From a bacterium (GTDB lineage Bacteria; Planctomycetota; UBA1135; UBA2386), in assembly GCA_030432695.1 (NCBI GenBank), contig JAUILN010000013.1:277025-341024 (forward strand): a stretch of DNA of 64,000 nucleotides, written 5' to 3'. Within the stretch, counting starts at the first letter, position 1. Every line of letters begins with the position of its first letter. Below, in pieces: positions 1 through 64,000 of the stretch. Under the pieces are notes generated by a model. That model worked only from the letters and a program-made list of their open reading frames with translations, was not told the origin of the DNA and ran no database searches. Made by a program: the position numbers and the translations under genes.

Positions 1-71
1 CGACGACCGCCGGCAGCAACCGCGCGTTCGCGGAAGGCCGGCCACCCCTCGAGACCCAAGGAGCGATCACG

Positions 72-515
72 ATGTCCGAATCCCAGATCACGTACCGACT
101 CATCCAGGACCTGTTGACCGAGGAGGTCGTCGAACGGACGACCCTGAAGTGCGTGTTCGTCTGCCCGGTGAGCGGCCAACGCGTGCCTGCGCAGGCCGAC
201 GTGCTGAAGGCCAACGAAGGCTCGGTGCTGACCAAGGCGAAGCACCGGCTCCGCGAGTCGATGGCGCGCTCGATGACCCGCTCGGTCTCGCAGGCCCTGC
301 GCTCGGTGCTCGGCAACAACGCCGTCGGCCGGATCGCGGGCGACGTCGGCAAGGACGCGGCGACCCGCGCGGCGAGCGGGCACGCGTTCTCGGCCGACGA
401 ACTCGAGAACGCCGCAGTGGCCGCGTTCGAGGCCAAGGCCAGGAGCCAGTTCGTCTGGGACGAGGCGCTCGGTGGCTTCCGGCACGTCCGGGCGGTGACC
501 TCCGCGGGGGCGTGA
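72..515 (+). CDS. conserved hypothetical protein (147 aa), Cys pair in CVFVCPVSG
   Basis: ATG ORF with upstream GGAG (aaggagcgatcacg-ATG); no family recognised. Confidence 0.6.
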   Translation: MSESQITYRLIQDLLTEEVVERTTLKCVFVCPVSGQRVPAQADVLKANEGSVLTKAKHRLRESMARSMTRSVSQALRSVLGNNAVGRIAGDVGKDAATRAASGHAFSADELENAAVAAFEAKARSQFVWDEALGGFRHVRAVTSAGA

Positions 516-643
516 CGGCTGCGGAGAGTCCGGTCGCGGCCCCTGGCCGTTCGGCTTCCCTCGCGCTTTCCTGCGCTCCGTGACTCTGGCACGATCGGGG
601 ACCAGGCGGGCGGCGACGTCCGCACCCCGCGACTCCGACCGTC

Positions 644-2227
644 ATGGCCCAGCCCTTCCCGACTGCCGTCCCCGTCTCCGATGCCGCCGCCGCCGCTTCC
701 GCGGGAGGGGCCCACGATGCCGTGGTGCTGGTGGCGCCCGATCCGAAGGCCGCGACGGCCGATCTGGCGCCGTGCCGGGAGGCGATCGAAGCTGCGGCCG
801 GGGTCGACGCCCGCTTCGCCAGTGGCGTGTCGCTGCTCGCCGCCGTGTCGGTCGCCGGTGGGCGGCTGGTGGTGGCGCCGACCGGTCCGTTGACCCGCGA
901 CCAGGACGACGTGCGGCGCTTCGCGACGGCCGCGGCGCAGGGCATGCGGCGGGCGCGGGATGCCGGGGCGCGCTCGCCCCTGCTGGTGATCGCGGGAATC
1001 CCCAACGACGCGCGGTTCGCGCACGCGGTGGAGGTCGCGGGGCTCGGTGCGCTCGGCGCGCTGTGGGAGCCGCTGGAGGCCCGCGAGGCGCTCGGTCAGC
1101 AGGAGTGCGAGCCGATCGAGTCGGTTGGCATCGCGGTGGCCGGCGGCAAGGTCTCCGCCGAGACCGCGCGCTGGATCACCGCGGTCGAGGCCGGCCGACG
1201 GTTGAGCCGCGACCTGGGTGGCACCGAGCCGGAGCGGATGGCGCCGCTGCGCTTCGCGGAGTACTGCGAGGAGGCGTTCGCGGGCTCGGCGGTGAAGGTG
1301 TCGATCCTCCGTGACCCGGCGGTGTTCCTTCGCGACTACCCGCTGGCCGCCGCGGTGGCGCGGGCCTCGATGCCGGTGCCGCGGCACCACCCGTGCATCG
1401 TGCGGCTCGAGTACGAGGGGGAGGGGCCGATCACCAAGACGGTGTTCCTGGCCGGCAAGGGCGTGACCTACGACACCGGCGGTGCCGACATCAAGGCCGG
1501 TGGGATCATGGCCGGCATGAGTCGCGACAAGGGTGGTGCCGCTTCGGTCGCCGGGTTGATGCATGCGATCGGCTCGCTGCAGCCGGCGGGCGTGCGGGTG
1601 GTCGCCGAGCTCGGCATGGTGCGCAACAGCATCGGCGCCGAGTGCTTCGTCTCCGACGAGATCATCAAGAGTCACGCGGGCGTGCGGGTGCGGATCGGCA
1701 ACACCGACGCCGAGGGCCGACTGGTGCTGGCCGACCTGCTGTCGCACCTGCGCGAGGAAGCGCAGACGGCCAAGAACCCGTGCGTGCTGTCGGTGGCGAC
1801 GCTGACCGGTCACTCGGCACGCGCGGTCGGCCCCTACAACATCGCGCTCGACAACGGGCCGGCGCGGGCCGCGGGCATCGCCGAGGCTCTGTCGGCAGCC
1901 GGCGACGCCTGGGGCGATCCGTTCGACGTGTCGCGGCTCCGGCCCGAGGACTTCGACTTCGTCGCGCCGAAGACCCGCGCCGACGACGTGTTCTCCTGCA
2001 ACTCGGCGCCGTCGACCGCGACCGCACGCGGCCACCAGTTCCCGATGGCGTTCCTGGCGATCGCCTCGGGCCTCGACCGCCATGGTCGCGATGGCGAACC
2101 TCCGATCCCGTTCACCCACTGCGACATCGGCGGCAGCTACTGCGAGAACATGGACTGGCAGCACGGTCGACCGACCGGGCGGCCGGTGGTCGGTCTGCTG
2201 ACCGGTCTGCTTGGAGGCGACGCGTGA
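644..2227 (+). CDS. M17 leucyl aminopeptidase family protein (PepA/NPEPL1-like)
   Basis: GKGVTYDTGGADIKAGGIMAGMSRDKGGAASVAG and NTDAEGRLVLADLL metal-binding/active-site motifs. Confidence 0.9.
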   Translation: MAQPFPTAVPVSDAAAAASAGGAHDAVVLVAPDPKAATADLAPCREAIEAAAGVDARFASGVSLLAAVSVAGGRLVVAPTGPLTRDQDDVRRFATAAAQGMRRARDAGARSPLLVIAGIPNDARFAHAVEVAGLGALGALWEPLEAREALGQQECEPIESVGIAVAGGKVSAETARWITAVEAGRRLSRDLGGTEPERMAPLRFAEYCEEAFAGSAVKVSILRDPAVFLRDYPLAAAVARASMPVPRHHPCIVRLEYEGEGPITKTVFLAGKGVTYDTGGADIKAGGIMAGMSRDKGGAASVAGLMHAIGSLQPAGVRVVAELGMVRNSIGAECFVSDEIIKSHAGVRVRIGNTDAEGRLVLADLLSHLREEAQTAKNPCVLSVATLTGHSARAVGPYNIALDNGPARAAGIAEALSAAGDAWGDPFDVSRLRPEDFDFVAPKTRADDVFSCNSAPSTATARGHQFPMAFLAIASGLDRHGRDGEPPIPFTHCDIGGSYCENMDWQHGRPTGRPVVGLLTGLLGGDA

Positions 2228-3417
2228 GCCAGGGCCGTTCGCAGGTCTACGAGGTGGAAGGCGCGGGACGCTTCGACGCGCCGCGCACCGCCATCGGTTG
2301 GGGGGCGGTTTCCGAGGTCGGCGCGGCGCTGGAGCGGCTCGCCGCCGATTCGGTGTTGCTGGTGGCTGACCGAAGGGCCTACACGGCGTCGGGCGCCGAG
2401 GCGGCGTTGGCCGAGGCGTTGAGCGTCCGCCGGGTGCAGCGGATCGACGTCGACGGACCGAACCCGGATGCGGCCGCGATCGAGGTCGCGGTGGCGCGGT
2501 GCCGGGCGATGGAGCCCGACGTGGTGCTCGCGGTCGGTGGCGGTTCGGCGATCGATCTTGCGAAGGCGGTCGCCGGCTGCTGCGGGACCGACGCCGAGGT
2601 CGTCGACGTGCTGCGCGGGCAGGCCCCGATCGGTTCCGAGGTGCCGCCGTTGATCGCGGTGCCGACGACGGCGGGGACCGGCTCGGAGGCGACCCACTTC
2701 GCGGCGCTGTACGTCGAGGGACGCAAGGTCTCGTTGGCGCACCAGAAGCTGCGTCCGGCGTACGCGATCGTCGATCCGTCGTTGAGCCGTTCCGCGCCGC
2801 GGGAACTCCGGGCGGTCGCCGGCCTCGATGCCTTCGCCCAGGCGCTGGAGTCGGCGTGGGCGGTGGACGCCACCGAGCAGAGTCTCGCCGATTCGTGCCG
2901 GGCGCTCGAGCTGGCCGGTCCGCAGCTCGACGACGTGGTGCACGCGCCGTCGGCAGCCGCATTCGATGCGATGGCGCGCGCTGCGTTCCATGCCGGGCGA
3001 GCGATCGACGTGGCCAAGACCACGGCGGCGCACGCGCTGTCGTACTGGCTGACCGCGAAGCACGGCGTGCCGCACGGGCACGCCGTGGCGCTGTTCCTCG
3101 GCCCGATCCTGAGCTTCAACGCGCAGGTGTCGGCCCAGGACTGCGTCGATCCGCGTGGCGCCGAAGCGGTGAAGGCGCGGTTGGCCGCGGCCTGCAAGGC
3201 GATGAAGATCTCCAGCCCCGCGGCGCTCAGGGTGCGGTGGGACGCGTTCCTGCAGAGCCTGTCGATTCCGACCCGACTTTCGGAGGTCGGCGTGAAGACC
3301 GACGACGACCGGCAGGCGTTGGTCGAAGCGGTCAATCCGGAGCGCTTGTCGAACAACCCGCGGCGGCTCGACCGCGCGGCGCTGGAGCGGATCGTCGCCG
3401 AGGCGGACGGGCGTTGA
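2224..3417 (+). CDS. iron-containing alcohol dehydrogenase, phosphonoacetaldehyde reductase-like
   Basis: GGGSAIDLAKA, PTTAGTGSEATHFA, HALSYWLTAKHGVPHGHAVAL motifs; GTG start overlapping the upstream stop (GTGA); the longer 1393 ORF start is out-of-frame readthrough of the M17 gene. Confidence 0.85.
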   Translation: MSQGRSQVYEVEGAGRFDAPRTAIGWGAVSEVGAALERLAADSVLLVADRRAYTASGAEAALAEALSVRRVQRIDVDGPNPDAAAIEVAVARCRAMEPDVVLAVGGGSAIDLAKAVAGCCGTDAEVVDVLRGQAPIGSEVPPLIAVPTTAGTGSEATHFAALYVEGRKVSLAHQKLRPAYAIVDPSLSRSAPRELRAVAGLDAFAQALESAWAVDATEQSLADSCRALELAGPQLDDVVHAPSAAAFDAMARAAFHAGRAIDVAKTTAAHALSYWLTAKHGVPHGHAVALFLGPILSFNAQVSAQDCVDPRGAEAVKARLAAACKAMKISSPAALRVRWDAFLQSLSIPTRLSEVGVKTDDDRQALVEAVNPERLSNNPRRLDRAALERIVAEADGR

Positions 3418-3430
3418 GCCGGGCGGCCCG

Positions 3431-4009
3431 ATGACCGAGATCCTGCTGGCCAGCGGCTCGCGCTATCGCAGGGAGCTGCTCGAGCGGCTGGGTCTGCCGT
3501 TCCACAGCGTGTCGCCCGACGTCGACGAGTCGGAGCTGCAGGCCTCGGGTCGACCGCCGCGGGAGATCGCGGCGCTGTTGGCCCGGGCCAAGGCCGACGC
3601 GGTCGCCGGTCGCGCGCCGGCGTCGTTGGTGATCGGCTCGGACCAGGTCTGCGCCCTCGACGACGAGGTGCTCGGCAAGCCCGGGTCGCGCGAGGCGAAC
3701 GTCGCGCAGCTGGTCCGGTTGTCCGGTCGTGCCCACCGGCTGTGGACCGCGGTCTGCGTGCAGCGTGGCGCCCAGCGCCGCGAGTTCGTGGTGGAGGCGG
3801 TGCTGACCATGCGCGCGCTGTCGCCCGAACGGCTGGCGCGCTACGTGGCGATGGACCAGGCCTGGGACTGTGCCGGCGGCTACAAGCTCGAGTCGGGCGG
3901 CATCGCGTTGTTCGAGCGGATCGACTGCGCCGACCACACCGCGATCCTCGGCCTGCCGCTGATGGAGCTGGCGCGGGTGCTGGAGGAGTTCGGGTTCCCG
4001 GTGTTCTGA
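3431..4009 (+). CDS. maf: Maf-like nucleotide pyrophosphatase
   Basis: N-terminal ILLASGSRYRRELLERLGLPF, SPDVDE, IGSDQVCALDDEVLGKP. Confidence 0.92.
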   Translation: MTEILLASGSRYRRELLERLGLPFHSVSPDVDESELQASGRPPREIAALLARAKADAVAGRAPASLVIGSDQVCALDDEVLGKPGSREANVAQLVRLSGRAHRLWTAVCVQRGAQRREFVVEAVLTMRALSPERLARYVAMDQAWDCAGGYKLESGGIALFERIDCADHTAILGLPLMELARVLEEFGFPVF

Positions 4010-4047
4010 AGGCAGTCCGTCGGGGCCGTCGTCCGGACGAGGCTGCT

Positions 4048-4731
4048 TCAGTCGACGAGCAGCAGGAGCAGCAGTCCGCTACCCACGTAGACGATCAGCC
4101 CCCAGAGCACGCCCTTGGCGATGCGGCAGCCGGTGAACACGCTGAGCCCGATGCCTGCGACGATCGCCTCCCACAGGAAGAAGGCGTCGGTGAGCCGCGC
4201 CAGGTGATGCAGGGTGCTGTGCGGTGCGGACTTCGTGAGAGCAGCCAGTCCCAGGTGGCAGCCCTGCGGATCGTTCGTGATGCCGATGAGCAGGCCGGAG
4301 ACCGCGGTGTCCAGCGCGCCGATGACTCCCACATACCAGACCAGCGACCAGTAGCGCCCGAAGGACTGCGATCCCCCGAGGACGCGATGGCCCACCAGGA
4401 GCAGCAGCGTCGCATACATCAACTTCCCGAGCAGCGCGCTGACGATCGTCAGGCTGCGGATCGTGTTCCGGCTGGACCCGATGCGCCGTTCCAGGAGCCG
4501 GTCCGCTTCCTCCGGGTTCAACCGGCCTTCGGCGACGTCGGCCGCGTACAGGGCTTCGAGGCGCTCGTTGACGAACTCGGTCATGGTGTCGCCTGCGAGG
4601 ACGTCGAACAGGACTCCGCAGAGCACCATGAACAGGCAGGGCACCAGCCAGCCGCCTTCATGCAGCACAGCGCGCATGGCGTGGACGGGCCTGAAGAATA
4701 CGTCGAGGATGCGGGCGACGGAGTTCAGCAT
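4048..4731 (-). CDS. multi-pass membrane protein, Yip1-domain-like
   Basis: MLNSVARILDVFFRPVHAMRAV... hydrophobic segments; internal ATG within the longer ORF 4048..5577. Confidence 0.6.
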   Translation of the reverse strand: MLNSVARILDVFFRPVHAMRAVLHEGGWLVPCLFMVLCGVLFDVLAGDTMTEFVNERLEALYAADVAEGRLNPEEADRLLERRIGSSRNTIRSLTIVSALLGKLMYATLLLLVGHRVLGGSQSFGRYWSLVWYVGVIGALDTAVSGLLIGITNDPQGCHLGLAALTKSAPHSTLHHLARLTDAFFLWEAIVAGIGLSVFTGCRIAKGVLWGLIVYVGSGLLLLLLVD

Positions 4732-5007
4732 GGTGGAGCGAGCCCCTGTCGGAGGGCGTGCGGTCGGAGGCTGGCACCGACCACGCCACCGATGATGCCC
4801 GGCGGAGTCCACAGCCTGACATGCCTGGCCCTGTTCCCGTTCCCACTCGGGGAATTCGCGGTCGGCTGGCGGTCCTCGGAGGCCGGGTGCGGCCTGGGGA
4901 GATCCCGTTCCCCATGGAAGAGGAACCGTCCGTCCGAGGCATCGCGTCGGACGACCCTCGCCCCGGTCACGCGTGCGGTCGCTTCGCGGCGGCGCGACTG
5001 CGCCGCA

Positions 5008-5048
5008 AATCTGTCGTAGTTGGTGCCTGGCACCAACTACGACAGATT
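5008..5048. repeat. REP-like perfect palindrome, 19-bp arms, 3-nt loop (copy A)
   Basis: AATCTGTCGTAGTTGGTGC-CTG-GCACCAACTACGACAGATT; second diverged copy at 56754..56794. Confidence 0.9.
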
Positions 5049-5057
5049 CTGGTGGGC

Positions 5058-5798
5058 TCAGCCGCGGCTGATCATCGCCAGGAACTCCCGTCGGGTCGCC
5101 GGGTCGTCGCGGAACGCGCCGGTCATGCGGCTGGTGGCGGTCAGGCTGCCGGGCTTGCTCACGCCGCGGGTGGTCATGCAGAAGTGCTCGGCTTCGATCA
5201 CCACCGCCACGCCCTTGGGCGCCAGCCAGCGGTCGATCGCGTCGGCGATCTGCACGGTGAGCTTCTCCTGGATCTGCAGGCGCTTGGCGTAGACCTCGAC
5301 GAGCCGGGCGATCTTCGACAGGCCGACGACGCGCTTGTCCGGCAGGTAGGCGACGTGGGCGCGGCCGAGGAACGGCACCATGTGGTGCTCGCAGTGCGAC
5401 TCGAGGCGGATGTCGCGGACCGTGACCATCTCGTCGTAGCCTTCGATCTCCTCGAAGGTCTTGGCGAGGATCTCCTCGGGGTCCTGGTCGTAGCCCTTGA
5501 AGAACTCGCGGTAGGCGCGGACCACGCGGGCCGGGGTCTCCTGGACGCCTTCGCGGTCGGGGTCGTCGCCGGCCCACGCGATCAGGGTGCGGACCGCGGC
5601 TTCGGCCTCTTCGCGGGTCGGCCGCGGCCGACCCGTGACCGTTCTTGCCGATTCGGACGGCGCTGCCGGTTCGGATGGGGCGGTGAGCCGGGTCCGGCCA
5701 CGGGAGAGTCCGTTGGCCTCGGAACGCTTCTCGGTGGGAGTGGGATCGGTCTCGGTCACGGCTCTCTGGGCCCTGCTGGCCGGGGGCGCGGGATGCAT
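5058..5798 (-). CDS. folE: GTP cyclohydrolase I
   Basis: [54 protein letters not shown]; start ATG 5798 or GTG 5759. Confidence 0.95.
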
Positions 5799-5966
5799 GC
5801 CCTGCGGCTTCGCGACCTGGGTAGGCGCGGATGCGCGCGGAGGCAACCGGGCGAGTCTAAGCCGGCGTGCCGGGGAATGCGACCGCAGGCAGGTCGGCTG
5901 CCGCGGGCCGGCCGGTCCCGTGGGTCGATCCGGGTGCGGGCGGCCGATACGCTCCGCGGCTCGCCG

Positions 5967-7583
5967 ATGAACATCCAGGTCCACGACACCCTCACCCGCC
6001 AGAAGCGCCCCCTCGAGCCGGTCGAGCCCGGCCAGGTCCGGCTCTACGCCTGTGGTCCGACCGTCTACAGCGACTGCCACATCGGCCACCTGATGGGGCC
6101 GGTGCTGTTCGACGCGGTGGCGCGCTGGCTGCAGGCGCGCGGCTTCGCGGTCCGCTTCGTCAACAACATCACCGACATCGACGACAAGATCATCAGGCGG
6201 GCCGCAGAGACCGGCGAGACCTGGCAGGCGGTCGCCGAGCGTTACACGGCGCAGTACTTCGAGTTCCTGCAGCAGCTGGGCGTGACCACGATCACCGACC
6301 ACCCGCGCTGCACCGAGTACGTCGAGCAGATGGTCGCGTTCATCGCCAAGCTGGTGGAGGCCGACCGCGCCTACGTGGCTGGCGACGGCGTCTACTACGA
6401 CTGCGCCAAGCAGGACGGTTACGGCAAGCTGTCGGGGCGGCGCCTGGAGGACATGCTCGAGGGCGCGCGGATCGGCGCGGTCGAGGGATTGCGGCAGCCC
6501 GCCGACTTCGCGCTGTGGAAGTTCGCGAAGCCGGGCGAGCCGAGCTGGCCGAGTCCCTGGGGTGACGGTCGGCCCGGCTGGCACGTCGAGTGCTCGGTGA
6601 TGGCGCGCGAGCTGCTCGGCGAGAAGTTCGACCTGCACGGCGGTGGCGACGACCTGAAGTTCCCGCACCACGAGAACGAGATCGCCCAGAGCGAGGCCTA
6701 CGGCGACGCCTTCGCCTGCCAGTGGATGCACCACGGCCTGGCGCAGTACGGCGGCAAGAAGATCGCCAAGAGCGATCCCCGGATGAAGGATCCGGAGTTC
6801 AGCAAGCAGTTCAACGCGCGTTACCTGGTCGACACCTACGGGGCGCCGGCGGTGCGGCTGTTCCTGCTGCGCGGCCACTACCGGCGGCCGATCGATTTCG
6901 AGCCGACCAACGTCGCGGCGGCGAAGACCGGGTTGGTGCGCCTGCTCGAGCGGCTCGGCCCGCTGGCCGAGGAGGCCAGTTCTCCGCCGCTCACGGAGAT
7001 CCTCGGTCGTGCCCTGCCCGACGACCTGGCGACGGCGCGCGATCGGTTCGCCGCCGCGATGGACGACGACTTCAACACCGGCGAGGCGATCGCCCAGCTG
7101 TTCGTGCTGCAGAATGCGGCCGCCAAGGCGGGCGCCGACGCGGTCCGCTCCGACCTGGCGTGGACCCTGCTCCGTGACCTGGGTCGACTCCTCGGCCTCT
7201 TCCGACCCGGCGATCTCGAGCAGCTCAAGGGTGGTGCGGTCGACGAGCGGGCCGGAGCGGTGGTCGGATTGGTGTTGCGGCTGCGAGCCGAGGCCCGCGC
7301 CGCCAAGGACTTCGCCACCGCCGACCGACTGCGCGACGCGCTGCAGACCGCCGGCGTCGAGGTGCACGACGCCGGCGAGGCGACCGACTTCGAGCTCCCT
7401 GGCGGTGAGCGTGCCGCAGAGACCGTCCTCGATGCGGTGCTGCCGGCGCTGGTCGAACTGCGGCGCGAGGCGCGGGCGGCCAAGGACTTCGCCCGTTCCG
7501 ACGCGCTCCGCGACGGGCTGGCGGAGGCCGGCGTGCTCCTGAAGGACGCGCCCGACGGCTCGGTGAGCTGGCAGTTCGCGTGA
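5967..7583 (+). CDS. cysS: cysteinyl-tRNA synthetase
   Basis: [45 protein letters not shown] (KMSKS-like). Confidence 0.97.
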
Positions 7584-7644
7584 CGCCCGCCGGAGCGCGA
7601 CCGCGCCGTTGCGCCGCCTTGCCCCGGGTGGTGGACTGTTCGCC

Positions 7645-8445
7645 ATGGACGAGCGACGTGGCGTCTGGTGCGGTGTGCTGCTGTGGGTGGTGTTCTTGAC
7701 CGGCTGCGCCGGCCCGACCAGCCGGATCGATCGATCGGCCGAGTCGGAGCAGGCGGAGCCGCGCTCCAGCGCCACCGTTCCGACCGACTGGGAGAGCTTC
7801 GGCCACAGCGTCCAGGGCCGCCCCTTGCGCCAGCGATCGATCGGCCGTGGCCCGCGGCGCGCGCTGTGGATCGGTGGCATCCACGGCGACGAGGTCGAGG
7901 GCATGGTGGCCACCGAGGAGTTGCCGAGCGCCTTCGCCGCGGTGCCCGGCCTGGGCGACCGGGTCACGCTCACGATCGTCGAGGACGTGAATCCCGACGG
8001 CCGCGCCGCCCGCCGCCGGGGCAACTCCCGTGGCGTCGACCTCAACCGCAACTACCCGGCGGAGAACTACCGGGCCGGTGGCTCGCGGGGGCCGATGGCG
8101 CTCAGCGAACCCGAGGCGAGAGCGCTGTACGAGCTGCTCGGTGAACTCCAGCCCGACGTGGTGCTGGTGGCCCACTCCTGGGGTCGCAAGCCGACCGGTC
8201 CCGCCGCGTTCGTCAACTTCGACGGCCCGGCCGAGGCGCTGGCGGAGCGCTTCTCCGAGCTGAGCGGCATGCCGGTGGTGCCCTCGACCAACATCCACGG
8301 CACGCCCGGCTCGCTCGGCTCCCTGGTCGGCATCGACCGCGGCATCCCGATCCTGACGATCGAGTGGGAGAAGGGCACCGATCCCATCGACTGCTGGCAG
8401 GCGACCTCGCGGGCGATCCTCGCGGTGATCGCCGGCGAGGGGTGA
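7645..8445 (+). CDS. M14-family zinc carboxypeptidase/murein peptide amidase-like lipoprotein
   Basis: lipobox-like [48 protein letters not shown]. Confidence 0.82.
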
Positions 8446-8503
8446 TCCGCCCGAACCGCGCTCCGGGCGGTGACGTCCCGCGGCGATCCGCTACCGTGAC
8501 GAC

Positions 8504-9802
8504 GTGATCCTCGCCGCACCCATCGCGCTCGTGCTGGCCGTCCTCGGCAGGGTCGGTTCGCCGGTTCCTGCCGACCCGCCGCCGCGCGCCGCCGCGCACC
8601 CCGGTCCACCGGTCTACGTCGAGGTGGAGATCGACGAGACGCAGGTCGACGTCCGCTTCACGGGTGAGCAGAACACCCTGCTCGCCTGGCTCGAGGGTCC
8701 ACCGCCGCCCGAGGACGCGCCCGACGACTGGATCCCCGAGGTCTACCTCGAGGCTCCGCTGTCGCCCGCGCAGGTCGCGCACCTGAAGGGCCGTATCGAG
8801 GCGTTCTTCGCCGAGCAGCCGGAGCTGCAGGTCGACGACCGCAAGGCCGAGTGGACGGTCCGCGAGATCGTCGTGCCGCCCGACGACGTCACCGGCTACG
8901 GCACGCCGGCCCTGCAGTTCGTGTTGCACGTGCCGCTCGCCGAGGCGCCGAGGCGGATCGGTGTGCAGTGGTCGCACTGGCGGCGTCTCAGCTGGTTCGA
9001 GCAGACCCGACTGCCGGTGCTGTTCCGGGCGTTCGGCGATGCGCGGCTGGTGTTCCTGACCCCGGAGGAGCCCGGCCATGTCTGGCACAGCGACTCGGTG
9101 GTGCCGCGCGAGCCGCCGGTGATCGTGGAGGTGCAGGCGCCGCCGCCCGAGGAGTTGCCGGTGTCGCTGCTGTCGGTGGGCTGTGGGCTGTTGGCGTTGC
9201 TCGGTCTGGTGCCGACCCTGCGCGGCAGCGTGCGGTGGCCGGTGTGGCTGGTGTTCGCGGCCAGCATGGTGGCGACCGGCTGGTTCGGGCGCGGCTTCTG
9301 GGTGGTCGAGGTGCCGAACCCGCTGGTGCCGGAGGTCGCGCCGCCCGACGCCGCCGAGGCCCAGGCGATCTTCGAGAGCCTGCACCGCAACACCTACCAG
9401 GCGTTCGAGGGGCGGAGCGAACGCGAGATCTACGAGCTGCTGCAGCGCAGCGTGACGCCCAACCTCCTCGACCCGCTCTACGGCGAGATCTACGAGAGCC
9501 TGGTGATGCGTGGCGAGGGCGGCGCGGTGTGTCAGATCGAGGGCTACGAGCGGGTCGACGCCGAGGTCTTCGAGGATGCCGAAGCCGATCCCTGGGAGGA
9601 CGTGCCCGAGGAGCTGGTCGACCGGCCGCGCTTCGAGCTGCGTTGGACCTGGAACCTGCGCGGCGTGGTGTCGCACTGGGGCCACGAGCACCGGCGGTTG
9701 AACCGCTACGAGGCCGACTACGTGGTGGTGCACGATGGCGCGTCGTGGAAGATCGCGTCGGTGGACATCCTCGACCACGAGCGCGTCGACAGCGATGGCT
9801 GA
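8504..9802 (+). CDS. membrane-anchored orphan protein of a putative metal-transport cluster
   Basis: 432-aa ORF; mid-protein hydrophobic segments; C-terminal GVVSHWGHEHRRLNRYEADYVVVHDGASWKIASVDIL; overlaps the ABC ATPase start. Confidence 0.7.
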   Translation: MILAAPIALVLAVLGRVGSPVPADPPPRAAAHPGPPVYVEVEIDETQVDVRFTGEQNTLLAWLEGPPPPEDAPDDWIPEVYLEAPLSPAQVAHLKGRIEAFFAEQPELQVDDRKAEWTVREIVVPPDDVTGYGTPALQFVLHVPLAEAPRRIGVQWSHWRRLSWFEQTRLPVLFRAFGDARLVFLTPEEPGHVWHSDSVVPREPPVIVEVQAPPPEELPVSLLSVGCGLLALLGLVPTLRGSVRWPVWLVFAASMVATGWFGRGFWVVEVPNPLVPEVAPPDAAEAQAIFESLHRNTYQAFEGRSEREIYELLQRSVTPNLLDPLYGEIYESLVMRGEGGAVCQIEGYERVDAEVFEDAEADPWEDVPEELVDRPRFELRWTWNLRGVVSHWGHEHRRLNRYEADYVVVHDGASWKIASVDILDHERVDSDG

Positions 9803-10508
9803 GGGCCCGGACGATTCCCCCGGCGGTGGCGTCCGGATCTGCGAGTTGTCGTTCGCGCGCGCAGCGCACGACCGAGGCGGCGAGAGCTTCCGTCTGACGG
9901 TCGACGAGCTGGCGGTCGAGCCCGGCCGTGCGGTGGCCTGCATCGGCCCGTCGGGCTGCGGCAAGACCACGCTGCTGCACCTGGTCGCGGGGATCCTCGC
10001 GCCCGACCGCGGTTCGGTGCGGGTCGATGGCGTGGAGTTGGTCGGCATGCCGGCCGCACTGCGCCGTCGCTTCCGGCTGCGGCGCGTCGGTCTGGTGTTC
10101 CAGGAGTTCGAGCTGCTCGAGTACCTGAGCGTGGCCGAGAACGTGCTGCTGCCGTGGTCGATGGGGCGCGGTGTCGATCCTGCGGCGAAGGAGCGGCTCG
10201 GCGAGCTGGCGGAGGCCACCGGGATCGCTCCGCTACTGCGGCGCCGCCCGCGGCGGCTGTCGCAGGGCGAGCGGCAGCGGGTCGCGATCTGTCGGGCGTT
10301 GATCACCGCGCCCAAGGTGCTGCTGGCCGACGAGCCGACCGGCAACCTCGATCCGCGCACCGGCGGCCGGGTCCTCGATCTGCTGCTCGAGCAGGCCGCA
10401 GCGCGCGGCGCGGCGCTGTTGATGGTCACCCACGACCACGGCCTGTTGGGCCGCTTCGACGCGGTGGTCGATCTCGGCGCCGTGGCGGGTGCGGAGGCGC
10501 GTCGTTGA
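9795..10508 (+). CDS. ABC transporter ATP-binding protein (LolD/MacB-type)
   Basis: Walker A GPSGCGKTT, LSQGERQRVAICRAL signature, VLLADEPTGNLD Walker B. Confidence 0.93.
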   Translation: MAEGPDDSPGGGVRICELSFARAAHDRGGESFRLTVDELAVEPGRAVACIGPSGCGKTTLLHLVAGILAPDRGSVRVDGVELVGMPAALRRRFRLRRVGLVFQEFELLEYLSVAENVLLPWSMGRGVDPAAKERLGELAEATGIAPLLRRRPRRLSQGERQRVAICRALITAPKVLLADEPTGNLDPRTGGRVLDLLLEQAAARGAALLMVTHDHGLLGRFDAVVDLGAVAGAEARR

Positions 10509-11677
10509 ACTCCGGACCGTTGCTGCTGGCGTGGCGCCACCTGACCCATCGCCCGGGGCGGTCGTCGCTGTTGGTGCTGTGTCTCGCGCTCGCAGCACTC
10601 CTGCCGCTCGCGGTCGAGGCGTTGATGGCCCGTTTCGGCGAGCAGCTGGTGGCGCGCGCCGACGCGACGCCGCTGTTGGCCGGCGCACCGGGCAGCCGCT
10701 TCGACCTGACGCTGAACGGCCTGTATTTCCGCGGCCGGGTCCCACGCGCCCTGCCCGTGGGCGAGATCGATCGGTTGGTCGAGGACGGCCTGTGTCTGCC
10801 GATCCCGATCCTGGCGCGGGACACCGCCGAGGGTCTGCCGTTGGTCGGTACCTCCAACGACTATTTCCGCTTCCGCGGGCTGCGGCCTGCGGTGGGTGGT
10901 CTGCCGGTGCAGCTCGGCGAGTGCGTGCTCGGCGCCGAGGCCGCCCGGCGCACCCGGCTCGGCGTCGGCGACGAACTCCTGACCGACCACGAGAGCCTCT
11001 ACCGGATCGAGGCCGGCTACCCGCTGTGGATGCAGGTGGTGGGGGTGCTCGCGCCGAGCGGCACCGCCGACGACGCGACGGTGTTCGCGAGTCTGGAGAC
11101 GGTCTGGATCTCCGAGGGTCTTGGCCACGGCCACTCCGCAGCCGCCGAGCAGGACGAGTCGGCGGTGATCCGGGCGGACGAGAATGGCGTGGTGCTGGAC
11201 TCGTCGGTGTTCGAGTTCCAGCGGATCACGCCCGACAACGTCGACTCGTTCCACTTCCACGACGACGTCGACGCGTTGCCGGTGACCGCGGTGGTGGTCG
11301 TGCCGCGCGATGCGGCGTCGGCAACGATCCTCAAGGGTCGCTACCGGGTGCGCGACACCGCGCAGCTGCTCGAACCGCGCGCGGTGATCGACGAGATCCT
11401 CGGGCTGGTGTTCCAGCTCAAGCGCTTCTTCGACGCGCACGTGCTGCTGGTCGGCCTATCGACGCTGTGCCTGTTCGGCCTGGTGGTCGCGCTGTCGATC
11501 CGGGTGCGGCAGCGCGAGTTCGAGACCCTGGCGCGGCTGGGGGTGGCGCGGTCGCGCATCCTGCAGACGTTGGGATTGGAGTACGGGATCATCGTCGTCG
11601 CGGGGCTGGTGCTCGCGGCGCTCGGCGCGTGGACGGTGGTCGTGGTGTTCGAGAACCTGCTCGGATGGATGGGATGA
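10505..11677 (+). CDS. FtsX-like ABC transporter permease
   Basis: N-terminal TM, large extracytoplasmic domain, C-terminal TM cluster (RVRQREFETLARLGVARSRILQTLGLEYGII); TTG start in TTGA overlap. Confidence 0.85.
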   Translation: MNSGPLLLAWRHLTHRPGRSSLLVLCLALAALLPLAVEALMARFGEQLVARADATPLLAGAPGSRFDLTLNGLYFRGRVPRALPVGEIDRLVEDGLCLPIPILARDTAEGLPLVGTSNDYFRFRGLRPAVGGLPVQLGECVLGAEAARRTRLGVGDELLTDHESLYRIEAGYPLWMQVVGVLAPSGTADDATVFASLETVWISEGLGHGHSAAAEQDESAVIRADENGVVLDSSVFEFQRITPDNVDSFHFHDDVDALPVTAVVVVPRDAASATILKGRYRVRDTAQLLEPRAVIDEILGLVFQLKRFFDAHVLLVGLSTLCLFGLVVALSIRVRQREFETLARLGVARSRILQTLGLEYGIIVVAGLVLAALGAWTVVVVFENLLGWMG

Positions 11678-12645
11678 CGATGCGGATCGGTGGATGTGTG
11701 AACTCGGCGCGAGCCGGGCGGTGCGTGCTGCTGCTGGCGCTCCTGCTCGCCGCGGCGGGATGCGGTGACGACGCGGCGACCGGCGGGGGGGCGGATCGTC
11801 CGGATCGCGCGCGACCGCTGGTGATGGTGACCAGCTGGCCGTTGTTCGACGTCGCGCGGCTGGTTGCCGGAGACGCGGCGGACGTGGTCTGTGTGGTTCC
11901 AGCCGACCAGGATGCGCGGAACTGGCGTCCCGACCGGGCCGCGCTGGAGGCGCTCGCCGGTGCCGACCTGGTGCTGCTCAACGGTGCCGGCCTGGAGGGC
12001 TGGCGCGGTCGGGCCAACCTGCCGCGGGCGCGGGTCGTCGACGCCAGTGCCGGCTTCGCCGACCGCTTCATCGAGCGGGAGTCCGAGGTGACCCACAGCC
12101 ATGGCAATGGCGAGCAGCACTCGCACGTGGGTTCCGACCCCCACGTCTGGCTCGATCCCGAGCTGCTCGCGTTGCAGGTCCGCGCGGTGACGGAAGGTCT
12201 CCGGCGGACGGTCGACGAAACCCAGCGCGCCGGCATCGACGAGCGCGCCGGCGTGGTTCTCGACCGGGTCGCAGCGCTGGGGCGCCGACTCGCGGGGCTG
12301 CGGGCGACGGGCGATCAGCGGGTCTTCGTCGCGACCCATCCGACCTGGGCCTACCTCGCCCGGCGTCTCGACCTGCGGCTGGTCGAGGTCGACGTGACCC
12401 GCGAGCCGTCGGCCGAGGCGATCGCGGCGGCGATCGGTGCCGCGGCCGGGGACGGTGAACTCGCCGCGGTGTTCTGGGAGCGGCAGCCACCGGCGTCCTT
12501 GGTCGAGCGGCTGCGCTCGGAGCTCGGGGTGCCGCAGCTGGTGGTGGAGCCGGACGTGGTCCGGGGTGAGGGGGGTGCGTCGCTGCCGCCGCTGTCGGTG
12601 GTGGAGTCCGCGGTCGGCGCGGTCGAGTCGGTGGTCGGCCGTTGA
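11674..12645 (+). CDS. ZnuA-like metal ABC transporter substrate-binding lipoprotein
   Basis: lipobox LLLAAAGCGDD; VTSWPLFDVARLVAG, His-rich THSHGNGEQHSH, DPHVWLDPELL. Confidence 0.88.
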   Translation: MTMRIGGCVNSARAGRCVLLLALLLAAAGCGDDAATGGGADRPDRARPLVMVTSWPLFDVARLVAGDAADVVCVVPADQDARNWRPDRAALEALAGADLVLLNGAGLEGWRGRANLPRARVVDASAGFADRFIERESEVTHSHGNGEQHSHVGSDPHVWLDPELLALQVRAVTEGLRRTVDETQRAGIDERAGVVLDRVAALGRRLAGLRATGDQRVFVATHPTWAYLARRLDLRLVEVDVTREPSAEAIAAAIGAAAGDGELAAVFWERQPPASLVERLRSELGVPQLVVEPDVVRGEGGASLPPLSVVESAVGAVESVVGR

Positions 12646-13232
12646 GTGGTAGGCCGTTGACGGGTCGCCCCGGGAGCGGCGACGGCGATGGTGCCGTCGA
12701 GCCGCGGCTGATCGACGGCTCGGCGCGGTGGTGCCCGGAGCAGCTCTATGAGGCGCTCGACGCGCTAAGCATCGAGTACCGGGTGCTCGAGCACGGGCCT
12801 GTGCGGACGGTCGACGAGGCTCGCGAGATCCGCGGCGACCTCGAGAACGGCGCGCACGTGAAGAACCTGTTCCTCCGTGACCGGCCCGGGCGGATGTGGC
12901 TGCTCACGGTCGAGCGTGATCTCGAACTCGACCTGAAGGGCCTACGGGAGCCGCTCGGCGCGCGCGGCTCGCTGTCGTTCGGCAGCCGGCGCCGGTTGAT
13001 GGAGCGGCTCGGGTTGGAGCCGGGTGCCGTGTCGCCGCTGGCGATCGTCAACGACGTCGAGGGCGTGGTGCAGGTGGTGCTGGACGAGGCGCTCGCTCGC
13101 GCTCCACTCGTCCATCTCCACCCGCTGCGGAACCACCTCACGCTGTCGATCGCGCCGCGCGACCTGGCGCGCTTCCTGGGGGCGCGAGGACACGGCCCAT
13201 TGTGGCTACCGAGGCCGTCGGCCTGCATCTGA
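12642..13232 (+). CDS. YbaK/ProX-type aminoacyl-tRNA deacylase
   Basis: EHGPVRTVDEAREIRG...HVKNLFLRD, SFGSRRRLMERLGLEPGAVSPLAIVND; TTG start overlapping the upstream stop. Confidence 0.85.
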   Translation: MSGRPLTGRPGSGDGDGAVEPRLIDGSARWCPEQLYEALDALSIEYRVLEHGPVRTVDEAREIRGDLENGAHVKNLFLRDRPGRMWLLTVERDLELDLKGLREPLGARGSLSFGSRRRLMERLGLEPGAVSPLAIVNDVEGVVQVVLDEALARAPLVHLHPLRNHLTLSIAPRDLARFLGARGHGPLWLPRPSACI

Positions 13233-13250
13233 CCGACCGACCTCTCCCGC

Positions 13251-14858
13251 TCACTTCTTGATCTTGCCGCTCTCGACCCAGTCGATCCACATCTCGTCCA
13301 TCGCGTCGAGGTCGATGCCCTCGAACGCCGCCTCGATCGCCTTCTTGGGGTTCTTCTCCTTCAGGCAGATCTCGGAGTAGGTCGGCAGGATGTTCTTCCA
13401 GGCCTGATCGTAGCGGCCGCGTAGCGTGTCCTCGCCGCGCTTGATCATGTCCATCATCGCCCACGCCTGGGCGTAGTGGTCGGCGGCGCGCGGGCCGTAG
13501 AAGGTCGCGCGGTCCCACTTCACGATCTGGTGACCGGGGATGTAGGTGCCGTCGTTCAGCTGGCGCTTGATCGAGGTGAACCGGTCCTCGTGGTACTGGT
13601 AGCGGAACCGGCTACCGCGCTTGCGGAACGAGCCGAAGTACTCTGCCAGGCCTTCGTCGAACCAGCGGTGCAGCTCGACGTCGGGCCAGTACTGGTCCGA
13701 GTACTGGTGCCAGGCCTCGTGGATGCAGGTGCCGAGCACCTCGTCGGTGTTCTTGTACAGCTCGCGCTTGTCGTCGTAGAACACGCAGAGTTCCTTGGTG
13801 CCGGGGCTGAACCAGCCGGCGACGCCGTACGGCATGTCGCCGTAGGAGCGGAACTCGTCGTAGTTGTAGCAGACCCGGATGACCGAGTAGTTCTCGTCCA
13901 TCTGGTCGTGCGGCGGGTACTCCTGCTCGAACAGCTCGCGGAGGTCCTCGAGGTTCGAGGCCATCTCCATCGCGAACTTGTACGACTCGCCACGCTTCTC
14001 GCGCTTATCGGGCTCCCACGAGTACGTGATGATGAAGCGCGGCGTGGTGAAGTAGTCCCAGTTCTCCAGGTCGCCGATGTTGTCCTTGAGCTTGGCGAGT
14101 TGGGCCTGCTTCTCGGGCGTGTCGGCGTGCTGGTCGCGCTTCTCGTCGGTCGCGTCCTCCTCGTCGACCTCGATGATCTTAAGGCTCTCGCAGATCCGCT
14201 TGACGATCGGCCGCCACTTGCTCGCGAGGCGCTTGTCGTCGGGGTCGTTCGGCAGCGTGACCTCGAGCACGACCTCCCGATCGCCGAGGTCGTAAGCGCA
14301 GGCGGTCCGGAACCAGACCATGTCCTTGTTGCTCGGGTACTCGTCGATGTACTCCCACCAACGCGACTCGGGGCGGGTGCTGCTGCCGCGGCGGGTCTTG
14401 CCCTCGACCAGGATCTTGCGGTTCTCGCGTTTGGGATCCTTGTCGGTGACCCACTCCTCGAAGGTGCGGGCGCGGCGTCCTTCGATCAGCTCGCGGCGCG
14501 CTGCCTCGGCGGCCTCCTCGCGGGTCTTCGGCCGGTCGCCGGTGGTCGGGCCCTCGCCGTCGGCGCCGCCGCCGTTGCCGCGCTCCCCGAACACCATCAC
14601 GTTCAGGTACCAGTAGGCGACCCCGAACCGGCCGTAGACGTAGTCGCCTTCGTCTTCGGGCTCGAATCGCTGGATCCGATGCAGGTCCTCCTCACCGAAC
14701 CGCATCGGGATCTCGGCGAGCTTCTTGTAGACCATGTAGGCGACTGCCTGCTCGGAGTTCTCCTCCCAGCGGTAGTCCTGTGCGGAACCCCTCGGCGTGG
14801 CAACCAGCATCGCGGTGGCCAGAGCGAGGGCAGAGGAGAGACCTGTGCTTCGGAGCAT
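13251..14858 (-). CDS. exported DUF1570-like putative zinc metallopeptidase
   Basis: signal peptide MLRSTGLSSALALATAMLVATPRGSA; CIHEAWHQY (HExxH) followed by RWFDEGLAEYFGS. Confidence 0.75.
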   Translation of the reverse strand: MLRSTGLSSALALATAMLVATPRGSAQDYRWEENSEQAVAYMVYKKLAEIPMRFGEEDLHRIQRFEPEDEGDYVYGRFGVAYWYLNVMVFGERGNGGGADGEGPTTGDRPKTREEAAEAARRELIEGRRARTFEEWVTDKDPKRENRKILVEGKTRRGSSTRPESRWWEYIDEYPSNKDMVWFRTACAYDLGDREVVLEVTLPNDPDDKRLASKWRPIVKRICESLKIIEVDEEDATDEKRDQHADTPEKQAQLAKLKDNIGDLENWDYFTTPRFIITYSWEPDKREKRGESYKFAMEMASNLEDLRELFEQEYPPHDQMDENYSVIRVCYNYDEFRSYGDMPYGVAGWFSPGTKELCVFYDDKRELYKNTDEVLGTCIHEAWHQYSDQYWPDVELHRWFDEGLAEYFGSFRKRGSRFRYQYHEDRFTSIKRQLNDGTYIPGHQIVKWDRATFYGPRAADHYAQAWAMMDMIKRGEDTLRGRYDQAWKNILPTYSEICLKEKNPKKAIEAAFEGIDLDAMDEMWIDWVESGKIKK

Positions 14859-15084
14859 GGTGTCGTCTTTTCGCGTCAACGGATCAGGCGACCGTCAGGT
14901 GGAGTCGTCGTTTCCCGAGAAGGCAGGGTAGCGAGCGGGCGCGGCCGGTGACAGGGGCGGCGCCGGTGGCCGGCCTCGACCTGCGAGGCGTCCCCTGGAC
15001 TCCGGAAAGGCCTCGCAATTCTGTCTCTCGGGAAAATGTCCAGGCAACGCGCAACGCGGCGCCGCCCGGTCGAGGCGGAATCCC

Positions 15085-16098
15085 TCAACCGCGCGCCAGC
15101 AGCCCGGCGGCCTCGACCGCGAAGTAGCTGAGCACCGCGTCGGCACCGGCGCGCTTGAAGCAGAGCAACGTCTCCAGCACCACCTTCTCGCGGTCGAGCC
15201 AGCCGTTGGCCGCAGCCGCGCAGAGCTGCGCGTACTCGCCCGAGACCTGGTAGGCGAAGGTCGGCGCACCGAGTTCGTGGCGCACCCGCCGCAGCACGTC
15301 GAGGTAGGGCAGACCCGGCTTCACCATCAGCAGGTCGGCGCCCTCGGCGAGGTCGAGCGCGGCCTCGCGCACCGCCTCGTCGGTGTTCGCGGGGTCCATC
15401 TGGTAGGTCTTCTTGTCGCCCTTCAGGGCGCCGCCCGAGCCGACGGCGTCGCGGAACGGGCCGTAGTAGGCCGAGGCGTACTTGGCCGCGTAGGAGAGGA
15501 TCGCCTGGTCGTGGTGGTCGGCGGCGTCGAGCGCGTCGCGGATCGCGGCGATCCGGCCGTCCATCATGTCGGAGGGTGCCTGCACGTCGCCGCCGGCATC
15601 GGCCTGGGTCACCGCCTGCTTGCACAGGGCCTCGAGGGTCGGGTCGTTGACGATCCGGCCGTCGACCACCAGACCGTCGTGGCCATTGCTGTTGTACGGG
15701 TCGAGCGCGACGTCGCAGATGAGCCCGATCTGGAGGCCGGCCGCGCGGATCGCCCGCAGGCTGCGGCACACCAGGTTGTCGGGATTCCAGGCCTCTTCGC
15801 AGGCCTCGGTCTTTTTGTCGTCGGTGACGTACGGGAACAGCGCGATCGCCGGGATCCCCAGTTCGGCGGCGCGGCCGACCGCGTCGACCAGCACGTCGGG
15901 GCCGAGGCGGTCCTGGCCCGGCATCGAGGCGATCGGCGTGCGGCCGTCCTGCTCCTGGACGAAGATCGGCCAGATCAGATCGGCGGGGGTCAGCGCGTGC
16001 TCGCGGACCAGCGCCCGCGACCACGCCGAGGCGCGGTTGCGGCGCATGCGAACGCGGGGGAAGGAGCCGGGGAGACGCGTCGCGTCGCGGTCGGTCAT
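15085..16098 (-). CDS. hemB: porphobilinogen synthase (delta-aminolevulinic acid dehydratase)
   Basis: LIWPIFVQEQDGRTPIASMPGQ, GIPAIALFPYV, LICDVALDPYNSNGHDGL, KGDKKTYQMDPAN, LLMVKPGLPYLDVL. Confidence 0.96.
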   Translation of the reverse strand: MTDRDATRLPGSFPRVRMRRNRASAWSRALVREHALTPADLIWPIFVQEQDGRTPIASMPGQDRLGPDVLVDAVGRAAELGIPAIALFPYVTDDKKTEACEEAWNPDNLVCRSLRAIRAAGLQIGLICDVALDPYNSNGHDGLVVDGRIVNDPTLEALCKQAVTQADAGGDVQAPSDMMDGRIAAIRDALDAADHHDQAILSYAAKYASAYYGPFRDAVGSGGALKGDKKTYQMDPANTDEAVREAALDLAEGADLLMVKPGLPYLDVLRRVRHELGAPTFAYQVSGEYAQLCAAAANGWLDREKVVLETLLCFKRAGADAVLSYFAVEAAGLLARG

Positions 16099-16174
16099 CG
16101 GTGCATCGTCGCGCGCGGTCCGGCGGGGGTCAAAGTCGGGGTTGCGGCGGGCGCGGATCCCAGGAGCCCGACTC

Positions 16175-19100
16175 CTACCGCGACTCTGCGCTGGGCGCGC
16201 CGATTCTCAGGGGTAGCAGATCAGCGAGCGCGCGGTTGCCTTCCACGAAGTCCAGCGCGTAGTGGAGGCGGAAGATGCGGACGGTGTCGGGCTCCCCCGC
16301 GGCGGCCAGGAGGCGGCCGTCGGGCGAGACCGCGAGGTCGAAGACTCCGCCGTCGGCATCGGAAGGACCCTGCAGTTCGCAGAGCGACCGACCCAGGGAT
16401 GGATCGGAGAGCAGGATGCGGCCTCCTTCGTCGCCGCTCGCCACCAGCTGCCGGCCTTCGATCTCGACGAAGGCCAACGCGAAGACCCGTGCGTCGTGCT
16501 CGGCGATCACGGTCGGCCGGTCGCGTGGCGTGTCGTGGTGCCAGACCCGCACCACGCCGTGGTTGTCGCCGGCCGCGAGGGTCCAGCCGTCGGCGTCGGA
16601 CCGGCTCGCCAGCGAGTGGAGCTTGGTACGGCTCGGCAGGGGCGCGAACTCGGCGGCCAGCTGGTCGCGCGCGTCGAGCGACCAGGTGGTGAGCTGCGCG
16701 CCGGCGAGGACGATCCGGTCTTCGCCCAGGAAGACGGCGGCCGCGGTGCGCGCGCCTCCTTGCGCGTAGACCTCGCGTGCCGGGCTCGAGCCGAACGGCG
16801 CACTCCACACCAGGGCGCCGTAGCGGTCTTCCAGTGCACCCACCAGACGGGCTCCGGAAGCGCTGAAGCGGAGCGAGCGGACGACCCGGCTCGAGAGTTT
16901 CGTTCCGGCCTCGAGTGGTCCGTCCGCCCGCGCCGCCCAGATCCGCACCTCGCCGGAGCGGCCCGCGTCGATCCGGCTCGTCACCGTCCACTCCCCGCGC
17001 GGGTGCTTCGCGAGGTCGGCGATGAAGCCCGGGCCGTGGTCCCCATGGTGCCAGCGGGGCAGCCAGTGCTCCTGGTCGTCTGCGACGAGCAGGTGCGTGC
17101 TGGCCGTCAGTTTCATCGGCGGTTGGCCGGTCCGTCCGAGGTTCGAGCCGACGCCTCCGCTGAGCAGCCGCGAGTCGTCGAGGAATACCAGGCCGTGCTG
17201 CGTTCCGACGCCGAGCGCGAGGCTTCGCGGTTCTTCGAGATCCACGTCCCAGATCCGCAGCTCGCCGCTGTCTCCCAGGACCAGGGCGCCGGCTCGCGAT
17301 AGCGCGACGCTCTGGCTCGTCGCCTTCCACGACTGTCTTCGCCAGCGGGGTCCTCCCGACGGGTGGAGGGTGTGCAGGGTCCCCGGGCTCGGAACCACGA
17401 GGGTCCCGTCCGCGCGTGCGGCGAGCAGCTGGCGCGGCGGGCCGCCCAGGTCGCGGGGCGACCAGTGGTCGTCGATTCGCTCGAGTAGCCTGACGCCGGT
17501 ATGGGTACAGGTCGCGACGAGGTCGGACCCGTACACCGGCTCGAACGATCGGACTCCGACACAGATCTCGAGTGGTGGGACCTGCGCTGGATCCGCGGCG
17601 AGTTCCAGAAGGCAGAGCGCGCCTCCGGAGATCTGGACCAGAGCCTCGTGGTCGTTGAGGAGGTGCAAGCCACGGACGGGCTCCGCGAGCGGGATCCGGT
17701 TGAGCAGGCGGCGTTCGTCCACGCTCCAGACCTGGAGTTCGTCGGTCCCGGAGGGCTGCTCGAGAATCGTGACCGCACGGGCGCCGGTCGCATCGAGCGC
17801 AAGGGACCGCGGCTGATCCGTGTCGGCCCACGAGAGTCGGGCCTTCGACGAGGACCAATCGAGAACCTGCCAGCGACCGTCCGGACTCCGGGCCGCCACG
17901 GTGGCGCCATTTCCCGACAGAGCGAGGGCGCTGATCCCGTGGTCACTCCGAACGGCTTCGATCGGGCCCCGCAGCGGGTCCGTGTCCCAGAGCTGGATCC
18001 GTCCCGACCGCGTGGCCGTCGCGAACCGATGCCCGTCTCCGCTCACCGCGAACGTGGTGAGCGGATCGCTCGGGTCGCCCAGCACGTGCTTGCACGCGAA
18101 GCGGCGGTAGTGCTCGATCAATGCCCAGCGCGTCGCGGCATCGCCGCGCGCCCGGTGGGCTCGCCAGAGCCGGCTCTCTCCATCGGGGTCCCCTGCCTGC
18201 GTCAGGAGTCGTCCGGTCGCCAGTGCTTCGTCGAGGCTCCGCTCCTGCAGTCTTCGCGCCAGCAGAGCCACCGACAGCAGGGCGACCAGCAACACCGCGA
18301 TGAACGACGCCGCCAGCGGGTTGCGGCGCTGCCACCGCCACAGACGGACCCAGGCACGGATCGGCCGGGCGGTGACCGGCCGGCCGGTGCGGAGCCTCTC
18401 GAGATCCTCGGCGAACGCGCGGGCGGTCGGATAGCGCCGGTCCGGGTCCTTCTCCAGGGCGCGCAGCACGACCACCGCGGCCTCGGACGAGACCCGTCGG
18501 TGGATGCGGCGCGGCGAGGTCGGCTCGTCGACCAGGATGCTGCGTCGGACCTCGGCCGCGGTGCCGGCCTCGAAGGGGCGACGCAGGGTCAGCAGCTCGT
18601 AGAGCATGACCCCGAGCGCGAACACGTCGGCGCGTGCGTCGATCGAGTCGTGTTCGCCACGGACCTGCTCGGGTGCCGAGTAGTACGGTGTCCCGAGGTA
18701 GTCGCCGGTCACGGTCAGCGCTGCGCCGTCGGTCTCACGGGCGAGGCCGAAGTCGGTCAGCGCGATGGTGCCGTTGCGACGCAGCATCACGTTGGCGGGC
18801 TTGACGTCACGATGCACGACACCGTGGTCGTGGGCGTGCTGCAGGGCATCGGCGACCTGCGCACCGATCCGTAGGCAGGTCTCCACGTAGTCGCGGCTCC
18901 ATACCGGAGTGAGCGGATGCGATCCGTCGTCGTGGGGAGTGATCGGTCGTGCCGGCGACGGTGGTAGCAGGTCGGCGAACACCTGCGCGAAGCCCTCGCC
19001 GGTGCATGCCTGCGGCCCCGCGTTCTGCAGGGCCTGCAACACGTGGTCGAGCGACAGCCCGTCGACCAGCTCCATCGCGAACCAGGCGATGGCGTCGGTC

Positions 19101-19507
19101 GCGTCGGCAGCGATCACGCGGGTGATCCCGGGGTGGTCGAGGGCGGCGGCCAGCCGGGCCTCGCGCACGAAGCGCGCCTTCGACCGGTCGTCGAGCACCA
19201 GGCCGGGGTTCAGCACCTTCAGTGCGACGGGACGCAGCAGCGAAATCTGGGTCGCCGCGTAGACGACACCCATGCCGCCGCGGGCGATCTCCGGACCGAC
19301 CTGGAAGTCGCCGAGCCTTCGAGCGGACAGCGCGGGGTCGTGCGCATCGAGCGAGGCTGCGAGCAGCGGTGCCAGTAGATCGGTCAGGTCCGGGTGACGG
19401 TCCAACACGGCCTGCGGGTCGTCCCCGTTGCTGAGGAACTCCCGGTGGATCCGCAGGGCTCGCAGCATGCGCCGGAGTTCGCCGTCGTCGCTGGAGCCCG
19501 TAGACAT
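16175..19507 (-). CDS. membrane Ser/Thr protein kinase with C-terminal WD40-like beta-propeller
   Basis: IARGGMGVVYAA, VVHRDVKPANVML, LTDFGLARE, GTPYYSAPEQV; TM AASFIAVLLVALLSVALLA; propeller-like repeats after it. Confidence 0.92.
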   Translation of the reverse strand: MSTGSSDDGELRRMLRALRIHREFLSNGDDPQAVLDRHPDLTDLLAPLLAASLDAHDPALSARRLGDFQVGPEIARGGMGVVYAATQISLLRPVALKVLNPGLVLDDRSKARFVREARLAAALDHPGITRVIAADATDAIAWFAMELVDGLSLDHVLQALQNAGPQACTGEGFAQVFADLLPPSPARPITPHDDGSHPLTPVWSRDYVETCLRIGAQVADALQHAHDHGVVHRDVKPANVMLRRNGTIALTDFGLARETDGAALTVTGDYLGTPYYSAPEQVRGEHDSIDARADVFALGVMLYELLTLRRPFEAGTAAEVRRSILVDEPTSPRRIHRRVSSEAAVVVLRALEKDPDRRYPTARAFAEDLERLRTGRPVTARPIRAWVRLWRWQRRNPLAASFIAVLLVALLSVALLARRLQERSLDEALATGRLLTQAGDPDGESRLWRAHRARGDAATRWALIEHYRRFACKHVLGDPSDPLTTFAVSGDGHRFATATRSGRIQLWDTDPLRGPIEAVRSDHGISALALSGNGATVAARSPDGRWQVLDWSSSKARLSWADTDQPRSLALDATGARAVTILEQPSGTDELQVWSVDERRLLNRIPLAEPVRGLHLLNDHEALVQISGGALCLLELAADPAQVPPLEICVGVRSFEPVYGSDLVATCTHTGVRLLERIDDHWSPRDLGGPPRQLLAARADGTLVVPSPGTLHTLHPSGGPRWRRQSWKATSQSVALSRAGALVLGDSGELRIWDVDLEEPRSLALGVGTQHGLVFLDDSRLLSGGVGSNLGRTGQPPMKLTASTHLLVADDQEHWLPRWHHGDHGPGFIADLAKHPRGEWTVTSRIDAGRSGEVRIWAARADGPLEAGTKLSSRVVRSLRFSASGARLVGALEDRYGALVWSAPFGSSPAREVYAQGGARTAAAVFLGEDRIVLAGAQLTTWSLDARDQLAAEFAPLPSRTKLHSLASRSDADGWTLAAGDNHGVVRVWHHDTPRDRPTVIAEHDARVFALAFVEIEGRQLVASGDEGGRILLSDPSLGRSLCELQGPSDADGGVFDLAVSPDGRLLAAAGEPDTVRIFRLHYALDFVEGNRALADLLPLRIGAPSAESR

Positions 19508-19717
19508 GACGGCGCTCGAGTGTAGCTGGGCGGGCCGCTGATCTACCAATTCCCGGAGTCGTCGCGCGTCGCGACGATTCCGTGCGGTGGTAGTTGCCTG
19601 GATGATCGTCAGCGCAGGCGACTGCGCCGAGGAATCCGTGGTCGATCGCGGATTCCCTGTCCGGGTGGCGACGGGGCTGGTTCTCCGCGGGGACGAACCC
19701 CATCGAGGAGAAACAGG

Positions 19718-21883
19718 ATGTTCCGTACGAGCCTTCCGCGGCTGGCCACCGCAGTCCTTCTGGTGTCTTCCGCCGCGAGTCAGAACACGCTCGAGACCAC
19801 CTTCGCCAGCAACAGCCGTGGTTCCGTAGGTGGCGCGGTGTTCTTCGATGTCGAGGCCCTGACATCCATGGCGTGGACCAGGATCGACCTCAATCTCGAC
19901 CAGGCGGTCGGGGCCGCGGGATCGGTCGACGTCTACGTGCGGTCCGGGTCGTACGTCGGCAACACGGCCAGCGCCGCGGGCTGGACCCTCGCGTCCACGG
20001 CGGGGGTGACCGCTGCGGGCCCGGACGTGCCCAGTCCCGCGGCGTTGTCGGTGCCGGTGCTGCTACCGGTCGGTAGCCATGCAATCGCGGTCGTGCACCA
20101 CGGTGTGGCGGCTCGTTACACCTCGGGCGCGATGCAGGTCGAGGCCTGCGGCGAACTCGCGATCGAGGCGGGGGCGGCCCAGAACTCCCCGTTCTCCGGG
20201 GTGGCGTTCACGCCACGGACCGCCAACCTGCGGGTGCACTACGTTCCAGGACCCGATGCGCTGGCGTTCGGCATCGACTGCCGCCCGATCGGGGCGGCGA
20301 GCCTGGACCGCGATGGCGAGCGGCTCTCGGTCCACAACCTCGGGGCGAGCGGACGGGACGGAGTCCGGATGGAACTCGGTGGCACGCAGGGCTTCGGCGT
20401 GGACCTCGGCACCGACGCGATCGACTCCACGCACGTTGCTGAACTCGCGTTCCGTGGCAATGGAGGAGGTGCGAGCGACATGGTGTTCGCGACCGTCACG
20501 GTGGCCGGCACGGGCGGCGCGGCGACGGTGACGATCGATACGGCGCCGCTGGGAGGAGTCCATCAGGACGAGTTCGAGCGGGACGGCGTCGTCGTGGCGC
20601 GGCCCGCGACGTCGATCGTGCAGCAGTTCGACGTGACGCCGTTCGCGGCCGGAAAGCCGATCCGCGTCTCGGCTACGTTCCATGCCGACGGAGGGCTTCG
20701 GCTGGAGGTGGGCACGTCGGAGGGCATGCTCGGCGTGATTGCTCGCAAGAAGGAGGTGGCCGACCACATCGTTCGTCGGGTGTCTCCGCCGAACTCCGCG
20801 CCTGCAGGCGGCTGGACCAGTGCCGAGCTGCGGATCGGCGGTCGAGTGTCGATGGCGATCGGAGACATGGGGCATCGCTTGGGCGATGCGACGGTCGTGG
20901 GCCTGTGCAGCACCGAGGTCCGCGGCGATCCGAACATGCCGGGGCTACAGATTCGAGGCAAGGTCGGGGACATGGACGACGACGGCGTGCAGATCCGGCT
21001 CGGCACGGCCGAGGCCGCGGAGTTCTCGTTCGATCCACCAGCGGTCGTCCGTCCCGGTGCGCAGCTCCGCGTGGCGGCCTTCGGCGATACCTCCACGGGC
21101 AGCGACGTCTCGCTCGGCAGCATGTCGCAGGACGAGCTGTCGGGGCAATGGCAGGTGCGCATCGCCTTCGACGCGGCCGCGACGCAGCAGCGTGTCGAAG
21201 CCGTGCGCCAGGGAACCGTGGTCCACCGAACGGTCGTGCCGGTGGGGCTCGCGGGGACCTGCTCTGCATTGCCGTCTTCCTGCGGCAAACTCGGCGGCCG
21301 CACGCCATGCTTCAAGACCTGCTACGACAACCTGGTGCTGTTCCAGGCGGTCGACGGCACGTCGGTGCTCTGCGACGAACTCCGCTTCCTGCGGGTCGGC
21401 GGCGCCGAGGTCCTGCACAAGACCCGGATGGAGCTGACCGCGCGGGGTCTGGACGAGGTCGTGCTCACCGACGTGAAGGCCAGCAAACTGCACCGCATCG
21501 GTCGTTCGTTGGTCGGGTCGTCGGGAACGCCGCGGTTGACGATCGAAGGCCGGCCCGACGTCGGCAACTCCGGGTTCGGCCTGCTCGCCCACAACCTGGT
21601 CCCGCAGTCGTCGGCCTTCCTGCTGCTGGGCCTGCCCGCCGATCCGCCGGTCGATCTCGGGCCGCTGGGAGCGCCGGGCGGGGAGATCGGTGTCCTTGCG
21701 TTCGATGCGCTCCTCGTCCAGGTCGAACCGGATGGCACCGCGAGCTGGTCGCTGCCCATTCCGAATCAGCCAGCCCTGGTGCGTGCCGCTCTCGCGACCC
21801 AGGCCGTCGATGTCGATCCTGCGCACCCCAATGCGCTGGGCGTGGCGCACTCGCGGGTCCTGGTGTTCCGGATCGAGCAGTAG
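19718..21883 (+). CDS. large exported protein of unknown function
   Basis: signal peptide MFRTSLPRLATAVLLVSSAAS; no family recognised. Confidence 0.65.
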   Translation: MFRTSLPRLATAVLLVSSAASQNTLETTFASNSRGSVGGAVFFDVEALTSMAWTRIDLNLDQAVGAAGSVDVYVRSGSYVGNTASAAGWTLASTAGVTAAGPDVPSPAALSVPVLLPVGSHAIAVVHHGVAARYTSGAMQVEACGELAIEAGAAQNSPFSGVAFTPRTANLRVHYVPGPDALAFGIDCRPIGAASLDRDGERLSVHNLGASGRDGVRMELGGTQGFGVDLGTDAIDSTHVAELAFRGNGGGASDMVFATVTVAGTGGAATVTIDTAPLGGVHQDEFERDGVVVARPATSIVQQFDVTPFAAGKPIRVSATFHADGGLRLEVGTSEGMLGVIARKKEVADHIVRRVSPPNSAPAGGWTSAELRIGGRVSMAIGDMGHRLGDATVVGLCSTEVRGDPNMPGLQIRGKVGDMDDDGVQIRLGTAEAAEFSFDPPAVVRPGAQLRVAAFGDTSTGSDVSLGSMSQDELSGQWQVRIAFDAAATQQRVEAVRQGTVVHRTVVPVGLAGTCSALPSSCGKLGGRTPCFKTCYDNLVLFQAVDGTSVLCDELRFLRVGGAEVLHKTRMELTARGLDEVVLTDVKASKLHRIGRSLVGSSGTPRLTIEGRPDVGNSGFGLLAHNLVPQSSAFLLLGLPADPPVDLGPLGAPGGEIGVLAFDALLVQVEPDGTASWSLPIPNQPALVRAALATQAVDVDPAHPNALGVAHSRVLVFRIEQ

Positions 21884-22125
21884 CGGGTCGAGACGATGCG
21901 GCGCATGACAATCGTCGGCGCGGCCGAGTGCCTCGGCGTGCAGCGAACGAGGCGCATCGCACCCAGTCGGCGATCACCGGAGGCCGAGCTGAAAGCGCTC
22001 CGTGGGATCGGATCGATCTGGTCGGGCGGCTTGGTGTCATGACGCCGCCGCGTCCTGAGGAGCGGCCGGCGTGACCAGCACCTTCCGTGCGACGGCTACC
22101 CTGACACCCACCGATCGAGCGAGTG

Positions 22126-23217
22126 TCAGCGCGCGCCCGGATGCTCCACCGCGTGCAGCCCCCGCCACGTCACCCCGAGCCCCGGCGTGTCGGGATAGTG
22201 CACCTGTCCATCGAGTCCCACCCGCACGCCGTCCGCCACGTCATCGGCGAGCAGCAAGGCGCCGTCCATATCCACCCAATCGAGCAGCGGCAGCAGCTGC
22301 GCGATCGCCGAGATGCCGACGGTCGACTCGGTCATGCAGCCGACCATGACCTTCAGGCCCAGCTCCTGCGCCTGCGCGATCATCCGCCGCGCCGGCGTGA
22401 GTCCACCGCACTTGGTCAGCTTGATGTTGATGCCGTGGAACAGCGGCGCGCAGCGGGTGACGTCGGCTTCGGTCTGGCAGGACTCGTCGGCGACGATCGG
22501 CAGCGGGGACTCGGCGTAGAGGCGCGCGCTGCCGGCGAGGTCGTCGGCGGGCAGCGGTTGCTCGAGGAACTCGACGCCGAGCGCCTGCAGGCGGGGGGCG
22601 AGGTCGAGGGTCGTGGTCGCGTCCCAGGCGCAGTTGGCGTCGATGCGGAAGGTGGCGTCGGGGGCGGCGGCGCGCAGGGCTTCGACGATCGCGAGGTCTC
22701 GAGCGGGATCGCCGGTGCCGAGCTTGATCTTGTAGATCGGGAAGTCGGGGAACTCGCGGAGCTTCTGGACCATGGTCGCGAGGTCGGCGATGCCGATGGT
22801 GTAGTCGCTCGCGGGGACCTGTGAGACGTCGAGGTCCCACAGCTTCCAGACGCGCTCGCGCAGGCGCTTGCCCCAGAGGTCGTGGGCGGCCTGGTCGAGA
22901 GCACAGAGTGCGAAGGGGTCGTCCTTCAGGAGTGGCGCGAGGCGCTCCCAGTACTGCTCGGGGGTGTCGAGCGGCGTGGCCTCGATCGCGGCGCGGTGGC
23001 GCTCCAGGCTCTCGGCCATGGTCGCCGCGGAGTTGCCGTAGTAGCCCACGGTCGAGGCTTCGCCGAAGCCGGAGAGCGGGCCCTGGCGCAGCGGGTCGGC
23101 GGGGTCCTCGTCCCGGAGTTCGACGATCAGGTTGGTCTGCGTGTCGAACGAACCGTGCGCGATGGTGAACGTGTGGCGCAGGCGCAGCGCGGTGGGGTGG
23201 AGGTGGAGGGTGGGCAT
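22126..23217 (-). CDS. mandelate racemase/muconate lactonizing family (L-Ala-D/L-Glu epimerase-like)
   Basis: DYTIGI, KIKLGTGDPARDLAIVEALR, RIDANCAWDA, FLEQPLP, ADESCQTEADV, INIKLTKCGGL. Confidence 0.9.
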   Translation of the reverse strand: MPTLHLHPTALRLRHTFTIAHGSFDTQTNLIVELRDEDPADPLRQGPLSGFGEASTVGYYGNSAATMAESLERHRAAIEATPLDTPEQYWERLAPLLKDDPFALCALDQAAHDLWGKRLRERVWKLWDLDVSQVPASDYTIGIADLATMVQKLREFPDFPIYKIKLGTGDPARDLAIVEALRAAAPDATFRIDANCAWDATTTLDLAPRLQALGVEFLEQPLPADDLAGSARLYAESPLPIVADESCQTEADVTRCAPLFHGINIKLTKCGGLTPARRMIAQAQELGLKVMVGCMTESTVGISAIAQLLPLLDWVDMDGALLLADDVADGVRVGLDGQVHYPDTPGLGVTWRGLHAVEHPGAR

Positions 23218-23264
23218 CGCAGGTGCGAGCCTACCCGACGCGCCGACCAGGTAGAGCCAGCGCG

Positions 23265-25403
23265 TCAGCGACCTGCGGGACCGCGGGCCGTGGCCCAGGC
23301 CGGGTCGGCGTCGAGCGCTTCGAGCACGCCGCGCAGCAGGTCGCGGCTCGGGCCGAGGTCACCGGGCTCGGTCGGGGCCAGGGCGGGGTCGGGAGACCGG
23401 CCGGCGAGCTGCTGCAGCCGGGCGAGGAGGACGCCCGCTCGCGGATCGGGGCCGGGTGCTTCGGGGCGCGGCGCGTCCTTGAAGGTCGTCACCGCGGTCA
23501 GGGCCGGACCGGGTTCGAACGGCTCGGCCTCCAGAAGATCGAGCGCCAACACGAAGTCCCGCTCGCGCGCCAGCCGCTGCCGGTCGCGTGGTCGCTGCTG
23601 CAGCCACGGCGCCTTCACCAGGTTCGCCAGCGTCGGTGCCAGCACCGCGCGCAGCTTGGGATGCGGGTCGTCCTCGAGCAGCTCGATCGCCCGCTCGACG
23701 TCGCCGGCCTGCGCGACGACCACCGCGTAGAGCAGCGTCACCCGCGGCTCGCGCGGATCGAGTGCGTGCGCCGCCGCGAGCTGCTCCGCCGCGCCTTGCA
23801 GTTCGCCGGCGGCATGTGCGAGCTGGGCCCGGTAGTACAGCGCGGTCACGTCGTGCGGGTCGTCGGCGGCGACGGCCTCGAGGTCGCCCTTGCAGAAGTC
23901 GCGCTGCGCCGCGCCGGTCTCGACCAGGCTGCCGCCCTGCACGCCGCCGCAGCGGTCCTGGATCCGCAGCAGGCGGTAACGCGGCTCGTGCGGCTGCCAG
24001 TCGATCGCGGCGTCCAACTGGCTGCGCGGGCCGCCGGCCAGCCAGCGCGCGGCGTCGGTGGCGGCCAGCACCTGGGCCACACCCGAGATGCCGAGGCCGA
24101 GGCCGAGCACGCCGCCGGCGACGTACAGCAGGGCGCCGGTGGGGCGCACCGTGGTGCTGGGCAACAGCGGCCGACGAGCCAGCGAGCCGAGCACCAGGAA
24201 CGCGGCGCACGCGGCTGGCGCATTGGCGAGGGGGGACCGGGTCAGGCCGGCGAGGAGCAGAGCGAGTACCGGCGCCGCGTCGCGCCAGCCGTCGCGATGG
24301 CGCAGGGCCGGGCCGAGCGCCCGCAGCAAGAACACGAGGACTGCGGCGAGTGCCAGGAGCCCACCGTCGACCGCGAGCTCCAGCAGGTCGTTGTGCGGGG
24401 TCGCCGCCAGCGTGGCGAAGCGGCGCCCGAACGAGGTCGCCTCGATCTCGGCCTGGCTGCGGAAGCGCGGGTAGTCGAAGCGGAACTGGCCGGCGCCGTG
24501 GCCGAGCAGCGGGGCCTCGCCGAGCATCGCTGTGGACGACTTCCACAGTTCGGTGCGAACCGTCACCGTCGACGGGCTCGGCGCGCTCCACTCCGCCGAC
24601 TCCGGAGTCGCGGTCTCGGTGGCCGGCGTGGTCGGTGTCGAGCGCGACAGCGAGTGAGCGACGAAGGCCGCGGCCAATGCGAGGACGAGTACGCCGAGGC
24701 CGACGCGCAGGCGGCGGCCGGAAGCCGGCAGGGTTGCGACCACTGCGAGCGTGCCGGCCAGCAGCGCACCGCGGCTGCCGGTGAGCGCGAGGTGCGTGCT
24801 CGCCAGGACGGCGATGCCGAACCAGGCCGCGCGGCGCTGTCCGCCGCGGGCGACCAGGGCTGCGGCCGCGGCGACGCCGACTGCCGAGACTTCGCCGGCC
24901 GCATTGAGGTTGGCGAGGAACGAGACGGGCTCACCGCGCGCCGCGTAGCGGCCGAGTAGCTCCATGCCGGCGGACTTGAACAGCTCCTGGATACCGAGCG
25001 CCTGCAGGACGCCGTAGCCGGCGGCCACTGCGCCGAGCACCGCGACCGCACCGAGGCTCGCCGAGAGTCCGCCGCGCGCACCGAACAGGAACAGCAGGCC
25101 CAGCGCGAGGTGGTACTGCGCCCGGTCGAGCGCCATCGCCGGATTCGTCGACCACGCCGCACTGCACAGGCCGAACGCGCACAGCGCTGCCCATGCCAGG
25201 CTGCCACCGGGCAACGGCCACGGCCGCCAGCGCGGCAGCGACACCGCGAGCAGCGCTGCGGCCAACAGTGCCAGCCCACGCCGCGCCGCCTCGAAGTCGA
25301 TCCACAGCGGGTGGAACGGCAGGGTGACCAGGAGCAGCAGCAGGAGACCGAAGCGGTCGATCCGGCCGGCCCCCGCTGCGGCGACTTCGCGAGCCGGCAT
25401 CAC
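23265..25403 (-). CDS. O-antigen ligase-like multi-TM protein with TPR-like C terminus
   Basis: multi-TM; LTGSRGALLAGTLAVVATL, TPHNDLLELAVDGGLLALAAVLVFLL; C-terminal helical repeats; GTGA overlap with the ftsY stop. Confidence 0.8.
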   Translation of the reverse strand: MMPAREVAAAGAGRIDRFGLLLLLLVTLPFHPLWIDFEAARRGLALLAAALLAVSLPRWRPWPLPGGSLAWAALCAFGLCSAAWSTNPAMALDRAQYHLALGLLFLFGARGGLSASLGAVAVLGAVAAGYGVLQALGIQELFKSAGMELLGRYAARGEPVSFLANLNAAGEVSAVGVAAAAALVARGGQRRAAWFGIAVLASTHLALTGSRGALLAGTLAVVATLPASGRRLRVGLGVLVLALAAAFVAHSLSRSTPTTPATETATPESAEWSAPSPSTVTVRTELWKSSTAMLGEAPLLGHGAGQFRFDYPRFRSQAEIEATSFGRRFATLAATPHNDLLELAVDGGLLALAAVLVFLLRALGPALRHRDGWRDAAPVLALLLAGLTRSPLANAPAACAAFLVLGSLARRPLLPSTTVRPTGALLYVAGGVLGLGLGISGVAQVLAATDAARWLAGGPRSQLDAAIDWQPHEPRYRLLRIQDRCGGVQGGSLVETGAAQRDFCKGDLEAVAADDPHDVTALYYRAQLAHAAGELQGAAEQLAAAHALDPREPRVTLLYAVVVAQAGDVERAIELLEDDPHPKLRAVLAPTLANLVKAPWLQQRPRDRQRLARERDFVLALDLLEAEPFEPGPALTAVTTFKDAPRPEAPGPDPRAGVLLARLQQLAGRSPDPALAPTEPGDLGPSRDLLRGVLEALDADPAWATARGPAGR

Positions 25404-26332
25404 GCGCTCGCGGTCTCTTGGCCCTCGAACTTGAGGATCGCGTCGACGAACGGTTCGGCGGCGAACGGCTCGAGGTCGTCGATGCTCTCACCGACGCCGA
25501 TGAACTTCACCGGCACGTCGACCTTCTCGCGGATGCCGAACACCGCACCACCCTTGGCGGTGCCGTCCATCTTGGCCAGGATCAGCCCGGTCACGCCCGC
25601 CACCTTGCCGAACTCCTCGGCCTGGCGGATGGCGTTCTGACCGGTGGTGCCGTCGAGCACCTGCAGCGTCTCGTGCGGTGCGTCGGGTATCTGCTTCTTC
25701 ACCACCCGGACGACCTTGGCCAGCTCGTCCATCAGGTTCTTCTGGGTGTGCAGACGGCCGGCGGTGTCGAGGATCAGGTAGTCGATGCCGCGCGACCTGG
25801 CTGCCGCGCAGGCGTCGAAGGCCACCGCGGCCGGGTCGGCACCGGTGCCCTGCTTGATGATGTCGATGCCGAGCCGCTCGGCCCACAGCGACAGCTGCTC
25901 GACCGCCGCGGCGCGGAAGGTATCGCCCGCACCGACCAGGACCTTGTGGCCCTCGCTCTGCAGGCGCCGCGCCAGCTTGGCGATCGAGGTGGTCTTGCCC
26001 GAGCCGTTCACGCCGACCACCAGGATCACCGTGGTCCCCGTCGGAGCCTTCACCAGGCTGCCCTCGCAGCCCTCGAGCCGGGCGAGCAGCGCCTTGCGCA
26101 GGAACGCCGGCACCTCGGTCGTCTCGGCGATCTCGCGCTTCTTCCAGGCCTGCTCCAGCTCGGCGACGATCTTGCTGCCGGTCGGTCCGAGGTCGGAGGT
26201 GTAGAGGACCTCCTCGAGTTCCTCGAGGAAGTCGGCATCGAGCTTCCGGCCGCGCCCGAACAGGCGGGACAGACCGGATGCCAGCTTCTCGCGCGTCTTG
26301 CGCAGTCCGGAGAACAGCTTGCCGAAGACCAT
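25400..26332 (-). CDS. ftsY: signal recognition particle receptor FtsY
   Basis: VVGVNGSGKTTSIAKLA, GDTFRAAAVEQL, LDTAGRLHTQKNLMDEL, KMDGTAKGGAV, GVGESIDDLEPF. Confidence 0.97.
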   Translation of the reverse strand: MVFGKLFSGLRKTREKLASGLSRLFGRGRKLDADFLEELEEVLYTSDLGPTGSKIVAELEQAWKKREIAETTEVPAFLRKALLARLEGCEGSLVKAPTGTTVILVVGVNGSGKTTSIAKLARRLQSEGHKVLVGAGDTFRAAAVEQLSLWAERLGIDIIKQGTGADPAAVAFDACAAARSRGIDYLILDTAGRLHTQKNLMDELAKVVRVVKKQIPDAPHETLQVLDGTTGQNAIRQAEEFGKVAGVTGLILAKMDGTAKGGAVFGIREKVDVPVKFIGVGESIDDLEPFAAEPFVDAILKFEGQETASA

Positions 26333-26340
26333 GCGGACGC

Positions 26341-27213
26341 TCAGGAGTCGGAGAGGGGGCGGGGCAGGGGAAGGCGCGGCAGCGGGAGACGGGGTGCGGT
26401 GAACACCTCGTCGACCGGCCGCGCGGCGCTCGGGGAGGCGTCGCTCTCCGGCTGGGGCGGCGCGCTCGGCGCCTGTTCCGCCGAGACGGACGCGGGCTCG
26501 TCCTGGGTGTGCGCGGTCGCCCCATCCTCGGTGGCCCCATCCTGGGTGGCTTCCGTGGCGCGGCTCTGCAGCCGACCCTGCTCGTGGTCGATGCGGATCC
26601 GGTCGATGATGCCGTTCACGAAGCCGCCCGAGTTGGCGGTCGAGTAGCGCTTGGCGATCTCGATCGCCTCGTTGATCGTGACCTTCGGTGGCACCTCGGC
26701 GCAGTGCAGCAGCTCGTAGACCGCCATCCGCAGGACGTTCCGATCCACCGCCGCCATCCGTTCGAGGTTCCAGTTGCGGGCCACGCGGCGCAGGATCCGG
26801 TCGATCTCGTCCTTGTGCTGCAGGGCGCCCTTCACGAGCCGCCGGGTGAACGCGCGGCCGTCCTCGTCCTTGAGCTGGCCCTGGGCCTCGGCATCGTCGA
26901 GAAACTCGGTGAGGTAGCGGTCGATCTCGCTCGCGGTGAGGGGCTCGATCCGTGCCGCCGCGCCCATGCCGTCTCGCGCGCCTTCCGACGGACCTTGCGT
27001 CCGGCGATCCGTTCGAGTCCGGCCCTCCGCCCTGCCCCGAGCCTCCAGCCTGCCCCGAGCCTCCAGCCTGCCCCGAGCGGGCGTCGAGCGCACGCGTCCC
27101 GCCTGATCCGAGCGGCCAACCTGGCCCGGAGCTGTCAGGCCCGCCCGACCGCGGAGGTCGAGCTGGTAGAGGAACTGCATCGCGGCCTCGCGGGCCCGGG
27201 TTCGACGGCGCAT
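26341..27213 (-). CDS. nusB: transcription antitermination factor NusB with insertion and C-terminal extension
   Basis: MRRRTRAREAAMQFLYQLD, DRNVLRMAVYELLHCAEVPPKVTINEAIEIAKRYSTANSGGFVNGIID. Confidence 0.9.
   Translation of the reverse strand: MRRRTRAREAAMQFLYQLDLRGRAGLTAPGQVGRSDQAGRVRSTPARGRLEARGRLEARGRAEGRTRTDRRTQGPSEGARDGMGAAARIEPLTASEIDRYLTEFLDDAEAQGQLKDEDGRAFTRRLVKGALQHKDEIDRILRRVARNWNLERMAAVDRNVLRMAVYELLHCAEVPPKVTINEAIEIAKRYSTANSGGFVNGIIDRIRIDHEQGRLQSRATEATQDGATEDGATAHTQDEPASVSAEQAPSAPPQPESDASPSAARPVDEVFTAPRLPLPRLPLPRPLSDS
27031..27078. repeat. 18-bp tandem repeat (CCTGCCCCGAGCCTCCAG, about 2.7 copies) inside nusB
   Basis: direct reading; encodes GRLEAR/GRLEAR on the - strand. Confidence 0.9.
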
Positions 27214-27365
27214 CGGAACTTGGTCTCGGTGGCGCGCGGACTCGCTACGAGCCGCGCGGACAGGGTGCTGCAAAGAACGAACGGCCGAGCAGAGTAGCGC
27301 CGGGGCGCGGGTTGGGGAAGCTGTCGGCGGAGGCGTTCGGGCCCGCAGGCATCGTTCAGCGGCCT

Positions 27366-27845
27366 TCAGCTCAGCCGGTCGCGGACGTCGAGCATCTCCA
27401 GGGCGGCCAGGGCCGCGTCGGCGCCCTTGTTCCCCACCTTGCCGCCGGCGCGGTCGAGCGCCTGTTCCAGCGTCTCGCAGGTCAGCAGTCCGAAGCCGAC
27501 CGGCTTGTCGGTGGCGACCATCGCGTCCATGCAGCCGCGCGATGCCTGCGAGCACACGTAGTCGTAGTGGTCGGTGGCACCGCGGATCACGCAGCCCAGC
27601 GCCACCACCGCGTCGTGGTCGGCGGCGGCCCAGCGGCAGGCCAGCGGCAGTTCGAATGCGCCGGGGACCTTCACCACGGTGATGGAGTCCGCGCCGATTC
27701 CGCTGCGGGCCAGGGCATCGCGGGCGCCGCGCTCCAGGCGTTCGGTGATCAGGTCGTTGAAGCGGGCGACGACGATCGCGATCCGGCGGCCCTCGCCGCG
27801 CGGGAGACCGGAGTCCGGCAGAGGTGCACCTCGGGAGTCGTTCAT
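27366..27845 (-). CDS. ribH: 6,7-dimethyl-8-ribityllumazine synthase
   Basis: VVARFNDLITERL, VPGAFELPL, ALGCVIRGATDHYDYV, GKVGNKGADAALAALEM. Confidence 0.96.
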   Translation of the reverse strand: MNDSRGAPLPDSGLPRGEGRRIAIVVARFNDLITERLERGARDALARSGIGADSITVVKVPGAFELPLACRWAAADHDAVVALGCVIRGATDHYDYVCSQASRGCMDAMVATDKPVGFGLLTCETLEQALDRAGGKVGNKGADAALAALEMLDVRDRLS

Positions 27846-27949
27846 GGCGGTGGGGCGGAGCGGAGGGCAGTCATACCACCGGTCCGAGCCCGGTCCCAGC
27901 CGCTCCTTTTCGCTGGCCCGCCCGCCGGCCCCGCTCGAAGATCCCGCCG

Positions 27950-28333
27950 ATGGTGGTCGGCTTCTGGTCCTCGTTCGTGGTCACGCTGGTGCTGGTCGGC
28001 GCCACGGTCTGGACCGGTTTCACCGCTCGGCGGCGAGCCCATCTCGGCCTCGCCCTGGCGGCGGTCGCGATGCTCACGGTGACGATCCTGCTCACCGAGC
28101 GGCTGGTCCGGGCCATCGACTTCCCCGAGGCGGAGATGGCGATCCATCTGATCTTCGCCAAGACCGGTGCGCTGTTGGTGCTGCCGGTGGCGGTCACCGG
28201 GATCCTGACCTGGCGCCGACCGACCTGGAAGAAGGTTCATCTGACCTGCGTCGCGTTGTTCCTGCTCGACGTGCTGATCGCCACCGGCACCGGGATCTGG
28301 GTGTTCTCGCTGTCGACTCCGCGCGGCGCCTGA
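27950..28333 (+). CDS. small 4-TM integral membrane protein, hypothetical
   Basis: 127 aa, hydrophobic helices, ATG 27950. Confidence 0.6.
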   Translation: MVVGFWSSFVVTLVLVGATVWTGFTARRRAHLGLALAAVAMLTVTILLTERLVRAIDFPEAEMAIHLIFAKTGALLVLPVAVTGILTWRRPTWKKVHLTCVALFLLDVLIATGTGIWVFSLSTPRGA

Positions 28334-28390
28334 TCCCGATCCGGGACCCGGGCTGAAGGGAGCGTCCCGAGCGCCCCGATACCACCTCCG

Positions 28391-29011
28391 ATGGCGACGG
28401 GGGTGGAGAGTCCGGTCCAGGTTCCGGTCGAAGTGCCGCCGCGGGCGGATCGATCCACGGTGCAGCCGGTCGCGGTCGTGCATCCCGCGGCGCCGGCTCG
28501 GCCGCGATGGCACACGTTGCGGCGCGGGCTGCTGCGCGACCTGGTCCGCGGCGTGGTGGCGGTGATCGTCCTGCACGTCTTCCTGATCCAGGTGTCGATC
28601 GTGCGCGGCGATTCGATGCGCCCGGGTCTGGTCGACGGCGACCGGCTGATCGTCGACCGGGTGAGTGCCGCGATCGAGCACGTCGAGCGCTTCGACGTGG
28701 TCGTGCTCGGCAATCCGAGCGATCCGCGGGTCGACTACGTGAAGCGCGTCGTCGGACTGCCGGGCGACCGGGTCTCGTTGCACGAGGGCGTATTGACCAT
28801 CAACGACCGGGTGGTCGAGGAAGACTTCGGCCCGGTGGTCGACCGCGTGAACTTCCGGAGCCGGGTCGTGCCGCTCGGTCACTGCTTCGTGCTCGGCGAC
28901 AACCGACCGATCAGTCGCGACAGCCGCGAGTTCGGCATGGTGCCGCTCGAACTCCTGCGCGGCGTGGTGCGGGTGCGGTTCTGGCCGCTCGACCGCGTCC
29001 ACCTGTTCTGA
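28391..29011 (+). CDS. lepB: signal peptidase I
   Basis: VRGDSMRPGLVDGDRLIVDRV (Ser), YVKRVVGLPGDRVSL (Lys), LGDNRPISRDSREFG. Confidence 0.93.
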   Translation: MATGVESPVQVPVEVPPRADRSTVQPVAVVHPAAPARPRWHTLRRGLLRDLVRGVVAVIVLHVFLIQVSIVRGDSMRPGLVDGDRLIVDRVSAAIEHVERFDVVVLGNPSDPRVDYVKRVVGLPGDRVSLHEGVLTINDRVVEEDFGPVVDRVNFRSRVVPLGHCFVLGDNRPISRDSREFGMVPLELLRGVVRVRFWPLDRVHLF

Positions 29012-29014
29012 CCG

Positions 29015-29836
29015 TCACCGCGACGTGCGCAGCCCGGTGTGCTCGCTGCGGCCGCTGCAGCCGGGGTACGACCACTCCGAGATCGCGGTCAGCCCCGGCG
29101 GCGCGCGGTCGGTGAGGAACTCGATGTAGAAGGTCTCGAGGATCCGGCCGACGCTCGGGTCGACGAAGTCGAAGTCGAGGACCAGCCGACCGCTGGCTTC
29201 GACGCGGCCGGTGGCCAGCGAGCCGGAGCCCTGGCGGTTGACGGTCACGCGATCGCCGACCTGGGTGAGGGTCCAGGTGTCGCGGAACCGCGGGGTGGTC
29301 AGCGTGCAGCTGGAATCGAGGACGTCCTCGTTCAGGTCCCAGGTGCCGGCGAGGTCCTGGAGCGGAGGGATGCGGGTGGCGCGGAACGCGTCGGTGCCGG
29401 TGCACTGGCTCGCGCCGATCGCCTGGTCCCAGTCGCCGTCGCCGGTGAGCGTGCCGTCGGAGCCGAGCACCAGCGCCAGGTCGGTGACCGTCGCGAAGCC
29501 GCCGGAGATCGGATAGCGACCGCTCAGCAGGAGGCCGGTGGCGGTGACCGGGCCCTCGAACTGCAGCCCGCTCTGGTCGGCGGCGACCACCTCGAGGCCC
29601 GACTGGGTGACCTCGATGCGGTAGCTCTGCAGCGCCTGGGTCCGGCCGGCACAGGCCGACGTGGCGTCGGGGACGATCGTCAGGTTCCACGAGCCCGCGT
29701 AGCCGGCGGGGTCGGGCGTGGATCCTCCACCGCCGCCGCCGCTGCAGCCGGCGAGCGCCAGGGCGAGCGGCCAGGCGGCCACCAACGTTGGCGTGGATCG
29801 CGTCCGGGATCTGAGGGCGGGCGGCCTGTCGGTCAT
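29015..29836 (-). CDS. lipoprotein of unknown function
   Basis: PLALALAGCSGGGGGGS lipobox and linker; ATG 29836. Confidence 0.65.
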   Translation of the reverse strand: MTDRPPALRSRTRSTPTLVAAWPLALALAGCSGGGGGGSTPDPAGYAGSWNLTIVPDATSACAGRTQALQSYRIEVTQSGLEVVAADQSGLQFEGPVTATGLLLSGRYPISGGFATVTDLALVLGSDGTLTGDGDWDQAIGASQCTGTDAFRATRIPPLQDLAGTWDLNEDVLDSSCTLTTPRFRDTWTLTQVGDRVTVNRQGSGSLATGRVEASGRLVLDFDFVDPSVGRILETFYIEFLTDRAPPGLTAISEWSYPGCSGRSEHTGLRTSR

Positions 29837-30030
29837 CGAGGCGATGGTAGTGGGGGTGGCGGGGAGCGTCACCGGGTCGGGTCCCTTCTCGATCCTGCGA
29901 GCGCGGTCGGCTCCCCGGCCGATTCCGTGTCGGGCCCCGGCTCGTCGACGGGGCGCTCGTCGAGGACGCCTGCCCGAACCGGAGACCGCGCCCCTCGACG
30001 GCGCGAGCGGCACAGCGTCTAGTGGCGGCC

Positions 30031-31983
30031 ATGCGAGACCTGGGGATCGTGTGCCTGTCCGCATCGCTGGCTCTGGCGGCGTCAGCCTCGGTGTCGTCAC
30101 AACGAGCCGCGATGGTGGGCCTGGTGCTGGACGCCGCGGGCGAGCGGGTGGCAGACGCCGAGGTCCTGCTGGTCCATCGCGTGCTGAGGTTCGCGATCGG
30201 TGTGGACGACGCGGAGCTACCGGGCGACGACGTGCTGCGCGCGCGGACCGGACCGGACGGCCGGTTCCGGGTCGAGGCGTTCGAGGGCCGCGGCTACGCG
30301 GGCTTCGCCTGGTGGACCGACGCAGAGCAGCTGCAACACGTCACCGTGCAGCAGGAGGACCTGGTCGCGGGGTCGGTCCTCGAACTCCGGGAGTCGGTGC
30401 TCGACGTGGGCTCGCCACCGCTACGGATCGCGGTGCAGGGGCTCGCGATCTGGGAGTTCCTCGGCCCGCTTCGCTTCCGCGCCCTGCCAGAACTCGGGCA
30501 TCCGATCGCCGTGCCGGTCGAGGCGGAGGAATGGTCCGGGGAGCGCGACGCGCTGTGTCAGCTCGTCCTGCCGCCGCTTCCAGGGCACTGCGGCGCGCTG
30601 GAGATCCTGACCGCCGAGGGCGAGGTCCTGCACCGCTTCCGGGTCTCGGGAGGCCCAGCTGACGCCCCGCCCCAGATCGTCACGATGCCGCCCCCGGCGC
30701 GGTTCCGGCTGCGTGCCGTCGATGCAGCGAGCGGAGCCTCGATCCCAGGGGCCGTGGTGCGCGTGCGATCAGCGGATTCGAGCCAGCCGGTCAGGAGTCC
30801 GGTGGACCGCGCCGCGCCGGTGCGGTCGACGTGGCGCGTCGTGGGCACCACGGGAGAGTTCGGTACGATGACCTGCCGCGTGCCCGTCGAAGAGGGTCGG
30901 CCGCAGGAGGCGCGCTTCCTGATCAGTGCGCCCGGCCGCGCCGTGGTCCACGCCGGATGGTCCGGCGATACGCCCTATGTGTCCGGCCGCGTGGTGACGG
31001 ACATGGAGGAGGGGCTCCTGGTGGTGCCGTTGCCCGAGGCGGAGCCGGTGCATGGCGTGCTCGCCGATCGGGCGGGGATGCCGCTCGGAGGTGTGCCGGT
31101 CGTCCTGCATACCCAGCTCAGGTTGTCGATGCGCAAGAGTGTGCTGTCCTGGGACGGGCCGGGGCACTTCGCGACCACCGATGCCGAGGGCCGCTTCGAG
31201 TTCGCGGGCGTGGCGCGGCGCGCCGTCACGGGCTCGTTGTTCGTGGTCCCGCCGCCGACCGAGCGCGAGGACCTGTCGGAGTCCGCGTGGCCCGAGCCGG
31301 AGCTGGTCGGGACGCTGGCGAAGGCAGTGGACCTGACGACGCGCCGCGACCTCGGGACCGTCGAGATGGGGCGGCTGCAGGAGATGCGCGTCGAGGTTCT
31401 CGACACGGAGGGAAGGCCGGTCCGCGGGGCGCGCGTGGACAAGTTCTCGGTCGACTTCGACCCGGAGTTTCCGGAGCCGCACGCCTGGACCGGTGGTCGA
31501 GGCCGCGCCCGGCTGCGCGTCGATCCGGCCGCGGATCCGGTGGTGTTGGTGACGCATCCGACGGCGGGATTCGCCGGGGTCGTTCCGGCCGACGAGGAAC
31601 TCCAGGTGCGACTCGGACCGCTGCTCGAGCTGGTGGGGCGCGCGGTCGACATGGACGGCCGACCCGTCAGGGGCGCCCGGGTGGCGATGATGCGGCAGGG
31701 GCGGCGCCTGGCGAGGGCCGCTCCGCTGGACGCGGGCTTCCGACTGCAGGAGGTCTACGCGTCGTTGAACGAGAACCGGATGGCGCGTGCCGATCTCGAG
31801 GGTCGGTTCGTGGTCCGGCTCTTTCCGGCGATCGAGCAACGTCTCCTGCTCGGAGTCGCCGCAGACGGCCTCGGGGGCTCACTCCGGGTCGATCCGGAAC
31901 TCGTGAAGGAGGCTCTGCGGGGGGAGGGACCGATCCCTGCGAGCCGTCGCGATCTGGGCGACGTCGTCCTCTTCGCGCGATGA
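30031..31983 (+). CDS. exported protein with carboxypeptidase regulatory-like/Ig-like repeats
   Basis: signal peptide; repeated 'GR-V-D--GRPVRGARV' pattern. Confidence 0.65.
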   Translation: MRDLGIVCLSASLALAASASVSSQRAAMVGLVLDAAGERVADAEVLLVHRVLRFAIGVDDAELPGDDVLRARTGPDGRFRVEAFEGRGYAGFAWWTDAEQLQHVTVQQEDLVAGSVLELRESVLDVGSPPLRIAVQGLAIWEFLGPLRFRALPELGHPIAVPVEAEEWSGERDALCQLVLPPLPGHCGALEILTAEGEVLHRFRVSGGPADAPPQIVTMPPPARFRLRAVDAASGASIPGAVVRVRSADSSQPVRSPVDRAAPVRSTWRVVGTTGEFGTMTCRVPVEEGRPQEARFLISAPGRAVVHAGWSGDTPYVSGRVVTDMEEGLLVVPLPEAEPVHGVLADRAGMPLGGVPVVLHTQLRLSMRKSVLSWDGPGHFATTDAEGRFEFAGVARRAVTGSLFVVPPPTEREDLSESAWPEPELVGTLAKAVDLTTRRDLGTVEMGRLQEMRVEVLDTEGRPVRGARVDKFSVDFDPEFPEPHAWTGGRGRARLRVDPAADPVVLVTHPTAGFAGVVPADEELQVRLGPLLELVGRAVDMDGRPVRGARVAMMRQGRRLARAAPLDAGFRLQEVYASLNENRMARADLEGRFVVRLFPAIEQRLLLGVAADGLGGSLRVDPELVKEALRGEGPIPASRRDLGDVVLFAR

Positions 31984-32044
31984 ACGAAGCGCCGTGACCG
32001 GGGCTCCTGGCGTCGCACCGCGCCCGCGACGACGATGCGGCGTG

Positions 32045-32740
32045 ATGCGAGACGGCATTCTGGTGGTGGGTGGCGCGGCAGGCATCGGCGCCGCGGTGGC
32101 GGACTGGTTCCGACCCGACTCCGTGGTCTGGTCGCGCCGCGAGGGCGGCGTCGACGCCACCGATCCGGAGTCGGTCGCCCCGGCCGCAGAGCGCTACCTA
32201 CGCGAGCACGGCGCGCCGTTCGGCGTGGTGCACACGGTGGGAGACTTCGACGAGCGGCCGCTACTCGCCACCGACGACCGGCTCTATCGCCACCTGCTCG
32301 ACAGCAACCTCACCAGCGCCTTCCTGGTCGCGCGGGCTCTGGTGCCCTCGATGGTCGCCGCCGGACGGGGAAGGGTGATCTTCTGCTCGGCGGCCGGTGC
32401 CGCCGATCCGCGAGCCCATCCAAGGTCGCCGCTGTACTTCGCGGCCAAGGCGGCGCTGGTCTCGATGGCCCGCTCGCTGGCGATGGAGGTCGCGGCATCG
32501 GGAGTCACCGTGAACGTAGTCGCGCCGGGCGTGATCCGCCATGCGCACAGTCATGCCGCCAGCCAGGACCGGGTCGAGTCGGAGGTGCCGCTCCGCCGCC
32601 CCGGCGTGGTCGACGACCTGCGCGGCGTTTTCGAGCTGCTGCTCGGTGCGGGCGGTGCCTACGTGACCGGCGAGGAGATCACGGTCGACGGCGGGTTGCG
32701 CATGCGGATGGTGGAGGGCGCGGACCCGATCGAAGAGTGA
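32045..32740 (+). CDS. short-chain dehydrogenase/reductase
   Basis: VVGGAAGIGAAVA, FCSAAGAADPR, YFAAKAALVSMARSLAMEVA, VNVVAPGVI, GEEITVDGGLRM. Confidence 0.88.
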   Translation: MRDGILVVGGAAGIGAAVADWFRPDSVVWSRREGGVDATDPESVAPAAERYLREHGAPFGVVHTVGDFDERPLLATDDRLYRHLLDSNLTSAFLVARALVPSMVAAGRGRVIFCSAAGAADPRAHPRSPLYFAAKAALVSMARSLAMEVAASGVTVNVVAPGVIRHAHSHAASQDRVESEVPLRRPGVVDDLRGVFELLLGAGGAYVTGEEITVDGGLRMRMVEGADPIEE

Positions 32741-32749
32741 GAGGGTGGT

Positions 32750-33778
32750 TCAGCGGCGGACTTCGACCACCAGGCCGTAGACCGGCTGGCGTTGGCCGGT
32801 GGCGCCGTCGGGATCCTCGACCCAGACCCGACCGACGTCGCGGCCGGTGCGCGGCACCACCACCGCGGCGTCGGTGGTGACCACGCCGAGCGCGTTGACG
32901 CCCGGCTGCACTGCGACGCCCTGCAGGCCGTAGTGGAAGCCGGCGGGCAGCGAGTCGACCGGGATCCGCAGGGCGAAGGCGCCGCCCGCATCGGACAGCC
33001 CGCGCACGTCGGTCAGCGGGTCGAGGTAGAGCGAGCAGCCGTCGGCCCCGAGCGGGGTCAGGTCGGCGGGGAGCGGGTTGCCGCCGCCGAAGTCGTCGAA
33101 GCGGTTGCCGACCAGCGCCAGGAACGGCGCGGTCGGCGGCAGGCCGGTGAACTCGTGCACCGCCTCGGTGCCCTCGAAGCGGACGGACGAGGTGGTGCCG
33201 CCGCAGGCGATGCCGAAGCTGGCCCGGTGGGCGCGGCCCTCGGCGACCAGCGCGAAGCGGGTGTCGACCGGGTTGCCGTGGCCGGTGACGCGCAGGTCGA
33301 GGCACAGCGGGCCGCTGCCGGCGAACGGCCAGGGAGTGTCGGTCGGGATCACGTACTCGAACGGCGCTGGCCCAGGGTCGGTGTGTCCGGGGCTGGCGGG
33401 CAGGTCGATGCTGCGCTGGGCGGTCACCACGCTGCGGTCGGTGCCGTGGTTGGCGGCGAACGAGGCAGCGATCGTCGCCGCGGTGGTGCGCGCGGTGCTG
33501 AGCCGCAGCTCGACGTCGGCGCGGAATGCCGGAACCGGCGCGTCGTCGGCCGGAGCACGGCGGAACGCCAGCGCGGTGATCAGCTGGGCACGGCCGCGCA
33601 TCCCGTCGTGGACCTGCAGGTAGCGCAGCCGGTCGCGGCTCGGGTAGCCGAACGGGAAGCCGGTCTCCGCCGAGGTCGTCGCCCACTCGAAGGGGACCGG
33701 GTCGACGGTCTGACGCTCCTGGCCGACGACGGCAGGGGCGAACAGCAGGGCGAGCAAGGGCAGCGGGGCGCGGCGCAT
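32750..33778 (-). CDS. exported protein of unknown function
   Basis: signal peptide MRRAPLPLLALLFAPAVVGQ; ATG 33778. Confidence 0.6.
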   Translation of the reverse strand: MRRAPLPLLALLFAPAVVGQERQTVDPVPFEWATTSAETGFPFGYPSRDRLRYLQVHDGMRGRAQLITALAFRRAPADDAPVPAFRADVELRLSTARTTAATIAASFAANHGTDRSVVTAQRSIDLPASPGHTDPGPAPFEYVIPTDTPWPFAGSGPLCLDLRVTGHGNPVDTRFALVAEGRAHRASFGIACGGTTSSVRFEGTEAVHEFTGLPPTAPFLALVGNRFDDFGGGNPLPADLTPLGADGCSLYLDPLTDVRGLSDAGGAFALRIPVDSLPAGFHYGLQGVAVQPGVNALGVVTTDAAVVVPRTGRDVGRVWVEDPDGATGQRQPVYGLVVEVRR

Positions 33779-33819
33779 GCCCCGAGGATAGGCGACCGCT
33801 GGCCGCGCGCGAAGGCGGG

Positions 33820-34773
33820 TCAGCCGCGGGACGGTGGAGCCGCTTCGCGGCGCACCGGATTGCGCAGCACGCCGATGCGCTCGATCCGCCCGGTGCAGAC
33901 GTCGCCATCGCGCAGCGGGCCGACGCCCTCGGGGGTGCCCATCGCGATGAGGTCGCCGGGGCGCAGCGTGGTGTGCTTCGACAGCCAGGCGATCGCGGTC
34001 GGCACGTCGACCACCATCTTGGAGGTGTGGCTCGCCTGGCGCAGCTCGTCGTTCACCCACAGCTCGATCGCGAGGTCGTGCGGATCGAGCGCGTCGGCCG
34101 GCACCACCCAGGGACCGATCGGGCAGAAGGTGTCGAACGACTTGCAGCGCAGCCACGGCTTCTGCGCACCGCGGTCGTCGCCCTGCATGCGCCGCGCGGT
34201 GACGTCGTTCAGCACCGTGTAGCCGGCGACCAGCTCCATCGCCTCAGCGGGCTCGACGTACTTGCGGCCGCGGCCCTCGGGGTCGGCGAAGCCGAGGATC
34301 ACCGCCAGCTCGATCTCGTGGTCGATCCGCGTCTCGACCCACCACGGCAGCACGATCGGTGCCGCGTGGGCCTGCAGGGTGTCGGGGAGCTTGGTGAAGA
34401 ACAGCGGTTCCTCCGGCACCTCGGCGCCGAACTCGGCGGCGTGCGCGGCGAAGTTCTTGCCGAAGCAGAGGATCTTGCCGGGGCGCGCGATCGGCACGTC
34501 CCAGTGGATCGACGCGGGGTCGAGCGGGGTGCCGGTGGCGGCGAGGGCGCGCAGGCCGGTGGCGGTGCCCAGGCCGGACCCGACCGCCGAGAGTCCGGTG
34601 AGCTCGGGGCTCGGATCGCGCGGCGCGACGTCCCAGTCTGGTTCGGCGTCGACGAAGTGCGGGCCGTCGGGCACGACCACGCCGAAGCGGCGCGCGCCGT
34701 CGACGCGGTGTGCGAACCAGGCGGGGGAGTCCGGGAGCGACAGGTCGTCCGACGGAGGGCAGGGTTCGTTCAT
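33820..34773 (-). CDS. fumarylacetoacetate hydrolase family protein
   Basis: PGKILCFGKNFAAHAAEFG, DHEIELAVILG, GYTVLNDVTARRMQ, KSFDTFCPIGPWVV, GDLIAMGTPEGVG. Confidence 0.92.
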   Translation of the reverse strand: MNEPCPPSDDLSLPDSPAWFAHRVDGARRFGVVVPDGPHFVDAEPDWDVAPRDPSPELTGLSAVGSGLGTATGLRALAATGTPLDPASIHWDVPIARPGKILCFGKNFAAHAAEFGAEVPEEPLFFTKLPDTLQAHAAPIVLPWWVETRIDHEIELAVILGFADPEGRGRKYVEPAEAMELVAGYTVLNDVTARRMQGDDRGAQKPWLRCKSFDTFCPIGPWVVPADALDPHDLAIELWVNDELRQASHTSKMVVDVPTAIAWLSKHTTLRPGDLIAMGTPEGVGPLRDGDVCTGRIERIGVLRNPVRREAAPPSRG

Positions 34774-35990
34774 CGGCAGCGTTCCAGGGCCAGCAGGGCG
34801 AACGTCGTGCAGAGCAGTGGCTTGTCCTCCCACCACCGGCCGCTCTCCTCGTTGAGCCACGAGCCATCGTCGTGCTGCAGCTCCTCCAGTCGAGCCGACA
34901 GCTCGGCCTTCCAGTGGACGGTGCGCGGCTCGGCGTCCTCGTCGTTCGCGGGCACGGTCAGCTCTTCGATGCCGGCCTCGTCGAGGGCCTGCGCCAGGAC
35001 CATGTAGTAGTAGTACAGGCCCTGGTACTGCGCCTCCTTGCCGAGTGCTGGGTCGGAGCCCGGGTTGATCTCGACCGACCAGTTGCCCTGGATCCAATCG
35101 ACCGCCGCCTGCACGCGCGGGTCGTCGGCGGGGATGCCGGCGAGGATGTAGCACTTGAGCAGGGAGTAGGTCATCGAGCCGTAGCTGCGCGGGATGACCT
35201 TGCCGTCGGGCAGTTCGACGTAGCCGGCGGTGGAGTTGCCGGGGTAGTACATCGCCCCGCCGTCGTCGCCGGAGACGACCTCCTGCCACTCGTCGCCGTT
35301 CTTCACGCGGCCCGCGAAGTCGTTCGACTCGCGGCGGTTCTGCGAGCGCTGCAGGAACACCACCGCCTTGGACAGCGCCTCGTCGTTGGCGGGCAGGCCG
35401 GACTCGCGCAGCGCCTGGATCGCGAACGACAGGTTGGAGAGGTCGCCGCGCTGGTCGCCGCCGTAGCCGACCGAACCGTAGTCGCGGTCCTCCTTGGCGA
35501 AGCCGCGGTCCTCGATGTTCTGGATGCCGAGGATGTAGTGCTGGGCCTTCTCGAGGGGCTTGCTGAACTCGTCGCGATGGGCCTTGGCCAGCGCGAGCAT
35601 CACCGCACAGGTGGTGTAGTTGGTGTTGCGGCGGCCGAACGAGCCGTCGTCGTTCTGCTGCTTCAGCAGCGCCGCGAGGCCCTGGTCGATGAGCTTCTGC
35701 TCGTCCTCGCTGCGGAGGTCGGCCGGCTTGGTCTGCAGGGCGGCCAGGGCGAGGCCCGAGAGGCCGGGGTCCGGGAAGTTGCCCTGCGGCGTGGCGATGA
35801 AGAAGGCACCGTCCTTCTGCTGCGTCAGCATGAACGCGAAGCCGTCCTGCTGGGTCTTCGTCCAGCCAGCGGCGGCGATGAGGGCAGCAGCGGTCTCCTC
35901 GTTGTGCTGGGCCTGCAGCGGGAGCAGCGCGAGGAGGGCGGCGGTCAGGGTGGACAGGGCTCCGAGGGCCGAACGGGAAGGGTGTTCCAT
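34770..35990 (-). CDS. exported prenyltransferase/squalene-oxidase repeat (alpha/alpha barrel) protein
   Basis: signal peptide; repeats KQQNDDGSFGRRNTNYTTCAVMLAL, ELQHDDGSWLNEE. Confidence 0.8.
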   Translation of the reverse strand: MEHPSRSALGALSTLTAALLALLPLQAQHNEETAAALIAAAGWTKTQQDGFAFMLTQQKDGAFFIATPQGNFPDPGLSGLALAALQTKPADLRSEDEQKLIDQGLAALLKQQNDDGSFGRRNTNYTTCAVMLALAKAHRDEFSKPLEKAQHYILGIQNIEDRGFAKEDRDYGSVGYGGDQRGDLSNLSFAIQALRESGLPANDEALSKAVVFLQRSQNRRESNDFAGRVKNGDEWQEVVSGDDGGAMYYPGNSTAGYVELPDGKVIPRSYGSMTYSLLKCYILAGIPADDPRVQAAVDWIQGNWSVEINPGSDPALGKEAQYQGLYYYYMVLAQALDEAGIEELTVPANDEDAEPRTVHWKAELSARLEELQHDDGSWLNEESGRWWEDKPLLCTTFALLALERCR

Positions 35991-36136
35991 GGGAGGGTCT
36001 TGGCCGGGGGTCTGGATCGCGCAACGATCCGGATGGGCGTCCGCGCAACGGCGAGTCGCGGCCTCGGTTCAGCCTCCATCCGGAATCCCGGTCTCCGGCT
36101 GGTCTCGTGCGGACGCTGCTCCCCGTCCCCCGGTCG

Positions 36137-37933
36137 TCACTGGCAGCGCTCGAGGGCCAGCAGCGCGTAGATCGTGCAGATCGCGGACTTGTCCTCCCAC
36201 CAGCGATCGTTGCGTTGGTTGAGCCAGGCGCCGTCGTCGTTCTGTGCTGCTTCGAGGCTCTCGCGGAGCGCCGTGCGCCACTGGATCTGGGGCGGAGCCG
36301 AAGCGACGTCGGCGGACGCACGACCAGACAGCGAGTCGATGCCGGCCTCGTCGAGGGCCTGGGCGAGGACCATGTAGTAGTAGTAGAGGCCCTGATACTG
36401 GGCCTTCTCGCCGAGCGCGGGGTCCGAGCCCGGGTTCACGTCGAGGCTCCAGTTGGCTTCGATCCACTCGACCGCCGCCTGCACCCGCGGGTCGTCGGTC
36501 GGGATGCCGGCGAGGATGTAGCACTTGAGCAGGGAGTAGGTCATCGAGCCGTAGCTGCGCGGGATCGACTTGCCGTCGGGCAGCTCGACGTAGCCGGCCG
36601 GGGAGTTGCCCGGGTAGTAGGCCGCGCCGCCGTCGTCGCCGGAGACCACGTCCTGCCAGCCGTCCTCGTTGCGCACCCGCCCGGAGAAGTCGTTGACGTC
36701 GCGCTTGTTCTGGGTGCGCTGCAGGAACACCACCGCCTTGGCCAGCGCCTCGTCGTTCTCGGGCAGGCCCGCCTCGCGCAGCGCCTGCACCGCGAACTGC
36801 AGGTTCGACAGGTCGCCGCGCTGGTCGCCGCCGTAGCCGATCGAGCCGTAGTCGCGGTCGCTCCGCGCGTAGCCGCGGTCCTCGATGTTCTGGATGCCGA
36901 GGAGGTAGCGCCGGGCCTTCTCGAGTGCGGGCCCGAACTCGGCGCGGCGGGCCTTGGCCAATGCGAGCACGGCCGCGCAGGTGGTGTAGTTGGCGTTGCG
37001 CTCGGCGAACGAGCCGTCGTCGTTCTGCATCGCCAGCAGCTTCTGGAGTCCCGCCTCGATCACCGCCTGCTCGGTCTCGGTGCGCAGCGCCGCCGGCTTC
37101 GACTGCAGCGCAGCCAGCGCGAGCGCGGAGACTCCCGGGTCGGGGAAGTCGCCGGCGGGCGTGCGCAGGAAGAAGGACCCGTCTTCCTGCTGGGACAGCA
37201 GGAACTCGACGCCGGCCTGCTGCGAGGGCCACCACTCTGCGCCGACCGCGGCCGCGGGGTCGGTGCCGCTGTCGAGTTCGCGAGCGACGGTCTGGCAGGC
37301 GACGACGTCGACCAGCGCGTCGACCGCGCCGGCGAGGTTGGCGCCGCCCTCGGCGCCCAGCGCGGCGCGCAGCCGTTCGACGTGGGGCCGGCCGAGTTCC
37401 GGAGGCGTGCCCTCACCGCGGGCGACCGCGGCGCGCACCGCGGCCAGCCGCGCTGCCCACGGCCCGCTGCCGGCGTGTCCGCTGCTCTTCAGCCACTCCT
37501 CCGCCTGACGCACGTCGCTGCGATACAGCTCCGGTTCCATGACCGCGAGGGCGGCGATCGCCCAGGAAGTGGTCACCGCACGGTCGGCGGCGGTCTCGTC
37601 GTCTGCGCTGGCGAAGCTGCCGTCGCTGCGTCGGCTGCCGAACAGCGCGGCGAGCGCGGGCCGCACCACCGGGCCGTCGGCCTGCGAATAGAAGCGGTGG
37701 CAGTGGCCCATCGCGGTGAGCAGTTGCGCGGTCGTCCGGACGCTGCCGACCCGACCGTTCGGGTCCGCGGCCTTGCGCAGTGCGCCGAGGGCGCCGTCGA
37801 CGTCCGACTTGAAGATCGTGCCGAACTCGGGCCGCTCGGTGGTCTCCTGGGCCCCGATCGGAAGCGGTGCGAGGACGGCGAGTGTCCACGGCAGCAGGAG
37901 GGCGGTGGGGCGAAGGGGGAACGCGCGGGCCAT
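36137..37933 (-). CDS. exported prenyltransferase/squalene-oxidase repeat protein, longer paralog
   Basis: C-terminal ~400 aa closely match 34770..35990 (MQNDDGSFAERNANYTTCAAVLALAKA, RSYGSMTYSLLKCYILAGIP). Confidence 0.8.
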   Translation of the reverse strand: MARAFPLRPTALLLPWTLAVLAPLPIGAQETTERPEFGTIFKSDVDGALGALRKAADPNGRVGSVRTTAQLLTAMGHCHRFYSQADGPVVRPALAALFGSRRSDGSFASADDETAADRAVTTSWAIAALAVMEPELYRSDVRQAEEWLKSSGHAGSGPWAARLAAVRAAVARGEGTPPELGRPHVERLRAALGAEGGANLAGAVDALVDVVACQTVARELDSGTDPAAAVGAEWWPSQQAGVEFLLSQQEDGSFFLRTPAGDFPDPGVSALALAALQSKPAALRTETEQAVIEAGLQKLLAMQNDDGSFAERNANYTTCAAVLALAKARRAEFGPALEKARRYLLGIQNIEDRGYARSDRDYGSIGYGGDQRGDLSNLQFAVQALREAGLPENDEALAKAVVFLQRTQNKRDVNDFSGRVRNEDGWQDVVSGDDGGAAYYPGNSPAGYVELPDGKSIPRSYGSMTYSLLKCYILAGIPTDDPRVQAAVEWIEANWSLDVNPGSDPALGEKAQYQGLYYYYMVLAQALDEAGIDSLSGRASADVASAPPQIQWRTALRESLEAAQNDDGAWLNQRNDRWWEDKSAICTIYALLALERCQ

Positions 37934-38055
37934 GGCGGGTCTCGGTCGTGGCGGTGGAGGGAGGTGCGCGGCCGAGAGACGAGCCCTGGCCGGCGTCCGA
38001 TCCAGGTGCGACCGGATCGGTCCGCGCACGATACCGCGGCGCGCCGCGCAGGCGA

Positions 38056-38412
38056 TCACTCCGCCGAGCGCGTGCCGGGTCCCGGCGGCGGCTCGATCCG
38101 CACCGCGGTCCCGTAGACCAGCATCTCGGCCGATCCCGCGGCGACCCGGCTGTTCTCGAAGCGCACGCCGATGATCGCGTTCGCGCCGAGCTGGAGGGCG
38201 TGGTCGCACATCCGGTCGAGGGCCTGCTCGCGGGCCTCGGCCATCATCTTCACGTAGTGGTCGAGGTCGGAGCCGACCAGGTTCCGCAGCCACTCGACGA
38301 AGTCCTTGAACACGTCGCGGGTGCGGATCGACTGGCCGCGGACCAGGCCGAAGGTCTCCTGGATGTCGTGGCCAGGGACGTTGCTGGTGGTGGTGATCAG
38401 GATCCTGCTCAT
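38056..38412 (-). CDS. YbjQ/DUF74 family protein
   Basis: ILITTTSNVPGHDIQETFGLVRGQSIRTRDVFKDF; LGANAIIGVRFENSRV. Confidence 0.88.
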   Translation of the reverse strand: MSRILITTTSNVPGHDIQETFGLVRGQSIRTRDVFKDFVEWLRNLVGSDLDHYVKMMAEAREQALDRMCDHALQLGANAIIGVRFENSRVAAGSAEMLVYGTAVRIEPPPGPGTRSAE

Positions 38413-38894
38413 CGCACGACTCCGCGGTAGCGGTCGAGTCGGCGGGTCCTGAGGCGCTGGCGGACGGTCGAGGCCAGCAGCAGGCCGCCGCCCGCGACGA
38501 TCGCCGCGGAGCCGATCTTCAGCACCCAAGGGAAGTCGGCGCAGTACAGCTCCCAACACCCGAAGCCGGCCAGGCAGGCGACGCCGCCGACCAGCAACAC
38601 CCAGCCGAGCCGCCACTCGGCGCGGTTGTAGAAGCGTCCCCAGAAGCGCCGCAGCTCGGCCTCGGTCGGCTCCAGTCGTCCGGAGCCGTGCGAGAGGTCG
38701 AGCATGGTCCGGTAGTCGGCGACCTCGGCGGCGAGTCCGGGATCGTCGGCCATCAGCTTCTCGAAGCGCAGCCGCTCGCGCGGAGCCAGCTCGTGATCGA
38801 CGTAGGCCATCATCAGCTGCTCGCGCTCGCTGAGCGGCGGATCTTCTTCCGGTGCTCCGCCGGGCGGATAACGGCCGGACTCTGCGGCGTTCAT
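38409..38894 (-). CDS. putative anti-sigma factor (membrane)
   Basis: MMAYVDHELAPRERLRFEKLMADDPGLAAEVADYR plus two TM segments; coupled to the ECF sigma gene. Confidence 0.72.
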   Translation of the reverse strand: MNAAESGRYPPGGAPEEDPPLSEREQLMMAYVDHELAPRERLRFEKLMADDPGLAAEVADYRTMLDLSHGSGRLEPTEAELRRFWGRFYNRAEWRLGWVLLVGGVACLAGFGCWELYCADFPWVLKIGSAAIVAGGGLLLASTVRQRLRTRRLDRYRGVVR

Positions 38895-39502
38895 CGGCGG
38901 CCCTCCAGGACGGGCTCCAGGATGCCGCGCAGGCGGCGCCGGGCGTGGAACAGACGGGACATGACGGTGCCGACCGGGCATTCGAGGATCTCGGCGATCT
39001 GCGCGTATTCGAGGTCCTCGATGTGTCGGAGCAGGATGATCTCGCGGTGGGCTGGGCTGAGCTGGTCGAGTGCCGACCAGAAATGACGCTGTGACTCGTT
39101 GAGCTCCGCGCGGGACCGGGGACACAGCATCCCCTCGTCCTCGAGTTCGAAGTCACCCTCGCCTTCGTCGCGAGCGCTGAGCGACCAGGCCCGGCGCCGC
39201 CGGCGCTTCTCCAGGAAGCTCAGGCAGGCATTGCGGAGGATCCGGAAGAACCACGGCGCGAACGGTTCGCCGTCGCGGAAGCGGTCCAGCGACTTGAAGA
39301 CCCGGAAGAAGGCCTCCTGCGCCAGATCGACCGCGTCGTCACGGTTGCGCGTGTAGCCCATCGCGACGTGGATCGCGGGGCCCATGTAGCGATCGACCAG
39401 GGCCTCGAAGCTCTCGGCATGGCCGCGCTTCGCGTCGCTGATCAGACGGATTTCCTCGACGGCACTCAACGGCCGCGGACTACCGGACCCGGTGGGGGGC
39501 AT
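38891..39502 (-). CDS. ECF RNA polymerase sigma factor
   Basis: region 2 DAVDLAQEAFFRVFKSLDRF, region 4 LSPAHREIILLRHIEDLEYAQIAEILECPVGTVMSRLFHARRRLR. Confidence 0.94.
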   Translation of the reverse strand: MPPTGSGSPRPLSAVEEIRLISDAKRGHAESFEALVDRYMGPAIHVAMGYTRNRDDAVDLAQEAFFRVFKSLDRFRDGEPFAPWFFRILRNACLSFLEKRRRRRAWSLSARDEGEGDFELEDEGMLCPRSRAELNESQRHFWSALDQLSPAHREIILLRHIEDLEYAQIAEILECPVGTVMSRLFHARRRLRGILEPVLEGRR

Positions 39503-39591
39503 TCAGGCCCCATCCAACTTTCTTCTGCAGGTCGGCGCAACGTGCAGTTCGGTGGTTGTGGCGCTCCCGGCGGCCGGTTCCGATCGGCGCG

Positions 39592-40668
39592 ATGGCTGTC
39601 GATGCCCGTCGCGCGGTCCGGCTCTGCGAGGAGTTCCTGGCGATCCCGAGTCCCTACGGCGCGGAACAGGGGTTCTGCTCGGACATGCGGCGGCGGGCCG
39701 AGGGGCTGCGTCCCTGGGCGCTCGAGGAGGCGGACGACAGCTTGCTGATCGTGCCGCGCGCGCCTCGAGAAGGGCGTCCGCGGGTGCTGTTGGCGGGCCA
39801 CCTCGACACGGTGCCCGAGCTGAGTCCCAACCCGGTGCGCAGCGAGGCGGGACGGCTCTACGGCACCGGCGCCTCCGACATGAAGTCCGGACTTGCGGTG
39901 CTGTGGGCGGTGGCGGAAGCGCTGGTCGACACGGCGGCGGACGTCGACGTGGTGGTCGTGCTGTATGCGCGCGAGGAGGGGCCCTACGAACATTCGGCCC
40001 TGCCGTCGCTGCGCGCCGCCGCGCCGCAGTGGTTCGAGGGCGTCGACCTCGCGGTGTGCATGGAGCCGACCGACGGGGTGGTCGAGGTGGGCTGCATCGG
40101 CACGCTCCACGCGCGCATCGTGTTCGAGGGCCGACGCGCCCATTCGGCCCGGCCGTGGCAGGGCGACAACGCGTTGCATCGTGCCGGTCGGTTCGTGGCC
40201 CGGGTCGACGGCTTCGGTCGGCGGCGGGTCGCGCGGGGCGGGTTGGAGTTCTCCGAGGTCCTGAGTGCGACCGGTATCGAGACGCGCGGTGCGCTCAACG
40301 TGGTCCCCGACCTCGCCGTCGTCGAGGTCAACTACCGCTACGCTCCGGGCCGTGACCGGGCGTCCGCGGAGCGCGAACTCGCCGCGGTGGTGCGCGGCGA
40401 GGGCCGCATCGAAGTGGTGTCCTGGTGGCCGGCGGGGGACGCGCATCCGGACCACGAGCTGGTCCGCTCCCTGGTGCGTGCTGCCGGCGGGGAGGTGCCG
40501 CGTGCCAAGCAGGCCTGGACCGACGTGGGGCGCTTCACGGGTTGGAGCATCCCCGCGGTCAGCTGGGGACCGGGCCTGCGGGCGCAGGCCCACCAGGCCG
40601 GTGAGTGGGTCGAGGTCGAGGCGATCGTGCGGGCGTGTCGCGTCGTCGGGGACTGGCTCGGGATCTGA
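39592..40668 (+). CDS. M20 family peptidase (DapE/ArgE-like)
   Basis: LLAGHLDTVPE, YGTGASDMKSGLAVL, YAREEGPYE, AHSARPWQGDNALHRA. Confidence 0.88.
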   Translation: MAVDARRAVRLCEEFLAIPSPYGAEQGFCSDMRRRAEGLRPWALEEADDSLLIVPRAPREGRPRVLLAGHLDTVPELSPNPVRSEAGRLYGTGASDMKSGLAVLWAVAEALVDTAADVDVVVVLYAREEGPYEHSALPSLRAAAPQWFEGVDLAVCMEPTDGVVEVGCIGTLHARIVFEGRRAHSARPWQGDNALHRAGRFVARVDGFGRRRVARGGLEFSEVLSATGIETRGALNVVPDLAVVEVNYRYAPGRDRASAERELAAVVRGEGRIEVVSWWPAGDAHPDHELVRSLVRAAGGEVPRAKQAWTDVGRFTGWSIPAVSWGPGLRAQAHQAGEWVEVEAIVRACRVVGDWLGI

Positions 40669-40703
40669 TGCGACGCGGTCCGGTCGAAGCTGCCGGGATC
40701 TCG

Positions 40704-41717
40704 TCAAGCCGAGGGCGCTTCGGCCGACGGTTCCGGGCGTCGCGCGACAGGCTCGGGATGGAGGGCGGCGCGACTCGCCTCCAGCGCCCGTCCGACCTCC
40801 ACGCGCAGCACGACCGCGGAGAACGGCTTGGCGATCCGCCGTTCCGTCGTCGCGAGTTCCGCGGCGGGATCGCCGAGACCGGTCATCAGCAGGACCTGTG
40901 CCGCGGGATGCCGTTGGCGGATCCTGAGCAACAGGTCGGGAAGTGGGCTACTGGGAAGGTGGGCGTCGACCAGCACCACCAGCGGGTGGGTGGCAGGCGT
41001 CGCGTCGAGCAGCTCGACCAGACGGTCGGCGCAGTGCGCCTCCATCAGGCGTGCGCCGAGTGGTCGTAGGGATCGGTGGCAGGCACGCCGGACCAGGTCG
41101 TCGCCGTCGGCGAGCAGGACATGCGCGTCCCGATGCTCGGTTGGGAGCGTGTCGCTGCGCATCGAGGTGGGTGGTGTCGGAACCGTGTTCGACTGGTGGT
41201 CCGCGATCCGTCGGCGCAGCGCGTGCTGCGCGTCTTCGCGCAGGAACTCCGCGGCGAGCCGTGCAGCGCAGATCTCCAGGACGGTGGCCTCGTCGACACC
41301 CGGATCGCCTGCCTGGTCGAACAGCGCGGCGAGCACGCCGATGGTCGCGCCATCGGGGGTTCGGATCGGCTGCCCGACGTAGCACGTGGCCTGCAGCTCC
41401 CGGAGCGCCGCGTCGTCGGGGAACCGTTCGGCGAGACGGTCCCGGACCAGCAGGGGACCCTGGTCGACCACCAGCTCGCAGGGTGTGCCACGGAGTCGGT
41501 ATGGCGAGGGCCGGACCAGTCGATCGCGATGCGCGACCGCGGCCGGGTGGATCCAGCGCTCGCCGCGTTGCTCCAGCCGGCCCGCGAGGACCAGCGCGGC
41601 ACCGAACCGCTCGCCCAGCCGGGCGACGAGTCGGGACGGGAACGCCTCCCCCGTCCATCCCGCGGTCTCGAGGAGCAGCGCCAGTGTTGCGCGCTCTTGT
41701 GTTCCGATGCTCGCCAT
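40704..41717 (-). CDS. GAF domain protein with C-terminal response-regulator receiver domain
   Basis: GAF-like YVGQPIRTPDGATIGVLAALF; REC-like ADGDD, VLVDAHLPSSPLPDLL, RRIAKPFS. Confidence 0.75.
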   Translation of the reverse strand: MASIGTQERATLALLLETAGWTGEAFPSRLVARLGERFGAALVLAGRLEQRGERWIHPAAVAHRDRLVRPSPYRLRGTPCELVVDQGPLLVRDRLAERFPDDAALRELQATCYVGQPIRTPDGATIGVLAALFDQAGDPGVDEATVLEICAARLAAEFLREDAQHALRRRIADHQSNTVPTPPTSMRSDTLPTEHRDAHVLLADGDDLVRRACHRSLRPLGARLMEAHCADRLVELLDATPATHPLVVLVDAHLPSSPLPDLLLRIRQRHPAAQVLLMTGLGDPAAELATTERRIAKPFSAVVLRVEVGRALEASRAALHPEPVARRPEPSAEAPSA

Positions 41718-41834
41718 GTGCGTAGATGTTAGTTCATGATCGACCGCATGGTTGTATCGGAGATGTCTCGATTCGCCGCATCGTACAGGCGTCCGTCCTG
41801 CCCATGCCGCCGGCGAAATCGCGATACCCGAGGT

Positions 41835-42161
41835 TCAACGTCCCGTCTGGTGGGGAAGCTCTTCCCCAACCCACCGGGCCATCCCGCCCCGGACGTTGAA
41901 CAGCGGTCCGTAGCCGGCGTCGGCGAGGATCGCGCAGGCGTGGACCGAGCGGATTCCGTGCTCGCAGACCACCACGAAGCCGGCCGCCGACTCGGGCAGC
42001 TCGTCGATTCGTTGCGCGAGTTCCTGAACGGGGACGAGGACGGCGCCCTCGGCGCGGTGGGAGTCGAACTCGGGCCGGGTCCGGACGTCGAGCAGGGTCG
42101 GGGGATCGGCGGCGTGGAGCAGGCGGAGGGCTTCCGCCGGCGTCAGGTCGGTGTATTCCAT
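41835..42161 (-). CDS. rhodanese-like domain protein
   Basis: LLDVRTRPEFDSHRAEGAVLVPVQEL, VVCEHGIRS active-site loop, NVRGGMARW. Confidence 0.9.
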   Translation of the reverse strand: MEYTDLTPAEALRLLHAADPPTLLDVRTRPEFDSHRAEGAVLVPVQELAQRIDELPESAAGFVVVCEHGIRSVHACAILADAGYGPLFNVRGGMARWVGEELPHQTGR

Positions 42162-42408
42162 CGTGAGGTCCTGGCGGCCTACGGGCTCTCCCGCGGGTCG
42201 CGTTCCGCCGGATGATGACGCCGGTGCCCGACCCGCGCGAGACCATCGTCCCCAAGTCCCGATCTGCAAGGCTCTTCCGGGGCACTCCTCCCGGTCCGCG
42301 GTTCCGCGCTATCCTTCCTGGTCTCCCCATGTGCCGGCGTCGACCCGGCACAGCCCTCTCCTTCGCCGGGCTCCGGAGTCCGAACTCCACCCGCCGCCCG
42401 ACACCCCA

Positions 42409-44490
42409 ATGCTCCGCCCCTCCGTCACCGGCCGGTCTCCGGCCGCCGCAGGCGTCCTCTTCGCCATGTCGCTGCTCCTGGTGGGATCTGCGACGCTCGA
42501 GGCCCAACAGCAGCCCCTCACCGGCCCCAGCGGCCTGTTCGGGCAGCTCTATCCGGCCCGCGCGAAGACCTTCATCAAGGCCAGTTCGGATCCGGACGAG
42601 CGGCCCCAGGCCCCGGTCGCCGGCAACGACGACGGCTTCTCCGGAACCAACGCCTGCGAGGCGTTCCGCGACCGGGTCGGCCTCGACGAGGTGGCGGTCC
42701 TCGCCGACATCCAGGGGCGGTCCGGCTTCATGGGCTGCTTCTTCCGGAACTACTGGTCAGGACTGATCGGCTTCCCCGTCTCGCCGCAGGAGTCGAACCG
42801 GGCCCAGATCCTGATCGATGGCCTGCCGCGCCACGACCTACCGTTGCCGGACTACTTCCGCAATCCATCGGATCCTCGCGGTCAGGTGGCGCCCTTCGAC
42901 GGGCCGTTCACCGCGAACCGGGCCGGCGGGCACGTCACGCACACGCCGCTCTCCTGGCAGAACAGCTTCCAGGTCCGGGTGTTCGAGAACTCGTTCTCGA
43001 ACGCGGCGCGGTTCCACAAGGTCGCCGGCACCCTGGCCTCGCCGGAAGGTCTGGTGCAGGCGCCCGACAAGCAGGCCTGGGAACGGGTCTACGGCCGGAT
43101 CGGCGGGTGGCGTCACGACGTGCCGCGGCGCCTGCGTCAGCACGTGATGAACCTCGCGCCCGACGCGGGTCGCCAGGAACTGGTGCTGTTCGGGCCAGCC
43201 ACGTTGTTGGAACTCCGGGCCCGGGTCCGCAATGCCGCGGCGTGGAACGACCTGTGGGTCAGGTTCCACTGGGACGGTGAGCGGCGGCCGTCGGTCGAGC
43301 TGCCGTTCCGCCTGCTCTGTGGCCGCGTCCGTCATCCGTTCTCGCAGCCGCTCGACACGCTGCTGTTCGGCAACGACGGGGCCCTCGAGAGCTGGTGCTA
43401 CTTCCCGATGTCGTTCGCCGACGAGGCGCGGATCACCTTCGAGAACCGTGGGCGGCAGCCGATCGATCTCACCTTCGAGTACGCCCAGCACGACGGTCCG
43501 TGTCCGGGCACCTGGGGTTACTTCCACGCCTTCTACGACCGCGCGGTGACGCGTCTCGGCCAGACCTTCTTCGGGCCGAAGATCGAGGATGCGCGCGGCA
43601 TGCTGCGCGCCCTGTTCCTGGAGACGATCTGCGACACCTCGGGCCGGATCGGCGCCGGCATGGACCTCGCCCACCTCGAGGGCGACCTGCTGATCCGCAT
43701 CAACGGCAACCGCGGCGACGAGCACAACTTCGCCGCCACCGAGACCTCGGTCGGCAAGTGGGGGTGGTACGGCACTCCCTCGGATGCCCTGTTCGCCACC
43801 GACACGTCGTTCAACACCGGCTTCCTGGTGCGCCAGGACCCGACATCCGGGCTGGTCGAGTCGGAGCGGATCCAGGGTTCGACGTTCGTCTTCGATCCGG
43901 TGCACTTCGTCGACGGCATCGAGATCGCCCTCGAGCATGGCGTGCAGAACCTGTCGAGCGCCGACTACGGGCTGGTCTCCGTGCTCTACATGCAGGACGG
44001 CCCGGCCCGGCTGCTGGTCGACGAACTCGACGTCGGAGATCTCGCGGCGGAGGCGCAGCGCAACGTGCAGTTCACCAACGCGCCGATCTTCAACCTCCAG
44101 AGCCCGTTCTTCCGGGACCACTTCTTCGGCACGCCGCCGCTCAGCGATGACGGTCGGGACATCCGGAGTTCCTATCGGTTCCGCGTCAACGACCCGCAGC
44201 TGGCCGGCAACAAGGGTGTCTGCATCGGCTTCCGCCTCGATCGCGAGCGGGTCGCCAAGGGCGGGGTCGCGCAGGCGCGGGTGTTCGTCAACGGTGCCTA
44301 CGCGGGCCTGCTGCACAGCTGGACCTCCAACGCCTTGAACCGTTGGAAGGAAGGCGGCGAGCTGGAGGTCGAGTTGCCGCGGTCGCTGACCGACGGGTTG
44401 ACCACCTTCGACATCGAGATCCGTCACGAGCCGAGCACCTTGCCGGTGAGGGTCGGCGCGATCCGGGTCTATCGCTACGTGCGGGGCTGA
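42409..44490 (+). CDS. exported DUF2961-like (GH172-like) protein
   Basis: signal peptide; PMSFADEARITFENRGRQPIDLTFEY and GNRGDEHNFAATETSVGKW. Confidence 0.65.
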   Translation: MLRPSVTGRSPAAAGVLFAMSLLLVGSATLEAQQQPLTGPSGLFGQLYPARAKTFIKASSDPDERPQAPVAGNDDGFSGTNACEAFRDRVGLDEVAVLADIQGRSGFMGCFFRNYWSGLIGFPVSPQESNRAQILIDGLPRHDLPLPDYFRNPSDPRGQVAPFDGPFTANRAGGHVTHTPLSWQNSFQVRVFENSFSNAARFHKVAGTLASPEGLVQAPDKQAWERVYGRIGGWRHDVPRRLRQHVMNLAPDAGRQELVLFGPATLLELRARVRNAAAWNDLWVRFHWDGERRPSVELPFRLLCGRVRHPFSQPLDTLLFGNDGALESWCYFPMSFADEARITFENRGRQPIDLTFEYAQHDGPCPGTWGYFHAFYDRAVTRLGQTFFGPKIEDARGMLRALFLETICDTSGRIGAGMDLAHLEGDLLIRINGNRGDEHNFAATETSVGKWGWYGTPSDALFATDTSFNTGFLVRQDPTSGLVESERIQGSTFVFDPVHFVDGIEIALEHGVQNLSSADYGLVSVLYMQDGPARLLVDELDVGDLAAEAQRNVQFTNAPIFNLQSPFFRDHFFGTPPLSDDGRDIRSSYRFRVNDPQLAGNKGVCIGFRLDRERVAKGGVAQARVFVNGAYAGLLHSWTSNALNRWKEGGELEVELPRSLTDGLTTFDIEIRHEPSTLPVRVGAIRVYRYVRG

Positions 44491-44503
44491 CGCTGCGCGG
44501 TCT

Positions 44504-44908
44504 TCAGTCCGCAAGCAGTCGACCCAGCGCGATCCCGCCGAACACCCCGAGCACCGCGCCGCAGTTCTGGGCCAACGCGTTCAGCAGCGCGCGTCCGGTA
44601 TGGCCCAGGCGCAGCAGCTCGGCGGTCTCGAAGGCGAAGGTGGAGAAGGTGGTGAACGCGCCGAGGAAGCCGGCGAGCAGGATCGTTCGGGTCCGTGTGC
44701 CGAACAGCTGACCCTCGTCGGCCAGCACCACCACGAGGCCGAACAGCAGGCTGCCGACGACGTTCACCACCACGGTGGCGACCGGGAAGGCCCCGTGTTC
44801 CGCGGGGGCCACCGCGCGGTAGACGGCATAGCGACTCATCGCCCCCAGTCCTCCCGCGCCGGCGAGCGCGAGCCACGAGCCCAACGTCATCCCGGCCGCT
44901 CCGCTCAT
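44504..44908 (-). CDS. crcB: fluoride channel CrcB/Fluc
   Basis: [42 protein letters not shown]. Confidence 0.93.
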
Positions 44909-46461
44909 ACCTCGCGCTCCTGACCGTCCTCCTGCCATCGCACCTTGTAGAGGTCGGTGCGGCGGTCCCGCCAGTTCTGCGTCGAGCCGCGGTACTTGTG
45001 CCGGCGCAGCAACTCGACGTCGAGGTCCTGGATCACCAGCGTCTCGATGTTCGGCGTGCACTCCGCGGCGATCGCATCACGGCTGAACGGGATGTCGGCC
45101 GGCGTGTAGATTCCCGACTGCGCGTAGTGGATGTCGGCGTTGGCCGTGAACGGCAGGTTGCCGACGCAGCCGGCGAGTGCCACATACATGTGGTTCTCGA
45201 TGCAGCGCGCCATCGCACAGTTGCGGACCCGCAGATAGCCGAACCGCTCGTCGGTGTTGAACGGCACGAACAGGATCTTGGCGCCCTTGCGGGCAGCGAT
45301 CCGCGACAGCTCCGGGAACTCGACGTCGTAGCAGATCTGGATCGCGATGCGTCCGCAGTCGGTGTTGAACACCTCGACCGTGTCGCCACCTACCACGCCC
45401 CACCAGCGCCATTCGGCCGGAGTGATGTGGATCTTGTACTGCTTCTCGATGCTGCCGTCGCGCTTGAACAGGTAGGCGATGTTGTAGAGCGTGTCGTCTT
45501 CGACCGCGAACGTGGAGCCACCGATGATGTTGACGTGGTAGCGGAGCGCGAGATCGGCGAACAGTTCGATGTAGCGCGGCGTGTAGTCGGCCAGCTTCCG
45601 CGCGGCCTGGCTGGGCCGCTTGGCGTCGATCAGCGACATCAGCTGGGTCGAGATCAGCTCGGGGAACAGCAGGAAGTCGGCCTTGTAGTCCGAGGCGGTG
45701 TCCACGAAGTACTCGCACTGCTTCTCGAACGCCTCGAACGACTCGATCGCGCGCATCTGGTACTGGACCACCGCGATCCGCACCACCTGCACCGGTCGCA
45801 CGCTGCGCTTCTTGAACGGCCGGTAGTCCACGTTGGTCCACTCCATGTGGGTGGCCCAACCGGCGCTGTCCTCGTCCGACGGCAGGTAGTCCTTGATGAC
45901 CTGCCGCACCTCGAACTCGTTGGCGAGCTGTGCGGTCAACACCTGGTCGTAGAGCCGCTTCTCCTCGACCGCGGCGACGTATTCGTGCGCGGTCATCTCC
46001 TCCTGGACCTTGGCGTAGCCTGGGATGCGGCCGCCGATCACGATGCCCTTGAGGTTGCGTTCCCGGCAAAGCTGCTTGCGGGCCTCGTACAGCCGGCGCG
46101 CGAGCTTCATTCCGCGGTATTCCGGGTCGACCATGATCTCGATGCCGTACAGCGTGTCGCCCTCGGGATCGTGGTTCTTGATGAAGCCGTTGTCGGCGAT
46201 CACGGTCCAGTCGTGCCACTCCGAGTAGAGGTCGAAGTCGACCACCAGGCTGGCGGAACTCGCGACGATCACGCCGTCGTACTCGACGCAGATCTGGCCC
46301 TCGGGGAAGTGCTGGAGCTGGCTCTCGAACTGCGCCTGCGACCAGGTCGGCATGTTCGGGAAGCAGGCGCGCTGCAACTCGACGACGCGGTCGAAGTCCG
46401 CGGCGGTGAGCGGACGGGCATTGACGCTGGACTCGAATTCCTTGAGGTCGATCTCGGGCAA
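44905..46461 (-). CDS. bifunctional GNAT N-acetyltransferase / carbon-nitrogen hydrolase
   Basis: N-terminal GNAT ([23 protein letters not shown]); C-terminal nitrilase with E (LLFPELIS), K ([11 protein letters not shown]), C ([12 protein letters not shown]); TTG start behind a CAGGAGA RBS. Confidence 0.88.
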
Positions 46462-46564
46462 GGGGTCTCCTGGACGGTGTGAAGCCGTTCTCCCGCAGTC
46501 TATCCAAGCGAAGGCGGTTCCACATTGGCGCAACTCGCGCGCCTCTGCTTGGATTCCCGATCCC

Positions 46565-47442
<878 letters not shown>

Positions 47443-47446
<4 letters not shown>

Positions 47447-49380
47447 GCCTGGTGGCACTGGAAGGCGGCAGCCGCACGATCGGCCCGCGGAAGATCCTCG
47501 ACGAGGTTTCGATCGTCGTCGGCGAGGGTGACCGGATCGGGCTGGTGGGGGTCAACGGCTGCGGCAAGTCGACCCTGCTGCGCCTGCTGGCCGGCCAGGA
47601 GGAACTCGACGACGGTCGGCGCACGGTGCGCCGCGGGCTGAAGCTCGGCTTCCTGCCGCAGGAGCCGGAGGTCCCCGCGGGGCAGTCGGTGCGCGCGGTG
47701 GTCCGGTCGGGACTCGGGGAGCGGGCGGAGGTGCTCGAGGAGCTCGATGCCGTGCACGCCGAGATGGCCGAGGCCGGCGACGATCCGGATCGTCTCGATC
47801 GGCTGCTGCGCCGGCAGGCGCAGCTCGACGATCGGCTCACCGAACTCGGCGGCCACGACATCGAGCACCGTATCGAGTCGCTGATCCACGACGTCGGCCT
47901 GCCCGATCCCGAGGCGCTGTGCACCGACATGTCGGGCGGTGAGCGACGTCGCGTGGCGCTGGCGCGGCTGTTGATCGGCGAGCCCGAGCTGCTGCTCCTC
48001 GACGAGCCGACCAACCACCTCGATGCCGAGGTCGTGCAGTGGTTGGAGGACTTCCTGCTGGCGCAGTCCGGTGCGATGGTCCTGGTGACCCACGACCGCT
48101 ACTTCCTCGACCGGGCCGTGACGCGGATCGTCGAGGTCGACCGCTCGAAGCTCTTCTCCTACGACGGCGGCTACGCCGACTACCTCGGCCAACGCGCCGA
48201 GCGGATCGCGCGCGAGGAGCGCGGCGAGCAGAGTCGGCTCAACGCGCTGCGTCGCGAGACCGCGTGGATCCGCCGTGGCCCGCCGGCGCGGACCACCAAG
48301 TCGAAGTCGCGGATCCAGGCCTACGAGAAGCTGAAGGACGACGTGCCCGATGCCGAACCGGGGGAGGTCCGCTTCGAGATCCCGCCGGGGCCGCGGCTGG
48401 GCGAGAAGGTGTTGACGCTGACCGGGATCACCAAGCGCTACGGCGAGCGGACGATCCTGGAGGGCCTCGACCTGGAGCTGATGCGCGGTCAGCGGCTCGG
48501 AGTGGTCGGGCCCAACGGTGCCGGCAAGACCACCTTCGTGCGCATCGCGGTCGGCGAACTCGAGGCCGACGAGGGGCGGCGCGAGGTCGGGCCGACGGTC
48601 GAGTTCGGCTACGTCGACCAGAATCGGGCCGAGCTGCGCGGCGACCTCACGGTGGTCGAGGCGGTCGGCGGCGGCAACGACCACGTGCCGTTCGGCGACC
48701 GCAAGGTGCGGGTCGAGACCTTCATGGAGCGGTTCCTGTTCCCCTCGGAGCGGCTCCGCACCCGGGTTGACGCATTGTCGGGCGGCGAACGCAACCGCGT
48801 GCAGCTGGCCAGGCTGTTGGCGCGCGGCGGCAACGTGCTGGTGTTGGACGAACCGACCAACGACCTCGACCTCGCGACCCTGCGGATCCTCGAGGAAGCG
48901 CTGTGCGACTTCCCCGGCACCGTGATCTGCGTCAGCCACGACCGCTGGTTCCTCGACCGGGTCGCGACCCGCGTCCTGCACGTCGGCGGGGACGGTCACC
49001 ACCGGATCTGGGACGGTCCGCTGAGCTTCCTGCTGGAGCGGCTCGAGGCGGAGCGCGACGCCGCAGCAAGGGTCGCCGCCGAGGCGCAGGCGGCCGAGCG
49101 GGCCCGCAAGAAGGCGGCGGAGCAGGCCGAGCGGCAGACCCAGGCGCGGTCGGGCAACAAGCTGAGCTGGGCGGAGCGTCAGGAGCTGGAGGGGATCGAG
49201 GACGCGATCTCTGCGGCCGAGCAGGATCTCGCCGACCTGGACGCGGTGCTCGGGGACCCGTTGGTCTACACCGATGATCCCCGCGAAGTGCTGCGTCTCA
49301 CCGAACAGCGGCCAGCGATCGAGGCGAAGATCGAGCAGCTCTACGCGCGCTGGGAGGATCTGGAGTCCCGCGCCGACTGA
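47443..49380 (+). CDS. ABC-F family ATPase (Uup-like)
   Basis: two NBDs: GVNGCGKSTLLRLLAG/LSGGERRRVALARLL-type and GPNGAGKTTFVRI/LSGGERNRVQLARLL; LLDEPTNHLD. Confidence 0.95.
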
Positions 49381-49508
49381 AGACGTACACCTGGTGCCAG
49401 TCATCCATCGACCAGCTGTTCCCGGCTCGCGCGGTCACAGGTGAGGCCGGCTTCGCCGGAGCGGCAGCAGCCTCGCTCGAGCCGGGGCAGGTCGACCCAC
49501 GCCCAAGG

Positions 49509-49560
49509 AAAAGGGGGCCGACGGCGGCAGGGAGGACAACGCCTCTGGCCCCCTTTTCTT
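49509..49560 (+). terminator. putative intrinsic terminator after the ABC-F gene
   Basis: AAAAGGGGGCC ... GGCCCCCTTTTCTT, 11-bp perfect stem followed by T-rich tract. Confidence 0.6.
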
Positions 49561-49622
49561 GTGAGGCACCGGATGTACATCTTCCCTTCGGCGTCCGCCT
49601 GCAGGCGCGATAGCGTGCCGGC

Positions 49623-51095
49623 ATGAACCTGCTCCGTCCGCGCATCGTCCTCCTGGCGTTGTTCGTGCTCTTCGTGATCGGTGCTGCGATCAGCACCGCG
49701 TTCGGCGTCGAAACGGAGCGCGCCGTGGCGGTCGCGGTCCTCGGCGGCCTGACGCTGTTGGTCATCGGCCTGTCGATCCTCGGAAGGATGGCGATGCACT
49801 GGCGGATCCTGGCGTCGATGGGGGTCGGCGTCGTGGGCGGGATCGCCGCGGCCAACCTGGGCTCCGCCGACATCGTCGCGGACACGGTCGCACCGATGGG
49901 CAAGCTGTTCCTCAACTTGCTCAAGATGGTCGCGGTGCCGCTGGTGCTGTTCTCGCTGGTCGCCGGCGTCGCCAGCCTGAACGACACCTCGAAGGTCGGG
50001 CGCATCGGCGGCAAGACCATCTTGCTCTATCTCGGCACGACCGCGGTCGCCATCGCGCTGGGACTGCTGGTGGCGAGCGTGGTCCGGCCGGGGAGCAGCA
50101 TCACCGAGGAGACCCGGCAGAGCCTGCTCTCGCAGTTCAGCGACAAGGCCCAGGAGGCGATCGACAAGGCCGGCGCGGTCGAGGGTCAGATGGGAGTCTG
50201 GGACTTCCTGATCTCGGTGGTGCCGACCAATCCATTCGGGGCGCTGGCGGTGCCGGAGATGCTGCAGGTGGTGCTGTTCGCGCTGCTGCTCGGTCTGGCG
50301 CTGACCCGGCTCGGCGCCGCGAAGGCCGAGCCGGTGGTGACCCTGTTCCAGCGCCTCTCCGATGCGGTCATCGAGCTGGTGCACATGGTCATGAAGCTGG
50401 CGCCGCTCGGCGTGTTCGCCCTGATCGCCGGCGTGCTGGCCGACCTCGGCAAGGACCCGGAGAAGCTCGAGGAGGTCGGCACCGCGCTGCTGAGCTACAT
50501 GGCGACCGTGCTGCTCGCGCTCTTCCTCCACGGCCTGCTGGTCTACACCAGCCTGCTCGCCGCGCTCAGCAAGGTGCCGATCCGCAAGTTCTTCCGCGCG
50601 ATGGTGCCTGCCCAGCTGGTCGCGCTGAGCACCAGCTCGTCGGCCGCCACGCTGCCGGTGACGATCGACTGTTGCGAGAAGGGGGTCGGAGTCGACGAGG
50701 AAGTCAGCTCGTTCGTGCTGCCGATCGGCGCGACGATCAACATGGACGGGACGGGCCTGTACCAGGGTGTCGCCGCGGTGTTCATCGCGACCGTCTACGG
50801 CATGGACCTGACGCTCGGTCAGCAGCTCGGCATCGTGCTCACCGCGGCGCTGGCGTCGATCGGCACGGCCGCGGTCCCGGGCGTGGGCCTGATCATGCTG
50901 GTGATCGTGCTCAAGCAGGCGGGCATCCCGGCCGAGGGAGTCGGCCTGATCCTCGCGGTGGACCGGCCGCTCGACATGGCGCGGACGGTGCTGAACGTCA
51001 CCGGGGATGCGACCGTGTGCACGATCGTCGCGTCGAGCGAAGGGCTGATCGAGGCGGATGCCGGTGCCGAGGAAGGTTCGGCGGGCGAGCCGTGA
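49623..51095 (+). CDS. dicarboxylate/amino acid:cation symporter (DAACS/SDF family)
   Basis: LSTSSSAATLPVTIDCCEKGVGVDEEVSSFVLPIGATINMDGTGLYQGVAAVFIA. Confidence 0.94.
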   Translation: MNLLRPRIVLLALFVLFVIGAAISTAFGVETERAVAVAVLGGLTLLVIGLSILGRMAMHWRILASMGVGVVGGIAAANLGSADIVADTVAPMGKLFLNLLKMVAVPLVLFSLVAGVASLNDTSKVGRIGGKTILLYLGTTAVAIALGLLVASVVRPGSSITEETRQSLLSQFSDKAQEAIDKAGAVEGQMGVWDFLISVVPTNPFGALAVPEMLQVVLFALLLGLALTRLGAAKAEPVVTLFQRLSDAVIELVHMVMKLAPLGVFALIAGVLADLGKDPEKLEEVGTALLSYMATVLLALFLHGLLVYTSLLAALSKVPIRKFFRAMVPAQLVALSTSSSAATLPVTIDCCEKGVGVDEEVSSFVLPIGATINMDGTGLYQGVAAVFIATVYGMDLTLGQQLGIVLTAALASIGTAAVPGVGLIMLVIVLKQAGIPAEGVGLILAVDRPLDMARTVLNVTGDATVCTIVASSEGLIEADAGAEEGSAGEP

Positions 51096-51139
51096 CACCC
51101 TCCCGTTTGCGGCCTTCCCGCAGCTCGGGCCACGTCCCC

Positions 51140-51187
51140 GGCTCGAACCAGCCCCGGCTCGAACCAGCCCCGGCTCGAACCAGCCCC
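51140..51187. repeat. 3 perfect tandem copies of a 16-bp unit GGCTCGAACCAGCCCC
   Basis: direct reading. Confidence 0.95.
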
Positions 51188-51194
51188 AACGCAA

Positions 51195-51229
51195 AACGGC
51201 CGGCTCCGCGCGAGGCGAAGCCGGCCGTT
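51195..51229 (-). terminator. putative terminator, 11-bp stem AACGGCCGGCT/AGCCGGCCGTT, T-tract on - strand
   Basis: inverted repeat between the convergent symporter gene (+) and tRNA-Ala (-). Confidence 0.6.
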
Positions 51230-51241
51230 CGGCTCGGGTCT

Positions 51242-51314
51242 TGGAGAGTAGGGGAGTCGAACCCCTGACCTCCACAATGCCATTGTGGCGCTCTACCAAC
51301 TGAGCTAACTCCCC
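51242..51314 (-). tRNA. tRNA-Ala (anticodon GGC), no encoded CCA
   Basis: cloverleaf GGGGAGT-TA-GCTC..GAGC-CCACA-ATGGCAT-TGTGG..AGGGG-TTCGACT-CCCCT-ACTCTCC-A with G3:U70 alanine identity pair. Confidence 0.96.
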
Positions 51315-51591
51315 GAGCGAAGGGACCCCGACCGCCGCGAAAGCATGCTTTCGCGCCCGTTGGGGGCCAGGAAGGTTAGCTCTGCGCCCCTGCCGGTCAA
51401 GAGCGCGTCGGAGGAAACACACGGGCTGCGCCGGGGCCGGCTTGTGGAAATGTGGAGAAGCCTTGATACCCTTGCGCCCCGCCGGACAGGTCCGTCCCGA
51501 GCGTCGGAGGCATCGTGCCTTCGCGGCGGGCGCCGGCGAAGAATCAGGGCGGTGGTCGGTCAGCCACCGTCGAGCGACTGGGAGGTCCCCG

Positions 51592-52497
51592 TTGGTCAAG
51601 AAGACTTCGATCCTGGAGAAGCTGCGCAGCCGGCTTCGTTCGTCCGTCGTCCACGTCGACGACTCGTCGCGTTCCGGCGCGATGGGACGCGATGGCGGCG
51701 GGGGATCCGCGCCCCGGGTCAGCATGCCCGATCGTGCCGCGTCGCAGCCTGCCACTCCCGAGCCCGCACCGCGCGTCGATGCGGTGGCCCGGCCGCTCGC
51801 CGAGCGGGCCTCGAGCCGCAAGCTCAGCCACCAGGAAGAGGCGACGGTCGCGATCAAGGACGGCTTCCAGGAGCTGGCGAGCCTGTTGCGCGGCATGCAG
51901 GCACGGGTCGACGACCAGGGCCGGCGCGTCGCCGACGTCACCGAGGGCATCGTCCGCCTACCCGAACTCGGGGAGCAGCAGATCGCGCTGCTGCGCCAGG
52001 TCGCGGACCGGCTCGAGCGCCAGGACGCGGCGCAGCACGAGATCGCCAGTCGGCTCGGCGAGCTGCCCGAGACCCTGCGCGGGGTCCGTGAAGCGCTCGA
52101 TCGCGCCGCCGCGACCGATGCGCGCACCGCCGAGACCCTCGGCGAGTTCCGCTCGCACATGTCGCGGATCCAGGACTCGATGGGACAGATGGTCGAGCAC
52201 TCGCGGCGCAGCTCCGAGGCGGCCGGCAAGCTGGCGACGCGCCCCGACGAGCAGGCCCGTGAACTGGTCGACGAGATGGCTCGCGAACAGCGCGCGGTGC
52301 AGGGCGAGATCGTCGAGCAGCTCCAGGCGTCGACCGCCGGACAGGTGCAGACCCTCCGCGACGCGCAGGCCGATCAGGCCAACCGACTCGGCAAGCTGGT
52401 CGAGGACGGCACCCGCACCAATCGGGCGATCCTGATCCTGCTGGGACTGGTGTTCGCCGCGCTGGTGGTCATCGCCGGCGTGCTCGCCTCGTCCTGA
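51592..52497 (+). CDS. coiled-coil protein with single C-terminal TM (tail-anchored)
   Basis: TTG start with GGGAGG RBS; long charged helical region; C-terminal AILILLGLVFAALVVIAGVLASS. Confidence 0.65.
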   Translation: MVKKTSILEKLRSRLRSSVVHVDDSSRSGAMGRDGGGGSAPRVSMPDRAASQPATPEPAPRVDAVARPLAERASSRKLSHQEEATVAIKDGFQELASLLRGMQARVDDQGRRVADVTEGIVRLPELGEQQIALLRQVADRLERQDAAQHEIASRLGELPETLRGVREALDRAAATDARTAETLGEFRSHMSRIQDSMGQMVEHSRRSSEAAGKLATRPDEQARELVDEMAREQRAVQGEIVEQLQASTAGQVQTLRDAQADQANRLGKLVEDGTRTNRAILILLGLVFAALVVIAGVLASS

Positions 52498-52513
52498 TCG
52501 AGACGCGCATCCG

Positions 52514-53179
52514 ATGGTCCAGAACCGCGCCGCGGCCGGCGGTCACGAACACAATGCCGGCCGGCGGATCTGGCTGATCCGTCACGGCGAGACCACCGGT
52601 GGCTCGTCGCTGCGGCTCTGGGGTGCCACCGATGTGCCGCTCTCCGATCTCGGTCGCCAACAGGTCGCCAGTCTCGGTCCGTTCCTGCGCCACGTCGGTT
52701 TTCGTGCGCTGGTGCACTCGCCGCTCTCCCGCGCGATCACCTCGGCGCAGGTCGTGGGCGAGCAGTTGGGTGGTCTCGCCCCGTCCTCGTTCGAGTGCGA
52801 GGAAGGCCTGCGCGAGGTCGACTTCGGCGAACTCGAAGGGCAGACCGTGGCGGAGGTCCAGGCCGAGCGACCGGGTTGGCACGCGGCCTGGATGCGTGGC
52901 GACATCGAGGGCTTTCCGGGGGGAGAGACCCTCGACGGATTCGCGGCGCGCGTCGCAGGTGCCGTCGATGCGGTCCTGGCCCGGCATCCCGAGGGTGATC
53001 TCTGCGTGGTCGCCCACCGTGGTGTCGTGAAGAACGCTGTCTGCCATCTGACCGGACTGCCGCGCCCGCTGGTCCGGGCCTGGCCGCTCGACCTCGGCAG
53101 CGCGACCGTGGTGGTCGAGGAGGGCGGGCGGTTCCTGCTGGATCGCTACAACCTGGTGGCGCCGGCGGATTCGGCGTAG
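52514..53179 (+). CDS. histidine phosphatase (phosphoglycerate mutase-like) family
   Basis: WLIRHGETTGGS, VHSPLSRAITSAQ, LREVDFGELEG, VVAHRGVVKNA. Confidence 0.92.
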   Translation: MVQNRAAAGGHEHNAGRRIWLIRHGETTGGSSLRLWGATDVPLSDLGRQQVASLGPFLRHVGFRALVHSPLSRAITSAQVVGEQLGGLAPSSFECEEGLREVDFGELEGQTVAEVQAERPGWHAAWMRGDIEGFPGGETLDGFAARVAGAVDAVLARHPEGDLCVVAHRGVVKNAVCHLTGLPRPLVRAWPLDLGSATVVVEEGGRFLLDRYNLVAPADSA

Positions 53180-53249
53180 AGCCAGGGTGTACCGCCTCCA
53201 CCGCGATGCCCGGCCCAGTTGTCCTCAGGACCCCCGTGCCTACCGGCCG

Positions 53250-55151
53250 ATGTCCAGGATCGAGACCACAGCCATGTCGATTTCCGCAGCCCTCGCCCTG
53301 TCCGCGGTGCTAGCCGCCACTCCCCAGGACCCCTTCGCCGATGCCGTGCAGGAGGTCGAGCAGCAGGCCGGCCTGGACGCGGCGGCAGCAGACTCCCATG
53401 CCCGGATCGCCGCGCCGGAGCGGGCTCAGGTCAAGGCGGTGAAGTCGCCGGCATTCGTGGGGGCGGTGCGGGCCGCGGGTGCGGCGGCAATGGACCAGCA
53501 GACCTCGATGCTGAGTCCCGACGACGAGGCCGAACTGCTCGATCGTCTGTTCACCGCCGTGCGCGCCGGCCAGGGGATCAAGGGGCGGGGCCCGAAGGTG
53601 CCGCTCCGGCCGAGCATCGACGACTTCGTAAAGACCACCGAGCACGCCTGGCGCGATTTGTTCCGGGCGCTCGGCTCGGGACGACGACTGTACGATGTCG
53701 CGGCCCACATGCTGACCGCGGTCGACTCGATCCGCGAGGAACGCGCCAATCTCGAGGGCTTCGGCAAGCAGGACGCCAAGGTCCTGGCCGAGCGGTTCGA
53801 GCGGGCCGGCGACGTCGACCTGCCGACCGTGCTGAACTGGACCGAGGAGATCGTCCGGTTGGCGGTGGCGCTCGACCGCGACGACCTGCGCGAGGAGTGG
53901 CGTCGCAAGGAGACCCGCTCTCCCCGTTCCGACCACGTGGTGCAGGGCGACGTGTTGATCGACCGTGACACCGCGGCAGGGCGTCTGGTGGTCGGAGGCT
54001 TCGGCAAGAACAGCTACGACTGTGCGCAGATCGCGATCCTGATCGACCTCGGAGGCGACGACGAGTATCGCGGCGCTGCCGGTGGAGCCGGTGAAGAGCG
54101 CGAACTCGCGGTGGTCGTCGACCTCGGCGGCAACGATCGCTACGAGGCGATGGGGGAGGCCCTGGGGAGCGCGATCTTCGGGATCGGCGTGCTGGTCGAC
54201 GTTGCGGGCGACGACACCTATGAAGCGACCGTGCGCGCCGCCGGCTTCGGCAGTGCCGGGGTGGGGGCCTTCCTGGACCTCGCCGGGGACGACACCTACC
54301 GGCTCGGCGACCAGTGCGGTGGCGTGGGGCTCGCGGGCATCGGTCTGTTCCTCGATGCCGCGGGCAACGACGACCAGCGGGCCGGCGTGCAGAGCTTCGG
54401 GGTCGGTCTGCCGGGTGGTCTCGGGCTCGCCTGGGACGCCGCGGGCAACGACCAGCGCGAACTCGGGCGGGTCCGCAAGCAGCTTGCCGATGCGGCGTCG
54501 ACGACATCGTCCGGCGAGGGGCAGGAGGTCAGCGTCGGTCTCGGGGTGGGGATCGGCATCCTGCCGGTCCTCGACGGCGGCGCTGGGGTGTTCATCGACT
54601 CGATGGGCGACGACGACTACCGGACCGCCGGGCTCGCGCTGGGCGTGGGAATCCGTGGCGGCGTCGGCCTGTTCCGCGACGACGCGGGCCAGGATCGCTA
54701 CCAGGGGCAGGACGGTGTGCTGGGCGTCGGCTACGCGCACGGCATCGGTCTGTTCGTCGATGCCGGCGGCCACGACGGCTACCAGGCGCGGCGTCTGGCC
54801 TACGGCTGCGGCGAGGCCAGCGGCTACGGCGCGTTCCACGATCTCGGCGGCGGCGACGCCTATGGCGGCACCTGGCCGGCGCTGGGTGCCGCGCGCCGCG
54901 GGGGTGCCGGCGCGTTCGTCGACGGTGGCGGACTCGACACCTACGTGTTCAGCTCGGGAACGACCGATTGGCGGTTGGTCGCGACCGACGAGTCCAAGGG
55001 CCGTGCGGTCGGCGTGTTCCTGGACGTCGGCACCGAGGAGGACCGCTTCGCGTTCACCGGGCGCGCCAAGCCGGAGCCGGGCGTGCTGTCGATCGAGAGC
55101 AGCGGCGAGGGGGATGCGCGCGAGGATCACCTGATGCTGCGCGAGCACTGA
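53250..55151 (+). CDS. exported repeat protein with ~12 copies of a ~26-aa GxFxDxxGDDxY motif
   Basis: N-terminal hydrophobic segment (MSISAALALSAVLAATPQ); repeats aligned by eye from IAILIDLGGDDEY to VGVFLDVGTEEDRF. Confidence 0.8.
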   Translation: MSRIETTAMSISAALALSAVLAATPQDPFADAVQEVEQQAGLDAAAADSHARIAAPERAQVKAVKSPAFVGAVRAAGAAAMDQQTSMLSPDDEAELLDRLFTAVRAGQGIKGRGPKVPLRPSIDDFVKTTEHAWRDLFRALGSGRRLYDVAAHMLTAVDSIREERANLEGFGKQDAKVLAERFERAGDVDLPTVLNWTEEIVRLAVALDRDDLREEWRRKETRSPRSDHVVQGDVLIDRDTAAGRLVVGGFGKNSYDCAQIAILIDLGGDDEYRGAAGGAGEERELAVVVDLGGNDRYEAMGEALGSAIFGIGVLVDVAGDDTYEATVRAAGFGSAGVGAFLDLAGDDTYRLGDQCGGVGLAGIGLFLDAAGNDDQRAGVQSFGVGLPGGLGLAWDAAGNDQRELGRVRKQLADAASTTSSGEGQEVSVGLGVGIGILPVLDGGAGVFIDSMGDDDYRTAGLALGVGIRGGVGLFRDDAGQDRYQGQDGVLGVGYAHGIGLFVDAGGHDGYQARRLAYGCGEASGYGAFHDLGGGDAYGGTWPALGAARRGGAGAFVDGGGLDTYVFSSGTTDWRLVATDESKGRAVGVFLDVGTEEDRFAFTGRAKPEPGVLSIESSGEGDAREDHLMLREH

Positions 55152-55191
55152 CGATCCCATCGCAGGTGTCCGGTAGCATCCGCAGTCTTCC

Positions 55192-56739
55192 ATGACCGCG
55201 ACCCCACGCCTGCGTTTCGCCCCTTCCCCGACCGGTCCGCTGCACATCGGCGGCGCCCGCACCGCGCTCTACAACTGGGCCGCGGCCCGCGCCCAGGGCG
55301 GCTCGTTCCTGCTGCGCATCGAGGACACCGACCGCGCGCGCTCGACCGAGGAGTCGCTGCGGCAGATCCTCGCCGGGCTGCGTTGGGTCGGCATCGATTG
55401 GGACGAAGGTCCCGAGGTTGGCGGCGCGCACGGACCCTACTTCCAGACCGAGCGACTGGAGCTCTATCAGCGCTACGCGCAGCAGCTGATCGACGGCGGC
55501 CACGCCTACGAGTGCTTCGCGACTCCGGAGGAAGTGCAGGAGGGGCGGGAGAAGCTCCAGGCTGCCGGACAACGGCCGATGTACGACCGCCGCCACCGCG
55601 ATCTGTCGGCTGCCGAGCGCGACGCGCTGCGCGCCGAGCGCGGTCCGGGCAGCCTGCGGTTCCGGATGCCGCTCGACCAGCAGTGGACCCTTCCCGACCT
55701 GTGCAAGGGCGACGTGTCGATCAACCTGGCCGAACTCGACGACTGGGTGATGATCCGGCCGGACGGCATGCCGACCTACAACTTCGCCTGCGTGGTCGAC
55801 GACCTGGAGATGGGCATCACCCACGTGGTGCGCGGCGAGGAGCACCTGATGAACGGCTTCAAGCAGGCGGTGCTATTCGACCTGCTCGGTGCCGCGGCGC
55901 CGCAGTACGCCCACATCCCGTTGATCCTCGGCAAGGGCGGCAAGAAGCTCAGCAAGCGCGAGGCGAGCGTCGACATCCTCGAGTACCGCGACAAGGGCTA
56001 CGTGCCCGAGGCGGTGTTCAACTACATCACCCTGCTCGGCTGGAGCTTCTCCGGCGACCAGGACGTGTTCTCCAAGCAGGAGATGCTGGCGAAGTTCCGG
56101 ATCGAGGACATCGGCAGCTCGGGCTCCAAGTTCGACGACGAGAAGCTGCGCTGGATGTCGGGCGACTACATCCGGCGGATGGATCCCGCCGAGCTGGTCG
56201 AGCGGGTCCGGCCGTTCGTCGGTGAGGCGATTCCGGCCGCCGTGTTCGACGCAGCACCGGGCCTCGTCCGCAACGCGGTGGCCTGCTACCAGGAGCGCAT
56301 CGAGCTGTTCGCCGAGATCGCCGACAAGGTGGCCTGGGTGTTCGCCGATGCGGTGAGCTTCGACGACCAGGCTCAGAAGAAGATGACCAAGCACGCCGAC
56401 GTGGTGCCGCACCTCGCTGCCTACGCCGATCTGCTGGAGTCCTCGAACCTGCCGTCGTCGGACCCGGCCGCGCGCGCCGCCGCCGACGCGGCGTTCCCGT
56501 TGCCGAGCAAGCAGGGGGCGGAGCCGGTCGCCGAGCCCTGCATGGGCCCCGCGGCACTCGAGGCGCAGCTCCGCGCCTTCTGCGAGGAGCGCGACATCAA
56601 GTTCGGGCACGTCGTCCATCCGGTTCGCGCCGCGTTGACCGGGACGACCGCCGGGCCGGGCCTGTTCGATTGCGTGTTCCTGTTGGGCAGGGACAAGGCG
56701 GTGGCGCGGTTGCGGGCGGCTGCCGCGAGCAACGGCTGA
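55192..56739 (+). CDS. gltX: glutamyl-tRNA synthetase
   Basis: RFAPSPTGPLHIGGARTALYNW, LRIEDTDRARST, GKKLSKREASV. Confidence 0.97.
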   Translation: MTATPRLRFAPSPTGPLHIGGARTALYNWAAARAQGGSFLLRIEDTDRARSTEESLRQILAGLRWVGIDWDEGPEVGGAHGPYFQTERLELYQRYAQQLIDGGHAYECFATPEEVQEGREKLQAAGQRPMYDRRHRDLSAAERDALRAERGPGSLRFRMPLDQQWTLPDLCKGDVSINLAELDDWVMIRPDGMPTYNFACVVDDLEMGITHVVRGEEHLMNGFKQAVLFDLLGAAAPQYAHIPLILGKGGKKLSKREASVDILEYRDKGYVPEAVFNYITLLGWSFSGDQDVFSKQEMLAKFRIEDIGSSGSKFDDEKLRWMSGDYIRRMDPAELVERVRPFVGEAIPAAVFDAAPGLVRNAVACYQERIELFAEIADKVAWVFADAVSFDDQAQKKMTKHADVVPHLAAYADLLESSNLPSSDPAARAAADAAFPLPSKQGAEPVAEPCMGPAALEAQLRAFCEERDIKFGHVVHPVRAALTGTTAGPGLFDCVFLLGRDKAVARLRAAAASNG

Positions 56740-56753
56740 TCCCGCCAGCCCGA

Positions 56754-56794
56754 AGTCTGTCGTGCTTCGTGCCTGGCACCGACTACGACAGATT
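56754..56794. repeat. REP-like palindrome (copy B, diverged)
   Basis: 36 of 41 positions identical to 5008..5048 by direct comparison; core GTGCCTGGCACC. Confidence 0.85.
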
Positions 56795-56835
56795 CGCGGA
56801 TTCGCGGCGGACGAGGGTGCCGCGTAGACCGGCGC

Positions 56836-57948
56836 ATGGGTCAGCCAACTCGTCGTTCCGTCCTGCTCGCGGGGGCCACCGGGCTCGCTGCGGGCGCGTT
56901 GCCCGGGGCCGCTCGCGTGGTCCGCAGCGGCCGACCGCGTGCCGGCCGGATTCTGGTCCTCGGTGGCACGCGGTTCCTCGGTCCGCAGATCGTCGCGGCG
57001 GCGCTCGACGCCGGCTACGAGGTCACGCTGTTCAATCGGGGGAAGTCCGACCCGGAACGGTTCGCGCACCTCGAGCAGCTCGATGGTGACCGGGACACCG
57101 GTGATCTCGCGTCGCTCGAGAAGGGCAGTTGGGACTTCGTGGTCGACACCTCGGGCTACGCGCCGAGCCACGTCGAGGCGACCGCGAAGCTGCTGGCCGA
57201 CCGGGTCGGTCACTACGTCTTCGTGTCGACGGTCTCGGTCTACGCCGATCAGTCGGCTGCGGTGGTCGGCGAGGACACGGCCGTCGGCACGGTCGACGAT
57301 GACACCGTGAAGGCCGCGACGACGATCCGCGAGGCGGTGCGTCACTACGGCCCGATGAAGGCGCTCTGCGAGCAGGCCGCCGAGGCGGCGATGCCGGGGC
57401 GGGTGAGCAACGTGCGGCCGGGACTGATCGTGGGGCCGGAAGACAACTCCGACCGCTTCACCTACTGGCCGGTGCGCGTCGCGCAAGGCGGCGAGATCCT
57501 CGCCCCGGGAGACCCCACCCAGGAGGTGCAGTTCGTCGACGTCCGCGACCTCGGAGCCTTCTGCTTCCGGGTCGGGCACGAAGAGTCGGCAGGCGTGATG
57601 AACGCGGTCGGCTTCCGGATGCGGCTCGGCTTCGAGGAGTTCCTGCACGGCTGCAAGGTCGCGCTCAACGCCGACTGCTCGTTCACCTGGGCCGACGAGG
57701 CCTTCCTGGTGGAGCAGCGGGTGCGGCCCTACATGGAGATCCCGCTCTGGCTGCCTTCGGGTCAGCGGGGTCACTTCGCCAACGACCGGGCGGTCGCGGC
57801 GGGGTTGGGGTTCCGGCCGGTCGCCGACACGATCCAGGACACGCTGGCGTGGTATCGCGGTGAGTGGCCGGAGGGGCGCGAGTGGGGGCGGGCGGGGATG
57901 AAGCCGGAGCGTGAGCGGGAGCTGCTCGCCGCCTGGAAGGGCCGCTGA
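56836..57948 (+). CDS. NAD-dependent epimerase/dehydratase with Tat-like signal
   Basis: TRRSVLLAGATGLAAGA leader; ILVLGGTRFLGPQIVAAALDAGYEVTLFNRG. Confidence 0.85.
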   Translation: MGQPTRRSVLLAGATGLAAGALPGAARVVRSGRPRAGRILVLGGTRFLGPQIVAAALDAGYEVTLFNRGKSDPERFAHLEQLDGDRDTGDLASLEKGSWDFVVDTSGYAPSHVEATAKLLADRVGHYVFVSTVSVYADQSAAVVGEDTAVGTVDDDTVKAATTIREAVRHYGPMKALCEQAAEAAMPGRVSNVRPGLIVGPEDNSDRFTYWPVRVAQGGEILAPGDPTQEVQFVDVRDLGAFCFRVGHEESAGVMNAVGFRMRLGFEEFLHGCKVALNADCSFTWADEAFLVEQRVRPYMEIPLWLPSGQRGHFANDRAVAAGLGFRPVADTIQDTLAWYRGEWPEGREWGRAGMKPERERELLAAWKGR

Positions 57949-57963
57949 AGGCGACCCGAGCGA

Positions 57964-58833
57964 TCAGTCCTTCACCCAGCGGCGCACCAACTCGGGGCCG
58001 CGGTCGCCGAACCGCTCCACGTCGAACACCTCCCGTAGGGCGCTCTTGTCGCCCGGTCCGAGCGGACCTCCCAACACCTCGCGCCACGCGTGGCGGACGC
58101 TCGGGTCAGCGGCTTCGCGGGCCATCTTCAACTGGTAGTCCCAACGCAGCAGGGGGAAGCAGCACCACAGCACGCCGGTTGCGAGGACCGCGACCCATCC
58201 GGCCTGGGAGATCCGCGTGACCGTGTCGGCGCCGACCCGGCCGCGATCGAGGAACAGGTAGGTGCAGACGAAGCCGGCGATCAGGCCGCCGATGTGCCCC
58301 GCGTTGGAGACCACCGGGATCAGGAAGCCGAGCAGCAAGTTGATCGCGATCAGGCCGAGCAGTCGTCGGCCACCGTGATGGTCGAGGAAGTCGAGCTGAC
58401 CCCGGCCTTCGCGCATCAGGAGCGCCACGGCTGCCCCGAACATCCCGAACAGCGCGCCCGACCCGCCGACCAGCGGCGCGAGCGGCGAGTGCCAGAGCAT
58501 GCCGGCGACGCCGCCACCCAACGCGGCCACGACGTACAGGATGGCGAAGCGCACGCTGCCCATCCGGCGCTCGAGGCCGGGGCCGAACATCCACAGCACG
58601 TAGCTGTTGAAGGCGATGTGGATCAGTCCGCCATGCAGGAACGCGTAGCTCAACAGCCGCCAGGGCTCACCGTCCTGCACCAGCACACCGACCGCAGCGC
58701 CGTGCTCGATCAGGCTTCGCCTGCTCGGATCGATCGGGTCGGTGAGCAGCGCCATCGCGAGGTAGGCGCCGAGCACCAGGGAGGTGACCGGGATCTCGTC
58801 GAGCACGGCCAATGGGTTGGCATTGCGGCTCAT
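57964..58833 (-). CDS. rhomboid family intramembrane serine protease
   Basis: GGLIHIAFNSYVLWMFG, GGSGALFGMFGA (Ser), SNAGHIGGLIAGF (His). Confidence 0.93.
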   Translation of the reverse strand: MSRNANPLAVLDEIPVTSLVLGAYLAMALLTDPIDPSRRSLIEHGAAVGVLVQDGEPWRLLSYAFLHGGLIHIAFNSYVLWMFGPGLERRMGSVRFAILYVVAALGGGVAGMLWHSPLAPLVGGSGALFGMFGAAVALLMREGRGQLDFLDHHGGRRLLGLIAINLLLGFLIPVVSNAGHIGGLIAGFVCTYLFLDRGRVGADTVTRISQAGWVAVLATGVLWCCFPLLRWDYQLKMAREAADPSVRHAWREVLGGPLGPGDKSALREVFDVERFGDRGPELVRRWVKD

Positions 58834-59681
58834 GATGGGCGCTCCTCTCGCACGTCACCGGGGCCGAGACGCCAGCGGAACACCTTGGCACGGGCCCGGG
58901 CCAGGCGCAGATCGGTTGGCTCCGCCTTCGGCGCCCGGGCGGTTTCGTCCCCCGGAGCGTCGGGCCGCGCCGCGCGGACGGCGAGGCGGCGCGCCTCGTC
59001 CTGGCGGCCGGCGCGTTTCGCTGCCTTCGCGCGCAGCAGGTCGACGCGCGGCTCCGGACCGAAACGGCGCTCGTGTTCGGAGCCGGCGCGCTCGACCGCC
59101 TCGTCGTCGCCGTTGCGCCAGGCGGCTGCCGTGAGGTCGTGCAGCGCTTCTCCGAACCCGAGTTCGGGGTCACGGCGTACCGCCTCGTTCAGGAAACGCT
59201 GGCCGTTCGGCGCATCGCCCGCGAGGCTGATCGAGCGACCGAGCTGATACATCGCCAACGCGTTGTCGGGCTCGAGTTCCAACGCCTTCACGAGGTGCGG
59301 GACGGCCTGCGCGTACTGGCCGAGCGCGGCGTAGACCCGCGCGACCGTCAGATGATCCGGCGCATTGTCGAAGTGCGCGAGACGGGCCAGGGCTTCGGTC
59401 AGCGGCTGTTGATCGACACCGGCGCGCCGTCGGAACCGGCTGAAGCGGTGGCGCAGCCAGGGCAAGGTCGTCGGCCAGGCGATCGTCAGGATCAACCCGA
59501 GTCCCGCCGCGAGCAAGGCCGCCTGACCGCCGTAGTGCAACACGGCCTGGAGCAGGTCATGGGCGCCGATCGGATCGGTGCGGCTCGACCAGAGGATCGC
59601 CGCCGAGACGCCGACCAGCGACCAGAGCACCAGCGCGCCGGTCAGCCGCGGCCCGTTCGCCCCGGGAGACTCAGCCGGCAT
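58830..59681 (-). CDS. TPR-repeat membrane protein
   Basis: two N-terminal TMs; YAALGQYAQAVPHLVKALELEPDNALAMYQLGRSISLAGD. Confidence 0.8.
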   Translation of the reverse strand: MPAESPGANGPRLTGALVLWSLVGVSAAILWSSRTDPIGAHDLLQAVLHYGGQAALLAAGLGLILTIAWPTTLPWLRHRFSRFRRRAGVDQQPLTEALARLAHFDNAPDHLTVARVYAALGQYAQAVPHLVKALELEPDNALAMYQLGRSISLAGDAPNGQRFLNEAVRRDPELGFGEALHDLTAAAWRNGDDEAVERAGSEHERRFGPEPRVDLLRAKAAKRAGRQDEARRLAVRAARPDAPGDETARAPKAEPTDLRLARARAKVFRWRLGPGDVREERPS

Positions 59682-60624
59682 GGTCACACACCTCTTCCCA
59701 CGCGCCACGGACCCGCGCCGCACCCTCGGCTGCCGGCACCGTGTTGATGAACATGTCGCCACCGAGTTCGAGCCCCGCCAGGAACCCGGTCCGCGGTTGG
59801 ACCTCGAAGTGCCAGTGGAAGTCGACGCCGGGCACGCGGTGCAGCCACACGTTGAACGGCGTCGAGGCGAACGCGCGGTCGATCGCCGCACACACGCCGC
59901 GCAGGGCCGCCACCAGCTCGCCGTCGTGTGCAGCCGAATCGTCGAAGGGCGTCGTGCCGTCGTGTGGCACGATCCACGTCTCGTGCGGCAGCCGCGGATG
60001 GCGCGGCGCCAGCACCGTGTAGGCACCGGTCTCGGCGATGATCCGCCCGTCGCGCCGTGCGCCTTCGAGCTCCCGATCGACCAACGAGCCGTCGCGTCGC
60101 TCCGCCGCGAGTTCGGCGAGCAACCGTGGCGGCGGTTCCGGCAGCCCGAGGATCTGGCTGTGGTTGTGCGCGATCGACGCGCCGGCTTCGCGGCCGACGT
60201 TCTTGAACAGGAAAGCGCAGCCCACGCCGTCTTGCGCCTCGAGCCAGGCGAGCCGTCGGCGCCACAGCGCGACCACGTCGAGCCAGTCGGCCACCGCCAC
60301 GCGGCCGGGTTGGATCACGTGCTCGGGCCCTTCGGCCACGACCTCGTGCCAGCGCGCCGCGGGGAACAGATTGGGGAACGCACGTGCCCGCCAGCCCGGA
60401 GTATCGGGAGCCGAGCCGTCGCGGCGGATCGCGTCGCGCTCGGGCGGCGTCTCGGCCTCGGCGCCGGCGCAGAACGGGCACCCGTGCGAGCCATCGCGGC
60501 CCGCGACGGTCTTCAGCGGCCGGACCTGGCGGCCGGGAGCGACCAGGATCGGCCGGCCGGTGCCCGCCTCGTGGACCACCTGGGTGGACCTCGCACCGGG
60601 GTCTGCTGGGTTGTCTTGCTTCAT
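59671..60624 (-). CDS. galactose-1-phosphate uridylyltransferase-like (HIT superfamily)
   Basis: GCPFCAGAEAETPPE; ASIAHNHSQILGLPE; FHWHFEVQPR. Confidence 0.85.
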   Translation of the reverse strand: MKQDNPADPGARSTQVVHEAGTGRPILVAPGRQVRPLKTVAGRDGSHGCPFCAGAEAETPPERDAIRRDGSAPDTPGWRARAFPNLFPAARWHEVVAEGPEHVIQPGRVAVADWLDVVALWRRRLAWLEAQDGVGCAFLFKNVGREAGASIAHNHSQILGLPEPPPRLLAELAAERRDGSLVDRELEGARRDGRIIAETGAYTVLAPRHPRLPHETWIVPHDGTTPFDDSAAHDGELVAALRGVCAAIDRAFASTPFNVWLHRVPGVDFHWHFEVQPRTGFLAGLELGGDMFINTVPAAEGAARVRGAWEEVCDHAG

Positions 60625-60953
60625 CGACCGGTCGGGTCCGGGTCACTGCCGCGGAACAGCCAGAATTGCAGCAGGATGGTGGCGGTCAGCAGCGTACCGG
60701 GGACGTTGGCGGCGACGAGGTACCAGTCGATCGGATCGAGCGCGAACGCGTAGAGTGTGAACAGCAAGAAGCCCAGGCACGACAGGCCGAACGTCGGCAG
60801 CGACAGGCCTTGGGTCGAGCGGCGGCGTGCGTTGGCCAGCACCTGCATCGGCAGGCCGAGGCAGGTGTAGACGATCATCGTGATGGCTGCGGCGGTGCCC
60901 AGGGCATCGGCCAACGTCCACCCGTCTTCGGTGGCGATCAGGGCGACGAACAT
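60621..60953 (-). CDS. SemiSWEET/PQ-loop-type small transporter
   Basis: GLPMQVLANARRRSTQGLSLPTFGLSCLGFLLFTLYAF; three predicted TMs in 110 aa. Confidence 0.75.
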   Translation of the reverse strand: MFVALIATEDGWTLADALGTAAAITMIVYTCLGLPMQVLANARRRSTQGLSLPTFGLSCLGFLLFTLYAFALDPIDWYLVAANVPGTLLTATILLQFWLFRGSDPDPTGR

Positions 60954-60957
60954 CGAT

Positions 60958-61371
60958 TCACAGCGCGTCCGGCGTGGGCGGTGGCGGCAGCTCGGCCGCC
61001 TCGTGGCGCAGGATGCGTCCACCGCGGATGGTGTCGCTCGGGAAGTCCTCGGGGAACCTGGGCGACGCGTGCCGGTCGCCGAACAGTCGGTAGCGGATTC
61101 GGAGGTGCGCGGCGCCTTCGCCGGCCGGTAGGTCGACCAGCCGCAGACCGTCCTCGAAGCGCTCCCGCTCGAACGCCGGCTCGCAGTCCAGCTCCAGGAT
61201 CGTCAGGCGGCGGTCGGAGACCGGCAGCTCGATCGTCTGGGGCTCGGGGCCGAGCTCGTGCTCGATTTCCAGGTAGCCCTCGAGACGGGGCGGCCAGTCG
61301 GAAGGCGGCAATGTCGAGCAGCCGGCTCCGAGGAGGCCGGCGACGACCACAGACAGTACAGTCCTCGGCAT
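60958..61371 (-). CDS. small lipoprotein, unknown function
   Basis: VVVAGLLGAGCSTLP lipobox. Confidence 0.65.
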   Translation of the reverse strand: MPRTVLSVVVAGLLGAGCSTLPPSDWPPRLEGYLEIEHELGPEPQTIELPVSDRRLTILELDCEPAFERERFEDGLRLVDLPAGEGAAHLRIRYRLFGDRHASPRFPEDFPSDTIRGGRILRHEAAELPPPPTPDAL

Positions 61372-61372
61372 C

Positions 61373-62239
61373 TTGTTCGGCGGAATCGCGGTCAGCGGCA
61401 ACCTGCTCTGCATCGGCTACACGGCCGCCCGGGGCCATCTGTTCCTGGTGGATCTGGAGGATCTCCAGGTGGTCTCGCACTGGAACTGGGAGGGCGACGG
61501 GGGCTACGGCGACGCGGGCGGCGTCGCGATGGACCGAGACTACAACATCTACGTCGCCGACACGCGCAACGACGTGGTCCGCCGCTTCTCGCCGTTCGGC
61601 CGGGAGGGGCGGACGTACGGCTTGCGCTCGCCCGACCCCGACGCGCGGGTCTCGGTGCGCCGCGACCGGACCGGCATGCTCGATCGGCCGCGCGCGGTCG
61701 CGGTCTACGGCGACGTTCTATGGGTGGCCTGCGGCGAGCGCTGGCTGAAGCGGGGGGTGCAGCGTTTCCAGCTGTCGGGCGAGACGTTGCCGCCGCTCCG
61801 GGCCTTCTCCGATCCCGAGGCGCGCTTCGGGGCTCCACGCGGCATCGACGCCAGCAAGGCCGGGGTGTTCGTCGCCGACACCCTGCACGGCGTGGTCCAG
61901 CGGTTCTGGCTGGAGGGCCGCTACGTCGGCCGGATCCACACCGCGCTGGACCCCGAGGACGTCAGCCGTCCGATCGCGGTGCTGGCCCGCGGGAACGGCG
62001 AACTCCTGGTGGTCGACGAGGGCGACCGCCCGGGGATCCGCCAGATCCCGCTCGATCGGCCGCCGCGGGATCTCGAGCTCGGGGCGCTCGTCGAAGACCC
62101 GCTCGATCTCGCGATCGACCGCAAGGGCCGGGTGCTGGTCCTCGATGGCAACGGCGAGCGGGTTCATCGCCTGCATGCGGATCTCAGCTACGACCGCGAG
62201 CTGTTCGACCTCCGCGAGATCGGCTTCGGGATCGATTGA
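61373..62239 (+). CDS. NHL-type beta-propeller protein (start uncertain)
   Basis: GGVAMDRDYNIYVADTRNDVVRRFSPFG, RGIDASKAGVFVADTLHGVVQRF, DLAIDRKGRVLVLDGNGERVHRL repeats. Confidence 0.75.
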   Translation: MFGGIAVSGNLLCIGYTAARGHLFLVDLEDLQVVSHWNWEGDGGYGDAGGVAMDRDYNIYVADTRNDVVRRFSPFGREGRTYGLRSPDPDARVSVRRDRTGMLDRPRAVAVYGDVLWVACGERWLKRGVQRFQLSGETLPPLRAFSDPEARFGAPRGIDASKAGVFVADTLHGVVQRFWLEGRYVGRIHTALDPEDVSRPIAVLARGNGELLVVDEGDRPGIRQIPLDRPPRDLELGALVEDPLDLAIDRKGRVLVLDGNGERVHRLHADLSYDRELFDLREIGFGID

Positions 62240-62275
62240 TCGTGCCGGCGGCACGACCCCGCATACTCGGGCGCC

Positions 62276-63670
62276 GTGAACTCTCCCGAGTCCCCGGCGG
62301 TCACCCGCCTCGGCGCCTTCGACGTCGGCTGCGTCGTCGTCGGCGGCATCATCGGCGTCGGAATCTTCTTCACGCCGGCCAAGGTCGCGGCGGCCTGCGA
62401 CGACCCGAGCCAGGTGATCGTCGCCTGGCTGCTCGGCGGCGCGATCGCGGTGCTCGGAGCGCTGGTCTTCGCCGAGCTGTCGCAGCGGGTGCCGAGCGAG
62501 GGCGGGATGTTCGCCTACGTCCACGAGGCCTGGGGGCCGCTGCCGGCGTTTCTCTACGGCTGGGCCAACTGGCTGGTGATCCAGGCCGGGGCGCTCGCGG
62601 TGATCGGCATGGTGATGGTCGACCACGCCGACAAGCTGGTGCACGGCGAGGCCGCAGCCGGCGGAACGGGGCTCGGCGCCTCCGCGAAGGTCGGGCTCGC
62701 GGTGGGCTCGATCGGCGTGTTCACGGCGTTGAACGTGCTGGGGCTGCGGGTCGGCAAGGGAGTCCAGAACACGCTGACCGTGCTGAAGACCGCAGCGGTG
62801 GGCGCCCTGGTGGTGCTCGGCGTGTTCGTCGCGGGCCGCGATCCCGAAGGCCTCGTCGAGGCGGCGGGTGGTGAGAATGCGGGTGACGGTCCGCGCGGCT
62901 GGCTGGCAGCGATGTCGGCGTCGATGCTGCCGGTGTTGTTCTCGTTCGGCGGCTGGCAGCAGGGCAGCTTCGTGAGCCGGGTCGCGCGCTCGCCGCGGGT
63001 CGTCGCACTCGGCATCCTCGGCGGCGTCGCGGTGGTGGTGGTCGCCTACCTGACGGTGAACCTGGCGTTCCTGTCGCTGCTGGGCTTCGAGGGCGCACGC
63101 ACTTCGACCACCATCGGTGCAGATGCCGCCGAGGTCGCGCTCGACGGCGTGGGGCTCGGCGAGTTCGGTGGCCGGGCCTTCGCCGCGTTGGTGGTGCTGT
63201 CGTCGCTCGGGATCATGAACACGATCTGCCTCGCGCCGCCGTTCGTGCTCCACGCGATGGCCCGGCGCGGCCTGTTCTTCGCGACCGCCGGCCACCTCCA
63301 CCCGCGCTTCGGGACCCCGACCCTCGGCGTGCTCTGCCAGGGCCTGTGGGCGATCGCGCTGCTGCTCCTGGCGCACAACCTCGAGGTCGTCGACCTCGAC
63401 TTCCTGCTCAACGGCGTGGTCTTCGTCGACTGGCTGTTCTTCGTGCTCTGCGGGGCGGGCCTGTGGCGACTCCTGCGCCGCGACGGGACGGTTCGCGAGG
63501 GCTTCCACCTGCCGGGGATCGGACCCGTCGCGCTGCTGTTCACCGCCGCCGCGTTGGCGGTGATGGCCGGCGCGATCTGGCAGTTCCGGGAGCCGACCCT
63601 GGCGGGGCTCGGGGTCTGTGCGGTGGGGGTGCCGGCGTGGGCGCTGATGCGTTGGCTGCGGTCCCGCTGA
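62276..63670 (+). CDS. APC-family amino acid permease
   Basis: VVGGIIGVGIFFTPAKVA, SEGGMFAYVHEAWGPLPAFLYGWANWLVI; 12-TM pattern; GTG start. Confidence 0.92.
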   Translation: MNSPESPAVTRLGAFDVGCVVVGGIIGVGIFFTPAKVAAACDDPSQVIVAWLLGGAIAVLGALVFAELSQRVPSEGGMFAYVHEAWGPLPAFLYGWANWLVIQAGALAVIGMVMVDHADKLVHGEAAAGGTGLGASAKVGLAVGSIGVFTALNVLGLRVGKGVQNTLTVLKTAAVGALVVLGVFVAGRDPEGLVEAAGGENAGDGPRGWLAAMSASMLPVLFSFGGWQQGSFVSRVARSPRVVALGILGGVAVVVVAYLTVNLAFLSLLGFEGARTSTTIGADAAEVALDGVGLGEFGGRAFAALVVLSSLGIMNTICLAPPFVLHAMARRGLFFATAGHLHPRFGTPTLGVLCQGLWAIALLLLAHNLEVVDLDFLLNGVVFVDWLFFVLCGAGLWRLLRRDGTVREGFHLPGIGPVALLFTAAALAVMAGAIWQFREPTLAGLGVCAVGVPAWALMRWLRSR

Positions 63671-63772
63671 AGTCGCAGGCCGGGGACTGCCGATTCGGGT
63701 CTTGCGGAGCCGGAGCGAGTCGCTATCGTCTCCGGCCCTCGACAGCGGCCCAGGCCGTCGTCGGGTCCGTGC

Positions 63773-63846
63773 GGCGGGATAGCTCAGTCGGTTAGAGCGG
63801 TGTCTTCATAAGGCATAGGTCGCCGGTTCAAGTCCGGCTCCCGCTA
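63773..63846 (+). tRNA. tRNA-Met (anticodon CAT)
   Basis: cloverleaf with anticodon loop TTCATAA, T-arm GCCGG-TTCAAGT-CCGGC, acceptor paired to TCCCGCT. Confidence 0.93.
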
Positions 63847-63886
63847 CACGCCCAAACGCTTGTCGATGGTGCGCTAGTGGTGTGAT

Positions 63887-64000
63887 TCACTCTGTTGGGG
63901 CATTATCCAGGGCGGCACGTGCGCGCCCCACCTTCGCGAGGATCTCCTCGACCGTCTTGCGCCAGACGAACGGCTTCGGATCGCCGTTGTGCTCGGCGAT
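63887..64000 (-). mobile_element. IS630-family-like transposase, C-terminal fragment (truncated by window edge)
   Basis: translates IAEHNGDPKPFVWRKTVEEILAKVGRARAALDNAPTE*, typical C terminus of IS630 DDE transposases. Confidence 0.75.

Follow-up and report, generated by a model that had tools for sequence, protein, structure and literature searches.

A gene in the window (the whole stretch of 64,000 nucleotides analyzed here) encodes a member of a large, multi-phylum bacterial family that is absent from the protein-family libraries searched. Its repeat domain is predicted to be a beta-solenoid of 12 coils with aspartates aligned along one edge. We consider it moderately probable that the protein is a Sec-exported, probably Ca2+-stiffened 12-coil rod serving as an extracytoplasmic scaffold for protein-binding modules. 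More tentatively, the family as a whole may represent an undescribed, widespread class of fixed-length metal-ladder beta-solenoids, with 12 non-interchangeable coils and a one-edge line of Ca2+ held via the non-RTX turn DxxG[DN]D, acting with HEAT, PDZ, or TPR modules as an extracytoplasmic scaffold. The gene, its parts, and its neighbors are located in Table 1.

Table 1. Positions in the window of the solenoid gene, its predicted parts, and the adjoining genes.
Feature	Position	Strand	Remarks
Upstream neighbor, coiled-coil-like protein	51442..52497	+	44-52% identity in 4 orthologous loci, order conserved
Upstream neighbor, histidine phosphatase superfamily	52514..53179	+	PF00300, 1.4e-49; adjacency conserved
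Whole ORF	53250..55151	+	633 aa counted from ATG 53250; likelier start ATG 53274
Probable signal peptide (MSISAALALSAVLAATPQD)	53274..53330	+	Hydrophobic start aligning with those of 5 orthologs
Helical N-terminal domain, residues 67-218	53448..53903	+	AF2 helices
Predicted 12-coil beta-solenoid domain, residues 228-606	53931..55067	+	AF2 pLDDT 92.5, pTM 0.91; relatives match nearly end to end
Coils 1-6	54045..54446	+	First Asp D266, 291, 317, 343, 369, 396
Loop region between coils 6 and 7 (originally read as an insert)	54459..54572	+	pLDDT about 55-61, low model confidence
Coils 7-12	54597..55067	+	First Asp D450, 477, 504, 531, 558, 592
Downstream neighbor, glutamyl-tRNA synthetase (GltX)	55192..56739	+	PF00749, 8.3e-95; 40-bp gap; conserved in 5/5 named orthologous loci

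The repeats lie where the original prediction had placed them (54030-55070), but the reading frame that holds them is larger (53250-55151). The second ATG is the likelier start because five orthologs, 38-41% identical to the window protein over the full length in alignment, begin at the equivalent methionine just ahead of a hydrophobic segment. In the window protein this short hydrophobic N-terminus ends near PQDP. The proposal that the protein is secreted rests on this N-terminus, which is like those of the orthologs, and on the signal or lipoprotein-like N-termini that a crude test detected in most family relatives. We infer from the sequence that the window protein is exported by the Sec route. 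A helical N-terminal domain is common to most other subgroups of the family (hhalign probability 84-99% in nine of ten comparisons), whereas the N-terminal domain of the window subgroup had no detectable relation to it (hhalign <3%). Long neighboring reading frames in this high-GC DNA, some of them antisense to the gene itself, were regarded as spurious.

Eleven D/E-x-x-G-x-D motifs were found in the window protein, starting at the first aspartates listed in Table 1 for coils 1-11, with spacings of 25, 26, 26, 26, 27, 54, 27, 27, 27, and 27 residues (the 54 being the step from 396 to 450). Shuffling the solenoid region 2000 times gave a mean of 1.5 motifs and a maximum of 7. A twelfth coil, at D592, is slightly degenerate and is conserved in all 67 aligned relatives. 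The earlier description of about 12 repeats of some 26 residues was therefore confirmed, with a period of 25-27 residues, a motif count far above that of shuffled sequence, and the degenerate coil completing the dozen. Mean identity between coils of the window protein is 35% at the amino acid level and 50% at the DNA level, which indicates that the repeats are ancient and not recent duplications.

The number of coils is fixed in the family and their spacing nearly so. All 67 aligned relatives have 12 coils, and for most coils the spacing is nearly constant and coil-specific: 26 residues from coil 4 to coil 5 in 67 of 67, 27 from coil 5 to coil 6 in 65, and 27 from coil 7 to coil 8 in 64. The insert of about 25 residues that had been ascribed to one repeat is present, but it is not a peculiarity of that repeat, since a long spacing stands between coils 6 and 7 in the 67 relatives (mostly 46-68 residues, most commonly 47). 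The consensus coil reads G-V-G-L-L-x-D-x-x-G-[DN]-D-x-Y-x-A-x4-Q-G-x-G. Among the 804 cells of the alignment (67 relatives by 12 coils) the second aspartate of the motif (Asp5) is Asp in 802; the first (Asp0) is Asp or Glu in 795 (768 Asp, 27 Glu), and the residue just ahead of Asp5 is Asp or Asn, freely exchanged. Candidates were collected with a pattern for coil 1 or with another, unrelated one, so that selection slightly inflates the conservation of coil 1; no such selection acted on the motifs of the remaining coils. Two carboxylates per coil, kept over 12 coils and many phyla, represent unusual conservation for a repeat. At consensus positions -6 to -1 of most coils, aliphatic residues occupy one face of the first strand and Gly-Gly-Leu the other; this flat face of small residues may be a packing surface for a partner or for dimerization.

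Searches of Pfam, NCBIfam, and PDB sequences with the window protein gave no match worth naming, and nine relatives compared with curated family libraries gave none over the repeats. The repeats were likewise unmatched when Pfam, NCBIfam, PADLOC, and PDB sequences were compared with the protein and the family profiles. A match to a well-described repeat family, which would have undercut the original prediction, was looked for in Pfam, NCBIfam, and PDB sequences, and none was found. Weak matches to DNAPolymera_Pol, a synthetic nanobody, designed helical proteins, and PTPN21 were judged to be chance. The window protein matched no PADLOC defense model; HEAT-containing PADLOC models were matched only by HEAT segments fused to, or encoded beside, the solenoids of relatives. 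The family was not matched in phage and plasmid collections and so, as far as those collections show, is not a mobile-element gene. No existing description of the family was found among open-licence papers.

The repeat-profile search of the Planctomycetota that had been suggested found the family in 114 of 294 sampled genomes of the phylum; the 368-position domain model was spanned nearly end to end in almost all of the matches listed. Within the same family or order, 19 of 61 genomes matched, the window's own genome counted. One scan of named genomes, queried with the ortholog alignment because the wider family alignment was too diverse, returned 276 relatives. The best 80 of these, mostly from metagenome-assembled genomes, include members of the Planctomycetota, Nitrospirota, Nitrospinota, Ignavibacteriota, Zixiibacteriota, WOR-3/Stahliibacteriota, Eiseniibacteriota, Cloacimonadota, Verrucomicrobiota, Spirochaetota, SAR324, Bdellovibrionota, Pseudomonadota, and Thermodesulfobacteriota. 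A tree of 67 domains placed the six members of the window's group in one clade (100/100). The same genome carries a second copy with 12 coils (L002, contig C5:196905-198122), which falls in another well-supported clade (100/99); it adjoins a reading frame that by eye resembles a KDPG-type aldolase. The family is thus widespread, being present in roughly two in five genomes sampled from the phylum and in many other phyla, yet neither curated library has a model for it. Such a model would allow many "hypothetical proteins" to be named.

AlphaFold (AF2), run on the 67 aligned domain sequences, gave a confident beta-solenoid (mean pLDDT 92.5, pTM 0.91), and the five models were similarly confident. 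In the model short parallel strands are stacked in register, the arrangement that defines the beta-solenoid class. The first strand ends exactly on Asp0 in 12 of 12 coils and is followed by a short loop to Asp5 and then by the second strand, so that the Asp residues are predicted to stack. The solenoid with ladders of stacked aspartates that had been proposed from the sequence is therefore well supported by the prediction, and the Asp residues, whose misalignment would have spoken against it, are aligned in the model. AF2 is known to predict beta-solenoids too readily when the repeats are perfect (PMC11795689). The divergence of the coils and the diversity of the alignment lessen this concern here and do not remove it.

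Net charge of the domain is -30 in the window protein, with a median of -29 over the 67 domains. Near-absolute carboxylate conservation, this net charge of about -30, and a Ca2+ beta-helix as the best structural neighbor lead us to favor Ca2+ binding. The Asp pairs could instead be structural caps, with Asp0 and Asp5 hydrogen-bonded to turn backbone amides in Asx-turn ladders and the metal-free solenoid used as a binding surface. Ladders of Asp or Asn at turns are found in metal-free solenoids, and position 4 of the motif takes Asn as well as Asp, as capping would allow. Asn caps equally well, yet at Asp5 the only exceptions to Asp are one Thr and one Gly, and leaving 24 stacked carboxylates and a net charge of -30 with no cations to offset them would carry a high cost. 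We regard capping as unlikely, though worth weighing: near-invariance of Asp5 next to a position that swaps Asp and Asn is better explained by a carboxylate metal ligand than by simple turn capping.

According to the favored Ca2+-stiffened rod, the protein would leave the cytoplasm via the general secretory route. Each coil would consist of a strand ending in Asp0, the turn xxG[D/N], Asp5, and the next strand with its conserved Tyr; stacking of the coils is predicted to superpose neighboring Asp pairs into a line of carboxylates along one edge. Ca2+ would most likely lie between successive turns, as in the ice-binding beta-helix of Marinomonas, which has a single Ca2+ edge. Folding would be confined to the high-Ca2+ surroundings outside the cytoplasm, and the ions would stiffen the rod. 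The rod probably functions outside the cytoplasm as a scaffold on which protein-binding modules are presented or positioned. A weak fold match, a turn that is not canonical for RTX, and the solenoid bias of AF2 count against the Ca2+ rod. The family is a simple test case for whether a calcium ladder can be built with a non-RTX turn, in a rod of invariant coil number.

The scaffold role is suggested by relatives in which the rod is fused to PDZ, HEAT, or TPR domains or is encoded immediately ahead of a HEAT gene. Fusions to HEAT were detected in 12 of 53 relatives, to PDZ in 8, and to TPR in 1, and further cases were also found; every fused domain found is a protein-binding module, and enzyme domains fused to the solenoid were not observed among the relatives examined. 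HEAT repeats were present in 13 of 47 co-directional downstream genes, often directly adjoining the solenoid gene, and were not among the families matched by at least 3 of 43 upstream genes. Seven downstream proteins scanned singly were all HEAT proteins. Together, fusion and downstream adjacency link the rod to HEAT proteins. HEAT-repeat genes approximately 0-60 bp downstream of solenoid genes were seen at L032, L034, L038, L044, L071, and L096, from Zixibacteria, WOR-3, Eisenbacteria, and others. A different observation is that the downstream gene at +1 is conserved among the Pirellulales and related planctomycetes (L061, L062, L072, L084, L088); those at L062 and L084 had no Pfam match.

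The window protein has no HEAT or PDZ partner alongside, and the scaffold role is carried over to it from other subfamilies. Gene order around it is conserved in the orthologs (coiled-coil-like protein, histidine phosphatase, solenoid, GltX, then rhomboid and TPR genes) and points to no function. The coiled-coil-like protein, encoded upstream of the histidine phosphatase in the orthologous loci, has a C-terminal hydrophobic segment and only sub-threshold Pfam matches.

Foldseek with the domain model returned nothing at E 0.001 or better (best E 0.3). The four chains of 3p4g held ranks 1, 2, 3, and 5 (E 0.3-1.0, prob 0.51-0.72), with a TM by target of about 0.45-0.49, and an earlier full-length AF2 model from six sequences had the same top match. 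This structure is the Ca2+-bound ice-binding beta-helix of Marinomonas primoryensis, with 12-13 repeats of xGTGNDxuxuGGxuxGxux (PMC3492233), in which Ca2+ is bound at one edge only (PMC6891781). No sequence relation to Ca2+ proteins, those of the MpAFP type included, was detected; a PDB-sequence profile search at E 10 gave only noise.

A surface adhesin of the RTX/ice-binding group, binding ice, diatoms, or other cells, would account for the ice-binding region of MpAFP as the top fold match and for one Ca2+-type turn per coil, as in MpAFP (PMC6891781). We consider such an adhesin very unlikely: PF00353 is absent from the protein and its genome, the repeat consensus has no regular Thr/Asx array, an N-terminal signal is likely and not a C-terminal type I secretion signal, the protein is short and without adhesin extender domains, and relatives are not confined to cold habitats. 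Polysaccharide lyases and hydrolases account for many parallel beta-helices, and sugars could be bound or cleaved by acidic ladders, but an enzyme outside the cytoplasm, or a beta-helix that binds glycans, with its active or binding site at the acidic edge is likewise very unlikely, as residue conservation is even across the coils and not concentrated at one site, pectin-lyase-type folds appeared only at noise level in Foldseek (prob 0.05 or less), and relatives carry no fused enzyme domain.

Among known systems, the proposed Ca2+-stiffened rod most resembles region IV of MpAFP/MpIBP (3p4g). The domain as predicted and MpAFP are both single, long, unbroken beta-helices, of 12-13 coils in MpAFP, with one edge turn G-[N/D]-D per coil and a hydrophobic residue two past the Asp. 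The coils of MpAFP have 19 residues in contrast to 26-27 in this family, and identity is 11-13%. G-N-D is preceded by G-T in MpAFP, whereas here variable residues stand in that place, preceded by the extra conserved Asp0, and there is no regular Thr/Asx face. MpAFP also belongs to a 1.5-MDa adhesin exported by type I secretion, unlike the window protein.

A recently described beta-solenoid, the Knotted Solenoid, likewise lies outside the older families; it is described as exclusive to a specific bacterial group (Brevundimonas) and nearest to pentapeptide repeats, and the parts consulted describe no Asp-turn ladder (PNAS 2026, PMC13123833). As far as those parts go, this different, Brevundimonas-restricted fold was rejected as the identity of the family (PMC13123833).

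RTX repeats (HemolysinCabind, PF00353; GGxGxDxUx) have two turns and 18 residues per coil and two Ca2+ edges; the family described here has one turn motif in 25-27 residues, a fixed coil number, and a Sec-type N-terminus. PF00353 had no match at E 1 in the window protein, nor any in relatives or elsewhere in its genome. DxxG[D/N]DxY can be aligned on GGxGxDxU so that the Gly, the Asp, and the hydrophobic position match, while the first turn Gly of RTX is replaced by Asp (95%) and the second by a variable residue. In the RTX turn any residue but Gly at the first position would clash, through its side chain, with the Asp ligand, and the second position needs a positive-phi Gly (PMC6891781). Because of this clash the turn in this family must differ from that of RTX, and Asp0 may itself be a metal ligand. 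The original prediction set the repeats apart from RTX; the longer period and the lack of PF00353 agree with it, but the two are not unrelated, as each coil combines a single half-turn of RTX-like type (xxG[DN]DxY) with a longer second arm that lacks any such motif. The comparison reveals the family as a variant of the one-edge, RTX-like beta-solenoid and not a wholly new kind of system.
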